Shown here piece after piece: positions 1 through 53,406 of a stretch of DNA of 53,406 bases. How positions within the stretch are numbered: position 1 is the stretch's first letter; the number at the start of each line of letters is the position of its first letter. Location of the stretch: the NCBI GenBank assembly GCA_030834165.1, contig JAURFU010000007.1, positions 1 to 53,406 on the forward strand, given 5' to 3'. Origin of the DNA: Verrucomicrobiota bacterium. GTDB lineage: Bacteria > Verrucomicrobiota > Verrucomicrobiia > Opitutales > UBA953. The position numbers were made by a program, and so were the translations under genes. Under the pieces are notes generated by a model, which worked only from the letters and a program-made list of their open reading frames with translations, was not told where the DNA came from and did no database searches.

Positions 1-105
1 GAGAACCACCGGGCCAATCTGATGCGCAAGCTGGGCGTCCGCGACGTCGCGGGGCTGGTCCGCTTCGTGGTCCGGCAAGGCCTGGTCGACCCGGCCTCGG
101 AATAA
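1..105 (+). CDS. Response regulator, NarL/LuxR type (3' fragment)
   Basis: Only the last 34 codons are in the window; the gene begins to the left. The residues are the end of a LuxR-type helix-turn-helix domain: recognition helix and the conserved tail NLMRKLGV. They match the C-terminus of the next gene (175-846) at 26 of 34 positions, so the two are a tandem paralogous pair in the same orientation, about 70 bp apart. By family this is a DNA-binding output domain of a two-component regulator; its targets and its receiver domain cannot be seen. Confidence 0.8.
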   Translation, partial: ENHRANLMRKLGVRDVAGLVRFVVRQGLVDPASE

Positions 106-174
106 GATTGTTACGAGGCGACGCCTTTTGCGTTCGCCTGCGGCCGGGGGCAGGACAAGATTGTAGTCATCCCC

Positions 175-846
175 ATGAAGACCTCTGTCCGTAAGGCGAA
201 ATCCGTCGTGGTCATGGAAGATCAGACGGCCATCTGCGAGCTGATCATCGAGATGCTCGAGGCCCGCGGGGCTTACCGCGTGCTGGGCTCCACCGCGGAC
301 GGCCACGAGGGCCTGGCCCTGGCCGAGCAGCTCAAGCCGGACATCCTGATCCTCGACATCCTCCTGCCCGGCATCAGCGGCTTGGAGGTCCTCCGCCAGC
401 TGCATGAGACGCAGCCCGACCTCAAGGTGCTGATCTTCTCGGCCAAGTCCGAGAAGCAGCTCGCCCGCGGGCTCCTCAAGGCCGGCGTCCGCGGCTACGT
501 GCCCAAGAGCGCCCGACTTTCCGAACTCCGGCAGGCCGTCGATGCCGTCGCCGCCGGCGACACCTGGTTCAGCGAGACGTTCCAGAAGGCGATGGCCGAC
601 GCGCTCACGGCCCCCGAGAGCGACGTCGATGCCAAGGGCGCGACCCTCACCGACCGCGAGAAGGAAATCGCGGTGCTGCTGGCCAAGAGCTACTCGAGCA
701 AGGAAGTCGCGGTGAAGCTGGATATCAGCGCCAAGACGGTCGAGAACCACCGCACGAACCTGATGCGTAAGCTCGGCGTCCACGACGTCGCGGGCGTCAT
801 CCGCTTCGTCGTCCGCCAAGGCCTCTACGACCCGACCGAGGGCTGA
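175..846 (+). CDS. Two-component response regulator, NarL/FixJ family
   Basis: 223 residues, normal length for the family. The receiver domain (about 10-130) has the acidic pair E15-D16, phosphoacceptor D61 in LILDILLPG, switch residue S89 and K111 in GYVPKSA. The LuxR/GerE helix-turn-helix (about 157-216) carries LTDREKEI and KTVENHRTNLMRKL. All residues for phosphorylation are present, so it should be an active regulator, dimerising and binding DNA when phosphorylated. No histidine kinase is visible. It is a tandem copy of the gene cut at the left edge. The copper locus starts 64 bp downstream on the same strand, so copper control is possible, but only position supports it. The ATG start gives a complete receiver domain. 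Confidence 0.93.
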   Translation: MKTSVRKAKSVVVMEDQTAICELIIEMLEARGAYRVLGSTADGHEGLALAEQLKPDILILDILLPGISGLEVLRQLHETQPDLKVLIFSAKSEKQLARGLLKAGVRGYVPKSARLSELRQAVDAVAAGDTWFSETFQKAMADALTAPESDVDAKGATLTDREKEIAVLLAKSYSSKEVAVKLDISAKTVENHRTNLMRKLGVHDVAGVIRFVVRQGLYDPTEG

Positions 847-910
847 AAGCGCTCCCCCGGAGGGCTTGGGTCTCGTTTGCATTCCGCGGCGACTGCCTTA
901 TCTTCCAAGT

Positions 911-3013
911 GTGTCCCGCAGAACACATCGGTTAGCCCTAGCCGCCCTAGCAATCGCCTGGACTGCCTTGGCCCCTGCCTGCGAACTCTGCCGACAGGCT
1001 TACGTCGCCGCGCTTGAAGCCGCACCGAAGGCTTCCGCGCTCCACACACAGGCGCCCGTCGTGACCTACCGGCTCGAAGTTTCCGAAAAAACGCTCAGCC
1101 CAGCCGGTCAGCCGACCAAAGTGCTCGCGCTCAACGGAGGCACCCCGGGCCCGGTGCTCCGCTTCCGCGAGGGCGACGTCGCCCGGGTCACGGTAGTCAA
1201 CCGCCTGACCGACGAGACGACCTCGATCCACTGGCATGGACTGCTGGTGCCCAACCTGGAGGACGGTGTGCCCGAAGTGACGACCCCTCTCATCTTGCCC
1301 GGGCAGTCCCGCACCTTTGAATTCTTGATCCGGCAGCATGGCACCTATTGGTATCACAGCCACACCGGACACCAGAAGCAACGCGGCGTCTACGGCGCCA
1401 TCGTGATCGAACCTAAGCGCCCGACGTTGGCCGCCGACCATGACGAGGTCGTCGTGCTCTCCGACTGGACGGACGAGACGCCGACGGAAGTCCAGCGGAC
1501 GCTCCTCCGCGGCAGCGATTGGTATTCGTTCCGGAAAGGCACCGCGCAATCCCTCCTCGGCGCCTATCAGGCCGGCAAGCTGGATGAATACCTGGGACAA
1601 CAGCAAAGACTGGTGCCGCCCATGGACCTCTCCGACGTCGCGTACGACGCCTTCCTGATGAACGGTCAACGCCGGCTGCAGCTGAAGGGAAAGCCAGGCC
1701 AGACGACGCGCCTTCGGCTCATCAACGCCAGCGCCGCCACCTATTTTTACCTCGATGCGGCGACGGGGCCGCTGAAGATCGTCTCCGCCGACGGTCAGGA
1801 TGTCGTCCCGTTCGCCCAGAAGCGCCTCCTCATCGGACCCGCCGAAACGTATGACATCCTGGTGACGCTTCCCGCGACCGACACATGGGAACTGCGTGCC
1901 ACCGCCCAGGACGGCAGCGGGTCGGTGTCCGCCTGGCTCGGCGAAGGCGTGGCGCATGCCGCCGACGCGCCTCCTCGGCCCGAGCGTTACGGGATGGATG
2001 CCTACCTGTCATCGATCCTCGACGAGCTGGACCCGGAGCCTGGCGCCCCGCCGTCAGCCCGTCCGCTTTCGCCTTATTCCAAGCTACGAGCGGCGACCCC
2101 GCACGCCGTGGCCAAGTCGCATCGCGAACTGACCCTCAAGCTGACGGGGGACATGATCCGCTATGAATGGACTTTCGATGGCCTCGGCCCGCATGAGGCC
2201 GATGCCATAAAGGTCAAGGCCGGCGAGACCCTCCGCGTGCGACTGGTGAACAATACCATGATGCACCACCCGATCCATTTCCACGGGCACTTCTTCCGCC
2301 TGGTCGACGAGGCCGACCAGGATCCGGCGACCTCGCCCCTGAAACATACCGTCGACGTCCCTCCGATGAGCGTGCGGACGATCGAGTTCACCGCCGACGA
2401 AGGCCAAGGGGACTGGCTCCTGCACTGCCACCTGCTCTACCACCACCTCACGGGCATGGTCCGCACCATCCGCGTGACGGCCGCCGACGGCGCCGAACCG
2501 CCCCACCCGGCGGCCACGCACACGATGCCTTCCACCTACGCCTGGGGGCAGGCGACGCTGACCAGCGCCCATTTCGCAGGCTTCGCCACGCTCCAGTCAG
2601 GGGCCGACAACCTATACCTGCGCTGGGATGAGGGCGTGCGCTCCGGCGACTGGCACGAGACCGAGGCCTTCTACCAACGCTACGTGGATACCCGGCTTGC
2701 CCTGATCGCAGGCTATCGTTCGGATACTTCCGCCGGAGGACGGGAATCGGTCTTCGCCGGCGCAGCGTTGCGCCTTCCCTATTTCGTCGACCTGACGCTT
2801 ACCCATCAGGCGGGGGGCGAAACCAGGGCCGAACTGCTCAAGTCGGTCCAGCTGAGCGACCGATTCTCCCTGGACCTGGCCTTGCGCCACGGGCGCAAGA
2901 CGGGTACGTTCACCTCAGCGGATTTCAATTTCCTGCTGAACAAGACCTTTTCCCTCACCGCCGGATACAGTTCCGATTTCGGAGCGGGAGCCGGCATCAT
3001 CGCCCGATTCTGA
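911..3013 (+). CDS. Multicopper oxidase (CopA-like) fused to a CopB-like outer-membrane barrel
   Basis: About 700 residues from GTG 911, which opens a signal peptide (RRTHR, then a hydrophobic stretch ending ALAPA); an in-frame TTG at 866 is an alternative start. Residues 50-530 form a three-cupredoxin oxidase with all four copper motifs: HWHG (107-110), WYHSHTG (147-153), HHPIHFHGH (452-460) and HCHLLYHHLTGM (505-516, with type 1 Cys and Met). Residues about 545-700 differ in kind: alternating short beta-strands, an LPYFVDLTLTH segment resembling CopB, and a terminal Phe (IIARF), the usual outer-membrane barrel ending. By family, CopA oxidises or sequesters periplasmic Cu(I) and CopB is a separate outer-membrane protein. 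Here both seem to be one chain, anchoring the oxidase to the outer membrane. The barrel assignment is inference from sequence pattern. Confidence 0.88.
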   Translation: MSRRTHRLALAALAIAWTALAPACELCRQAYVAALEAAPKASALHTQAPVVTYRLEVSEKTLSPAGQPTKVLALNGGTPGPVLRFREGDVARVTVVNRLTDETTSIHWHGLLVPNLEDGVPEVTTPLILPGQSRTFEFLIRQHGTYWYHSHTGHQKQRGVYGAIVIEPKRPTLAADHDEVVVLSDWTDETPTEVQRTLLRGSDWYSFRKGTAQSLLGAYQAGKLDEYLGQQQRLVPPMDLSDVAYDAFLMNGQRRLQLKGKPGQTTRLRLINASAATYFYLDAATGPLKIVSADGQDVVPFAQKRLLIGPAETYDILVTLPATDTWELRATAQDGSGSVSAWLGEGVAHAADAPPRPERYGMDAYLSSILDELDPEPGAPPSARPLSPYSKLRAATPHAVAKSHRELTLKLTGDMIRYEWTFDGLGPHEADAIKVKAGETLRVRLVNNTMMHHPIHFHGHFFRLVDEADQDPATSPLKHTVDVPPMSVRTIEFTADEGQGDWLLHCHLLYHHLTGMVRTIRVTAADGAEPPHPAATHTMPSTYAWGQATLTSAHFAGFATLQSGADNLYLRWDEGVRSGDWHETEAFYQRYVDTRLALIAGYRSDTSAGGRESVFAGAALRLPYFVDLTLTHQAGGETRAELLKSVQLSDRFSLDLALRHGRKTGTFTSADFNFLLNKTFSLTAGYSSDFGAGAGIIARF

Positions 3014-3018
3014 ACCCT

Positions 3019-3285
3019 ATGAAAACCCTCCTCCTCGCCATTTGCCTTCTCACCAGCCTGCCGAACTGGGCGGCAGACAATCCGGCTCCTGCCGTCGCCA
3101 AGCCTGCCGCCCCTAAGCCTTATCCCCTGAAGACCTGCATCGTCTCGGACAACGATCTCGATTCGATGGGCGAACAGGCCTCCTTCGTACACCAAGGCCA
3201 GACGATCAAAGTCTGCTGCAAGCCCTGTATCGCGAAGTTCGAGAAGAATCCCTCGAAGTACCTGAAGAAGCTGGAAGGGAAATAA
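3019..3285 (+). CDS. Small exported metal-binding protein, YHS/TRASH-like
   Basis: 88 residues. A signal peptide (MKTLLLAICLLTSLPNWAA) and a Pro/Ala linker precede a single domain starting at KTCIVSDNDLDSMG and containing CCKPC followed by FEKNPSKYLKKL. A lone Cys, then a Cys-rich turn and an F-x-x-(N/D)-P-x-x-Y/W helix is the layout of YHS/TRASH-type metal-binding modules, common in periplasmic copper and heavy-metal proteins. It starts 5 bp after the oxidase stop, so the two are almost certainly co-transcribed. A role as copper chaperone or sensor for the oxidase is inferred; the metal is not shown by sequence. Confidence 0.75.
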   Translation: MKTLLLAICLLTSLPNWAADNPAPAVAKPAAPKPYPLKTCIVSDNDLDSMGEQASFVHQGQTIKVCCKPCIAKFEKNPSKYLKKLEGK

Positions 3286-3291
3286 GCAGTC

Positions 3292-3549
3292 TCAGTAGTG
3301 GTAGCGGGCCTGGAGGACGTAGATGACGCCCTTCTCGACCCGATAGACCAAGCGATGCTCCAGCGTGATCCGCCGCGACCACCAGCCCGAGAGGTCGCCT
3401 TTCAAGGGTTCAGGTTTACCGATCCCCTTGAACGGGGCCTTGGCGATGTCGGCCAGCAGACGCTCGAGGCGGTCATAAGTGCGCGGCTCCGACTGCTGCC
3501 AGTAAGCGCGATCCTCCAAGGCGCCCGTCGACCAGCGGACCTCAGCCAC
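3292..3549 (-). CDS. Toxin of a type II toxin-antitoxin pair, YoeB (RelE) family
   Basis: 85 residues, the usual YoeB length. It has the N-terminal W-x-x-x-A-x-x-D/E-Y-x-x-W pattern, central RRITLEHRLVYRV and the ending ARYHY; the Glu, Arg and C-terminal His/Tyr of this fold form the ribonuclease site in YoeB. By family it cleaves mRNA in the ribosomal A site. It overlaps the 3' end of the antitoxin by 8 bp, which couples translation. It ends 6 bp from the convergent copper-locus gene. Confidence 0.9.
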   Translation of the reverse strand: MAEVRWSTGALEDRAYWQQSEPRTYDRLERLLADIAKAPFKGIGKPEPLKGDLSGWWSRRITLEHRLVYRVEKGVIYVLQARYHY

Positions 3550-3790
3550 GGGAGGCCTTCTTGAACTTGCCGGCCTTGAATTCGGCCAGGCCCTTACGGA
3601 GGCGGTCGGCGTTACGCGGCGAAGACAGGAGATGGAAGGTCTCGGCCATGGCGGCGTATTCGGCGGCGTCGACGAGCACGACGGAGGCCGCGCCGTTGCG
3701 CGTGATGGCGACGGGTTCGCGATCCGCGTTGGCCGCCTCCATGAGGCTGGCGAGCTGGTTACGGGCGTCGGTGTAGGAGACGGTCTTCAT
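3542..3790 (-). CDS. Antitoxin, YefM/Phd family
   Basis: 82 residues from ATG 3790 (MKTVSYTDARNQL). This is the typical Phd/YefM beginning: beta-strand, then a helix with the RxxLxxLM pattern. VAITRNG and AxVVLVDAAEYAAM follow, the conserved dimerisation core. The Lys/Arg-rich C-terminus is the expected toxin-neutralising tail. The open frame runs upstream to 3901, but the family start lies at 3790. It precedes and overlaps the YoeB-like toxin. These antitoxins usually repress their own promoter, fitting the palindrome just upstream. Confidence 0.9.
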   Translation of the reverse strand: MKTVSYTDARNQLASLMEAANADREPVAITRNGAASVVLVDAAEYAAMAETFHLLSSPRNADRLRKGLAEFKAGKFKKASRG

Positions 3791-3810
3791 GCAGGCAGTC
3801 TGCACATTGT

Positions 3811-3822
3811 ACAGAATTCTGT
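3811..3822. promoter_or_regulatory. Putative antitoxin operator palindrome
   Basis: A perfect 12-bp palindrome, ACAGAATTCTGT, 20 bp upstream of the antitoxin start in an AT-richer stretch, next to TACAAT (minus strand, 3806-3811) that could be a -10 box. YefM/Phd antitoxins bind short palindromes overlapping their promoter. Binding here is inferred. Confidence 0.45.
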
Positions 3823-3986
3823 CAAGTGAGCGGGTCTCCGCTGACGATGGCATGACGTAGGTCATACCCCATCCTACCTGCTGAGCATGCCTGAAGGCCA
3901 TCGGGCCAAACCACCATCACTGGACCGATGATTCTCCCCGGCTTGCCTCCCTCATGGTTACGCCTACCTATCAGGCTCTCACTTCC

Positions 3987-5042
3987 ATGACCACCACCGC
4001 CAAGGCCTACGGCTCTTCCGCCCCCACTTCCCTGCTCGCCCCGATGCAGATCGCCCGGCGCGCGCCCGGCCCGACCGACGTCGCGATGGAGATCCTCTAC
4101 TGCGGCGTCTGCCATTCCGACGTGCACACCGCCCGCGGCGAATGGCCGGGCACGAACTACGCCTGCGTCCCGGGCCATGAGATCGTCGGACGCGTCACGG
4201 CGGTGGGCTCCAAGGTCACCAAGCTCAAGGTCGGCGACATCGGCGCGACGGGCTGCATGGTCGATTCCTGCCGCACCTGCCCGAGCTGCCAGAAGGGTCT
4301 GGAACAGTTCTGCCTCAGCGGCGCCACCTTCACCTACAACAGCCCCGACAAGCACCTCGGCGGCCACACCTTCGGCGGCTATTCCTCCGCCATCGTCGTC
4401 GACGAAGCCTTCACCCTCCGCGTCCCGCAGGGTCTGGACCTCGCCGCGACCGCGCCCCTGCTCTGCGCGGGCATCACGACCTACTCGCCGCTCCGCCACT
4501 GGAAGGTCGGTCCCGGCCAGAAAGTCGGCGTCGTCGGCCTCGGCGGCCTCGGCCACATGGGCGTGAAGTTCGCCCGCGCCTTCGGCGCCCACGTCGTGCT
4601 CTTCACCACCTCGCCCTCCAAGGTCGCCGACGGCCTCCGCCTCGGCGCCCACGAGGTCGTGGTCTCCACCGACCCCGCCTCGATGGCCAAGCACGGCTGC
4701 TCCTTCGACTTCATCCTGGACTGCGTGTCGGCCCAGCACGACCTCAACGCCTACATGGCGCTGCTCAAGCTCGACGGCACGCTCTGCCTCGTCGGCGTGC
4801 CCGAGAAGCCCCTCGCGGTCCACGCCTTCAGCGTGATCATGCCGCGCCGTAACTTCGCCGGCTCCTGCATCGGCGGCATCGCCGAGACCCAGGAGATGCT
4901 CGATTTCTGCGCCCAGCACGGGATCGTCTCGGACATCGAGCTCATCCCGATCCAGCAGATCAACGAGGCCTGGGACCGGATGATCAAACAGGACGTCCGT
5001 TACCGCTTCGTGATCGACATGGCCTCGCTGAAGCAGGCCTGA
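3987..5042 (+). CDS. Zinc-dependent NADP-type alcohol/aldehyde reductase, YahK/cinnamyl-alcohol dehydrogenase family
   Basis: 351 residues from ATG 3987; an in-frame ATG at 3954 would add 11 residues not typical of the family. Catalytic zinc ligands are C42 (CGVCHSD) and H64-E65 (PGHE). Structural zinc ligands are C95, C98, C101 and C109. The nucleotide-binding motif is GLGGLGHMG. LLCAGITTYSPLRHW and the GSCIGGIAETQEMLDFC block match E. coli YahK almost word for word. By family it reduces a wide range of aldehydes to alcohols with NADPH. It is monocistronic, between the toxin-antitoxin pair and the exporter operon, with no clear link to either. Confidence 0.92.
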   Translation: MTTTAKAYGSSAPTSLLAPMQIARRAPGPTDVAMEILYCGVCHSDVHTARGEWPGTNYACVPGHEIVGRVTAVGSKVTKLKVGDIGATGCMVDSCRTCPSCQKGLEQFCLSGATFTYNSPDKHLGGHTFGGYSSAIVVDEAFTLRVPQGLDLAATAPLLCAGITTYSPLRHWKVGPGQKVGVVGLGGLGHMGVKFARAFGAHVVLFTTSPSKVADGLRLGAHEVVVSTDPASMAKHGCSFDFILDCVSAQHDLNAYMALLKLDGTLCLVGVPEKPLAVHAFSVIMPRRNFAGSCIGGIAETQEMLDFCAQHGIVSDIELIPIQQINEAWDRMIKQDVRYRFVIDMASLKQA

Positions 5043-5049
5043 GGCCGCC

Positions 5050-6432
5050 CTACTTCTTGAGGTCGGCGGCGATCGCGGCGCGGTAGTCCGCGAGCGCGGT
5101 GAAGAAGTCGGCCTGCGCCGCGACTTCGGCGAACTGGGCCTCCAACAAGGCCTGTTCGCGGATCTGCAGGGCGAGGAGATCCGTCGCTCCCTGCTGGAAA
5201 CGCTTCTGTTCGGCCTTCACGAGGAGGTCGGAAAGCTCGACGTTGCGCCGGGCGACGGCGAGCACCTCGTGAGCGGCGGCCAAGGCGGACCAGCCGTCCT
5301 TGACCTCGACGCGGATGCGGTCGCGCACGAAATACAGGTCCTGCTCCAGACGGCGCAGCTCCGCTTCCGAGACCTGCGTGCGGCCCAAGGCTTCGTTCCG
5401 CTGGAGGGGCAGACGGAACTCCAGGCCCGCGCGCGTCTCCTCAGGCAGGCGGTCGGTGTAAGGTCCGCCGCCTTGGTTGCGGGTGATCCCGAAGGTCAGG
5501 TCCAGGTTCGGCAGCGTGGCATTGCGCGCGAGGCGCAGGTCGACCTCCGCCTTCTCCTTGAGAAGACGGATGCGCCGCAGCTCGGGCCGCAGTTCGGCGA
5601 CGGCTTCGAGCAACGAGACATCCCCCATGCGCTCAGGCAGCTCCGCGACGGGCAGGTCCTTCGGCAAGCGTTCCCGCGAAGGCGTGATGGGCTGGTCGTC
5701 CGGCCCGCGGCAGAACAAGGAAAGTTCCAGGGAAGCGGCCTCGAAACGGCGGCGGGCCTGCGTGGCGAGAAGCTGGCGGCTGACGATCAGGCGCTCGTTG
5801 TCCGTGACGACGATCGGGGCCACCATGCCCTTCTTCGCCTGCTCGGTCAGCGCGGCGGCCCGATCCTGGGCGACCTTGAGCTGGTCGCGCGCCACTTCCT
5901 CGCGCAGGCCGGCGGCGGCCCATTGGTAATAGGCCCGGGTGGCCGAGCGGATGATGTCGAGTTGCTGACGCTCGATGAACGGATCGGCCAGGCCGAGGTC
6001 GAGCCTGGCCTTGAGCCGGTCGGCGCGCTGGCGGTCGATGGGACCATCGCGGAGGAGATTGAAGCGCAGCCCCGCGCGGAACTCGCCGTCGCGCTGGGTG
6101 CGCTCCTTGTCATAGTCGGCCAGGAGACCGCTGCTGCGACGGTAGCCGGCGAAGACGTTGGCGCCCCAGAACGGGAGACGTTGCTCCAGCGCGACGTCGC
6201 CGGTCGAGCCGTCGTAATAGCCTTTGGGCGTGATGCCGGCGCGAAGGCTGAAACCGAGGTCGAAGGCGCCCTCCGCCTGACGGAGACGGCCCGAGGCGAT
6301 GTCCTGCTCGATCATCGCGATCAACAGGGGCGGGTAGCGCTCCTTGACGGACGAGAGCACCTCCGGGAGACGCAAAGGCTCCGCCGCGGCCAGCCAGGCC
6401 GGGAGGAAGGCGATGAGCGCCAGCCACCTCAT
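5050..6432 (-). CDS. TolC-family outer-membrane efflux protein
   Basis: 460 residues from ATG 6432, which begins a signal peptide (MRWLALIAFLPAWLAAAEP). Upstream in-frame sequence belongs to the previous gene. Long amphipathic helices rich in Ala, Glu, Arg and Leu alternate with short beta segments in two repeats (about 20-220 and 250-455), the TolC/OEP layout. It forms the trimeric outer-membrane duct of tripartite exporters. The start overlaps the stop of the HlyD-like gene as ATGA, so it is translationally coupled and last in a three-gene operon ABC-HlyD-TolC. Confidence 0.88.
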   Translation of the reverse strand: MRWLALIAFLPAWLAAAEPLRLPEVLSSVKERYPPLLIAMIEQDIASGRLRQAEGAFDLGFSLRAGITPKGYYDGSTGDVALEQRLPFWGANVFAGYRRSSGLLADYDKERTQRDGEFRAGLRFNLLRDGPIDRQRADRLKARLDLGLADPFIERQQLDIIRSATRAYYQWAAAGLREEVARDQLKVAQDRAAALTEQAKKGMVAPIVVTDNERLIVSRQLLATQARRRFEAASLELSLFCRGPDDQPITPSRERLPKDLPVAELPERMGDVSLLEAVAELRPELRRIRLLKEKAEVDLRLARNATLPNLDLTFGITRNQGGGPYTDRLPEETRAGLEFRLPLQRNEALGRTQVSEAELRRLEQDLYFVRDRIRVEVKDGWSALAAAHEVLAVARRNVELSDLLVKAEQKRFQQGATDLLALQIREQALLEAQFAEVAAQADFFTALADYRAAIAADLKK

Positions 6433-7724
6433 TTCTTCGCCTCCTTGCCGGGCTCGTCCATCGCGACGACCGGCGGGAAGCCGTTGAGCTGACGCCAGAT
6501 CTCCTTCCAGAGCGGCACCTGCTGCAGGAGGACCCAGCCGTTGGCGCGCACGCCCTGGCGCAGCCAACGGTTGCCGGGCCATTCGACCTGGGTCGGCTTG
6601 CCGTCGCGGATGACGACGTCAGGCAAAGGGGCGACGACGACGCGGAACTTGCCCGAAGGGTCGCCGGCGGCGTCGACGAAGACGACCTCGCCTCCGAAGG
6701 TGCCGATGGCGACGCTGGGCCAGCCGACGAACTGGATGGCGGGCCAGCCTTCGAACTGGAGGCGCACGGGACTGCCGGGGATGACGGTCCCGTCCGGCTT
6801 GGCGACGCGGGACTGGAGCAAGGGCATGTCGTTGCCTTCGAGCCAGATCTCCACGAAACGACTGTCGGTCTCCGGGATCACCACGCAGATCGGGCTGCCG
6901 GGACGGAGATAAGTGCCGTCCGTCGCCTGGACGGAGAGCACGATGCCGTCGCGCGGGGCGCGGACGAGCTGGCGTTCGTTCTGGCTGATCTGGACCTCGA
7001 TGACGCCGAGGTCGCGCTCGACGGACGCGAGGTCCGACTGCGCCGAACCCCGCTGGGCGCGAACGCCCGCTATCGTGGCCCCGAACTCGCTTTCGGTACG
7101 CCCGAGGGTCGCCTGGGCCGCGAGCAGCGCCGACGCGGTGCTGTCGCGGGACTGGATCGCGAGTTCGTAGTCGCGCACCGACACCAGGCCGGCCTCCTTC
7201 AGCTCCTTCACGCGCTTGAAGTTGAGGGCGGCGGTCTCCGCGGCGATCTTGTCGGCCACCACGCGCTGCCGGGCGGCGTCCACGGACTGGCCGCGGGCGA
7301 GTTCGAGCTGACGGACCTGGAGGTCGAGGTCTTCGATGCGGCGGCGGGTCGCGGCCTGACGGTCGGACAAAGATCCCTTCTGGGCCTTCAGGTTGTTCAG
7401 GAGGTTGGGGTCGTTGTCCTGCAGTTCGGCGAGCACCTCGCCGGCCTTCACCTTCTGGCCTTCGACGACGTGCATCTTGCGCACGAGACCCGCGACGGGG
7501 GCCTCGACGTTGACGCGACGCTCCAGCGGATCGAAGGCGATCACCTTGCCGGAGCCGCGCACGAACTGTTGCCAAGGCAGGAACCAGATCGCCAGCAGGA
7601 TGGCGACGAAGCCCACGGCGGCGACGCGCGAAAGCAGGCGTATGCGGAAGGAGGAAGCGGCCAGAAGCAAGGCGGGCAGACTGCCGCGCAGGGCCGGAGC
7701 CGAGATTTCGGTTGGCTTGCTCAT
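6429..7724 (-). CDS. HlyD-family periplasmic adaptor (membrane fusion protein)
   Basis: 431 residues from ATG 7724. A short cytoplasmic N-terminus and one membrane helix (AAVGFVAILLAIWFLPW) are followed by a biotinyl-lipoyl half motif (VNVEAPVAGLVRKMHVVEG), a long alpha-hairpin (about 105-235), the second lipoyl half (LVRAPRDGIVLSV) and beta-barrel domains. This is the adaptor that bridges an inner-membrane ABC exporter to TolC. It overlaps both neighbours by 4 bp (ATGA at each junction), so the three proteins are made together. The substrate is not evident: no RTX or bacteriocin-like gene lies beside the operon. Confidence 0.9.
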   Translation of the reverse strand: MSKPTEISAPALRGSLPALLLAASSFRIRLLSRVAAVGFVAILLAIWFLPWQQFVRGSGKVIAFDPLERRVNVEAPVAGLVRKMHVVEGQKVKAGEVLAELQDNDPNLLNNLKAQKGSLSDRQAATRRRIEDLDLQVRQLELARGQSVDAARQRVVADKIAAETAALNFKRVKELKEAGLVSVRDYELAIQSRDSTASALLAAQATLGRTESEFGATIAGVRAQRGSAQSDLASVERDLGVIEVQISQNERQLVRAPRDGIVLSVQATDGTYLRPGSPICVVIPETDSRFVEIWLEGNDMPLLQSRVAKPDGTVIPGSPVRLQFEGWPAIQFVGWPSVAIGTFGGEVVFVDAAGDPSGKFRVVVAPLPDVVIRDGKPTQVEWPGNRWLRQGVRANGWVLLQQVPLWKEIWRQLNGFPPVVAMDEPGKEAKK

Positions 7725-9877
7725 GCGAGGGAAGCGTTGAGTTGGATGACGGACGGGCAACGGCGGAGGAGCTGCGGATCCCGCGTGGCCACCAGCAAGG
7801 TCCAGGGACGCTCCGGCGCCATGACGAGGTCGATGAGCCGGCTGGTGTTTTCCGGATCCATGCCGTCGAGGAACTCGTCGATGACGAGGAGGCGAGGACG
7901 GTGAAGGAGCGCCCGGGCGATCAGGAGACGGTTACGCTGGCGGCTGGAAAGCGGCAACCCGCCGGTGACGAGTTTCGTGGAAATACCGTCCGGCAGCGCG
8001 AGGATATCCGCCAGCAGGCCGACCTCCTGCAAGGCGGTCTGCACCTGCCCGAGGGTGATGTCCGGTCGGCCGAGACGGAGGTTGTCCATCAGCGAGGCGC
8101 TGAGGATGTCCTGCGTGCGGAGCACCATCGCCTGGCAGCGGTAGGCTTCGAGGTCCCAGGAACGCAGGTCAAGGCCGTCGACGAGGATGGAACCGGCGGT
8201 CGGTTCGCGCATCGCCGCGATGAGGTCGATCAAGGTGCTGCAACCGCTGCCCTGCGCGCCCGCCAGCGCCACGCGGGCCCCCGGCGCCACCCGGAAGCTC
8301 TTGCCGCCCAGGAGTTCGCGTGAGCCGGGATAAGCGAAGGAGACCTCGCGCAGTTCCACGGAGACGCCGGCCGGATCGCCCGCGGGGATCTCGCCGCCTT
8401 CGCGGTCGGTCTCGAAGTCGACGAGGTGACCGAGCTTGTCGACCGCGGCGAGGGCGTCGTACCAGGCTTCGAACTGCTTGCCGAGCTTGGCGAACGAAGC
8501 CACCACCACGCTGACGATGAGCTCGCTGGCGACCAGCTGGCCGAGCGTGAGCTGCTGGCTGAGCACGAGGCCTCCTCCGACGATCAGCAAGGCGGCCGTG
8601 GCGAGCACTTCGAGCGTCAGCAGGCCGACGATCTGGCGCATCAGCACGCGGAAATGCCAGGCGCGCGCCTCGAGATAATCCCGGGCGAGCTCATCGGTCC
8701 GGGCGCCGGCGAGCGCGAGGCCGGAAGGACCCTTGAACAGACGCGGATAACGGGCGACCTCTTCGAGCCAGCCGACGGCGGCGTACTTGCTGCGCGACTC
8801 GGCGAGGCTGGAGGCGATCGCGCCCCGGCCCAGGACATAGACCACGAAGGCCAGCCCGAGCAGGGTCACGAACATGTAGGCGAGCAGGAACGGGTGGTAA
8901 AAGCCGAGCACCACGAGACCGACCACGGCCCCGACGACGATGTTGATGCCGTTGAGAAGGAGCATCGCGGAGCTCTTCTGCACCGTGACGACGTCGAGGA
9001 AACGGTTGACCATCTCCGGGGCGTGCAAGCCGTCGAAGGCCTGCGTGCGCACGCGCGGCAGCCGCCACGCCAGGTCGGCGGCGAGCCGCACGAAGATCCG
9101 GCGCTGGATGTGTTCGGCGACGACGTATTGGAGACCGCGGATGATGGCGGAAAGCACCAGGCAGCCCGTGAGCGCGAGGGTGATGAAGATGAGCGCCTGC
9201 TGGAAGGGCGTCGACTGGGTGCCGAAGGCCAGGTTGCCGACGACGCCGTTGATGGCCAACGGCAGGGCGAGGTAGAGCAGGCCGGTGACGAGGCTGAAGA
9301 TCAGGATCGTGGCGATGTCGGAGGCTTCCGGGCGCATCAGCCCGAACAACCGGTTGATCGGTCCGGGATGGTGGTCGTGGTGATGTTCGTTCTCGTCGCG
9401 TCCTTTGAGCCCCTCGGCCGGCATGGCCGGGGAGACGAAGGCCGCTTCCACCTCGGACTGGGCCGAGGCCAAGCCGAGTTTCTGCACCAGCGCCGTGCGG
9501 CTGACGACATAGGTGCTTTCATCTCCGTCGAAGGCCGCGATGCGTTCGCGGAAAAGACCGCCGCCGACGACCACTGTCCAACCCTTCCCAGGAGTATGGA
9601 TGATCAGAGGCAACGAAGCCCGGGCCTGCCAAAGCGCCGAGGCGAGAGTCATGCGGCACACGTCAGCCTTGAGCCCGGCGGAAGGCAGGGAGGCCGCGAC
9701 CCGCTCGAGCGGTTCTTCCGCCGCGTGCGCGGAAAGCGACCCGCCGATCCGGGCGGTGTCAGGGGTCAGCCCCGCCTGGCGGGCAAGGAAGCCGATCAGC
9801 CGAAGCTCAAGGGCGTGAGCTTCTGCAGGACCAAGGGTCGACGACGAAGAACTTCCCGCATTCTTGGAGTCAGCCAT
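7721..9877 (-). CDS. ABC exporter, type 1 secretion type, with degenerate nucleotide-binding site
   Basis: 718 residues from ATG 9877. Order: N-terminal domain (about 1-150) placed like a C39-peptidase-like domain but without a catalytic Cys, a His-rich linker (HHHDHH), a transmembrane domain with five or six helices (about 180-460), and an ATPase domain. The ATPase is unusual. Walker A reads GAQGSGCST, with Cys instead of the essential Lys (codon TGC seen directly). The signature reads LSSRQ rather than LSGGQ. The H-loop position is Arg (ATRDP). Walker B LLVIDE and a Q-loop Gln remain. By family it powers export through HlyD and TolC, but the missing Lys predicts weak or no ATP hydrolysis unless it pairs with another ATPase. 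First gene of the exporter operon. Confidence 0.9.
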   Translation of the reverse strand: MADSKNAGSSSSSTLGPAEAHALELRLIGFLARQAGLTPDTARIGGSLSAHAAEEPLERVAASLPSAGLKADVCRMTLASALWQARASLPLIIHTPGKGWTVVVGGGLFRERIAAFDGDESTYVVSRTALVQKLGLASAQSEVEAAFVSPAMPAEGLKGRDENEHHHDHHPGPINRLFGLMRPEASDIATILIFSLVTGLLYLALPLAINGVVGNLAFGTQSTPFQQALIFITLALTGCLVLSAIIRGLQYVVAEHIQRRIFVRLAADLAWRLPRVRTQAFDGLHAPEMVNRFLDVVTVQKSSAMLLLNGINIVVGAVVGLVVLGFYHPFLLAYMFVTLLGLAFVVYVLGRGAIASSLAESRSKYAAVGWLEEVARYPRLFKGPSGLALAGARTDELARDYLEARAWHFRVLMRQIVGLLTLEVLATAALLIVGGGLVLSQQLTLGQLVASELIVSVVVASFAKLGKQFEAWYDALAAVDKLGHLVDFETDREGGEIPAGDPAGVSVELREVSFAYPGSRELLGGKSFRVAPGARVALAGAQGSGCSTLIDLIAAMREPTAGSILVDGLDLRSWDLEAYRCQAMVLRTQDILSASLMDNLRLGRPDITLGQVQTALQEVGLLADILALPDGISTKLVTGGLPLSSRQRNRLLIARALLHRPRLLVIDEFLDGMDPENTSRLIDLVMAPERPWTLLVATRDPQLLRRCPSVIQLNASLA

Positions 9878-9993
9878 GAGGCCATAAATCGTTGGGTGTC
9901 CGACAAGATGCAAATCAAACCCGACGAAAAAATCGTCGCCAAGGACGAAGCCCCGCGACCCATTTAAGATGCCCTATGGCATCCATAGGAAGT

Positions 9994-10734
9994 TCAGCGC
10001 AACAGGGCCTGGACGTCGGCCTTGATGGCGTCCGTCCAGATCTGGTAACCCTTCTCATTCGGGTGAAGGAGATCCGGCATGATGGCCTTGGAGAGCGTGC
10101 CGTCGGCTTCGAGGAACTTGGCGCCCACGTCGAGGAAGAAGACCTTCTGTCCGTCGGCGAAGCCCTTCACGATGGCGTTGGTCGCCTCGTTCTGCTGACG
10201 GAACTTGTCGTCCTTGTTCGCGCCACGGGGGAAGATGCCGAGGACGAGGATCTTGGCGTCAGGGCACTTCTTGCGCAGCTGGCCGACGATGGCCTTGATG
10301 CCCTCGGCGGTCTGCTCGGCGGCGCACTGGTAGACGGCGCCGTCGAGTTCCTTCTGGGGACGGCCCTGGTGGCCGGTATTGTTCGTGCCGATCATCAGCA
10401 CGATCGCCTTCGGCTTGAGTCCGTCGAAGTTGCCATGCTCGAGGCGCCAGAGGACGTGCTCGGTGCGGTCACCGCCGATGCCGAAGTTCGCGGCCTTGAG
10501 GGGAGCCCAGTGCTTCTCCCAGACGGCCTTGCCCTTCCCTTCCCATCCGTGAGTGATCGAGTCACCCAGGAAGACCAGCTGCGCCTCACCTTTCTTCGAG
10601 ATCTCGTTGAAGCTTTCATGACGCTTCTCCGTGCCCGGATGCAGCACCGGTTGGACGGCGTAGTGGGAGGACAAAGATGCGCAGCCGGAAAGCAGGCAGG
10701 TGAACGCAGCGAGGGAAGCGAGGCGGGAGATCAT
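9994..10734 (-). CDS. SGNH/GDSL-family hydrolase, lipoprotein
   Basis: 246 residues. A lipoprotein signal ends in LLSGC (C18). The four SGNH blocks are present: GDSIT with nucleophile S59, the GIGGD glycine block, the GTNN oxyanion block, and DLLHPN with catalytic Asp and His. The family includes PAF-acetylhydrolase-like and carbohydrate esterases; in polysaccharide-degrading bacteria such lipoproteins often remove acetyl groups from glycans. The substrate cannot be told from sequence. It is divergent from the next gene, with about 150 bp between them. Confidence 0.9.
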   Translation of the reverse strand: MISRLASLAAFTCLLSGCASLSSHYAVQPVLHPGTEKRHESFNEISKKGEAQLVFLGDSITHGWEGKGKAVWEKHWAPLKAANFGIGGDRTEHVLWRLEHGNFDGLKPKAIVLMIGTNNTGHQGRPQKELDGAVYQCAAEQTAEGIKAIVGQLRKKCPDAKILVLGIFPRGANKDDKFRQQNEATNAIVKGFADGQKVFFLDVGAKFLEADGTLSKAIMPDLLHPNEKGYQIWTDAIKADVQALLR

Positions 10735-10885
10735 GGGGTTTGGGGAAACCTACTCCATCCGACGAGGCTGGCAAGCCCCGGCCCGGTTGTCGGCATCTTT
10801 ATCCAAAAGCACCATTGTGGTGTCTTTTCAGGCTAAGCCCATAAAATCCTCTTCCCTGCGTCCCGACCCATGCCAGCGTCGGAGC

Positions 10886-11536
10886 GTGAGCAAATCTTTG
10901 AAGATCTTCATCGCCGTCTTGGTATTGGGCATCACCGCCCTCGGATACATGCTGACGCGTCAATCCGCCAAGCCTGCCTGGGATGGAGGCCCCCTGCTCG
11001 CCAAGGCCGAGCAGTCGCTCGAAGGGCTGCCGGCCAAGGAAGCCGAAGCCATCCGGGCCCTCCTTGTCTCCACCGGCCAGGCCCGCTACGAGGATCGCAC
11101 CAGCGCCTGGATGAAATCCTCCTTGAAGGACGAGCTGATGCCGGTGGCCGATTACGCGGTGGCCAGCCTCCGGGCGATGGCGGCAACCGGCGACGACGAA
11201 GCCATGTGGTATCTCCACTTCGTGCTCACGCAGCGCGTCGCGACCGGAGACGAAGGTTTCGAGTGGCTGGAGAAATCCGCCAAGCTCGGCTATCCGCGGG
11301 CGGTCTTTGACGTGACCAGCAAGAAACTTAAGAACGACCCGGCAAAGCTCCGTGCCGCGATGGAAAGCATGTCCAGGCAAGAGAACGACGCCGGACTCCA
11401 AGCGCTCTACTGGTTCGCCTTCGGCCACGAGAAAGGTCAGGACGGCCTGCCCAAGGATACGGCCAAGGCGGAAGACTACCGCAGGCGAGCCAAGGCCCTG
11501 GGCGACAAACTCCGTCCCCCTGCTTCCTCGAAGTAA
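10886..11536 (+). CDS. Membrane-anchored Sel1/TPR-like protein
   Basis: 216 residues from GTG 10886, just after GGAG (10881-10884). It opens with one hydrophobic helix (IFIAVLVLGITALGYML) that could be an anchor or uncleaved signal. The rest is helical, with Sel1-like pairs: GDEGFEWLEKSAKLGYPRA and ALYWFAFGHEKGQDGLPK followed by AEDYRRRAKALGD. Sel1 repeats are protein-interaction solenoids; no enzyme signature is seen. Open frame continues upstream to 10700, but the promoter-like gap and the signal favour 10886. It converges on the next gene with a 3-bp gap. Confidence 0.7.
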   Translation: MSKSLKIFIAVLVLGITALGYMLTRQSAKPAWDGGPLLAKAEQSLEGLPAKEAEAIRALLVSTGQARYEDRTSAWMKSSLKDELMPVADYAVASLRAMAATGDDEAMWYLHFVLTQRVATGDEGFEWLEKSAKLGYPRAVFDVTSKKLKNDPAKLRAAMESMSRQENDAGLQALYWFAFGHEKGQDGLPKDTAKAEDYRRRAKALGDKLRPPASSK

Positions 11537-11539
11537 GCC

Positions 11540-12811
11540 TTACTTCGCCTCGGGCAGGGCGTAATAAGCGAACTCCGCGAAGAAGAACTCCGCCATGTTG
11601 AGCTTGGCGTACTCGTAATGCCTCACGGCCTTCAGGACAGCCGGACGGGCTGACGTCTCCCCGGCCAAGGCGACGATCGCCGCGGCCGCCAAGGGGTGAC
11701 GCATCCAAGTGGCTTCGTAATTCTTACGGGGTCCGCGCTTCTTGGAGTCGACGATCTTGGCCAGGCGCTCGGCCTCCGCCTGCGTCGGCTGCGGAAACCA
11801 GGTCGGATGGGCCGCCCGCCAGTCCGCGGTGCCGAAGAAACCTTGGTCGGCGTTGTCGAACTTCGCGTGGGTGTCGACCGAAGCCAGCGCGCGTCCGGCG
11901 GTGACGGCGAGGCCCCTGCGATAGGCGGCCCGGGTGGCGGCATCCGCCTCGACGGAAGCCAGACGGGCCAGCCCCGCCTGCGTGCCGACGTAGATCCAGA
12001 ACTGGTTCTTTTCCAGGCTCGGGATGAAACCGAGGTCGCGCGGGCAGCCCAAGGCGCAGATCTCCCGCCGCGTCTCCGCCGAACCCGTCGGCTTCTCCTC
12101 CAGCGCCCGTCGATATCGCTCCAGCCAGACGGCGTCGCCGGTCATCTCATAGGTGGCGCGCAAGATATGAAGATATCGTGCCGCATCGCGGAAATGCTCG
12201 CCCTTGAAACCACCGCGGAAACCGCCCTTGAAAGCACCGTCGCACGGCACCTTCCATCCATGCGACTCGAGCGCGCCGGCGACCTCGCGGACTTTCGCGA
12301 CGAACACCTCCCGCTCTGCGGCGGTCGGGATATCGCTCGCGAGATAGGCCTGCAGTCCAAGGAACCAAGGGTGCATCTGGTCGTCGGAACTCAGCGGGTA
12401 ATGACACCTGCCGTCGGAGCCGACGCCTCGGGCGACGAATCCGGGCACCTCCGAAACCGACGCGCACTTCAGCAGCCCCTGCGCGAGCTTACGGGCCTGC
12501 CCGCGGTCGGCTTCGGCGCCTGTGCGGCGCGCGCGTTCGACGACGGCATGGAGATACATGCCGGTGAACATGGGGCCGTTCTCGATCGGACTCCACCAGC
12601 CGATCGCGTTCGGGCGGCCCAGCCGGCAATCCTCAGGCGTGGGCAGTTCGCCGACGTAATCGCGCATGATACCATGCTCATCGACGAACCGACGCCAGGT
12701 CTCGGCATGCGCGCGTTCTACCGCCGGCTCGGTCTCGGCGGCGGCCACGGAGGCGATCGTCACCGCGAAGAGCGACCAGAGTCGGAAGAGCGTTCGCAGT
12801 CCGCGGGGCAT
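11540..12811 (-). CDS. Exported protein, putative alpha/alpha-barrel glycan-active enzyme
   Basis: 423 residues with a signal peptide (LFRLWSLFAVTIASVAAAE). Mostly alpha-helical, with aromatic and Gly-rich loops: WWSPIENGPMFTGMYL, GFVARGVGSDGRCHYPLSSD, and HPWFLGL. It is a clear distant paralogue of the protein at 40255-41520: both have a K/RCA-x-V-x-G-x-x-GFVAR core, then a DG...SS-x-DQ element and a Gly-Leu helix. Helical barrels with paired acidic loops are typical of unsaturated-uronyl hydrolases and related enzymes, but no family is recognised with certainty, so the activity is open. Neighbouring genes (SGNH hydrolase, xylanase) suit a glycan context. Confidence 0.65.
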   Translation of the reverse strand: MPRGLRTLFRLWSLFAVTIASVAAAETEPAVERAHAETWRRFVDEHGIMRDYVGELPTPEDCRLGRPNAIGWWSPIENGPMFTGMYLHAVVERARRTGAEADRGQARKLAQGLLKCASVSEVPGFVARGVGSDGRCHYPLSSDDQMHPWFLGLQAYLASDIPTAAEREVFVAKVREVAGALESHGWKVPCDGAFKGGFRGGFKGEHFRDAARYLHILRATYEMTGDAVWLERYRRALEEKPTGSAETRREICALGCPRDLGFIPSLEKNQFWIYVGTQAGLARLASVEADAATRAAYRRGLAVTAGRALASVDTHAKFDNADQGFFGTADWRAAHPTWFPQPTQAEAERLAKIVDSKKRGPRKNYEATWMRHPLAAAAIVALAGETSARPAVLKAVRHYEYAKLNMAEFFFAEFAYYALPEAK

Positions 12812-12860
12812 GCCTCATCTGAGGCCGCGGGGCCCGCCGTCGCAACCGGATTCCCCTTGT

Positions 12861-13784
12861 TCAGGCGACGAGGCCGAGGATCTCCTTCGCTCCGACGATT
12901 TCCTTCGACGCCGCGATGAGATGAGCCTTGAAGGCGGCGGCCAAGGGCGAGAGACGACGTCCGGAGGGGTGGACGATCTGCCAGCTGGACTGCAGCGGGA
13001 ACCCTTCGACGGGGAGCGTCACGAGTCCCGGATGGGACCCCTTGCGGATCGCGTGGGCCGACACGATCGCGATGCCCATGCCGCCGGCCACGGCCTCGAG
13101 GATGGCCTCGTTGCTGCCGAGCTCGAAGCGGACGGCGGGGTCGAAGCCGCGCTGGCGGAAATAATCATCGGCGGCGAGGCGCGTGCCCGAACCACGCTCG
13201 CGCGTGATGAAACGGACTTCGCCCAGATCCTTGAGCAGCACGGCGGAACGGCCCGCCAACGGATGATTGGCCGGCGCCACGAGGACGAGCGGGTTGGGAA
13301 GGAAGGCCGTCGCGCTCAGCGCGAGATCGGCCGGCGGACGCGACATGATGTAAAGGTCGTCGCTGTTCTGGCGGAGCCGGTCGATCACGCCGTCTCGGTT
13401 CAGCAGCACCATCGAAACGTCGACCCCAGGACGGGACGCACAGAACGACCCAAGCAGGCGCGGCGCGAAATACTGGGCGGTGTTGACCATCGAGACCTTG
13501 AGCAGGCCGCTTTCGCCGCCGCGCAAGGCCTGGATATTCTGCTCGAAGGCGTCCCATTCAACCTGCACGCCGCGCGCGGCCTTGGCCAGTTCGCGCCCGG
13601 CTTCGGTGAGGAAGACCTTACGGCCGATCACTTCATAGAGAGGCAGACCGACCGCTTCGGAGAGATCCCGCAGATGCACCGAGGCGGTCGGCTGGGTGAC
13701 GTTGGCCTCCTTGGCCGCTCCACTGATGCTGCCAGTCGAAACGAGGGCACGGAAAAGTTGGAGCTGGCGGAAGGTTACATTCAT
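12861..13784 (-). CDS. LysR-family transcriptional regulator (CbbR-like)
   Basis: 307 residues from ATG 13784 (MNVTFRQLQLF); the frame extends 15 codons upstream without family similarity. Winged helix-turn-helix at 1-60 (GSISGAAKEANVTQPTASVHLRDL), linker helix, then a periplasmic-binding-like effector domain (about 90-300). The FRQLQLFRALV start and QPTASVHL recognition helix are like CbbR/CmpR regulators of carbon fixation and bicarbonate uptake. It is divergent from the SbtA-type transporter 71 bp away, the usual arrangement for a LysR protein and its target. The effector is unknown. Confidence 0.9.
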   Translation of the reverse strand: MNVTFRQLQLFRALVSTGSISGAAKEANVTQPTASVHLRDLSEAVGLPLYEVIGRKVFLTEAGRELAKAARGVQVEWDAFEQNIQALRGGESGLLKVSMVNTAQYFAPRLLGSFCASRPGVDVSMVLLNRDGVIDRLRQNSDDLYIMSRPPADLALSATAFLPNPLVLVAPANHPLAGRSAVLLKDLGEVRFITRERGSGTRLAADDYFRQRGFDPAVRFELGSNEAILEAVAGGMGIAIVSAHAIRKGSHPGLVTLPVEGFPLQSSWQIVHPSGRRLSPLAAAFKAHLIAASKEIVGAKEILGLVA

Positions 13785-13797
13785 AGTATTAATGCTA
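13784..13797. promoter_or_regulatory. Inverted repeat at lysR start in the lysR/sbtA-like intergenic region
   Basis: Near-perfect inverted repeat TAGTATTAATGCTA (6 of 7 base pairs matching, the other a T/G pair) overlapping the first base of the LysR gene. The whole intergenic gap is AT-rich, unlike its neighbours. LysR proteins usually bind such dyads in the divergent promoter to repress themselves and activate the target. Binding is inferred. Confidence 0.4.
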
Positions 13798-13855
13798 AGT
13801 TTATTATTTTTAGAATAGCCTTTAACCAATTCAATGCCTGTCCATCGGTTTGGCG

Positions 13856-14821
13856 ATGCAAAAATTACTCGATCCTACCCTTCTATTCTTCGGTTTCGGC
13901 ATGTTCGCCGGCTTGGTTCGATCGAATCTCGAAATCCCCTCTCAAGCGTCTCGGATGCTTTGTCGGATGCTCCTGATTTCCTTGGGGCTGAAGGGGGGCT
14001 TCGCGCTCGCTAAGTCGGGCTTCGACCAAAGCGTCCTGACCGGACTGGGTTGCGCCATCCTGCTGGCGACCTTGGTGCCGATGCTCGGCTACCTCATCCT
14101 CCGCAAGTTCCTCCCGCCCTTCGACGCGATCGGGGTCGCGGCCAGCTTCGGATCGGTCAGCGCGGTAGCCTTCATCGCCGCGACCCAGCGCCTGGAAGAC
14201 GCCGGACTCGTCTTTGGCGGACATATGTCCGCCGCGATGGCGATCATGGAATCACCGGCCATCATCCTCGCGGTGATCGCCGCCGGGTTCCTGCGCAACC
14301 AGACGGGCGAAGCGACGACGCGCGGCATCAAGCCAGGCAAGATCCTGCACGAGTCGCTCACCGACGGGACCCAGATGCTGCTGCTCGGCTCGATGGTGAT
14401 CGGCTACGTCTCGGCCGAACCCGGTAAGGCCGTGCTGCAGCCGGTCTTCCTCGATCTGTTCAAATGCATCCTCGCGCTGTTCCTCTTGGACATGGGCCTC
14501 ATGGTCGCGCGTAATCTCGGCAAGGTTTCCTGGGGACAGGCCCCGGTGCTCGCCTATGCGGCGATCTCACCCTTCGCGCACGCCGCCCTCGCCCTGCTGC
14601 TCTGCCGCTGGCTTTCGATTCCTGCCGGCGACGGCGCCCTGCTGATGACGCTCGCGGCGAGCTCCTCTTTCATCGCGGTGCCCGCGGTCCTCAGGCTCGC
14701 GGTGCCCGAAGCCAATCCCTCCCTTTATTTCGGGCTCTCTCTTACGATCAACTTCCCGCTGAATCTCCTGGTCGGCATCCCGCTTTGGATCGAACTCGCT
14801 CGCCGATATCTGTCGCCCTGA
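13856..14821 (+). CDS. SbtA-like sodium-dependent bicarbonate transporter family protein
   Basis: 321 residues from ATG 13856 (TTG 13850 is an alternative two codons earlier). Integral membrane protein with about ten helices in two inverted halves; SLGLKGGFAL, GSVSAVAFIAATQ and MAIMESPAIILAV match the SbtA/DUF897 family. The second half ends with TLAASSSFIAVPAVLRLAVPEA, which mirrors the first-half substrate element. By family it takes up bicarbonate with sodium in cyanobacteria; in heterotrophs it may supply bicarbonate for carboxylation or move another anion. The divergent CbbR-like regulator supports a carbon-related role. No SbtB partner is beside it. Confidence 0.88.
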   Translation: MQKLLDPTLLFFGFGMFAGLVRSNLEIPSQASRMLCRMLLISLGLKGGFALAKSGFDQSVLTGLGCAILLATLVPMLGYLILRKFLPPFDAIGVAASFGSVSAVAFIAATQRLEDAGLVFGGHMSAAMAIMESPAIILAVIAAGFLRNQTGEATTRGIKPGKILHESLTDGTQMLLLGSMVIGYVSAEPGKAVLQPVFLDLFKCILALFLLDMGLMVARNLGKVSWGQAPVLAYAAISPFAHAALALLLCRWLSIPAGDGALLMTLAASSSFIAVPAVLRLAVPEANPSLYFGLSLTINFPLNLLVGIPLWIELARRYLSP

Positions 14822-14846
14822 GCGCACCTTCAGGAGACACGTCCGT

Positions 14847-15497
14847 TCAACGACGCAACCAACGGGAGATGAGCAGGACGAGACCAAGTCCCGCCCACTG
14901 AGCCAGCAGGAACGGCCCGATATCCGCCGGACGGATGCCGACGAAGGTATCAGTCAACCCGCGTGCGACCGTGGCCGCAGGATTCACGAAGAAGGTCGAT
15001 GAGGTCGCCCAGTATCCGGCGGTCACGGTGAGCGCGACGTAAGCAGGGAGTTTCGCATCCTGACGGGACGAAGCGACGCGGATAAGCATCAGGAGCACGA
15101 TGGTTCCGAGGAGTTCGCTGAGCCATAGGCCGGCGGAACTCCTGGGCTTGGCCGAGAACTGCAAGATCGCCTGACCGAACATGGCGTGTACCGCCCAGAC
15201 GCCGGCGATCGCCCCGGTGAACTGCGCTGACAGGTAGGCCGCGGCCTGCCGCGCTTCGGACGTGCCATCCGCCCAGCTCATGAGGGTTACGACCGGATTG
15301 AGATGCGCGCCCGACACCGGCCCGAAGAGGCTGATGATGACGTAGAGCGCGGCGCCGGTGGCGAGGCTGTTGGCAAGCAAGGCGACGGCCACGTTACCGC
15401 CGGCCAATGATTCGCCCATGACTCCGGAGCCGGCGACGGCGAGGAGCAGCAGGGCCGTGCCGAAGAACTCCGCGGCGATCCGTCGCTTCATGCTCAC
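14847..15497 (-). CDS. Aquaglyceroporin (MIP family) of the arsenic operon, AqpS-like
   Basis: 216 residues from GTG 15497; ATG 15491 is two codons in. Six membrane helices and the two half-helix motifs of MIP channels: GAHLNPV (NPA varied to NPV) and [10 protein letters not shown]. It follows arsC with a 4-bp GTGA overlap, so the two are co-translated. In rhizobial ars operons AqpS lets arsenite made by ArsC flow out of the cell in place of an ArsB/Acr3 pump. No ArsB or Acr3 gene is visible here, so the same downhill exit route is likely. Last gene of the minus-strand ars operon. Confidence 0.9.
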
Positions 15498-15937
15498 TTG
15501 GCGCGGGCGGAGGCTTCCTTCAGGCCCGCGGCATAAGCTTCGAAGACGAGCCTGATCTCATCACGCACGCGACGGAACTCCTCGCGGATCTCCTCCGGAG
15601 TGCCGGTGGCATGCGCGGGGTCCTTGAAGCCCCAGTGATAGCGGTTCAGCTGGCCAGGGAAGACCGGGCAGGCCTGGTCGGCGTTGCCACAGACGGTCAC
15701 GACGCTGGTGACAGGAACATTAAGGAATTCGGAAAGGTGCTTGGAGCGATGCGCGGAGGCGTCCAGGCCGATCTCTTTGAGGACCTCGATGGCCATGGGG
15801 TGGACATAGCCGGCCGGCTTCGAGCCGGCGCTGGCGACGTCGACGAGTCCGCCGACGGCGCGACGGAGGATGGCCTCCGCGAGGTGGCTCCGGCAGGAAT
15901 TACCGGTGCAAAGGATGAGGACGAGGGGTTTGCTCAT
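15494..15937 (-). CDS. arsC: Arsenate reductase, thioredoxin-coupled (low-molecular-weight phosphatase fold)
   Basis: 147 residues. The phosphate-loop motif CTGNSCR gives C10, C15 and R16. C83 and C90 lie in the [15 protein letters not shown] loop. The trio C10/C83/C90 is that of thioredoxin-dependent ArsC, which reduces arsenate to arsenite in the cytoplasm. It lies between the DUF6428 gene (15 bp upstream) and the aquaporin (4-bp overlap), in an operon divergent from arsR. Confidence 0.93.
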
Positions 15938-15952
15938 GGGATTCAGGGAAAA

Positions 15953-16420
15953 TCAGCAGCAACCGCCGCCGGGCGTGCAGGCTTTCGGGATGCAGACATC
16001 AGGCGCGAGGCAATCGGCCTGCTTGGCGGCGAGGAGGAAGATCCGTTCGGCGCCTTCGACGACGGATCCGACGACGGGAAAAACCGTCAGGAAAGGGAAG
16101 TCGTGTTCGACCTCGAGAGGGACATCGGTCGCGCCGACAAGGGCGGCCCCGCGTTCGAGGATCTGCAGCGCCTTGGCGCAGCCGACGCGATGGTCGGTGT
16201 CATCCGCCGCCCAAAGCTGCAGACGAGCGGAGACGTCGGTACGGATGGTGCCGCCGCAGTCGATGTAACGCTTCTCGACGCGGGCGACTTCCGTGAGATG
16301 CAGATGGATCGGGGTCAGGCCGCCCGTCGGCAGGCGGAAACGCAGGCCGAGCCGGGGGCTCGCGGCCAACGCCTGACGAAAATCTCCGAGGCTCATCGGA
16401 GCGGGTTTTAGAAGTTGCAT
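15953..16420 (-). CDS. DUF6428-family protein of arsenic operons
   Basis: 155 residues from ATG 16420, where the conserved core begins. The segments LRFRLPTGGLTPIHLHLTEV, YIDCGGTIRTDV, LQLWAADDTDHR and KALQILE match the DUF6428 family often seen in ars operons. The C-terminus (ADCLAPDVCIPKACTPGGGCC) is unusually Cys-rich and could bind arsenite or a soft metal. First gene of the operon, 29 bp from divergent arsR, with the operator-like repeat at its start codon. The function of the family is not established. Confidence 0.8.
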   Translation of the reverse strand: MQLLKPAPMSLGDFRQALAASPRLGLRFRLPTGGLTPIHLHLTEVARVEKRYIDCGGTIRTDVSARLQLWAADDTDHRVGCAKALQILERGAALVGATDVPLEVEHDFPFLTVFPVVGSVVEGAERIFLLAAKQADCLAPDVCIPKACTPGGGCC

Positions 16421-16434
16421 ATGCTTTAGCGTAT
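16419..16434. promoter_or_regulatory. Putative ArsR operator
   Basis: Inverted repeat ATATGC-N4-GCGTAT in the 28-bp gap between the divergent DUF6428 and arsR genes, overlapping the DUF6428 start codon and followed by an AT-rich TATATATT stretch that could be the arsR -10 region. ArsR repressors bind such AT-rich dyads and leave on binding As(III). One arm base is mismatched. Confidence 0.5.
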
Positions 16435-16448
16435 ATATTGATTGCGGC

Positions 16449-16766
16449 ATGCCCGGAGTCAAGCAGGCAACCCACCCTCCGAAGGTCGAAACGATCTGCC
16501 TCGGCCTGTCCGATCCGACGCGCCTCAGGCTGCTGAGCCGCATCGGCGGAGAGGAAGTCTGCGTCTGCGACCTCCAAGCCTTCGTGAAGCGCGACCAGCC
16601 GACCGTCTCGCGCCATCTGGCGATGCTGCGCAAGTGCGGCCTGGTCGAAGCGCGCAAGGAAGGCCGGTGGTGCCACTACCGCCGCACGCAGCTCCCCCCT
16701 GCCCTCGCCCGGATCGTCGACCTCGCGGCCCCGCCCGCGCGTCGCCCGGGACGTTCCTGCTGCTGA
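16449..16766 (+). CDS. arsR: Arsenic-responsive repressor, ArsR/SmtB family
   Basis: 105 residues. Winged helix-turn-helix with the metal site EVCVCDL (C38, C40) in the alpha-3 helix, the classic As(III)/Sb(III) site of E. coli ArsR. The recognition helix region is [13 protein letters not shown] further Cys at 63 and a terminal Cys pair (RSCC) may add ligands. Divergent from the ars operon; a SulP transporter follows 137 bp downstream on the same strand. Confidence 0.93.
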
Positions 16767-16903
16767 GCCTTCGACGGCGGAAAACGCGGGCCCGATTCAT
16801 GCCGGGTCGCGAGAGGACATCCCAATCCTCTTGCCATCACGGCAGGCGGCCTCAGCAACAACCCTTCCGACCGTCCCTATCACCGAACTTCTCCCGCCTA
16901 CCC

Positions 16904-18394
16904 GTGCAACAAACCTATCAGCAGCAATGGTTCGGCAACGTCCGGTCCGACCTCCTGTCCGGGACCGTCGTGGCCTTGGCGCTCATCCCCGAAGCCATCG
17001 CTTTCTCCATCATCGCAGGCGTCGACCCTCAGGTGGGGATTTACGCCTCATTCTGCATCGCGGTGACGATCGCCTTCGTGGGCGGCCGCTCCGGCATGAT
17101 CAGCGCCGCGACCGGCGCGATGGCCTTGCTGATGGTGACGTTGGTCAAGGAGCATGGACTTCCGTACCTCTTCGCGGCCACTTTGCTGACCGGCTTGCTC
17201 CAGATCATCGCCGGCTGGCTGCGACTGGGCGACCTGATGCGCTTCGTCGCTCGGTCGGTGGTGATCGGCTTCGTCAACGCCCTCGCCATCCTGATCTTCC
17301 TCGCCCAGCTGCCGGAATTCGAAGGCCAAGGCTTGCTCATGTATGGCTGCGTGGCGCTCGGCCTGGGCATCATCTACGGACTCCCCTTGCTGACCAAAGC
17401 CATCCCCTCCCCGCTCGTCTGCATCATCGTGCTCACGGGCCTTTCGATGGGCTTGGGTTGGGGCGACGCCAAGCTGCTGCGCACGGTCGGCGACATGGGC
17501 CAGCTGCCCTCGGCCCTGCCCTCCTTCCTCTGGCCGGACGTGCCCTTCACCCTGCAGACCCTCTGGATCATCCTCCCGTATGCGCTGCCGCTGGCGTTGG
17601 TCGGCATCCTGGAGTCGCTGATGACGGCGACCATCGTGGACGACGTCACCGACACGCCGAGCGACAAGAACGCCGAGTGCAAGGGCCAGGGTGTCGCCAA
17701 CCTCGTCGCCGGGCTCTTCGGCGGCATGGCCGGCTGCGCCATGATCGGCCAGACGGTCATCAACGTTCGCTCCGACGGACGTGGTCGCCTCTCGACCTTC
17801 TGGGCGGGGACTTTCCTCCTCATCCTGGTCGTCCTCCTCGGCCGCTGGGTCTCGCAGATCCCCATGGCGGCCCTCGTGGCGGTCATGATCATGGTCTCCA
17901 TCGGCACTTTCAGCTGGGCATCTCTCCGCAACATCCCGGTCTTCCCGAAATCGGCCACACTCGTCACCTTCGCGACCGTCGCCGTGGTCGTCCTGACCCA
18001 CAACCTCGCCCTCGGCGTGGGCGTCGGCGTGCTTCTGAGCGCGCTCTGCTTCGCCGCCAAGATCTCCGTGCTCATGAAAGTGACGCCCGAACTGTCGGAC
18101 GACCGATCGACCCGCACCTACTCTGTCTCCGGGCAGCTCTTCTTCGCCTCGACCACGGCCTTCGCCGGCTCCTTCGATTTCCGGGAGAAGGTGGCCAGAG
18201 TCGTCATCGACGTCCGGCACGCGCATTTCTGGGACACCACCTCGATCAACGCCCTGGACAAGGTCGTCGCCAAGTTCCGGAGCGAAGGCACCGAACCCGA
18301 GATCTTCGGCCTGAACGCTGAAAGCCAAGCCATCGTCCGCCGTCTCGCCATCTACGACAAGGAAGGCGCCGCCCGGACCGACGCCGCGCACTGA
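16904..18394 (+). CDS. SulP-family anion transporter with STAS domain
   Basis: 496 residues from GTG 16904; upstream open frame belongs to arsR read in another frame. The membrane domain (about 10-380, 11-14 helices) begins with the SulP signature [23 protein letters not shown] and contains [20 protein letters not shown]-like sequence. A short STAS domain (about 395-485) ends the protein. By family it exchanges or co-transports sulfate, bicarbonate or related anions. It is shorter than typical sulfate permeases. Which anion is carried is not evident: the ars locus lies upstream and an SbtA-type gene 2 kb away, so both sulfate/oxyanion and bicarbonate are possible. Confidence 0.88.
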
Positions 18395-18446
18395 GATCCG
18401 GAAGGAGCCTCCGGACGTCCTCGTCGCCACACGGCCCTCCCGAAGA

Positions 18447-19577
18447 CTAGCGAAGGGACGCCGGCACGGGCTTGACGGGCGGAGCCGCGGGCTCGGCGGC
18501 CAGCGCCCGCATCACCGCGTCGTAAGCCGGCTTGGGCCTGCCCTGACGATCGAAGAGCAACGGGTGGTTCACGCGCCTCCACGGGAAGTCGTTGAGCCAG
18601 CTCTGTCCGTCATGGAGGTTCCAGAAAGAGACGCGGACGATGACGTCCTCGTATTTGCGGAAGAGCCGGAAGAGCCGCGCATACTGCTCGGCCTGGCGGG
18701 CAAGGACCTCCGGCGGGCAGCCGGCGGCGTAAGGGTCGAGCTTCGTCATCTCGGCGCGATGGCGATTGCCGTCGGCCCACCAGCGACCGCGGGGGATGAC
18801 GTCGATGTCCAGCTCCGAGACCACGGCCTTCATGCCGATGGCCCGGAGGGCGACCAAGGTCTTCTCGAGCTGCTCGTACGGCACGCGGTCGATCTCATAA
18901 TGCCCCTGCAATCCGACGGCGTGAAGGGGGACGTTCCGGGCCTTGAGCCTGGCCAGCAGCGCCAGCATCTTCTCCCGCTTGCCGTCCAGCTCGTTGTTGT
19001 AGTCGTTGTAGATCAGCTGGGCCGCCGGGTCGGCCGCATGCGCATATTCGAAGGCGCGAGCGATGAACTCCTCCCCGGCGATACGCAGCCAGCCGGAGTC
19101 ACGCAGCTCGGGCTTGCCGTCATCGAGCGCCTCGTTGACCACGTCCCAGGTCGCGATGCGCCCCTTGTAGCGGCCGACGACCGTCTCGATGTGGGTCTTC
19201 ATGCGGGCCAGCAGGACTTCCTTCGTGGCCGGAGCCGCGCCGTCCTGATAGAACCAAGCCGGCGTGCGGTCATCCTTGGCCCAGACCAGGCAATGTCCGA
19301 CCACCTTGAGGCCCTTGGCGTTGGCGAAGGCCACGAAGCGGTCGGCCTGTTCGAAATCCCAAGCCTGCTCCGTGCGGCGCAGCGCGGCGGGCTTCATGCA
19401 GTTCTCCGGCGTCACATGGCCGAACTGGGCCGTCAGCAAAGGCCAGTCCACCGGGCGGTCCGCGATCCGATCGGCCAGACCTACCCCGGAAGCCCAGGGA
19501 GAAAGCTGACGAAGCGTCTGGGCCGAACCGATGACGGAGCACCCAGCAAGGACCAAGGCAAACCAAAGACGGAGCAT
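18447..19577 (-). CDS. Endo-1,4-beta-xylanase, glycoside hydrolase family 10
   Basis: 376 residues with a signal peptide (LWFALVLAGCSVIGSAQ). A single GH10 barrel: HVTPENCMKP, GHCLVW, acid/base E149 in WDVVNEAL, a QGHYEI loop and nucleophile E255 in VSELDIDV, followed by FWNLHDGQSW and PLLFD. All catalytic residues are present. It hydrolyses internal beta-1,4 bonds of xylan outside the cytoplasm. No carbohydrate-binding module. It converges with the SulP gene and stands alone. Confidence 0.95.
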   Translation of the reverse strand: MLRLWFALVLAGCSVIGSAQTLRQLSPWASGVGLADRIADRPVDWPLLTAQFGHVTPENCMKPAALRRTEQAWDFEQADRFVAFANAKGLKVVGHCLVWAKDDRTPAWFYQDGAAPATKEVLLARMKTHIETVVGRYKGRIATWDVVNEALDDGKPELRDSGWLRIAGEEFIARAFEYAHAADPAAQLIYNDYNNELDGKREKMLALLARLKARNVPLHAVGLQGHYEIDRVPYEQLEKTLVALRAIGMKAVVSELDIDVIPRGRWWADGNRHRAEMTKLDPYAAGCPPEVLARQAEQYARLFRLFRKYEDVIVRVSFWNLHDGQSWLNDFPWRRVNHPLLFDRQGRPKPAYDAVMRALAAEPAAPPVKPVPASLR

Positions 19578-19714
19578 GACGGCATCAAAGGTCGACGCGT
19601 ATTCATGTAAACTCCTTAAGGACCAGAGGTCCCCGAAGACCTATGATGATAGCGACCAAGACAGTCGAAAATGACGTCGCCGCCTCAGTGAATGGACGGC
19701 CATGGGCTCAGCCG

Positions 19715-20311
19715 TCACACGCGTCGCTTAAGTCCGGCAAGAATGGCTTCAAGCTGCTTACGGTGAAGCCCTAGGTGGACAGCGGCGAGGACATGCCAGC
19801 GGCGGGCGGACATCGGCCCGAACCACGGATGAGGGAAACGGGCGGCGGCATCGAGATTCTTGGCGGAAGCGACGGCGGCGAGGACTTCGTCGCACGAGGC
19901 TTCATAGGTCGCCAGGACCGACTCCGTGACATCCGGGCTGGGTTTGACGTCGGCGGTGGAGGCCTTGCCGGCGGGCACCCTGCCCTCGGAAAGTTCACGG
20001 ATGATCGAGGCGCAGGCGAGGTTGACGATACGGAGGTGATCGAGGGTCATCAGTACCGACCAATGACGGGAACTATCCTCCAGTCCGCGAGGACGCGGGG
20101 TCAGCACGCGTTCGCCGAGACGTCCGGCGGGACAGGATCGGACCAAGTCGGCGACTAAGGCGCGCTCCTGACGGAAGAGCGCATCGATGCGTTGGCGATC
20201 ATGCGTCCAAGCGCGTAAGGCGAAAAGCACTCGGGCGATCTGTAGCTCGATGCCGGGAAGCCCAGCACCGGGCATCGCGAGCTTAGGGTCTTCGTTTTGG
20301 GATATGGCCAT
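19715..20311 (-). CDS. DinB-superfamily protein
   Basis: 198 residues from ATG 20311 (an in-frame TTG lies at 20326). A four-helix-bundle pattern with His residues placed as metal ligands: LMTLDHL in helix 2 and HLGLHRKQLEAIL in the last helix, as in DinB/YfiT proteins. Members include thiol S-transferases and many of unknown role. It is divergent from an HxlR regulator with a perfect palindrome between them, so it is probably the regulated target. Confidence 0.7.
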   Translation of the reverse strand: MAISQNEDPKLAMPGAGLPGIELQIARVLFALRAWTHDRQRIDALFRQERALVADLVRSCPAGRLGERVLTPRPRGLEDSSRHWSVLMTLDHLRIVNLACASIIRELSEGRVPAGKASTADVKPSPDVTESVLATYEASCDEVLAAVASAKNLDAAARFPHPWFGPMSARRWHVLAAVHLGLHRKQLEAILAGLKRRV

Positions 20312-20341
20312 GTCCGCACGCTTCAATATTACTTTTAATTT

Positions 20342-20357
20342 GCAAGTAATTACTTGC
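20342..20357. promoter_or_regulatory. Putative HxlR operator, perfect palindrome
   Basis: Perfect 16-bp palindrome GCAAGTAATTACTTGC between the divergent DinB-like and HxlR genes (31 bp from one start, 35 bp from the other), in a sharply AT-rich gap. HxlR/YodB-type dimers bind palindromes of this size, often with a GTA-N-TAC core. Binding is inferred, but chance occurrence at this spot is unlikely. Confidence 0.6.
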
Positions 20358-20391
20358 GGCCTGCACTCGACCGTCCTATTAATCTTTATCC

Positions 20392-20757
20392 ATGAAGACC
20401 AGTCGCGCCCCGAAGAAGACCGCGCCGGCCAAGCGCCGCTCCCCCTGCCCTATCGCGTGCAGCCTGGACCTGTTCGGCGACAAATGGACCATGCTCGTCA
20501 TCCGCGACCTGGCGGTCGGCAAGACGAGCTTCAAGGACTTCGCGACCGGCCCCGAGAACATCCCGACCAACATCCTCAGCGACCGGCTGAGCCGCCTGAT
20601 GGAGAGCGACGTGATCAGCCAGGCTCCCGTCGAAGGCGACGGACGTCGCCTCTCCTATCATCTGACACCCAAAGGCGTCGCGCTACGCCCTGTCCTCCTC
20701 GCCCTCCGCGAATGGGGTCTCGAATGGATCGAAGGCACCGCCGCCAAGCGGGCCTGA
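20392..20757 (+). CDS. HxlR-family transcriptional regulator
   Basis: 121 residues. Lys/Arg-rich start, then CPIACSLDLFGDKWTMLVIRDL, the HxlR signature with Cys residues before the first helix. FKDFATGPENIPTNILSDRLSRL is the recognition helix region, followed by the wing (YHLTPKG). Some HxlR proteins sense electrophiles or redox state through this N-terminal Cys. It likely controls itself and the divergent DinB-like gene through the palindrome at 20342-20357. Confidence 0.9.
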   Translation: MKTSRAPKKTAPAKRRSPCPIACSLDLFGDKWTMLVIRDLAVGKTSFKDFATGPENIPTNILSDRLSRLMESDVISQAPVEGDGRRLSYHLTPKGVALRPVLLALREWGLEWIEGTAAKRA

Positions 20758-20789
20758 ACACGCGGGAGGCAGATAATCCTAAGTTCGGA

Positions 20790-20967
20790 TGGTCATAGTT
20801 CTTGGTCATACCTAACTCACCCCAACCAGCTTTGGGTAACGTTTTAGGTAGAGTCCCAGGAACTTAAGCTCACCTGCGATCCCCGTCTAGGCCAAGATAA
20901 GAGGGGAAATCAGGCTCAGTCCGCAGTTTAGACCTCGCCGTGAAAAAGTGGCGGAGAGGATGGGATT
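20790..20967. repeat. Long imperfect direct repeat, copy A (tRNA-Ser flank)
   Basis: Starts with a 21-bp block (20790-20810) that matches 27720-27740 at 20 positions. It includes GTTTTAGGTAG in both and ends with 23 bp of tRNA-Ser 3' end (20945-20967). The blocks are spaced alike in both copies (155 and 152 bp), so this is one duplicated unit, as left by integration beside a tRNA. Confidence 0.65.
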
Positions 20968-21111
20968 GGCTCCGCTTCGCTCCGGGCTCCCGCCCGATGC
21001 CTGCGGCATCGCCTGTTCGCCTGACGGCTCACCGAACGGGTTCTCATCCCCTCTTAGGGTCGGTACGTCCCATCGGAGCCTCAGGGCCTCTGGGCCTCCG
21101 AGCCTCTCATG

Positions 21112-21138
21112 AAAGTGGCGGAGAGGATGGGATTCGAA
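21112..21138. repeat. 27-bp copy of the tRNA-Ser 3' end (att-like site)
   Basis: Identical over 27 bp to 27872-27898, which contains the T-arm and acceptor 3' side of tRNA-Ser(GCU), and in the same orientation. Sequence on either side differs. A displaced tRNA 3' end is the usual far boundary of an element integrated in that tRNA. Confidence 0.75.
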
Positions 21139-21360
21139 GGAAAATCCTGCGTCTGCATGTCGTTGAACTTCAACAACCGAGGATTTTTGCGGACAGTTTG
21201 CGGACAAGTTATCCGCCAACTCTGCTAATTTACCCGGACGATTTTAGCGCGCAAGTATTTAGTTAAACACATGACATCCCATGCCCGATTCATGTGCGCA
21301 TAAAGATCCTACCCTCATGCGACGAAGCAGAGGATAGGGCCTTTGCTGAGCGAGACTAGT

Positions 21361-25792
<4,432 letters not shown>

Positions 25793-25826
25793 TGTGTTGA
25801 AGATGGGTGAGTGATGAGAAGTTTTA

Positions 25827-27143
25827 TCAGGGACGTTCGAAGAGCGTCTTGGCCTCGGTGAACGAGGTGCCAGCGAGGGTTTCGGCCCGGACGAGCGCGA
25901 GCGCGTACGCAAGTTCGGCGTCCAACAGCTCGCGACGCAGGGCGATCAGGCCCCGGCGCGCGTCGAGCACGTCGATAAAGGCAAGGGCGCCCTTGTCGTA
26001 GGCGGACTGCACGGAGACGCAGGCCTCTTCGGCTGCGGGTAGGGCCTCGCGACGCAAGGCCGTCGCCTGCGCATGGGCGGCGCTCAGTTCGGCATGCGCT
26101 GCGACGAGCGCAGCACGCTGTTCAAGTTCGGCGGCGCGCAGGGACTGCTCGGCGGCGCGGAGCATCGCTCGGGCAGCGCGGATGTTGCCGGAGTTATCAT
26201 CGCGGAAGGTCAGAGGAATCGAGGCACCGACGACGAAGGCAGTGGCGGGGCCTTCGTTGAGACGACGGACGCCCGCTCCGAGGGTGACATTGGCCACGCT
26301 CCGGGCGGACTCGAGCTCAAGCGCAGCCCGCTGGCCAGCGACCATCGCGGAGACCAACCCTAAGCGCGGATTGCCCGACACCGCGAGGGCGGACTCGAAA
26401 CGGGCGAGCGCGGGGGGCGTCGCAGGCAGGCGCAGCGCCCCTTTAATCTCGGCGATTTCCGAGGCGCTTCCACCCCAAGACGCCGCGAGGCTCGCAAGGG
26501 CGATCGAAGAGGCGGACTTTGCGCGCGCGAATTCTGCTTGGGCGGAAGCCAGCGCGGCGCGGGCACGGGCGACTTCGGAAGGCGATGCGGTCGCGGCCTG
26601 CAGACGCCGACTCGCCGAGGCGAACGTCTCCTGCGTAAGTTTGAGCTGCTCCCCTGCGAAGGAGAGACGAGTGGTTTCGGCCAAGGCCTTGGCGAAAGCA
26701 TTCGCGGAGGCCGCGAGGATATCGGACCGGCGCAGCGCCAGCGAAGCTTGGGCGACGTCACGCTCGCGTTCGGCGAAGGCGATGCGACGGCCGGACTTGT
26801 CGCCGCGCTCGATGAGCTGGCTCGCCTGAACCGTGAGTTCCATGACGTCAGAACCACGCGCAAGCCTAGTGCCGCCAAAATTCTCGACCGATAGCGATAA
26901 GTTGGGATTGGGGCCCATACCCGCCTGCGCTACCCGGCCATCGGAGGATTCTCGGCTGAAACCAAGGGCGAGTAATTCGGGGTTCAACTCGGCCGTCCGG
27001 GCGAGCACGTCGCCCAAGGTGAGGGACGCCGGAGATCGCGGGGCGACCTCGACGGGTGCTGAAGCAGTCAAGATCAGCGGGTCAGCGGCATAGCCAAGGA
27101 CGGGTAAGGTTAACGTCAGGAAAAGGATGTGGAAAAGGTTCAT
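25827..27143 (-). CDS. czcC: CzcC-type outer-membrane efflux protein
   Basis: 438 residues with a signal peptide (MNLFHILFLTLTLPVLGYA). Two repeats of long Ala/Glu/Arg-rich helices, TLGDVLARTAELNPEL at the first helix and VGASIPLTFRDDNSGNI in the second half, as in CzcC/TolC proteins. It forms the outer-membrane duct for CzcBA. It leads the three-gene efflux operon, 34 bp before czcB, inside the region bounded by tRNA-Ser copies. Confidence 0.9.
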   Translation of the reverse strand: MNLFHILFLTLTLPVLGYAADPLILTASAPVEVAPRSPASLTLGDVLARTAELNPELLALGFSRESSDGRVAQAGMGPNPNLSLSVENFGGTRLARGSDVMELTVQASQLIERGDKSGRRIAFAERERDVAQASLALRRSDILAASANAFAKALAETTRLSFAGEQLKLTQETFASASRRLQAATASPSEVARARAALASAQAEFARAKSASSIALASLAASWGGSASEIAEIKGALRLPATPPALARFESALAVSGNPRLGLVSAMVAGQRAALELESARSVANVTLGAGVRRLNEGPATAFVVGASIPLTFRDDNSGNIRAARAMLRAAEQSLRAAELEQRAALVAAHAELSAAHAQATALRREALPAAEEACVSVQSAYDKGALAFIDVLDARRGLIALRRELLDAELAYALALVRAETLAGTSFTEAKTLFERP

Positions 27144-27269
27144 AGGTTTAGATGCATACGGGTGGAGACCCAGGGTGCCCCCTTGGACGACGGAAAGACA
27201 TACGGCACACCTCGCATCCGTCGCGGACGCAAGGACACCGGGCGGCTAAGGCCGCCAAAGCTTAGGCAC

Positions 27270-27647
27270 TCAGATCCGCAGACACATCGTCCCCGCACTC
27301 AAGGCAGGCGGACGAGATGGTAGCGATGGATAACTAAAAATGGGGCGGACTGTCACGAGGGCAGGCCTTTCGACGCAAGCAAAGAGCGGAGCCAGCAAGG
27401 GCGCGTCCAACGAGAAAATTACCGAAGGGAGCAAGCCCACCGGCTCATCAGCCAGCGCGACCGGCGAGGAAGGTACCAGGCAATCCGAGCAGTCATCGGG
27501 CTGGGCGCAGGCCTCGCCAGCGTGTTCGCAATCCGCCGTGACCTCGTCGCAGTGGCAATGTTCGACCGCCAGCACGCCGACCGTCGCCCACAGGAGGAAG
27601 GCGAGGCAGGCGAAGAGTCTGGAACGGGCGATTGCCAATGAAATCAT
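27270..27647 (-). CDS. Cys-rich exported protein of the metal-efflux region, function unknown
   Basis: 125 residues from ATG 27647, preceded by AGGTGG at a good distance; GTG 27659 is an alternative. A signal peptide (LFACLAFLLWATVGVLA) is followed by a compact Cys/His cluster: EHCHCDE, TADCEHAGEACAQPDDCSDC. The rest is hydrophobic and Pro-rich. No family is recognised. It lies 126 bp upstream of czcC on the same strand, inside the putative island, so a periplasmic metal-binding or sensing role is a reasonable guess but only that. Confidence 0.6.
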   Translation of the reverse strand: MISLAIARSRLFACLAFLLWATVGVLAVEHCHCDEVTADCEHAGEACAQPDDCSDCLVPSSPVALADEPVGLLPSVIFSLDAPLLAPLFACVERPALVTVRPIFSYPSLPSRPPALSAGTMCLRI

Positions 27648-27719
27648 ATTTCGAGCCACCTGAGCGAAGTCAAGCGAGCAAAGGCATTCCGTCGCGCCAT
27701 CGGGGCATGACGTGCGTTT

Positions 27720-27898
27720 TGGTCATAGATCTTGGTCATAGCCAGACCGGCCACTCCATCTTTGGTAGAGTTTTAGGTAGCGTCGGGGAACCAGACGCAG
27801 CGATAGACGACGGAATGAGCCAATTCGGGACATAAAACACACGCAAAGCCCTTGGTCGGACTTTACGCGTTAAAGTGGCGGAGAGGATGGGATTCGAA
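27720..27898. repeat. Long imperfect direct repeat, copy B (includes tRNA-Ser 3' end)
   Basis: Partner of copy A (20790-20967). The block at 27720-27740 and the shared GTTTTAGGTAG (27770-27780) lie downstream of the intact tRNA, whose 3' end forms the right part of the repeat. Nothing else is seen in this gap between the Cys-rich gene and the tRNA. Confidence 0.65.
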
Positions 27899-27966
27899 CC
27901 CACGATACCCTTTTGGGGTATACCCATTTAGCAAACGGGCGCTTTCGGCCACTCAGCCACCTCTCC
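27876..27966 (-). tRNA. tRNA-Ser (anticodon GCU)
   Basis: 91 nt on the minus strand including an encoded CCA end. The acceptor stem GGAGAGG/CCTCTCC pairs perfectly. The D-arm contains GCTGAGTGGCCGAAAGC. The anticodon stem-loop CCCGT-TTGCTAA-ATGGG gives GCT. The long variable arm (ATACCC/GGGTAT) is typical of class II serine tRNAs. The T-arm is GTGGG-TTCGAAT-CCCAT. Its 3' part is repeated at 21112 and 20945. Confidence 0.97.
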
Positions 27967-28075
27967 AGGTCCCTCGTTGATTCGAAGGAAGTTCATTAAT
28001 GGGGAGGGACGGACGATGGTCAAGCCAAGCCCAAGGACCTCGGGACGAGGCGCGCAGGACGAAGGAGAATCCCTC

Positions 28076-28885
28076 ATGAAACCATCAAGATTCCCTGCTT
28101 TGCGAAGACAACCGGCGTTGGATGAATCGAGCGGGATGCACCTCCTCTACGTCGACGAAAGCGGCGACACCGGCCGCGCAGGGTCCCAGACACGAACATT
28201 CACGCTAAGCGGATTATTGGTGCATCATGCTGAGTGGCATGACGCCCAAGCCTCCATCGGCAGGATGAGACGTCGTATTCACGAGAAGTACGGCTACCCA
28301 CCTCAGGCCGAACTGCATGCGAGCGAAATGCTCGGACGCAGCCAGGAACACCACGGCACAAAAAGGGGCCAACGGGTTCAATCGGTCATGCATGCGGTCG
28401 AGATGATCCGAAGAGAAAAGCGGCTGACCCCCTTGCGAGTCGTCATCGAGAAGGCCGCATGTTCTCAAGACTTGATCTGCTGCGCCTGGATGGCGCTACT
28501 TGGCGCGGCGACAAGGCACATTGCTTCCAGCGAAGGACATGCCCTGTGCTCCGCGCCCGGGCTAGTCGTCATCTGTGACGCCCACCGGACGGCCCCATCG
28601 GCCGCATGGCTTCATGAAATCAACTCACAGCTGGAACTCGGAGGCCTGCTGGTAGACGAACCATTCGGCCGTGACTCCAAACAAAGCCCGCTGCTTCAAC
28701 TGTGCGACCTTCTGGCTTACCTGACCAAACAGACCATGAAACCCAACGCCTTGTTCAAGCAGGCGCATGCCCACAACATGCTCAGACGCTGCGAGACACT
28801 CTTCATGGAGAGAGGGGTCACGATCATCATCAAAAAGAAGGGGGCGCTTTCGCGCCCCCCTAAGAGGAATCTCAGCGGGTCTTAG
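28076..28885 (+). CDS. DUF3800 domain protein
   Basis: 269 residues from ATG 28076, chosen because AAGGAG lies 8 bp before it (28062-28067); ATG 28136 (MHLLYVDESG) is where the domain begins. The DUF3800 pattern is clear: LLYVDESGDTG near the start, CDAHRTA in the middle and SPLLQLCDLLAYLTK near the end; the acidic residues resemble an RNase H-like fold. DUF3800 proteins often lie in mobile or defence regions; their role is unknown. The last dozen codons run through a strong hairpin that ends minus-strand transcription, so the tail may be a late extension. Confidence 0.8.
   Translation: MKPSRFPALRRQPALDESSGMHLLYVDESGDTGRAGSQTRTFTLSGLLVHHAEWHDAQASIGRMRRRIHEKYGYPPQAELHASEMLGRSQEHHGTKRGQRVQSVMHAVEMIRREKRLTPLRVVIEKAACSQDLICCAWMALLGAATRHIASSEGHALCSAPGLVVICDAHRTAPSAAWLHEINSQLELGGLLVDEPFGRDSKQSPLLQLCDLLAYLTKQTMKPNALFKQAHAHNMLRRCETLFMERGVTIIIKKKGALSRPPKRNLSGS
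28832..28860 (-). terminator. Intrinsic terminator, minus strand
   Basis: An 8-bp GC-only stem (28840-28847 with 28852-28859, loop TTTC). On the minus strand it is followed by TTCTTTTT. It lies inside the 3' end of the DUF3800 frame and would end transcripts coming from the ACT gene or from an RNA encoded at 28866-29170. Confidence 0.7.
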
Positions 28886-29170
28886 CCGCCTACACACCTG
28901 AGATTGAAGATGGGAGTACGGATACCAGCCGCAAGATTTAACTCATGGGGTAATTCAGGGGATACTGCTGCGAAATAAAGTTCGCCGCAGGGCGAACCAA
29001 GGTAGGGGCACGATTCATCGTGCACTCCCAGGCAGGAGGGCGCGGCGGAGCCACGCCCTTACCCTCGGCCGCCCTGCGGCGGCTTGAAATCAGAAAGGAC
29101 AGCACGTAGTGGTGTCCCTACCCCGCGGCAGACTTTGTCGTGACGCGGTCCCGCCCCTGCCGAAGAGGGC
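28866..29170 (-). other. Intergenic segment with RNA-like structure, no protein gene
   Basis: Next to the terminator lies a perfect 8-bp stem AATCTCAG/CTGAGATT (28868-28875 with 28898-28905). Further hairpins follow: TTCGCC/GGCGAA (28981-28996) and GCACGA/TCGTGC (29008-29023), and a dispersed repeat at 29097. It could be a small RNA, or the long 3' untranslated region of the ACT gene. It matches no RNA family known to me. Confidence 0.35.
29097..29122. repeat. REP-like dispersed palindromic repeat, copy 1
   Basis: 26 bp, partly palindromic (GGACAGCAC...GTGGTGTCC). It matches the reverse complement of 49775-49800 at 24 of 26 positions. Both copies are extragenic, as usual for REP-type repeats. 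The segment at 29001-29030 (GGTAGGGGCAC...) starts in a similar way. Confidence 0.6.
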
Positions 29171-29629
29171 TTAGCGCGCGATGTCGTTCCGGCTGAGCAC
29201 GGTGATGCCGTGGCTGGAAAGGACGGAGGCCGCGAGTTCCTGGGCTTCGGTGCGCACGACAAGTCCGTAGCGGCCGTTGGGGCGGAAAAGGAACGGGTAG
29301 ACGTAATGGATGTTGATCTCGGCCTTGAGCAGGACGCCGGTCACGTCCTTCAGCTGGGCCTCGGACTGGAGTTCGATCGCCACGACGGGGACGTCGTCAT
29401 GGGCGAAGCGGTGCTCATCGAGGACCTGCTCCGCTCGCTCGGGGTAGTCGACGACGATGCGGATGATGGTCGAATCGGTCGTGTCGACCAGGCACAGGGC
29501 CATGATATGCACGTCGGCGCCGGCCAGGGATTCGACGAGCTCGTTGAGTCGTCCTACCTTGTTCTCGACGAAGATGGAGAACTGGCGGACAGGTCCGAGG
29601 TCGGGTTGCTGGGAGAGTTCGGCGGCCAT
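29171..29629 (-). CDS. ACT-domain protein (tandem ACT)
   Basis: 152 residues. The first ACT unit (about 14-80) begins VRQFSIFVENKVGRLNELVESLAGADVHI, the classic beta-alpha-beta start with Gly-Arg-Leu at the ligand turn. The second (about 82-150) includes VTGVLLKAEINIHYVYPFL. No catalytic domain is attached. Free-standing ACT proteins bind amino acids and act as regulators or sensors. It is monocistronic and divergent from the TonB-dependent receptor. Confidence 0.88.
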   Translation of the reverse strand: MAAELSQQPDLGPVRQFSIFVENKVGRLNELVESLAGADVHIMALCLVDTTDSTIIRIVVDYPERAEQVLDEHRFAHDDVPVVAIELQSEAQLKDVTGVLLKAEINIHYVYPFLFRPNGRYGLVVRTEAQELAASVLSSHGITVLSRNDIAR

Positions 29630-29710
29630 CGACCCCTACTATGCCATAACCAACGCCATTCTCCAGCCCCATTTGCCCCAGCCAGCAAGGGGATACTTGA
29701 CTAACATATA

Positions 29711-29724
29711 CGTATCTAGATACG
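29711..29724. promoter_or_regulatory. Palindrome upstream of TonB-dependent receptor
   Basis: Perfect 14-bp palindrome CGTATCTAGATACG, 11 bp before the receptor start and just after a TTGACT box (29697-29702) that may be a -35 element. It sits where a repressor would block initiation. The regulator is not identified. Confidence 0.45.
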
Positions 29725-29734
29725 AAGATACATA

Positions 29735-31576
29735 ATGTTGACCTTCGCTGCCCTTCTCCTCGCCCAGGCGCCGACGCGCCTACCCGAGACCGTCGTGGTC
29801 GAAACCCGACAGGCCAAGCCCTTGGCCGAGACCTCCGCTTCCGTCAGCCGGCTCGACGTGGCCGCGGCGACCGACGCCGGGCAGACGACCCTGACGAGCC
29901 TGCTCGGCGGCGCCCCCGGCGTGTTCGCGACGGAGCAATCCGGCGAGGGTTCCGTCGGCGCGCTCTTCCTGCGCGGCGCCAACTCCACCCAGACGGCGGT
30001 GCTCCTCGACGGACGTAGGTTGCCTCAGGGTTTCTCCAATTCCTACGAGATCGGTCGTTACCGCATCTTCGGACTGGCCTCGGTCGAAGTGCTCCGCGGC
30101 CCCTCCTCCACCCTTTACGGCGCCAACGCGCTCGGCGGCGTCATCGACCTGCGCCAGCAATCCCCGCTCACGGCACGCAATGGCTCGACGCTGGTCGCCG
30201 AAGGCGGCTCCTACGGACGCGGGACGCTCAACTACGCGTTGCTAACGAACAACGCCGAGGCGGGTCAAGCGGCCACCCAGGGAACGGCCCTCTCGCTCAC
30301 GGCCACGCATGACGACGGCTTCCGTCCCAACGCCGACCGCGAGGCCGTCAGCGCCTTCCTGAAACACGAACAGCGGCTGGCGCCGAACCTCGTCTTCGAT
30401 TTGGTGGGCTCGGCCGACCACGGCAAGGCCGGCCTGCCCGGACAGCAGCTCGGCGGCCCGCCCAACCTCACCGACTGGCAGCGTGACGGCGGCTGGCTGC
30501 TTTCGCCGGGCCTTCGCTTCCGGGACGAAACCACCGAAGCCTCGATCTTCTGGTCGCGCGCCGGCTCATCGATCGAAAGCCTGACCGCACCCTACGCCAA
30601 CCGCTACCTGCTCGACCGCGATGAAGTCACCGCGACCATCGACCGTCGCGTCCGCCCCGACCTCACCCTCGGGCTCGGCCTCAGCTACGAAAGCACTTCG
30701 TTCGACCAGTTCGACGTGGCAGCGAACAGCCTCACCTGGGCGGATACCCAGGAAAGCCTCGGCGTCTGGACCCGCGCCGAATGGCAGGTCACCGCCAACG
30801 ACCGCCTCCGCGCCGCGGTACGCGCCGATCGGTTCACGGATTTCGCCGGCAAGACGACCGGCGACGTCACCTACAGCCGACGCCTCAGCAAAGAGAAGCT
30901 CGCCCACGTCAAGGTCGGCACGGCCTACCGCGCGCCGGCGGCGAACGACCTCGCCTACGGCACGCACCTCGGCCTCCCGCTGCGACCGGAGAGCAACACC
31001 GGCTTCGAGATCGGCCTGCGACACGAGGACCTCGTCCCCGGCGCGCTCTCCTGGACCCTCGTCGCGTTCCGCAACGACCTGAGCGACCTCATCGATTACA
31101 ACCCGATCAGCTACCAGACCTACAACATCGCGGAAGCGCGCACCCAAGGCTTGGAGGCGGGCGTGGAGACTCGCCCGACCAAAGGCCTGCGTCTCTTCGG
31201 GGCCGCCACGTGGCTCGACAGCCAGATCGTCTCTTCTGACTACTTCCTCGGGACCGGCCTCACCGGCGACAAACTGCTGCGTCGCCCCACCCTGACCTTA
31301 TCGCTCGGGGCCGAGGTCATGCCGGACGACGACTGGACCTTCGGCGTCTCCGCCGCGCACCTGCGCGGACGCGAAGATTTCGACTGGAACGCCTACGCGC
31401 GGACGGCCCTGCCCGATGCGACGTTCGTGCGACTTTGGATCCGCCGGGTGCTGTCGGACCGCACCGAGATCTCCCTGCGCCTCGAAAACCTCTTCGGTGA
31501 AGACGCCCCGCCCGCGGCGTTCGGCTTCCCGGCCCAGCCCCGTTCGGCTTATCTCAGCCTGACGCGTCGCTTCTAA
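29735..31576 (+). CDS. TonB-dependent outer-membrane receptor, BtuB-like
   Basis: 613 residues. A short signal is followed by a TonB-box-like stretch (ETVVVETRQ). The plug domain (about 30-150) has LRGANSTQTAVLLDGRRL, VEVLRGPSSTLYGANALGGVI, and the C-terminal 22-strand barrel ends in Phe (YLSLTRRF). The size is that of BtuB or small siderophore receptors. It imports a scarce ligand through the outer membrane using TonB energy. No cobalamin riboswitch or transport genes lie nearby, so the ligand is open. Confidence 0.92.
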   Translation: MLTFAALLLAQAPTRLPETVVVETRQAKPLAETSASVSRLDVAAATDAGQTTLTSLLGGAPGVFATEQSGEGSVGALFLRGANSTQTAVLLDGRRLPQGFSNSYEIGRYRIFGLASVEVLRGPSSTLYGANALGGVIDLRQQSPLTARNGSTLVAEGGSYGRGTLNYALLTNNAEAGQAATQGTALSLTATHDDGFRPNADREAVSAFLKHEQRLAPNLVFDLVGSADHGKAGLPGQQLGGPPNLTDWQRDGGWLLSPGLRFRDETTEASIFWSRAGSSIESLTAPYANRYLLDRDEVTATIDRRVRPDLTLGLGLSYESTSFDQFDVAANSLTWADTQESLGVWTRAEWQVTANDRLRAAVRADRFTDFAGKTTGDVTYSRRLSKEKLAHVKVGTAYRAPAANDLAYGTHLGLPLRPESNTGFEIGLRHEDLVPGALSWTLVAFRNDLSDLIDYNPISYQTYNIAEARTQGLEAGVETRPTKGLRLFGAATWLDSQIVSSDYFLGTGLTGDKLLRRPTLTLSLGAEVMPDDDWTFGVSAAHLRGREDFDWNAYARTALPDATFVRLWIRRVLSDRTEISLRLENLFGEDAPPAAFGFPAQPRSAYLSLTRRF

Positions 31577-31663
31577 GCACGACGTCGGCGGTCCCGGATA
31601 TTCACACCGGTCCCAATCCGTTTGCATCCCGGACGCGGATGGGCAAAGTCCGTGCTCCTTCCC

Positions 31664-32116
31664 ATGAGCCGGTTCTACTTCGCCTATGCCTCCAATCTGG
31701 ACTCCACCCAGATGGAGCGGCGTTGCCCGGGCTCGAGCTACCGCGGCAAGGCCTTCCTGCCCAAGCATCGGCTGGCCTTCACCCACCCCAGTTCCACCTG
31801 GGGCGGCGGCTCGGCGGACATCCTTGAAGACCAGGACACCCCCGGTGTCTGGGGCGCGGTCTACGAGATGACGCCCGATGACTGGAAGCGTATGGATGAA
31901 GCCGAAGGCACCGCCTACAAGCGCGTCAAGCTGTCCGTGCTCGAAGCCGGCCTGGAAGACTGCCCCCTCGACTGCCAGGCGTACAAGGTCGTCGACCCGA
32001 CCGGCCCTCACCTGCCCTCGCGCCTCTACCACGAGAAGATCGTCCGCGGTGCCCTGGCCCGCGGCCTGCCCGCCGGCTGGATCGCCTGGCTTCGCGGCCT
32101 CTCCATCAAAGGCTGA
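31664..32116 (+). CDS. Gamma-glutamylcyclotransferase-like (AIG2/GGCT fold) protein
   Basis: 150 residues from ATG 31664 (MSRFYFAYASNLD), where the GGCT core starts; the frame opens 14 codons earlier. YFAYASNLDSTQM corresponds to the substrate-binding YGSN loop, and E81 in MDEAEGTAYKR to the catalytic Glu. By family it cyclises gamma-glutamyl amino acids to 5-oxoproline, though many bacterial members have unknown substrates. The stop is 1 bp from the start of the glycosylase gene, so the two share a transcript. Confidence 0.85.
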   Translation: MSRFYFAYASNLDSTQMERRCPGSSYRGKAFLPKHRLAFTHPSSTWGGGSADILEDQDTPGVWGAVYEMTPDDWKRMDEAEGTAYKRVKLSVLEAGLEDCPLDCQAYKVVDPTGPHLPSRLYHEKIVRGALARGLPAGWIAWLRGLSIKG

Positions 32117-32117
32117 C

Positions 32118-32675
32118 GTGAGCCGCGAGAAGCCACGCTGCTTCTGGTGCGGAGATGATCCGCTCTACGTCGCGTATCACGATGAGGAATGGGGCGTGCC
32201 GGTCCGCGACGACCGTAGGCTCTTCGAACAACTCATCCTCGAGGGCGCGCAGGCCGGCCTTTCCTGGATCACGGTGCTGAAGAAACGGGAGCACTATCGC
32301 AAGGCCCTCGCCGGCTTCGACGTCCGGAAGCTCGCCCGCTTCGACGACAAGAAAGTCGTTGCCCTGATGCGGAACGCGGGACTCGTCCGACATCGCGGCA
32401 AGCTGGAATCCGTCGCGCTCAACGCGCGCGCCTTCATCTCGATCCAGGAAGAGCACGGCAGCTTTTCGCAATGGCTCTGGGCGCACGTCGACGACGCCCC
32501 CGTGGTGCGACGCTCACGTCGCCCCCGACCGACCTCTGCCGTCGCGGAGAAGATCTCCAAGGAACTGAAGCGACGCGGCATGAAGTTCGTCGGCCCGACG
32601 ATCATCCAAGCCTACCTGCAGGCCGTCGGCGTGTTCGACGAACACCTGCCGGGCTGTTGGAAGGCAGAGAAATAG
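32118..32675 (+). CDS. tag: DNA-3-methyladenine glycosylase I
   Basis: 185 residues from GTG 32118, directly after the preceding stop. CFWCGDDPLYVAYHDEEWGVP matches E. coli Tag, with zinc ligands C8 and H21 plus His and Cys in EHLPGCW near the end. LFEQLILEGAQAGLSWITVLKKRE is the family signature. It excises 3-methyladenine from alkylated DNA in base excision repair. Confidence 0.95.
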   Translation: MSREKPRCFWCGDDPLYVAYHDEEWGVPVRDDRRLFEQLILEGAQAGLSWITVLKKREHYRKALAGFDVRKLARFDDKKVVALMRNAGLVRHRGKLESVALNARAFISIQEEHGSFSQWLWAHVDDAPVVRRSRRPRPTSAVAEKISKELKRRGMKFVGPTIIQAYLQAVGVFDEHLPGCWKAEK

Positions 32676-32701
32676 AGTATCGAGTCTGGAGTATCGAGTA
32701 T
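32673..32701. repeat. Dispersed 29-bp repeat, copy 1
   Basis: TAGAGTATCGAGTCTGGAGT and following bases contain GAGTATCGAGT-type units in tandem. It matches 49735-49763 at 28 of 29 positions. Both copies follow the 3' end of a plus-strand gene, suggesting a REP-like intergenic element. Confidence 0.6.
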
Positions 32702-32787
32702 AGGTCGAATCACACACCCCTACGCAGGCTGATAAGGCGTGAACCCAAGAACAGGCGCGGCGAAGCCACGCCCCTGCCCTGTCGCGA

Positions 32788-35163
32788 TCAGCGGATGGCG
32801 GGCGAGAGGCCGTTGACGGAGACGGCGAGCTTCTCGGTCGTAGGCTCGATGGTCCGCTTCACGAGCACCTTGCCGCCGCAGACGATGGCGAACTGGGTCG
32901 GCTGGACCGACGCCGGCACGTTGACGTGGAACTTGTTCATGTGCTTCGCATCGATGCGTCGGTCCGGGAGACGGAAACGCAGGAGGCCCTTCTTCGTCTC
33001 CACGACGAGCTGGCAGTCGGATGGCTTCACCTCGGCGGAGTCGTCCGCGTAACAATACCCGAGCGAACCATGCAGGGCCGGATAGGCGTAGCTGGTCAGC
33101 TGGGCCGAAGGATCGTAATACCCGACCAACGTGACCACCGCGACGCCGAAGGCCTGCGGCTTTCGCTCGATGGAATCTTCGCCGCCCTTGGCTTCCTGCC
33201 ACAGCCTGCCATCCGAGACATAGGCCTGGGTGAAACCGCGGGAGACCGTCACCTGCGTGCCGTTCATCAGGAGAGTCGAAGCATAACCCGCGCCGTGGTT
33301 GATGGAGACCAAGCGTCCCTTGTTGGCGGAGGAGGCCGCCGGCAGGGGGATTTCCTTGGTCCAATTACCGTCGCCCATCGCGATCTCCACGCGCTCGTTC
33401 TCGGCGAGCAGCTTCGTCAGGCTCGCTTCGCTCAGCCCCTTGATCGGCGCGGCGACGGCACGTCCTTTCGGCAGACGATGGCTGAAAGGCTCCATGCGCT
33501 TGGACTCCTCGTTCCACTTGCTGAAACCCGTGGGCGAAAGCGGATCGAAGACCGCCTTCGACTCGAAGAACTTCTGGATCAGGGCCGCGCTGTTCGGCGT
33601 GTAGAGAGTGAAGCGGTTGAAGGACGAGAACGGCGCGCCGCCGGCCATGGCGTCGAAGCCGTAGGCACGTCCGTCGAACGGCGGCTGCGACCGGCCCTCG
33701 AGCGTGGCGTCCTTGCCGGTCCGGAGCGGCCCGAAATTCGGGAGGAAGCGGCGCTTGTCGGCGTCCCAGCCCCAGGTCGAGTTGACCTGGTCGGCCGCGC
33801 GATGGACCGACCCCTTGAAGCCGTCGACGTAATGGCCGAGACCGTAGTTATGGCCGACCTCGTGGCTGAACTCGTTGCCGAGGGAGTTGTCGAGGGTGAC
33901 CATGCCGTTGCCGCCCGAGCCGCCGTGCACCTGGACGCCGTTGGAGTACACGCCACGACTGTTATGAGCCGCAAGCTGCGCGACGGCGTAGGGATGGTTC
34001 TTCTCGCCGGCGCCGGCGGTGCTATGGAGCCCGTAGTTGGCGTTGTCGATGCCGTGCGAGATCAGTTCCTTGCCGATGTGCTGGCGCATCGCGCCTTCGT
34101 GCCAGCCGCCCTTGCTGGGATCGACATCGGTGAGCAGCACGCCCGTCGGCAACATCACTTCCTTGAAGTACTGGGGCGCATACTGGCTCACGACCAGCTG
34201 GCTGGCCGGCAGGGTCTGGAAATATTCGCGGTGCGCCTCACGGTCGGCGGCGAAATGGAAGGCGCCACGCGGCGTGGTCAGGAAGCCCAGGTCGATCGTG
34301 TGCAGCAGCAGCTGCGTCGGCGCGCCGACATCGATCGGCGAAAGCTCGCCCGTCGCCTTGCCTTGGACGAAGCGCAGGGAGAACCCCGGGCGAATCCATT
34401 CCCCGGGCAGGTCGACGCTCCACGCGTCGCTCGCATAACGCAGCCCGTTGTTCTCGAGCTCACCTTCGCGGAACCAGCGGCCCGCGGAGGCCTTGAAGAG
34501 CACGGTCATGCCGCGCGAGACCTGCATCTTGCCGTCGCCGTAATGGACCGTCGAACCGTAGCCCGCTCCGGCCTTGACGCGCACGACCTTGCCGTCGACG
34601 GCTTTCGCCGAAGGCAGATAGATATCCCGCACCCAGCGTCCGTCGGCCGTGGCGACTTCGACGAGCGCGTTCCTGCCCAGCATGGCACGCAGCTCGGCGC
34701 CGTCCTTGTCCGCCAGCTTCGCGATGCTGGCGGCATCTTCGATCAGACCGAGGGTGTCGCCCTTGGGCTTGAAATCCAAACCGGCCGGCGGAACACCTTC
34801 CACGAAATAAGCCGTCTTAGGAAGCATCTCCGGCGGGGACATTTTCGCCGAACCAAGGACCTTGCCGGCTCCGTCCAGCACCGTGACCGAGATCGGCGTG
34901 GCGTCGGACCGCAGCGGGCGAACCATCAGGAGCGCCTTGCGCAGGCTGATCAGACGGGGCTGGCGATCGTCTTCACGGGGCCGCGCAGGAATGATCTGGC
35001 TCTGAGCAAAAAGCACCTGCGCCTCGAAGTCACCTTTGAGATCGTTCTTCGGCGCCGTGGTGTTGAACACCAAGGCGGATTCAACAGCGCCCGAAGCGGC
35101 GAGGGATGACGGAGAATGACCGGCGATGAGCAGACCAATCAAAAGAGCGACACGAGGGGACAT
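32788..35163 (-). CDS. Secreted zinc metalloprotease, StcE/TagA-like (peptidase M66)
   Basis: 791 residues from ATG 35163, which begins a signal peptide (LLIGLLIAGHSPSSLAA). The zinc site NEFSHEVGHNYGLGHY (His 434, 438, 444, Glu 435) is nearly identical to that of StcE, the mucinase of enterohaemorrhagic E. coli. NGVQVHGGSGGNG precedes it, and the C-terminus (MNKFHVNVP, LGYCYADDS) also follows StcE. Two copies of a roughly 70-residue beta module (about 166-234 and 590-658; D-G-x-W, GAGY-x-S-T, VSRG) flank the catalytic domain, as in TagA proteins. By family it cuts mucin-type O-glycosylated proteins. Its occurrence in this group is unusual. Monocistronic, 112 bp from tag. Confidence 0.92.
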   Translation of the reverse strand: MSPRVALLIGLLIAGHSPSSLAASGAVESALVFNTTAPKNDLKGDFEAQVLFAQSQIIPARPREDDRQPRLISLRKALLMVRPLRSDATPISVTVLDGAGKVLGSAKMSPPEMLPKTAYFVEGVPPAGLDFKPKGDTLGLIEDAASIAKLADKDGAELRAMLGRNALVEVATADGRWVRDIYLPSAKAVDGKVVRVKAGAGYGSTVHYGDGKMQVSRGMTVLFKASAGRWFREGELENNGLRYASDAWSVDLPGEWIRPGFSLRFVQGKATGELSPIDVGAPTQLLLHTIDLGFLTTPRGAFHFAADREAHREYFQTLPASQLVVSQYAPQYFKEVMLPTGVLLTDVDPSKGGWHEGAMRQHIGKELISHGIDNANYGLHSTAGAGEKNHPYAVAQLAAHNSRGVYSNGVQVHGGSGGNGMVTLDNSLGNEFSHEVGHNYGLGHYVDGFKGSVHRAADQVNSTWGWDADKRRFLPNFGPLRTGKDATLEGRSQPPFDGRAYGFDAMAGGAPFSSFNRFTLYTPNSAALIQKFFESKAVFDPLSPTGFSKWNEESKRMEPFSHRLPKGRAVAAPIKGLSEASLTKLLAENERVEIAMGDGNWTKEIPLPAASSANKGRLVSINHGAGYASTLLMNGTQVTVSRGFTQAYVSDGRLWQEAKGGEDSIERKPQAFGVAVVTLVGYYDPSAQLTSYAYPALHGSLGYCYADDSAEVKPSDCQLVVETKKGLLRFRLPDRRIDAKHMNKFHVNVPASVQPTQFAIVCGGKVLVKRTIEPTTEKLAVSVNGLSPAIR

Positions 35164-35405
35164 GAGACGGGGTATGCATGAAAGAAAACGCCGAGCTTTA
35201 ACCATCGGCAAGGACGGAGACCCCCTTTAATCGGCTGATTCCGCTCAACTACGCCTGCTTTTCTGCCCTCCGCCAACTGCCCGCAGTCATCGATGCTTTG
35301 TGCGGAACCTCCTGCCCTCATATCGCTCCAATACGGTGGACAGCCGGGGCCGGTTTCAGCAATTCTGCCGTCTACTGCCCCGCACTATCCCCCATTTCCT
35401 ATCAT

Positions 35406-37994
35406 ATGAAATCCCTGACCCGCACCTCCTTGTCCCTGGCCTTGGCGCTGGCGACCCTGACCGGCCTCGCGCAGGAGCCCGCCAAGAAGCCTGACGCCAA
35501 GCCGCTTCCTAAGTGGGAAGCGATGGACTACGGCCGCTTCCTGTCGGCCTCGATCGACAATAGCCAAGGCAAGAGCCCGTTCGAACAGAAGGGCTGCGCC
35601 GCGAACAAGGCCGTGCTCGTGAACCTCGGCAACCGTGAAGCCGGTTACGCCTTCGACACCGACACCCTTCGCGGCGCCGGCGCCTGGACGGGCGGGTGGA
35701 TGCAGACCAAGGGCGTCGCCTTCGACGGCAAGCATGGCCCCAACCCCGGCCCCGCCGTCGGCGCCAAGGTCTACTTCGAAACGAACCCCGGCCCCGGCTG
35801 GAGCTTCAACGGCTCCTTCAACGAAACGCGTTCCCTGCCCAAAGGACCTGAGGGCGTGATGTCCAAGATCCCGCTCGGTCCGCTCCCGCGCGAACATGCC
35901 AAGTATCAGGGACTCTACCTCCACGGCGACCGCGTCGTCTTCGCCTACACCGTCGGTGGCGCCGAAGTCCTCGAGTCCGCCGAACTGGAGAAGGTCGGCG
36001 ACGTCTCCGTGCTCTCGCGCTCCTTCACCGTCGTGAAGGGCGAGCTCGACGCCTCCGTTCGCCTCCTCGACCTGCCCTACGGCGGCAAGGTCGACCTCGC
36101 CGACGGCGCCAACGCGATCGTCCGCATGGAAATCCCGCTCCCGCCCGAGCAGCCCGGCAAGAAGGCCGACCCGAAGGCCAAGGCCAAGACCACCAAGGCC
36201 GCCAAGAACGCCCCGGCCATCGTGAAGCCGGCCGACGAACTCACCACGGTCACCGTCAACGGCCTGCCCAACGGCTCGATCCTGAGCAACAAGGGCAACT
36301 TCCTCGCGCTCAAGCTCGCCAAGGTCGCCGCCGGCACCTCGTTCAAGGTCTCCTTCGCCCACGGCGCGATCAACGCCGGGGACGTGCTGCGCAAGGTGAC
36401 CTCCCGCGTCGCCGCCGCCGCCGACCTCCGCGCCTTCACGAAGGGCGGCCCTGCCCACTGGACGCAGGAAGTCGTCACCGAAGGCACGCTCGGCGAGACC
36501 GACCAGGCCAAGCAGATCGAGACGCTCAAGGGCCGCATCGAAAGCGAGACCGACGCCGCGCAGAAGCAGTCCCTGAAGGACCAGCTCGCCGAAGTGCAGG
36601 CCGCTCCCTACCTCGTCGACACCGTCACCATCCCCGCCGAGAACCCTTACAACTCCTGGATCCGCGTCGGCGCGATCGACTTCTTCCAGGACGGCCGCAT
36701 CGCCTTCTCCACCTGGAGCGGCGACGTCTGGGTCGGCAAGTTCGCCGATGACAAGCTCAGCAAGATCACCTGGCGCCGCTACGCCACCGGCATCTTCCAC
36801 GGCCTCGGCCTGAAGATCGTCAACGAGCAGATCTACGTCCTCGGCCGCGATCAGATCACGATCCTCCACGACTTCAACAAGGACGGCGAAGCCGACTTCT
36901 ACCAGAACTTCAACAACGACGTCCAGGTGACCTCGAACTTCCACGAGTTCATGTTCGACCTGCAGACGGACGCGCAGGGCAACTTCTACTTCCTCAAGGG
37001 CGGCCCCGTGAATCCGGGAGGCCGTGGCTGGGGTCCCCTCAGCGACCACCATGGTTGCATCTTCAAGGTCTCGGCCGACGGCCAGAAGTTCGAAGTCTAC
37101 GCCACCGGCATCCGCGCCCCGAACGGCATGGGCGTCGGCCCCAACGGCGAAGTCTCCAACGGCGACAACCAGGGCACCTGGGTCCCGGTCGACTATCTCC
37201 ACTTCTCCAAGCCGGGCGAGTTCATCGAAGTCCCCGACCTCGCCCACCGCGCCCCGGCCCCGACGAAGTACAGCCCGCACCTCTGCTGGATCCCGTATGA
37301 CGTCGACAACTCCAACGGCGGCCAGATCTGGGTGCCGGCCAACAAGGGCAAGTGGGGTCCGTTCGAAGGCCGCATGCTCTACCTCTCCTACGGCAAGTCC
37401 TCGCTCTTCGCGGTCCTCCAGGAACGCGTCGGCGACGTCGCCCAGGGCGGCGTGGTGAAGTTCCCGCTGAAGTTCGCCACCGGCCTGATGCGCGCGCGCT
37501 TCAACCCGGCCGACGGGCAGCTCTACGTCTCCGGCCTCAAGGGCTGGCAGACCAACGGGGTGAAGGACGGCGCCATCCAGCGCGTCCGCTACACCGGCAA
37601 GTCCGTCACGATGCCGGAAGCCCTCCACGTCTCCAAGAAGGGCATCACCGTGCGCTTCACCGGCGCGCTCGACAAGAAGTCGGCCTCCGACGCCCAGAAC
37701 TGGTCCCTCGAGCAGTACAACTACCTCTACTCCGGCGCCTACGGCTCCGACACGTACAAGGTCAGCAAGCCCGAGGAGAAAGGTTCCGACCAGGTGCCGA
37801 TCAAGTCCGTCAAGCTCGCCGACGACGGCAAGTCGGTCTTCCTCGAAGTCGACGGACTCGTCCCGGTGATGCAGATGCGCATCAAGATGAACGTGAAGGC
37901 CGTCGACGGTTCGCGCGTGCCGGACGACATCGCGCACACGATCAACGTGGTGCCCGAGAAGGAAGGCGAAGACTACCGCTCGTTCGCCAAGTAA
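35406..37994 (+). CDS. Exported DUF6797-type / sugar-dehydrogenase-like beta-propeller protein
   Basis: 862 residues from ATG 35406 with a signal peptide (SLSLALALATLTGLAQ). Residues about 30-310 resemble the DUF6797 domain of this phylum. A Lys/Ala-rich linker follows (about 265-295). From about 420, repeated propeller-like motifs (YNSWIRVGAIDFFQDGRIAF, FHEFMFDLQTDAQGNFYFLKGG, GIRAPNGMGVGPNGEVSNGDNQG) resemble the PVC-group membrane-bound dehydrogenases. A five-haem cytochrome follows on the same strand, so it may oxidise a sugar or derivative and pass electrons on. Substrate and cofactor are unknown. Confidence 0.75.
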   Translation: MKSLTRTSLSLALALATLTGLAQEPAKKPDAKPLPKWEAMDYGRFLSASIDNSQGKSPFEQKGCAANKAVLVNLGNREAGYAFDTDTLRGAGAWTGGWMQTKGVAFDGKHGPNPGPAVGAKVYFETNPGPGWSFNGSFNETRSLPKGPEGVMSKIPLGPLPREHAKYQGLYLHGDRVVFAYTVGGAEVLESAELEKVGDVSVLSRSFTVVKGELDASVRLLDLPYGGKVDLADGANAIVRMEIPLPPEQPGKKADPKAKAKTTKAAKNAPAIVKPADELTTVTVNGLPNGSILSNKGNFLALKLAKVAAGTSFKVSFAHGAINAGDVLRKVTSRVAAAADLRAFTKGGPAHWTQEVVTEGTLGETDQAKQIETLKGRIESETDAAQKQSLKDQLAEVQAAPYLVDTVTIPAENPYNSWIRVGAIDFFQDGRIAFSTWSGDVWVGKFADDKLSKITWRRYATGIFHGLGLKIVNEQIYVLGRDQITILHDFNKDGEADFYQNFNNDVQVTSNFHEFMFDLQTDAQGNFYFLKGGPVNPGGRGWGPLSDHHGCIFKVSADGQKFEVYATGIRAPNGMGVGPNGEVSNGDNQGTWVPVDYLHFSKPGEFIEVPDLAHRAPAPTKYSPHLCWIPYDVDNSNGGQIWVPANKGKWGPFEGRMLYLSYGKSSLFAVLQERVGDVAQGGVVKFPLKFATGLMRARFNPADGQLYVSGLKGWQTNGVKDGAIQRVRYTGKSVTMPEALHVSKKGITVRFTGALDKKSASDAQNWSLEQYNYLYSGAYGSDTYKVSKPEEKGSDQVPIKSVKLADDGKSVFLEVDGLVPVMQMRIKMNVKAVDGSRVPDDIAHTINVVPEKEGEDYRSFAK

Positions 37995-38019
37995 GCTGAG
38001 GCGAATTCCTCATCGACGA

Positions 38020-38046
38020 AGGCCCGGTTCACGCCGGGCCTTCTTG
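38020..38046 (+). terminator. Intrinsic terminator
   Basis: Perfect 9-bp stem AAGGCCCGG/CCGGGCCTT (38020-38028 with 38035-38043) followed by a weak T-rich stretch, 26 bp after the DUF6797 gene. Confidence 0.65.
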
Positions 38047-38099
38047 TTGGGGGCTTGCCTGACGGCGGGAATGCGTCCCAATAGACGTGCACCGCCGCC

Positions 38100-40091
38100 A
38101 TGCGTCTCCGCCGTCTCTTCTGCCTGCTCGCCGCGACCCTCGCGACCGCCCTCTCCGCCCAGGACCTCCCCGGACTCAAGGTGACGTTCACCGCGGCCGG
38201 CAAGACCGACGTCCGCGCCGACCGCCTCTTCGCGCTCTACGTCCCCGCCGGCCAGGCGCCGACGCCCTTCCTCCCAGCCGGTCCGTTCACCGCAAAGTGG
38301 GAAGGCGACCTCCAGTCGCCGATGCGCGGCACCTTCAAGCTCTCGGTCGAGACTTCCGGCCAGTTCAAGCTGAGCCTCAACGGCCAGCCGCTCCTCGACG
38401 GACCCGGCATCAAGACCGTGCAGCTCAACAAGGGCCCGAACCGTCTCGTGGCGGAGATCTCCGGCGCGGCCAAAGGAGACACGTTCGCACGCCTCAGCTG
38501 GGCCTCGAAGGACTTCCCGCTCGAGCCGGTGCCGCCGACGATCCTCACGCACCCGGCCGACAAGGAACTCGACGCCGCCGCCCAGGTCCGCGAAGGCCGC
38601 CTCCTCTTCGCGCAGATGAATTGCGCCGCCTGCCACGCCGACGCCGCCCGCCTGCCCGCCAAAGGCGCCGGCATGCCGGAGCATGGCCAGAACGCGCCGC
38701 TGCTCGCCGAACTCGGCGCGAAGTTCAAGGCGCCCTTCCTGGCCGATTGGATCCATGACCCGCATTCCATCCGTCCGCACTCGCTGATGCCCAAGGTGCT
38801 GACCGGCGCTGGCGCCGAACAGCAGGCCGCCGACCTCGCCGCGATGCTCACGCAAGGCGCGCAAGCCAAGGAAGGCGCCGTCGACCTCAAGCTCGCGCCG
38901 CAGGGCGGCGAGCTCTTCGCCAACCTCGGCTGCATCGCCTGCCACCAGCGCCCTGACGCCGAAGGCAAGGATGTCCATGAACGCGTGCCGATGGGCCACG
39001 TGAACGACAAGTGGCACCCCGCCGCGCTCGTGGAATACCTGCAGGATCCGGCCAAGCACTATCCGGCCACGCGCATGCCGCACTTCCGCCTCGAGGAGGA
39101 AGAAGCCACGCAGCTCGCGGCCTATCTGCTCGCGAACTCCCGCATGATCAAGCGCAAGGCCGTCGCCGGCGACGCGACCCGCGGCGCCGCGCTCATCGTC
39201 AGCGCCGGCTGCCTCAACTGCCATGCGGGCATGCCCGCGACCACCCAGCCGCCGCTCGCGAAAGTCCTCGCCGCCGGCGACAAGGGCTGCCTCTCCCCTG
39301 ACGTCTCCGCCCGCGCCACGGCGCCGGACTTCGCGCTCACCGGATCGCAGCGCGCCGCGCTGAAGGCCTTCCTCGCGACCGACCTCGCCTCGCTCAAGCA
39401 GGACACCCCGGCCGAATACGCCGAGCGTCAGATCAAGAACCTCAACTGCGTCGCCTGCCACGCGCGCGACGGCGCGGTGAGCACCTGGACCAAGGTCGAC
39501 GGCGAAGCCAAGAAACTCCGCGAGGCCCTGCCGGCCAAGGAACACGTCGAGGGCGAGCCCGTGCATGACGCGCCGATCCCGCCCCTCACCTGGCTCGGCG
39601 AGAAACTCCGCCACGACTGGATGAGCAAGTTCATCGCCGGCCAGATCGAATACAAGCCGCGCCCTTGGCTCATCGGCCGCATGCCCGGCTTCGCCCATCA
39701 CGCCGACGGGCTCGCGCTCGGCCTCAACCATCAGCACGGCCTGCCCCAGCAGGAAGCGCCTGAGGCGGCGGCCGACGCCGAGAAGATCGCGAACGGGGAG
39801 AAGCTCGTCGGCGCCGACGGCGGCTTCAACTGCATCACCTGCCACGCGGTCGGCGAACAGGAGGCGACCGCCGTCTTCGAAGCGCCCGCCATCAACTTCG
39901 CGGAATCCGCCGAGCGACTCCGCAAGGGCTACTACCATCGCTGGGTGCTGGCCCCGACCCGGATCGACCCGGACACCAAGATGCCCAAGTATGCCGACCC
40001 GGAAGGCATGACCCAGATGTCCGAGCCCTACGAAGGTAAAGGCCCCGACCAGTTCGAGGCCATCCGGCAGTATATCAAGTCGGTGAAGTAA
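38100..40091 (+). CDS. Multihaem c-type cytochrome with N-terminal PA14-like domain
   Basis: 663 residues with a signal peptide. Residues about 25-140 look like a PA14 sugar-binding domain (FTAKWEGDLQSP, FKLSLNGQPLLDG). Five haem c sites follow: CAACH (175), CIACH (278), CLNCH (371), CVACH (450) and CITCH (578). It should be a periplasmic electron carrier, plausibly the acceptor for the dehydrogenase-like protein encoded upstream. Its last 89 bp, and a little more, are repeated 1.5 kb downstream (41540-41643). Confidence 0.88.
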   Translation: MRLRRLFCLLAATLATALSAQDLPGLKVTFTAAGKTDVRADRLFALYVPAGQAPTPFLPAGPFTAKWEGDLQSPMRGTFKLSVETSGQFKLSLNGQPLLDGPGIKTVQLNKGPNRLVAEISGAAKGDTFARLSWASKDFPLEPVPPTILTHPADKELDAAAQVREGRLLFAQMNCAACHADAARLPAKGAGMPEHGQNAPLLAELGAKFKAPFLADWIHDPHSIRPHSLMPKVLTGAGAEQQAADLAAMLTQGAQAKEGAVDLKLAPQGGELFANLGCIACHQRPDAEGKDVHERVPMGHVNDKWHPAALVEYLQDPAKHYPATRMPHFRLEEEEATQLAAYLLANSRMIKRKAVAGDATRGAALIVSAGCLNCHAGMPATTQPPLAKVLAAGDKGCLSPDVSARATAPDFALTGSQRAALKAFLATDLASLKQDTPAEYAERQIKNLNCVACHARDGAVSTWTKVDGEAKKLREALPAKEHVEGEPVHDAPIPPLTWLGEKLRHDWMSKFIAGQIEYKPRPWLIGRMPGFAHHADGLALGLNHQHGLPQQEAPEAAADAEKIANGEKLVGADGGFNCITCHAVGEQEATAVFEAPAINFAESAERLRKGYYHRWVLAPTRIDPDTKMPKYADPEGMTQMSEPYEGKGPDQFEAIRQYIKSVK

Positions 40092-40254
40092 GCGGACAAG
40101 GGTGAGGCGAGGAAGGGCGGCATGCCATGCATGCCCATGGTTCCATTCCTTCCCCGAGTGAAGCGGGTCGGCGCAAGGAGCCGGCCATGGCCGGATCGCT
40201 CCGAACAGGAGACCGTTGCTCTTTCGGTCAACAAAGGTATCAATCGGCTCCGTC

Positions 40255-41520
40255 ATGCTGCTCGCGCGCCTCCGCCTCATCCCGTTGCTCGCGCTCATGA
40301 CGATCTCCTTGCCGGCCCAGGAGAAATCGACGCCACCGCACCCGATTGACCAGGCCTGGGAGGCCGCCTGGAACCGCTTCTACCTGCCCAAGGTGCAGAC
40401 TTTCGCGGATTACCTCAGCAGTTACGAGCCAGGGAAGGAACAGGCCCATTTGCCGACGGCGGAGGAGGTCCGCCGCCAATTCCCCAACCCGTGCGGCTAC
40501 GGCACGGGCATGGAGGATGGCGCCATCCTCGGCGGGGCGATGCTCAGCACCCTCTGCGACCGCTTCTCCGTCACTCGTGAGGAATCGCTGCGCTCCCGGG
40601 CGGCGGAGGTGTTCACCGGGCTACGTCGCTGCGCCACCGTGCATGGCGTGCGGGGATTCGTCGCCCGCAACGTCTGCCCCGAGGATGGTCACAGCTCATA
40701 CATCAACTCCTCGCGCGACCAAGTCACCCATTTCGTCCACGGCCTCTGGCGCTATTACCACAGCCCGCTGGCGGATGAGTCCGCCAAGCAGGAAATCCGT
40801 AAGCTGCTGGCCGACGTCGCCGAGCGCATGATCGCCTTCGTGACCCCCGAAAACGACTACGACTTCTGCCGGGCGGACGGGAAACGCTGTCCGTTGGGCA
40901 TCTGCCGCATGTGGAACGTGCAACCGCACGAGGCGGCCCGCCTTCCGATGATCTACGCCGCCGCCTGGGACGTGACTCGCGACGAACGCTACCACGCCAA
41001 GTGGCGGCAATACGTCGACGAGGCCATCGAACAATCCGCCAACCCCGGCGGGCAAAAGCCTGCCTACGCGCTCTTGCAGATGCAGATCTCCCTGGAAGTC
41101 CTCCATGCCCTCGAACCCGACAAGGCGCTGAAATCGAAGATCCTGGCCCGGATGCGGACCGTCCGTGAACTCGGGACCCAACGCTTCACGAGCGTCCTCG
41201 CAAAGCTGGCGAAGAAGACCCCGGAGGAAATGCGCATGGTCGGACCCGACTGGCGACACGTCCCGGTCTGGAAGGACCAGAAAGGCTACCCCAATCCCCA
41301 GTGGGGGCCCTATCGGGAAATCTGGCACCTGACACGCGAAGCCGGCGAATCGGCGCTCATCCTGCTCATGGTCGACGCCGATCAAGTCACCCCGGCTCAG
41401 CGCGAAGAGTTGCGCAACCTTCCCGGGCGCTTCGACTACCTGCATAATTCCAGCTGCGGCATCCTCTACCACCTCGCCTTTTACTGGAAAGAGCGAGCCG
41501 AAGGGGTGCTCAGGCGATAG
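40255..41520 (+). CDS. Exported protein, paralogue of the 11.5-kb putative alpha/alpha-barrel enzyme
   Basis: 421 residues from ATG 40255 with a signal peptide (MLLARLRLIPLLALMTISLPAQ); a TTG at 40216 is an alternative. It shares with 11540-12811 the pattern YGTGMEDGAILGGAM, LRRCATVHGVRGFVARNV, SSRDQVTHFVHGLWRY and a helical second half, but is diverged. Conserved Asp and Glu in aromatic loops suggest a glycan hydrolase or lyase; no family is recognised. It sits between the cytochrome gene and a duplicated fragment of that gene's end, so this 1.45-kb segment seems to be a late insertion. Confidence 0.65.
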   Translation: MLLARLRLIPLLALMTISLPAQEKSTPPHPIDQAWEAAWNRFYLPKVQTFADYLSSYEPGKEQAHLPTAEEVRRQFPNPCGYGTGMEDGAILGGAMLSTLCDRFSVTREESLRSRAAEVFTGLRRCATVHGVRGFVARNVCPEDGHSSYINSSRDQVTHFVHGLWRYYHSPLADESAKQEIRKLLADVAERMIAFVTPENDYDFCRADGKRCPLGICRMWNVQPHEAARLPMIYAAAWDVTRDERYHAKWRQYVDEAIEQSANPGGQKPAYALLQMQISLEVLHALEPDKALKSKILARMRTVRELGTQRFTSVLAKLAKKTPEEMRMVGPDWRHVPVWKDQKGYPNPQWGPYREIWHLTREAGESALILLMVDADQVTPAQREELRNLPGRFDYLHNSSCGILYHLAFYWKERAEGVLRR

Positions 41521-41539
41521 GTAGGCAGGCGGGCTACGC

Positions 41540-41643
41540 CCCGGATCGACCCGGAAGGCATGACCCAGCTGTCCGAGCCCTACGAAGGTAAAGGCCCCGA
41601 CCAGTTCGAGGCCATCCGGCAGTATATCAAGTCGGTGAAGTAG
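41540..41643 (+). pseudogene. Duplicated 3' fragment of the multihaem cytochrome gene
   Basis: 41555-41643 matches 40003-40091 at 87 of 89 positions (one internal change, TAG for TAA). 41540-41554 matches 39958-39972. The 30 bp between these blocks in the original are missing here; the deletion lies between two copies of GACCCGG. There is no start, so it is a non-coding relic. It marks the right edge of the inserted paralogue. Confidence 0.85.
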
Positions 41644-41650
41644 GCTGAAG

Positions 41651-41751
41651 CAGGGCTAGGGCCAGGGTCAGAGCTAGGGATAGGCGATTTAATACTTTTG
41701 TAAGTTATTGATTAATAATTATTTAATCATTCTTGACCAGCCCTAGCCCTG
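41651..41751. repeat. Inverted repeat around an AT-rich core
   Basis: 12-bp arms CAGGGCTAGGGC (41651-41662) and its complement (41740-41751) enclose 77 bp, mostly AT, with TTAATACTTTTG and ATTAATAATTATTTAAT. CTAGGG units recur within the left arm. This lies before the Gfo/Idh/MocA gene and may hold its promoter or be a small mobile repeat. The remaining 107 bp to the gene show nothing clear. Confidence 0.5.
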
Positions 41752-41858
41752 GCTCTTTGGATCAGCTGTTCCTGCCGATATTCGCCTAGTCCGCGCCTTG
41801 GAACAATCTCGACTCAGACGGCATCTCCGTATGCTTCGTCTCACCCCCAAGTCCATCT

Positions 41859-43412
41859 ATGTCCCAACTACATCGTCGTACGTTCATCAAGAACTCTGCC
41901 CTGGCCGCCGCCGTGGCCGGTATCAGCGCCCAGACCTATGCCCAGTCCGCCGGCGCCAACGGTGACCTCCGCGTCGCCGTCGTCGGCTTCCGCAGCCGTG
42001 GCAACGAGCACATCAAGGAGCTCAAGAAGATCAAGGGCGTCCGCATCGTCGCCCTCTGCGACGTCGACTCCAAGGTCGTCGAGAAGGGCCTGAAGGCCAA
42101 CCCCGGCGCCAAGGGTTACACCGACATGCGAAAGATGCTCGAAGACAAGGACATCGACGCCGTCTCCATCGCCTCCCCCAACCACCAGCACGCCATCCAG
42201 GGCATCTGGACGCTGCAGGCCGGCAAGCACCTCTACGTCGAGAAGCCCCTCTCGCATAACATCTTCGAAGGCCAGCAGCTCGTCGCCGCCTCGAACCACT
42301 TCTCCAAGCTCGTCGTCCAGGCCGGCACCCAGAGCCGCTCCGGCGCCGGCATCCGCGCCGCCATCAAGGACGTGCACGGCGGCAAGTATGGCAAGGTGAA
42401 GGTCTCCCGAGCGATCTGCTACAAGCGCCGCAAGTCCATCGGGCCGGCCGGCAAGAACGCCATCCCGTCCGAGATCGACTACGACCTCTGGCACGGTCCG
42501 GCGGACATCCAGGAATCCATCCGCGGCAACGAGTCCGACAAGGTCCAGCACGCCTCCAACCAGGGCCCGGTGCACTACGATTGGCACTGGTTCTGGAACT
42601 ACGGCGGCGGCGACCTCTGCAACCAGGCGATCCACGAGATCGACATCGCCCGCTGGTTCCTGAACACCCACGAGGTGTCCCCGGAAGTCGTGTCCGTCGG
42701 TGGCCGCTTCGGCTACGTCGACTGCGCCGAGACCCCGAATACCTTCATCTCGATCCACAACTACGCCGCCGCCCCGCTCATCACCGAAGTCTACGGCCTG
42801 ACCTCCGACGGCAAGATCGACGGCCCGATGAACAAGTTCGGCAAGTTCAAGGAGAACAACCCGAACGAGAAGTCGGCCAAGTCCCCTGACATCGGCATCA
42901 TCGTCGAGTGCGAGAACGCCACCATCGTCGTCCCGGACTACAACTCCGCCCAGGCCTACGACCTCTCCGGCAAGCTCATCAAGTCCTACGGCAAGGTCGT
43001 CGACCAGGTCGACCTCACCGGCGGCGCCTCCGGCCACCACGCCAACTGGGTCGCCGGCATCCGCAAGGGTTCCTCCGCCGACATCAATGCCCCGGTCCGT
43101 GAGTGCCACCTGTCCACCGCCCTCGTCCACTCCGCCAACATCTCCTTCCGCCTCGGCGCGAAGAAGAGCGCCGGCGAGATCAAGGACGCGCTCAAGGCCA
43201 GCTCCGGCCTCGCCGAAGCCTTCGGCCGCATGGCCGAGCACCTCGGCCGTAACGGCGTGAACCTCGACGAGACCAAGGCCGTCCTCGGCGCCCCGCTCAC
43301 GCAGGACACCAAGACCGAGCTCTTCACCGGCGCCAACGCCGACGCCGCCAACCGCGACCTCGTCGCGAAGCGCGCCGGCCGCAAGGGCTTCGAGATCCCC
43401 ACGACGTTCTAA
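41859..43412 (+). CDS. Tat-exported Gfo/Idh/MocA-family oxidoreductase
   Basis: 517 residues. The start MSQLHRRTFIKNSALAAAVAG is a twin-arginine signal (RRTFIK), so the protein is folded with its cofactor before export. The Rossmann part has VAVVGFRSRG in place of the usual G-x-G-x-x-G and the EKP motif (YVEKPLS); H-x-I-D-I-A-R-W follows in the second domain. Such enzymes oxidise or dehydrate sugars with NAD(H). In this phylum they occur with DUF1080 proteins, as here (next gene), for breakdown of 3-keto-type glycans. This link is inferred from context. Confidence 0.9.
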   Translation: MSQLHRRTFIKNSALAAAVAGISAQTYAQSAGANGDLRVAVVGFRSRGNEHIKELKKIKGVRIVALCDVDSKVVEKGLKANPGAKGYTDMRKMLEDKDIDAVSIASPNHQHAIQGIWTLQAGKHLYVEKPLSHNIFEGQQLVAASNHFSKLVVQAGTQSRSGAGIRAAIKDVHGGKYGKVKVSRAICYKRRKSIGPAGKNAIPSEIDYDLWHGPADIQESIRGNESDKVQHASNQGPVHYDWHWFWNYGGGDLCNQAIHEIDIARWFLNTHEVSPEVVSVGGRFGYVDCAETPNTFISIHNYAAAPLITEVYGLTSDGKIDGPMNKFGKFKENNPNEKSAKSPDIGIIVECENATIVVPDYNSAQAYDLSGKLIKSYGKVVDQVDLTGGASGHHANWVAGIRKGSSADINAPVRECHLSTALVHSANISFRLGAKKSAGEIKDALKASSGLAEAFGRMAEHLGRNGVNLDETKAVLGAPLTQDTKTELFTGANADAANRDLVAKRAGRKGFEIPTTF

Positions 43413-43425
43413 GCTCCTCCGACGA

Positions 43426-43456
43426 AGCGGAGCGGTCGCGAGGCCGCTCCGCTTTT
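43426..43456 (+). terminator. Intrinsic terminator
   Basis: Perfect 10-bp stem AGCGGAGCGG/CCGCTCCGCT (43426-43435 with 43444-43453) followed by TTTT, 14 bp after the Gfo/Idh/MocA stop. Confidence 0.8.
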
Positions 43457-43483
43457 TCATCTCTAAACCAAATCATACCCACC

Positions 43484-45004
43484 ATGAAAAAGACCCCGCT
43501 CCTCCTGGGACTCTCGGCCGCCGCCCTCCTGATCGTCGGTTGCGCCAACGACGCCCAGTCCCCCGCCCCCAAGGCCGCCGCCGGCGCCCCGAAGGCCAAC
43601 CCGAACAAAGTCGAGATCTTCAACGGCAAGGACCTCACGGGCTTCAAGAAGCTCGGCGGCGACGCCACCTACGCCGTCAGCGCGCAGGGCACCCTCGTCG
43701 GCACCTCGACCCTCAACACGCCGAACACCTTCCTCGCCACCGAGAAGGACTACGCGAACTTCGTGCTCGAGTATGAATTCAAGAACGACCCGCGCCTGAA
43801 CTCGGGCGTGCAGTTCCGCAGCCACTCCGAAGCCAAGGAAGTCGCCTACAAGGGCGGCGACGGCAAGCCCGCCAAGGTGCCCGCCGGCCGCGTCCACGGC
43901 TACCAGGCCGAGATCGACACCGACCCGAATAACGTGAAGAAGCCCGACACCGAGGCCCGCATGTGGTCCGCCGGTCTCTACGAAGAAGGCCGTCGCGGCT
44001 GGATCTTCCCCGGCTTCGGCGGCGGCGACGCCCTCGCCTTCTCCAAGCAGGGCCGTGAGATCACCAAGGTCGGCGAGTGGAACCGCGTGAAGGTCGAGGC
44101 CAACGGCCCCCGCATCCGCACCTGGCTCAACGGCGTGCAGCGCGTCGACGTCCGTGACGACGGCTACAAGGCCGGCTTCATCGCCTTCCAGGTCCACGGG
44201 ATCGGCAAGGACGCCGCCAAGGCCGGCACCACGGTCGAGTGGCGCAACATCTCGCTCACGAAGATCCCCGACAACACGCTGACCGAGTCCGAGAAGGCCG
44301 ACGGCTGGAAGCTCCTCTTCGACGGTCGCTCCACCAAGGGCTGGCGCTCCGCCAAGGGCCCGGACTTCCCGAAGGCCGGCTGGTCCGTCGAGAAGGGCAT
44401 GCTCCACGTCGCCAAGGGCGACGGCAAGGAATCCGCCAACGCCGGCGACATCATCACGATCGAGCGCTTCAAGGAGTTCGAAGTGTCCGTCGACTTCCGC
44501 CTGACCAAGGGCGCGAACAGCGGCCTGAAGTACTTCGTGCAGCCTGACCTCAACCAGGGCGCCGGCTCGGCCTTCGGCCTGGAGTTCCAGATGCTCGACG
44601 ACGCCGTCCACCCGGACGCCAAGCTCGGCCGCGACGGCAACCGCACGGTCTCCTCGCTCTACGACCTCAAGACCGCCTCCAAGGACAAGCGCGCCAACCG
44701 CATTGGCGAGTTCAATAACGCCTACGTGATCGCCAAGGGCACCAAGGTCGAACACTGGCTCAACGGCCGCCTCGTGATCTCCTACGACCGCAACACGCAG
44801 GAGTTCCGCGACCTGGTCGCGAAGTCCAAGTATGCCGATCCTAAGTACGGCAAGAACTTCGGCGAATGGGCCGACGGCCACATCCTCCTGCAGGAACACG
44901 GCGACGAAGTCTGGTTCCGCAACGTGAAGATCCGCGACCTCGCCCCGAAGCCGGCCGCCAAGCCCGCCGCCAAGGGTGGCAAGAAGGCCCCGGCCAAGAA
45001 GTAA
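43484..45004 (+). CDS. Lipoprotein with two DUF1080 (3-keto-disaccharide hydrolase-type) domains
   Basis: 506 residues. Lipoprotein signal with lipobox IVGC (C20). Two DUF1080 jelly-roll domains follow: about 42-262 (IFNGKDLTGF, NSGVQFRS, GYQAEID) and about 275-485 (LFDGRSTKGW, NSGLKYFV, LEFQMLDD). The tail is Lys/Ala/Pro-rich. DUF1080 domains resemble concanavalin-like glycan-binding folds, and some members hydrolyse 3-keto-glycosides. It follows the Tat oxidoreductase and likely acts with it at the cell surface or periplasm. Confidence 0.92.
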   Translation: MKKTPLLLGLSAAALLIVGCANDAQSPAPKAAAGAPKANPNKVEIFNGKDLTGFKKLGGDATYAVSAQGTLVGTSTLNTPNTFLATEKDYANFVLEYEFKNDPRLNSGVQFRSHSEAKEVAYKGGDGKPAKVPAGRVHGYQAEIDTDPNNVKKPDTEARMWSAGLYEEGRRGWIFPGFGGGDALAFSKQGREITKVGEWNRVKVEANGPRIRTWLNGVQRVDVRDDGYKAGFIAFQVHGIGKDAAKAGTTVEWRNISLTKIPDNTLTESEKADGWKLLFDGRSTKGWRSAKGPDFPKAGWSVEKGMLHVAKGDGKESANAGDIITIERFKEFEVSVDFRLTKGANSGLKYFVQPDLNQGAGSAFGLEFQMLDDAVHPDAKLGRDGNRTVSSLYDLKTASKDKRANRIGEFNNAYVIAKGTKVEHWLNGRLVISYDRNTQEFRDLVAKSKYADPKYGKNFGEWADGHILLQEHGDEVWFRNVKIRDLAPKPAAKPAAKGGKKAPAKK

Positions 45005-45027
45005 GCCCGCCTGGTATCTCCCGCGAA

Positions 45028-45062
45028 GGCCGGACGACGCCAGTCGTCCGGCCTTTTCTTTG
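45028..45062 (+). terminator. Intrinsic terminator
   Basis: Perfect 10-bp stem GGCCGGACGA/TCGTCCGGCC (45028-45037 with 45044-45053) followed by TTTTCTTTG, 23 bp after the DUF1080 gene. Confidence 0.85.
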
Positions 45063-45124
45063 TCCGCGTGGCTGTGGCATTGCATGCGTCCCTCCGCCGA
45101 CCTAGAACCTGCCCACCCCAAGCC

Positions 45125-46705
45125 ATGCGCCCCACCCTGCTCCTCGCCGCCCTCTGCGCGACTTTCATCGGTCACGCCACCGCTCTCGCCAAAGAAATGG
45201 GCAAACCCAACATCCTCTTCGTCATCGCCGACGACTGGGGCAACGGCCACGCCGGCGCCTACGGATGCTCCTGGGTGAAGACCCCGAACTTCGACCGCGT
45301 GGCCAAGGAGGGCCTGCTCTTCCTCAACGCCTACACGCCGACGGCGAAGTGCGCGCCGTCGCGTTCAGCGATCATGACCGGACGCCACCCTTGGCTCCTC
45401 GGCGCCGCCGCCAACCACACGCCCAGCTTCCCGCCGGAGATCGGCATCCTGCCCGAGGCCCTCGCCAAGGCGGGCTACTTCTATGCTTCGACGGGCAAGG
45501 TCTGGGGGCCCGGCGAATCACGTAAAGCCGATGGCTCGCCCCGGCCGATGACGGGCAAGGTCTACCAGAAGCGTCGCCTCCAGCCTCCGGCGAAGGCGAT
45601 TGCGCCGAACGACTACGCGGCCAACTTCGCCGACTTCCTGCAGGACGCGCCCAAGGGCCAGCCTTGGTTCTTCTGGCTGGGCTTCCAAGAACCGCACCGT
45701 GCCTACGAAGAAGGCAGCCACACGCGTTTCGGGAAAAAGCCCGGCGACGTGGACCGTGTTCCGAATTATTGGCCCGATAACGCGACGGTCCGCGGCGACA
45801 TGCTCGACTACGCGGTGGAGGTCGAACACCTCGACGCCCATCTGGGCAAGGTGCTCGCGCAGCTGGAAGCCCTCGGCGAACTCGACCGTACGCTGATCAT
45901 CGTGACATCCGACAACGGCATGCCCTTCCCTCGCGTCAAAGGCTCCACCTACGAGAACGCGAACCACCTGCCCTTCGCCGTCCGCTGGCCCGTCGGCATC
46001 CCGGCGTCGAGCCGCGGCCGCAAGGTCGCGGAGTTCGTCAGCTTCGTCGACCTCGCGCCCACCTTCCTCGAGGCCGCCGAACTCCCCTGGGAAAAGTCCG
46101 GCCTGCTCCCGACGTCAGGCCGCAGCCTCTTCGACATCTTCCGCTCCGACGGCACGGCGCCCGTAGCCGGACGCGACTCCACCCTCATCGGCCGGGAACG
46201 GAACGACCTCGGCCGTCCCGGCGACGTGGGCTACCCGACCCGCGGCATCGTGAAGGACGGCCTGATCTACCTGGAGAACGCCGAGCCGTCGCGCTGGCCC
46301 GCCTGCAATCCGGAGACGGGCTACCTCGACACCGACGCCAGCCCGACGAAATCGCTCATCCTCCAGGCGCGTCGCGACAAAGGATCGGACCCCTTCTGGG
46401 AACTCTGCTTCGGGATGCGGCCGGGACAGGAACTCTACGACCTGAGGACCGACCCGGACTGCGTGCGCAATCTCGCCGTCACGCGTCAAGCCGACGCCGA
46501 GAAACTCCGGACCCAGATGTGGGCCGAACTGAAGCGCCAAGGCGACCTCCGCGCACTTGGCCGCGGAGCAGAGTATGAAGCCCATCCTCACCCCGACGTT
46601 AAGCGCCGCGGTTTCTACGAACGTTACATGAAGGGCGAACCCATCAACGCCGGCTGGGTCGACAAGACCGACTTCGAGCCGGCTCCGGTCAAGCCCGCCC
46701 GCTGA
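45125..46705 (+). CDS. Sulfatase (S1), N-sulfoglucosamine-type
   Basis: 526 residues from ATG 45125, the start of a signal peptide (TLLLAALCATFIGHATALA). Metal site NILFVIADDWG, formylglycine motif CAPSR with C76, and SDNGMPFPR late in the fold. Arrangement and the HPWLLGAAANH loop suggest subfamily S1_8-like enzymes that act on sulfated sugars. The Cys needs conversion to formylglycine by an enzyme not found in this window. First of three consecutive sulfatase genes; 3 bp before the second. Confidence 0.93.
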   Translation: MRPTLLLAALCATFIGHATALAKEMGKPNILFVIADDWGNGHAGAYGCSWVKTPNFDRVAKEGLLFLNAYTPTAKCAPSRSAIMTGRHPWLLGAAANHTPSFPPEIGILPEALAKAGYFYASTGKVWGPGESRKADGSPRPMTGKVYQKRRLQPPAKAIAPNDYAANFADFLQDAPKGQPWFFWLGFQEPHRAYEEGSHTRFGKKPGDVDRVPNYWPDNATVRGDMLDYAVEVEHLDAHLGKVLAQLEALGELDRTLIIVTSDNGMPFPRVKGSTYENANHLPFAVRWPVGIPASSRGRKVAEFVSFVDLAPTFLEAAELPWEKSGLLPTSGRSLFDIFRSDGTAPVAGRDSTLIGRERNDLGRPGDVGYPTRGIVKDGLIYLENAEPSRWPACNPETGYLDTDASPTKSLILQARRDKGSDPFWELCFGMRPGQELYDLRTDPDCVRNLAVTRQADAEKLRTQMWAELKRQGDLRALGRGAEYEAHPHPDVKRRGFYERYMKGEPINAGWVDKTDFEPAPVKPAR

Positions 46706-46708
46706 CCC

Positions 46709-48079
46709 ATGCGCCTCCCGGCCCTCCTACTCCTGCCCTTGGCGATGGTCGCCCAGACCAAACCCAATGTCCTGCTCATCATGGCGGATGACCTGCGGGA
46801 CTTCGGCGGAGCCTTCACGAAGGAGGTCGTGAAGACCCCGAACCTCGACCGCTTGCGCGCCCGCGGGACGACCTTCGAACGGGCCTATGTCCAATACCCC
46901 GTCTGCAACCCGAGCCGTTGCAGCCTGCTGACCGGCCGCCGCGCCGAACAGACCAGCATCGTGGGGAATGATACGCCCCTGCGACAGAAGATGCCCGACG
47001 TCGTCACGCTCCCGCAGCTCTGCAAGGAAGCCGGATGGCAAACCCACGCGTTCGGAAAGATCACCCACCTAGGCGGCGGCAAGGATGCGGAAGCGAGACA
47101 ACGCTGGATGGACGTGGGCCATTCCTGGCACACGGCTCAGGCCTTTGAGGCGACCAAGGCCGGGCGCAGGCTGCTCGAAGGCCGGGACGTCACCGACGGA
47201 GCTTTGAAATGGTGCGTGTGGGGAGCTGCGGATGGCACCGATGATGATCAGCCGGACGGCCAGATCGCCGCCGCGACCGTGGCGATGATCGAGGAACTCG
47301 GGGACAGGCCTTGGTTCATCGGCTGCGGCTTCATGAAGCCGCACGATCCTTTCATCGCGCCCAAGAAATATTTCGACCTCTATCCGGCCGGAACCTTGCG
47401 GACGTGGCGCGACCCCGCCGACCTCACCCCCGTCCGCAAGGAGAGCGTCGGCTTCGGCGACTACGGCGCCGCCTTCGGCAAGTTCACGAGCACGGAATGG
47501 CAGGAGCTCATGCGCGCCTACTGCGCGGCGACCAGCTACATGGACGCCCAGCTCGGCCGCGTCCTCGACGCTCTCGACCAAAAAAAGATCTGGGATAAGA
47601 CCATCGTCATCTTCGTCGGCGACCATGGTTACCATACGGGCGAGCGCCAGTGGTGGAACAAGAACACCCTCTTCGAGCGCAGCTGCCGTGCGCCGCTCAT
47701 CATCGCGGCGCCTGGAATGAAAGTCGGCCGGACGACCCGCTCGTTGGCCGAGTTCGTCGACCTGTATCCTACGGTCTCCGACCTCTGCGGCCTGCGGATG
47801 CCGCACGCCGGCGCCGGGACGAGCCTGCGCCCGATCCTGACCGACCCTTCCGCCGTCATCAAGGACGCCGCGTTCACCTTGGTATCGCGGGGCCCCAAGC
47901 TCCACGGCCAAAGCATCCGCACCGCCCGCTGGCGCTTCATCCGCTGGAGCGACGGACAGACCGAACTCTACGATCACGACGTGGACCCGGAAGAGTCGCA
48001 CAACGTGGCCGACCGGCATGCGCCGGTAGTTCAAGAACTTACCACCCGCCTCCGATCCTTGCCTGAACTGACGCCATGA
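46709..48079 (+). CDS. Sulfatase (S1), iduronate-2-sulfatase-like
   Basis: 456 residues with a signal peptide (LPALLLLPLAMVAQ). NVLLIMADDLR, formylglycine motif CNPSR (C66) in VQYPVCNPSRCSLLTGRR, FMKPHDPF and GDHGYHTGERQWWNK are the marks of iduronate-2-sulfatase-type enzymes (S1_7). It removes sulfate from a uronic acid or similar residue. It begins 3 bp after the first sulfatase and its end overlaps the third gene (ATGA), so the three are one transcript. Confidence 0.94.
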   Translation: MRLPALLLLPLAMVAQTKPNVLLIMADDLRDFGGAFTKEVVKTPNLDRLRARGTTFERAYVQYPVCNPSRCSLLTGRRAEQTSIVGNDTPLRQKMPDVVTLPQLCKEAGWQTHAFGKITHLGGGKDAEARQRWMDVGHSWHTAQAFEATKAGRRLLEGRDVTDGALKWCVWGAADGTDDDQPDGQIAAATVAMIEELGDRPWFIGCGFMKPHDPFIAPKKYFDLYPAGTLRTWRDPADLTPVRKESVGFGDYGAAFGKFTSTEWQELMRAYCAATSYMDAQLGRVLDALDQKKIWDKTIVIFVGDHGYHTGERQWWNKNTLFERSCRAPLIIAAPGMKVGRTTRSLAEFVDLYPTVSDLCGLRMPHAGAGTSLRPILTDPSAVIKDAAFTLVSRGPKLHGQSIRTARWRFIRWSDGQTELYDHDVDPEESHNVADRHAPVVQELTTRLRSLPELTP

Positions 48080-49728
48080 GACTCATCCTCGGATACTTCG
48101 CCACCTTGCTCTTCGCCGCCGCGGCCTCCGCCGCCGACGCCGAACGCCCGAACATCCTCTTCTTCTTCGCCGATGATTGGGGCCGCTTCGCTCGCATCTA
48201 TGCCGAGCACGGCCGGACGGTCGGACCCAACGGACTGCTGAAAACGCCCCATCTTGATCACCTCGCGAAGTCCGGCGTGCTCTTCCGCAACGCCCACGTC
48301 AACGCCCCCTCCTGCACGCCCTGCCGCAGCTCCTTGCTCTCCGGCCAGCATTTCTGGCGCACGGGACGCGGCGCCATCCTGCAAGGCGCGGTCTGGGACG
48401 AGACCATCCCCACCTACCCGCTGCTGCTCCGCGACGCCGGGTACCACCTCGGCAAATCCTACAAGGTCTGGAGTCCGGGCTCTCCGGCCGACGCTCCCTA
48501 TGGCGGGCAGAAACATGCTTACGAAAAAGCCGGACGGGCGTTCAATAACTTCTCCGAAAACGCGACCGAGCTCGTGGCGAAAGGCGCCACCGTCGAAGCG
48601 GCCCGCGCCAAGCTCATGGATGAGGTCCGCGGTAATTTCCAGGCGATGCTCGCCGCCAAGCCCGCCGGTCAGCCCTTCGCCTACTGGTTCGGGCCGACGA
48701 ACACGCACCGCGCCTGGGTCCGCGGCAGCGGGAAGAAACTCTGGGACATCGATCCGGACGCGCTCAAGGGCAAGCTCCCCGCCTTCCTGCCGGACGTCCC
48801 GGTGGTCCGCGAAGACCTCGCCGACTACCTCGGCGAAGCGCAGGCCCTCGACGCCGCGCTGGGCGTGCTGCTCGCGGAACTCGAGCGTACCGGCGAACTC
48901 TCCCGGACGCTGATCGCCGTGAGCGGCGACCATGGCGCCCCCGGCTTCCCGCACGGTAAGTGCAACCTCTACGGCTTCGGCACCGGCGTCACGCTCATCC
49001 TCTCCGGTCCCGGCATCAAGGGCGGACGCGTCGTGGACGACATGGTCAGCCTGCCCGACCTGGCGCCGACCTTCCTCGAAGCCGGCGGCGTGAAGCCGCC
49101 CGCGGTGATGACCGGTCGTTCGCTCTGGAACGTGCTCCGTTCCGAACGTCAAGGGCTCGTCGATCCGTCGCGCACGTGGGTCGTCGCCGGCCGCGAACGT
49201 CATGTCGAGATCGCCCGCCCGGATTACACGCCCTACCCGCAGCGCGTGCTGCGCACCCTCGACCACGCCCTCATCGTCAATTTCAAGCCCGAGCGCTGGC
49301 CCCTCGGCGATCCCTACCGGCTGGATGGGAAAGACGAGCCGACCTTCGACGAGGTCGCCAAGACGACCTTCGTGACCCTGCCCGACGATGATGCCGGCCC
49401 GACCAAGGCTTGGTTCGTCGGCGCGCGCAAATCCCCGGAATGGTCGGCGCTGTTCGACAAGTTCTACGGCCGCCGACCGATGTTCGAGCTCTACGATCTC
49501 CGCAAAGATCCGGACGAGATGAACAACGTCGCCGAGGATCCTGCCTATGCGGCCATCCGCAAGGAGATGACCGACCGCCTCTTCACGATCCTCCGCGAGA
49601 CCGGCGACCCACGCATGACCGACGACGGTAAGTATTTCGAGACCCCGCCCCTCGCCGGCCCTCTGCCTAAGCAGGAACAGAAACGTCTGCCCGGCGGCCA
49701 GCCGGTCAAGAAGGCCAAGAAGAAGTAA
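48076..49728 (+). CDS. Sulfatase (S1) with CTPCR active-site motif
   Basis: 550 residues with a signal peptide (FATLLFAAAASAA). NILFFFADDWG, then APSCTPCRSSLLSGQ: the formylglycine Cys is C80, with Cys at the position more often Ser, a variant common in this phylum. SGDHGAPGFPHGKCNLYGFG holds further metal and sulfate contacts. The C-terminus is Lys-rich. Overlaps the preceding sulfatase by 4 bp. Three different sulfatases in a row suggest stepwise desulfation of one complex polysaccharide. Confidence 0.92.
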   Translation: MRLILGYFATLLFAAAASAADAERPNILFFFADDWGRFARIYAEHGRTVGPNGLLKTPHLDHLAKSGVLFRNAHVNAPSCTPCRSSLLSGQHFWRTGRGAILQGAVWDETIPTYPLLLRDAGYHLGKSYKVWSPGSPADAPYGGQKHAYEKAGRAFNNFSENATELVAKGATVEAARAKLMDEVRGNFQAMLAAKPAGQPFAYWFGPTNTHRAWVRGSGKKLWDIDPDALKGKLPAFLPDVPVVREDLADYLGEAQALDAALGVLLAELERTGELSRTLIAVSGDHGAPGFPHGKCNLYGFGTGVTLILSGPGIKGGRVVDDMVSLPDLAPTFLEAGGVKPPAVMTGRSLWNVLRSERQGLVDPSRTWVVAGRERHVEIARPDYTPYPQRVLRTLDHALIVNFKPERWPLGDPYRLDGKDEPTFDEVAKTTFVTLPDDDAGPTKAWFVGARKSPEWSALFDKFYGRRPMFELYDLRKDPDEMNNVAEDPAYAAIRKEMTDRLFTILRETGDPRMTDDGKYFETPPLAGPLPKQEQKRLPGGQPVKKAKKK

Positions 49729-49734
49729 GCGTGT

Positions 49735-49763
49735 TAGAGTATTGAGTCTGGAGTATCGAGTAT
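49735..49763. repeat. Dispersed 29-bp repeat, copy 2
   Basis: Second copy of the element at 32673-32701 (one mismatch), 6 bp after the third sulfatase stop and just before the other repeat at 49775. Confidence 0.6.
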
Positions 49764-49774
49764 CGGGGTTAATA

Positions 49775-49800
49775 GGTAGGGACAGCACCACGTGCTGTCC
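49775..49800. repeat. REP-like dispersed palindromic repeat, copy 2
   Basis: Contains the hairpin GGACAGCAC-CAC-GTGCTGTCC (partly). Inverted relative to 29097-29122, with 24 of 26 positions matching. The rest of the gap to 49940 shows no gene; it is AT-rich near 49880-49915. Confidence 0.6.
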
Positions 49801-49940
49801 TCAACCTTGGAAAGACCATCCCAACGGAGCCTTATTCATGGCACCCCTCAGATCCTAATGGGACGAATAATCACGCCCACTTGCATATAACTAGCATTTA
49901 TAAAGTTGGCGAGCTTAGCGGGAGATGTCAGCATATCCCC

Positions 49941-50429
49941 ATGACAAAGCTAGCGAACTTCTGGCGAAACCATCGGCTCGGGATGTTCTACGGCGCCTTG
50001 TGGGCCTTCGCCCCGATGCTCATCCTGGAGAGGATTCCGCTAGGCAATTATTACAGCGACCCCGACGACTTCAAACAACTGCCTTTCGATTGGCTTGCTT
50101 GCTTGGTCATGCTGGCCGCCAGCCTGCCGACCGGCGTCCTCGTGACCTGGCTTTTCCGCCGTTGGCTTAAGGACATCCGCGCATCGCGGCTTTGGCTCTG
50201 GAGTCCGCTGGCCCTGCTGATCGGCACCACGCTCTACGGCTTGCTCTACTCTCAGTTCGGCTGGGTCTTCCTCAAGACGAGCGAAACGTGGGGCGAACTG
50301 ACCCTAGGCAGCCTCATCGTCCATCCGGCGATGTCGTTCTTCTCGCTCTTCGCCATCGTGCTGATCCCCCTGGCCGGCCTGAACACCTGGCACCTATGGC
50401 GCAGGGTCAACGATAGTCCGTGCGACTGA
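49941..50429 (+). CDS. Integral membrane protein, unknown function
   Basis: 162 residues from ATG 49941; the frame opens at a TTG at 49881, but the Lys/Arg-rich start MTKLANFWRNHRLG fits. Four membrane helices (about 14-32, 47-70, 82-104, 130-152) with short charged loops. No family or catalytic motif is recognised. It stands alone between the sulfatases and the convergent proC. Confidence 0.65.
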   Translation: MTKLANFWRNHRLGMFYGALWAFAPMLILERIPLGNYYSDPDDFKQLPFDWLACLVMLAASLPTGVLVTWLFRRWLKDIRASRLWLWSPLALLIGTTLYGLLYSQFGWVFLKTSETWGELTLGSLIVHPAMSFFSLFAIVLIPLAGLNTWHLWRRVNDSPCD

Positions 50430-50448
50430 CGCCGCCTCCGGCGGACGC

Positions 50449-51252
50449 TCACTTCTTACCGAGCTCTTCGCCGCGCTTCTTGGCGGCGATGAGGGCGGAG
50501 GCGACGATCTCGCGGAACTTACCGGCTTCCATGGCGTCGAGGCCGGCCTTGGTCGTGCCGCCCGGCGAAGTCACCTGGATGCGGAGGTTCACCGGCGTCT
50601 CGCCGGTAGCGGCGAGCAGCGCGAGCGAGCCGCTGAAGGTCTGACGGACGAGGAGCTTGGCCTGCTCCGGCGTGAAGCCGAGGGCGACGGCGGCCTCTTC
50701 GTAGGCGGCGACGTATTCGAAGAAGAAACCGGGACCGCTGCCGGAGACGGCGGTGACGGCGTCGAACATCGACTCGGGCAGTTCGATCACCGGCCCGAGA
50801 CCGGAGAGGATCGCGTCGACGATCGCGGCGTCGGCGGAGGCCAGGGGCGCGGCCGAACAACGTGCGCTGATGCCCTGGCCGACCGCGCCCGGGGTGTTGG
50901 GCATGGCGCGGGCGATGTTACGGGCGGAGGCGAAGAAAGCGCCGATGGTGGCGAGGCGGGTCCCGGCGAGGATGGAAAGCACGAGCTTACCCTGAGCCAG
51001 GGTAGCATAGGCCTTGTCAAGGTCGGCGAACTGCTGCGGCTTGCAAGCGAGCACGACCGCGTCGGCGCCGGCGAGGAGCTCGGCAGGCGTGGAGGCCACG
51101 CGGACACCGGTGGCCTTGGAAAGGTCGGCGGCGGTCGTATCATTACCGCCGATGACGGTGATGTCGGCCGGAGCGCAGGCGCCCGAGCGGATAAGTCCCT
51201 GCACCATGGCGCCTGCCATGCGTCCGGAACCGATGAAAGCGAGTTTGGGCAT
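50449..51252 (-). CDS. proC: Pyrroline-5-carboxylate reductase
   Basis: 267 residues. The N-terminal NADPH-binding motif is GSGRMAGAM, ACKPQQF follows in the middle, RAMPNTP near 115-120 and the C-terminal dimer domain has AVSGSGPGFFFEY and TSPGGTT, the P5C reductase signature. It makes proline from pyrroline-5-carboxylate. It follows hemL by 2 bp on the same strand, so the two form an operon. Confidence 0.95.
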   Translation of the reverse strand: MPKLAFIGSGRMAGAMVQGLIRSGACAPADITVIGGNDTTAADLSKATGVRVASTPAELLAGADAVVLACKPQQFADLDKAYATLAQGKLVLSILAGTRLATIGAFFASARNIARAMPNTPGAVGQGISARCSAAPLASADAAIVDAILSGLGPVIELPESMFDAVTAVSGSGPGFFFEYVAAYEEAAVALGFTPEQAKLLVRQTFSGSLALLAATGETPVNLRIQVTSPGGTTKAGLDAMEAGKFREIVASALIAAKKRGEELGKK

Positions 51253-51254
51253 GT

Positions 51255-52532
51255 TCAGAGGGCGCGCACGGCGGCGTCGAGGACTTCGCAGGACTTGTCG
51301 ATGTCCTTGCCCTCGTGGGCGGTCGAGATGAAGGCGGTCTCGTAGGGCGAAGGCGCGAGATAGACGCCCTTGTCGAGCGCGTTGCGGAAGACCTTGCGGT
51401 AGAGGTCACCGTTGGAGGCGATGGCCTGGTCGTAGTTACGGACCTTCTCGGTGTTGAAGTAGAGCGAGAACATCGAGCCGACCTGTGGGACCTGCAGCGG
51501 GATGCCCTTGGCCTGCGCGGCGGCGAGCAGCGTATCGCGGACGCGACGGCCGAGGACGTCGAGGCGCGCATACGGGTTCTGGGCCTTCAGCTTGCGGACC
51601 GCGGCGAGGCCGGCGGCCATGGCGAGCGGGTTGCCCGAGAGCGTGCCGGCCTGGTAGACCGGACCGAGCGGCGCGAGCTTGTCCATGATCTCGACCTTGC
51701 CGCCGAAAGCGCCGACCGGAAGGCCGCCGCCGATGATCTTACCCATGCAGACGAGGTCCGGGACGACGTCATGCAGGCCCTGCGTGCCCGCGAGGGAGAG
51801 ACGGAAGCCCGTCATCACTTCGTCGAAGATGAGCACCGTGCCGTGCTTGGTGCAGAGTTCGCGGAGGCCGGCGAGGAAGCCCGCATCCGGGAGGATCAGA
51901 CCGACGTTCGCCGGGAACGGCTCGACGATGAGGCCGGCGATCTGACCCGCATTGGCGTCGAAGAGCGCGGAGAGCGCCGGGAGATTGTTATATTCGGCGA
52001 CGAGCGTGTCGGCCGCGGTGCCGGGGGTGACGCCGGCGGAGTCGGGATTGCCCTGCGTGAGCGCGCCGGAACCGGCCTTCACGAGGAGCGAGTCGACGTG
52101 GCCGTGGTAGCAGCCGGAGAACTTGATGATCTTGTTGCGGCCGGTGTAGCCGCGGGCGAGGCGGATGGCGGACATCGTGGCCTCGGTGCCGCTGTTGGTC
52201 ATGCGGACCTTCTTCACCGCCGGGACGCAGGAAAGGATCAGCTCGGCCATCTCGACCTCGAGCGGGTTCGGGGTGCCGAAGCTCGTGCCGCGGTCGAGGG
52301 CCTCGCGGACCGCCGCGCGGATGTCCGGGTCGTTATGGCCGTGGATGGCCGGACCCCAGGTCAGGACGAAATCCACGAGCTCCTGGTCGTCGGCCGTCGT
52401 CAGACGGGCGCCATTGGCCGACTTCGTGAAGAAGGGGGTGCCGCCGACCGAGCGGAAGGCGCGGACCGGGGAATTGACGCCGCCCGGGATCATCGAGAGG
52501 GCGCGTTGGAAAAGCTGCTCCGAGGTGTTCAC
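51255..52532 (-). CDS. hemL: Glutamate-1-semialdehyde 2,1-aminomutase
   Basis: 425 residues. PLP-dependent class III aminotransferase fold with K265 in [17 protein letters not shown], the same number as in the E. coli enzyme. Further marks are [37 protein letters not shown] and [10 protein letters not shown]. It forms 5-aminolevulinate, the haem precursor, in the C5 pathway. First gene of the hemL-proC operon, whose promoter should lie in the gap after the dnaK terminator. Confidence 0.97.
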
Positions 52533-52581
52533 GCCTCCAGACCTAGGGAGTCACCCGAGAGGGGCAAGACGACATGCACAA

Positions 52582-52613
52582 AAAGGGCCGGAGTCGCGTG
52601 ACTCCGGCCCTTT
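52582..52613 (-). terminator. Intrinsic terminator of dnaK
   Basis: Perfect 14-bp stem (52582-52595 with 52600-52613) with a 4-base loop; on the minus strand it runs into TTTTT. It lies 54 bp after the dnaK stop and upstream of hemL, so it separates the two units. Confidence 0.9.
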
Positions 52614-52666
52614 GCTGAGCGGCCTGGCCCTATCCCTGGCCCAAGCCCGGCGCGACCACTTCGCGC

Positions 52667-53406
52667 TTACTTGTTGCCGTCGTCGACGACCTCGAAGTCG
52701 CCGTCGACCACCTTGCCATCCTGGGACTTCTTCTTGCCTTCAGGGGCATCAGGGGCGGGACCCGCGTCGGCCTGCGGCTGTTCGCCAGCGGAAGCCGGGA
52801 CGGTCTGGGCGGCGGCCATGAGCGCGGTCTGGAGGGCCGTGGCGGCCTTCTCGAAGTCCTCGGCGCTGGCGTCGGTCTTCTTGAGGGCTTCCTGGGCTTC
52901 CTTGAGCGCAGCCTCGGCGGAAGCCTTGGCTTCGGCGGGCATCTTCTCGCCGTTGTCGGCGAGGAACTTCTCGGCGGTGAAGACGCCGGCGTCGAGGCGG
53001 TTGCGGGCTTCGGCGAGCTCGCGGACCTTCTTGTCCTCTTCGGCGTGGAGTTCGGCTTCCTTGCGGAGCTTCTCGACCTCGTCCTTGGAGAGACCGGAAG
53101 AGCCCGTGATGGAGATCTTCTGCTCCTTGCCCGAACCCTTGTCGACGGCCGAGACGTGCAGGATGCCGTTGGCGTCGATGTCGAAGGTCACCTCGATCTG
53201 CGGCTCGCCGCGGCGCGCCGGCTTGATGCCGTCGAGCTTGAACGTGCCGAGCTGCTTGTTGTCCTTCGCCATCGGCCGTTCGCCCTGGACGATGACGATG
53301 TCGACGGCCGGCTGGTTGTCGGCGGCGGTGGAGAAGACCTGCGACTTCTTGGTCGGGATGGTGGTATTGCGTTCGATCATCGGCGTGGCGACGCTGCCCA
53401 TGGTCT
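52667..53406 (-). CDS. dnaK: Chaperone DnaK (C-terminal part, cut by window edge)
   Basis: About 246 codons are visible; the ATPase domain lies beyond the right edge. The substrate-binding domain begins [19 protein letters not shown], with GIPPAPRG-like [27 protein letters not shown], then [15 protein letters not shown] and the helical lid. The tail is Ala/Gln/Pro-rich and ends [12 protein letters not shown], which resembles the E. coli ending. Hsp70 binds unfolded chains and works with DnaJ and GrpE. Confidence 0.96.

What the first reader, a model, noticed from the sequence alone, without database searches (positions are those of the whole stretch)
911..3013. CopA-like multicopper oxidase and CopB-like outer-membrane barrel fused in one protein
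The reading frame has all four copper motifs of a CopA oxidase and then, with no stop, about 155 residues of beta-strand sequence with an LPYFVDLTLTH segment and a terminal Phe, as in CopB and other barrels. In known copper loci copA and copB are separate genes. A fusion would place copper oxidation at the inner face of the outer membrane. The barrel is shorter than typical CopB.
Basis: partly seen in the sequence, partly recalled or inferred. Interest (0 to 1): 0.7.

Follow-up and report, generated by a model that had tools for sequence, protein, structure and literature searches.

The report
Copper oxidase fused to membrane barrel
One bacterial protein joins a copper-handling enzyme to a small pore-like barrel of the outer membrane, two parts that are usually made by separate neighbouring genes, and the same joined protein occurs in several bacterial phyla.

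Summary
Window 911-3013 (+) is one open frame of 700 codons: a multicopper oxidase with all 12 copper ligands, an 18-residue linker, and a 159-residue tail ending in Phe. AlphaFold2 gives the tail 12 beta-strands (block pLDDT 92-97), the number in solved PcoB. Profile comparison links it to stand-alone CopB (96.5%, E 1e-9); reversed, shuffled, autotransporter and TonB-receptor controls reach at most 12.5%. It is no assembly join: 74 of 79 loci fetched align to the end of the tail in one frame, in Verrucomicrobiota, Bacteroidota, Bdellovibrionota and Dadabacteria. On a tree the fused oxidases form one group beside stand-alone CopA (support 91/93). A Tat-type pattern is found in 9 of 9 stand-alone CopA and 0 of 79 fused loci, as expected if the chain must stay unfolded to reach the outer membrane. 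Copper genes lie near many fused genes. Best reading: a single-chain PcoA-PcoB unit that oxidises copper at the periplasmic face of the outer membrane. [quoted passage not shown] That the barrel conducts copper is not shown; one key PcoB pore acid aligns with Ser here.

The parts
911..3013 (+). whole gene: single-chain multicopper oxidase plus CopB-like barrel, 700 aa, GTG start (TTG 866 also possible)
   Evidence: relatives
911..979 (+). N-terminal signal peptide (residues 1-23), Sec type by inspection; it holds SRRTHR but no hydrophobic residue two places after RR, so it does not fit the Tat pattern used
   Evidence: read; Tat pattern test on relatives; no signal-peptide predictor was run
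1058..2479 (+). three-domain multicopper oxidase (residues 50-523)
   Evidence: Pfam; AlphaFold2; Foldseek (the 50 listed of 1491 matches are laccases and other multicopper oxidases)
1229..1240 (+). copper motif 1, HWHG (residues 107-110)
1355..1363 (+). copper motif 2, HSH (residues 149-151)
2267..2284 (+). copper motif 3, HPIHFH (residues 453-458)
2423..2458 (+). copper motif 4, HCHLLYHHLTGM (residues 505-516)
2480..2533 (+). linker (residues 524-541); 18-24 residues across 75 aligned rows
2534..3010 (+). 12-stranded CopB-like outer-membrane barrel (residues 542-700), terminal Phe
   Evidence: AlphaFold2; hhalign
3019..3285 (+). small secreted-looking TRASH/YHS-like cysteine protein, 5 bases after the oxidase-barrel gene; probably its operon partner (inferred)
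   Evidence: Pfam matches below cut-off; a homologue lies in the flanks of the fused gene in 21 of 22 Verrucomicrobiota loci

Best explanation
It is a single-chain version of the PcoA-PcoB (CopA-CopB) pair. The chain crosses the inner membrane unfolded by the Sec route. The oxidase half folds and takes up copper in the periplasm, and the C-terminal 12-strand barrel is inserted into the outer membrane. The oxidase is thus tethered 1:1 at the periplasmic mouth of the barrel, where it turns Cu(I) into the less toxic Cu(II) as part of copper defence. Shown here: one continuous gene, intact copper ligands, a predicted 12-strand barrel related to CopB, a wide and apparently single-origin distribution, and copper genes nearby in many relatives. 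Inferred: Sec export, outer-membrane location, periplasmic placing of the oxidase, Cu(I) as substrate. Least certain: that copper passes through the barrel rather than the barrel being mainly an anchor.
For: Pfam domains and ligands. AlphaFold2: full chain pLDDT 88.8, pTM 0.88, 12 strands in residues 542-699; tail alone pLDDT 93.4, pTM 0.80, again 12 strands. hhalign of 45 tails against 9 stand-alone CopB: 96.5%, E 9.6e-10; reversed CopB 3.7%, reversed tail 12.5%, 20 column shuffles at most 1.1%; autotransporter barrel 6.7%, TonB-receptor barrel 0.3%. Best PDB sequence match of the tail profile is PcoB 7pge_B, E 0.033. Solved PcoB has 12 strands with both termini on the periplasmic side (PMC9210255). 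Large loop-length variation falls in loops 3-4 (4-14) and 5-6 (6-27), outward if the N-terminus is periplasmic. Tat pattern in 9 of 9 stand-alone CopA and 0 of 79 fused loci. One group on the tree, 91/93, 94% of bootstrap trees. In the flanks of 79 loci: Cu-ATPase 38, CopZ-like 18, CusA 10, MerR 8, no stand-alone CopB; examples over NCBIfam cut-offs for a copper ATPase, CueR and CusA. In Caulobacter the N-terminal part of PcoB stabilises PcoA, and docking is suggested (PMC12509749).
Against: The window tail alone is below Pfam's CopB cut-off (14.3 against 27 bits) and finds no PcoB in the PDB by phmmer. Only 5 of 45 tails match CopB at E 0.01, and 6 of 45 match the TonB-receptor barrel. The oxidase is below the TIGR01480 cut-off (352 against 479 bits). 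The confident profile match covers strands 4-10, not 1-3. PcoB pore acid E207 aligns with Ser645, and D97 cannot be placed. The window's Met-rich stretch is lost. No CopC or CopD was found in the genome, which is 81% complete, and its one Cu-ATPase match is below cut-off (348 against 397 bits). The efflux adaptor in the window resembles divalent-metal and CzcB types more than CusB, so that pump may not be for copper. No background rate was computed for the neighbour counts. No location, activity or flux was measured.
Confidence: 0.7

Rival explanations
1. Anchor only: the barrel is a worn-down CopB that no longer passes copper and merely holds the oxidase at the outer membrane.
For: Very short loops; PcoB's pore acid E207 aligns with Ser645; much of what is conserved across 75 rows is structural (Gly, Leu-Pro) with few charges (E583, R590, R639).
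Against: The predicted interior is rich in charge (16 of 23 charged or His residues in strands assigned inward), and E583 and R639, both assigned inward, are each kept in 72 of 75 rows. A simple lipid anchor would be cheaper than a 12-strand barrel.
Confidence: 0.35
2. Autotransporter-like display: the barrel carries the oxidase through the outer membrane, so that oxidation happens outside the cell.
For: Sec-like signal, N-terminal passenger and C-terminal 12-strand barrel with terminal Phe is the layout of classical autotransporters (recalled). CopB itself resembles the autotransporter barrel (78%).
Against: The tail matches the autotransporter barrel at only 6.7%, and PF03797 is not among the families hit by 45 tails at E 0.01. 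The domain is about 160 residues with no pore helix predicted.
Confidence: 0.1
3. Metal oxidase other than copper detoxification: a porin-MCO unit for Fe(II) or another substrate, as proposed for PcoAB in iron oxidisers.
For: PMC5566968 proposes a porin plus periplasmic MCO role for PcoAB as a hypothesis (passages). The window and 18 other Verrucomicrobiota rows have only 1-2 Met in the 60-residue stretch where Bacteroidota have 12-20 Met in 77-133 residues.
Against: Copper ATPase, CueR, CopZ-like and CusA genes near relatives; a CusA/CzcA-type pump about 18 kb away in the window, though its metal is not known.
Confidence: 0.15
4. Assembly artefact joining copA and copB.
For: Draft genome of 150 contigs.
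Against: The same join in relatives of four phyla: 77 of 79 loci without a stop or frame break in the match, 74 of them aligned to the end of the tail, including named isolates of Chitinophaga, Mucilaginibacter and Hymenobacter.
Confidence: 0.01

Closest known systems
PcoA-PcoB / CopA-CopB pair (E. coli pco, Pseudomonas cop)
   Same: Three-domain multicopper oxidase and 12-strand CopB barrel, in the same order as the genes, with copper-defence genes near many relatives.
   Different: One chain instead of two genes; no Tat pattern; compact barrel (about 160 residues against 208 Pfam profile positions); no His/Met-rich CopB N-terminal tail of its own in the window protein; no CopC or CopD found.
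Fused PcoA and PcoB mentioned for five Legionella species (PMC3548706, one sentence)
   Same: Same kind of fusion of the same two families.
   Different: Found here in Verrucomicrobiota, Bacteroidota, Bdellovibrionota and Dadabacteria. Direct sequence comparison with the Legionella proteins was not made.
PcoB crystal structure 7PGE
   Same: 12 antiparallel strands; best PDB match of the tail profile.
   Different: Pore pair D97-E207 not recovered in the window protein; no fold superposition could be run.
Cyc2-type cytochrome-porin fusions
   Same: A redox protein fused to an outer-membrane barrel (PMC10654088, passages).
   Different: Cytochrome instead of a copper oxidase; iron oxidation.

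Membership tests
CopA/PcoA multicopper oxidase (TIGR01480) | three Cu-oxidase domains | tested here: met
   all three over cut-off
CopA/PcoA multicopper oxidase (TIGR01480) | complete set of copper ligands | tested here: met
   12 of 12, in 75 of 75 rows
CopA/PcoA multicopper oxidase (TIGR01480) | score over NCBIfam cut-off | tested here: not met
   352.4 bits against 478.95; it is the best-scoring NCBIfam model all the same
CopA/PcoA multicopper oxidase (TIGR01480) | Tat signal | tested here: not met
   pattern in 0 of 79 fused loci (two of them cut at the 5' end) against 9 of 9 stand-alone; window by eye
CopA/PcoA multicopper oxidase (TIGR01480) | Met-rich stretch before the third domain | tested here: not met
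   window 1 Met in 60 residues; Bacteroidota relatives 12-20
CopB/PcoB (PF05275) | score over Pfam cut-off | tested here: not met
   14.3 bits against 27
CopB/PcoB (PF05275) | family-level profile similarity | tested here: met
   hhalign 96.5%, E 9.6e-10, controls at or below 12.5%
CopB/PcoB (PF05275) | 12-strand barrel | tested here: met
   prediction only; PcoB from PMC9210255
CopB/PcoB (PF05275) | copper-binding pore pair D97-E207 | tested here: inconclusive
   E207 aligns with Ser645; D97 lies outside the confident alignment
CopB/PcoB (PF05275) | copper conductance | not testable with these tools
   needs a flux assay
fused PcoA-PcoB of Legionella | MCO and CopB in one chain | tested here: met
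fused PcoA-PcoB of Legionella | common descent with the Legionella fusions | not tested
   no Legionella sequence was fetched
autotransporter (PF03797) | autotransporter barrel profile | tested here: not met
   6.7%, E 0.0054; PF03797 not among the families hit by 45 tails

The most novel reading that the evidence does not exclude
An ancient one-chain oxidase-channel: a single fusion, spread across at least four phyla, that swapped Tat export for Sec so that a copper oxidase could be delivered with an outer-membrane barrel. It fixes the two partners 1:1 and passes freshly oxidised Cu(II) straight into the pore. It would be direct genetic evidence that ordinary PcoA and PcoB work as a docked pair.
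Probability: 0.35. Interest if true: 0.65.

Novelty: new variant of a known kind. Interest (0 to 1): 0.5.

Why it matters
How PcoA and PcoB work together, and whether PcoB lets copper in or out, is unsettled in print (PMC9210255 argues import, PMC12509749 argues efflux and suggests docking). A natural fusion conserved across phyla is strong genetic evidence for a 1:1 unit at the outer membrane, and gives a one-gene system for testing it, also in environmental genera such as Chitinophaga and Mucilaginibacter. The loss of the Tat pattern also bears on the suggestion, raised in PMC12509749, that PcoB might travel with PcoA through Tat: the fused form manages without a recognisable Tat signal.

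Tried and rejected
Assembly frameshift: rejected. Autotransporter barrel: not supported. TonB-receptor barrel: 6 of 45 tails match it in Pfam, but the profile comparison gives 0.3%. An 8-strand barrel, considered from length alone, is not what the models show. Mapping PcoB's named pore residues one by one was only partly possible. Foldseek of the barrel model alone against the PDB could not be run; the direct fold comparison with 7PGE is therefore missing.

Rows dropped and limits: of 79 loci, five were left out of alignment A1 (L015, L019, L023, L024, L031: cut, frame-broken or with a poorly matching or short tail), leaving 74 plus the window. The tail alignment A3 uses 45 of those 75. The Tat count covers all 79 loci, including L015 and L026, which are cut at the 5' end (L015 holds no signal region), and looks at the 130 residues before the first HxHG-like motif. 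The 9 stand-alone CopA are 5 from Verrucomicrobiota (three of them close to each other) and 4 from plasmids; for L146 the pattern hit is not the likely true Tat motif, which lies earlier in the same stretch. The tree used 29 of the 75 A1 rows plus 10 fused proteins from loci. In one search, 14 of 20 autotransporter loci and 14 of 20 TonB-receptor loci were tried, and 13 and 11 kept. In one search the Bdellovibrionota rows look out of register over the last strands, so the counts for the last loops are unsure. Phylum labels were assigned by me from record titles.

Full report
What is there. The frame 911-3013 (+) reads 700 residues from a GTG. Residues 50-523 are a three-domain multicopper oxidase: Cu-oxidase_3 E 2.1e-41, Cu-oxidase_2 3.7e-31, Cu-oxidase 3.7e-23. 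The best NCBIfam model is the CopA subfamily TIGR01480, at 352 bits, below its cut-off of 479. All 12 copper ligands are identical in 75 of 75 aligned rows. Foldseek of the full model gives 1491 matches; the 50 listed are laccases and other multicopper oxidases.

The tail. Single-sequence searches see little: CopB at E 0.032 and 14.3 bits, below the cut-off of 27, and no PcoB in the PDB by phmmer. An alignment of 45 tails compared with 9 stand-alone CopB by hhalign gives 96.5% and E 9.6e-10 over 101 columns, which correspond to strands 4-10. Controls: reversed CopB 3.7%, reversed tail 12.5%, 20 column shuffles at most 1.1%; autotransporter barrels 6.7%, TonB-receptor barrels 0.3%. CopB itself resembles the autotransporter barrel at 78%, so these barrel classes may be distant kin. 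Against: only 5 of 45 tails match CopB in Pfam at E 0.01, and 6 of 45 match the TonB-receptor barrel. The tail profile's best PDB sequence match is PcoB, 7pge_B, E 0.033; the next, E 0.23, is listed as TMB12sol9_3, by its name a designed 12-strand barrel.

Structure. AlphaFold2 on the full chain with 75 sequences gives pLDDT 88.8 and pTM 0.88. Residues 542-699 hold 12 strands, with block confidence of 92-97. The tail alone (45 sequences) again gives 12 strands, pLDDT 93.4. Solved PcoB is a 12-strand barrel with both termini on the periplasmic side (PMC9210255; abstract and parts 1-2 of the results section). Across 75 rows, large length changes occur only in loops 3-4 (4-14) and 5-6 (6-27); the other nine vary by 0-2 residues, with doubt about the last loops, where Bdellovibrionota rows look out of register. 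Both variable loops would face outward if the N-terminus, and so the oxidase, is periplasmic. In/out alternation of hydrophobicity is matched by 1 of 5000 residue shuffles.

Distribution. A scan of genome contigs found 396 stretches encoding relatives; the best 80 were kept, giving 79 loci titled as Verrucomicrobiota (22, mostly Opitutae), Dadabacteria (3), Bdellovibrionota (15), Bacteroidota (38) and one unplaced bacterium. In 77 of 79 the match has no stop or frame break; 74 were aligned to the end of the tail. The whole protein is in one match in 14 of 57 near genomes, the window's own included; 4 more have it in pieces, in G001 and G022 in a broken frame. The tail alone, searched in 288 genomes of the phylum, is found in 16, and 17 of its 18 places lie in frames of 710 aa or more. 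Stand-alone CopB over cut-off is in 5 of 194 genomes, none of them among those 16. The window's own genome has no other Cu-oxidase_3 match at E 0.001 and no CopB match at E 0.01. Among plasmids, 24 of 3999 records with a match cover at least 80% of the protein; the 15 listed are all Bacteroidota, 14 of them annotated 'multicopper oxidase domain-containing protein'.

History. A tree of 54 oxidase domains (39 fused, 9 stand-alone CopA, 6 others) makes the fused ones one side of a branch (91/93, below the tool's star mark of 95/80; 94% of bootstrap trees), next to CopA. One fusion event fits but is not proved, and the sampling was chosen by similarity to the window protein.

Export. A twin-arginine pattern is found before the oxidase in 9 of 9 stand-alone CopA (in one, L146, the hit is not the likely motif) and in 0 of 79 fused loci, two of which are cut at the 5' end. 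The window has SRRTHR, which lacks the hydrophobic residue. PcoA is described as having a Tat signal and likely exported folded (PMC7558416, passage). A folded oxidase is hard to reconcile with bringing an unfolded barrel to the outer-membrane machinery (established knowledge, recalled), so the loss of Tat fits a real outer-membrane fate for the tail. This is inference.

Surroundings. In the flanks of 79 loci: Cu-ATPase 38, CopZ-like 18, CusA 10, MerR 8 (all Bdellovibrionota), outer-membrane efflux protein 1; at least one of these in 45 of 79, and in 39 of the 61 loci with 4.5 kb or more on both sides. The TRASH-like gene is in 21, all Verrucomicrobiota; a stand-alone CopB in none. Examples are over the NCBIfam cut-offs for a copper ATPase, CueR and CusA; the CopZ example is below its cut-off. 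No background rate was computed. In the window, a CusA/CzcA pump lies at 21364-24537, but its adaptor resembles divalent-metal and CzcB types more than CusB. The genome's one Cu-ATPase match is below cut-off; CopC and CopD were not found.

Mechanism. Best reading: Sec export, periplasmic folding and metallation of the oxidase, barrel insertion, and a 1:1 tether at the periplasmic mouth of the barrel, with Cu(I) oxidised to Cu(II). Whether copper then passes the barrel is open. In the profile alignment PcoB's E207 falls on Ser645, and D97 lies outside the confident part. E583 and R639, assigned inward, are each kept in 72 of 75 rows, and R590, in a strand whose faces are hard to tell apart, in 74; this suggests a kept interior. 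In print, PcoB conducts Cu(II) in liposomes and is argued to import (PMC9210255), while Caulobacter PcoB is argued to export and to stabilise PcoA (PMC12509749; abstract, section 5 and passages).

Novelty. Literature searches. Their listings were read; passages or sections were opened in ten papers (PMC3548706, PMC9210255, PMC12509749, PMC5566968, PMC10654088, PMC7558416, PMC6769254, PMC3707914, PMC7015863, PMC11195947). The only report of the fusion seen there is one sentence on five Legionella species (PMC3548706, passages). A beta-proteobacterial survey links MCO with CopB by association (PMC6769254, passages). In two papers listed for 'PcoA, PcoB, fused' the word refers to cloning. No paper on the fusion in the phyla seen here turned up in these searches; most listed papers were not opened, and preprints and most subscription papers are not in the library.

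Verdict. Real, correctly read, ordinary in its parts. The interest lies in the breadth, the apparently single origin and the Tat-to-Sec change. Interest 0.5.

Noticed in passing
3019-3285 (+): Small cysteine protein (TRASH/YHS-like, below Pfam cut-offs) right after the fused gene. A homologue lies in the flanks of the fused gene in 21 of 22 Verrucomicrobiota loci; several relatives carry a second, more distant copy in tandem.
   Followed up: partly
980-991 (+), residues 24-27 of the fused protein: CELC motif right after the signal peptide; several Verrucomicrobiota relatives have the like (CEIC, CEAC), while the alignable part of other phyla begins later. Perhaps a metal site; not tested.
   Followed up: no
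1958-2137 (+), residues 350-409 of the fused protein: The window and 18 other Verrucomicrobiota rows have 1-2 Met in a 60-residue stretch that is Met-rich in Bacteroidota (12-20 Met) and His-rich in Bdellovibrionota (7-20 His).
   Followed up: partly
21361-27143 (-): Heavy-metal RND efflux cluster: CusA/CzcA-type pump over cut-off, adaptor, outer-membrane efflux protein, followed by a cysteine-rich small frame at 27270-27659 with no Pfam match.
   Followed up: partly
3292-3901 (-): YoeB-type toxin and Phd/YefM-type antitoxin pair just downstream.
   Followed up: no
L110:4-2139 (-), from a genome of the window's genus: A second MCO type in the genus has an AhpC/TSA thioredoxin-like domain after its oxidase part: another MCO fusion, on a separate branch of the tree.
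   Followed up: no
CopB (L130-L134, L145-L148) against autotransporter barrels (L158-L177): Stand-alone CopB and autotransporter barrels align at 78% probability, E 1.8e-5; a possible distant relation of two 12-strand barrel families.
   Followed up: no
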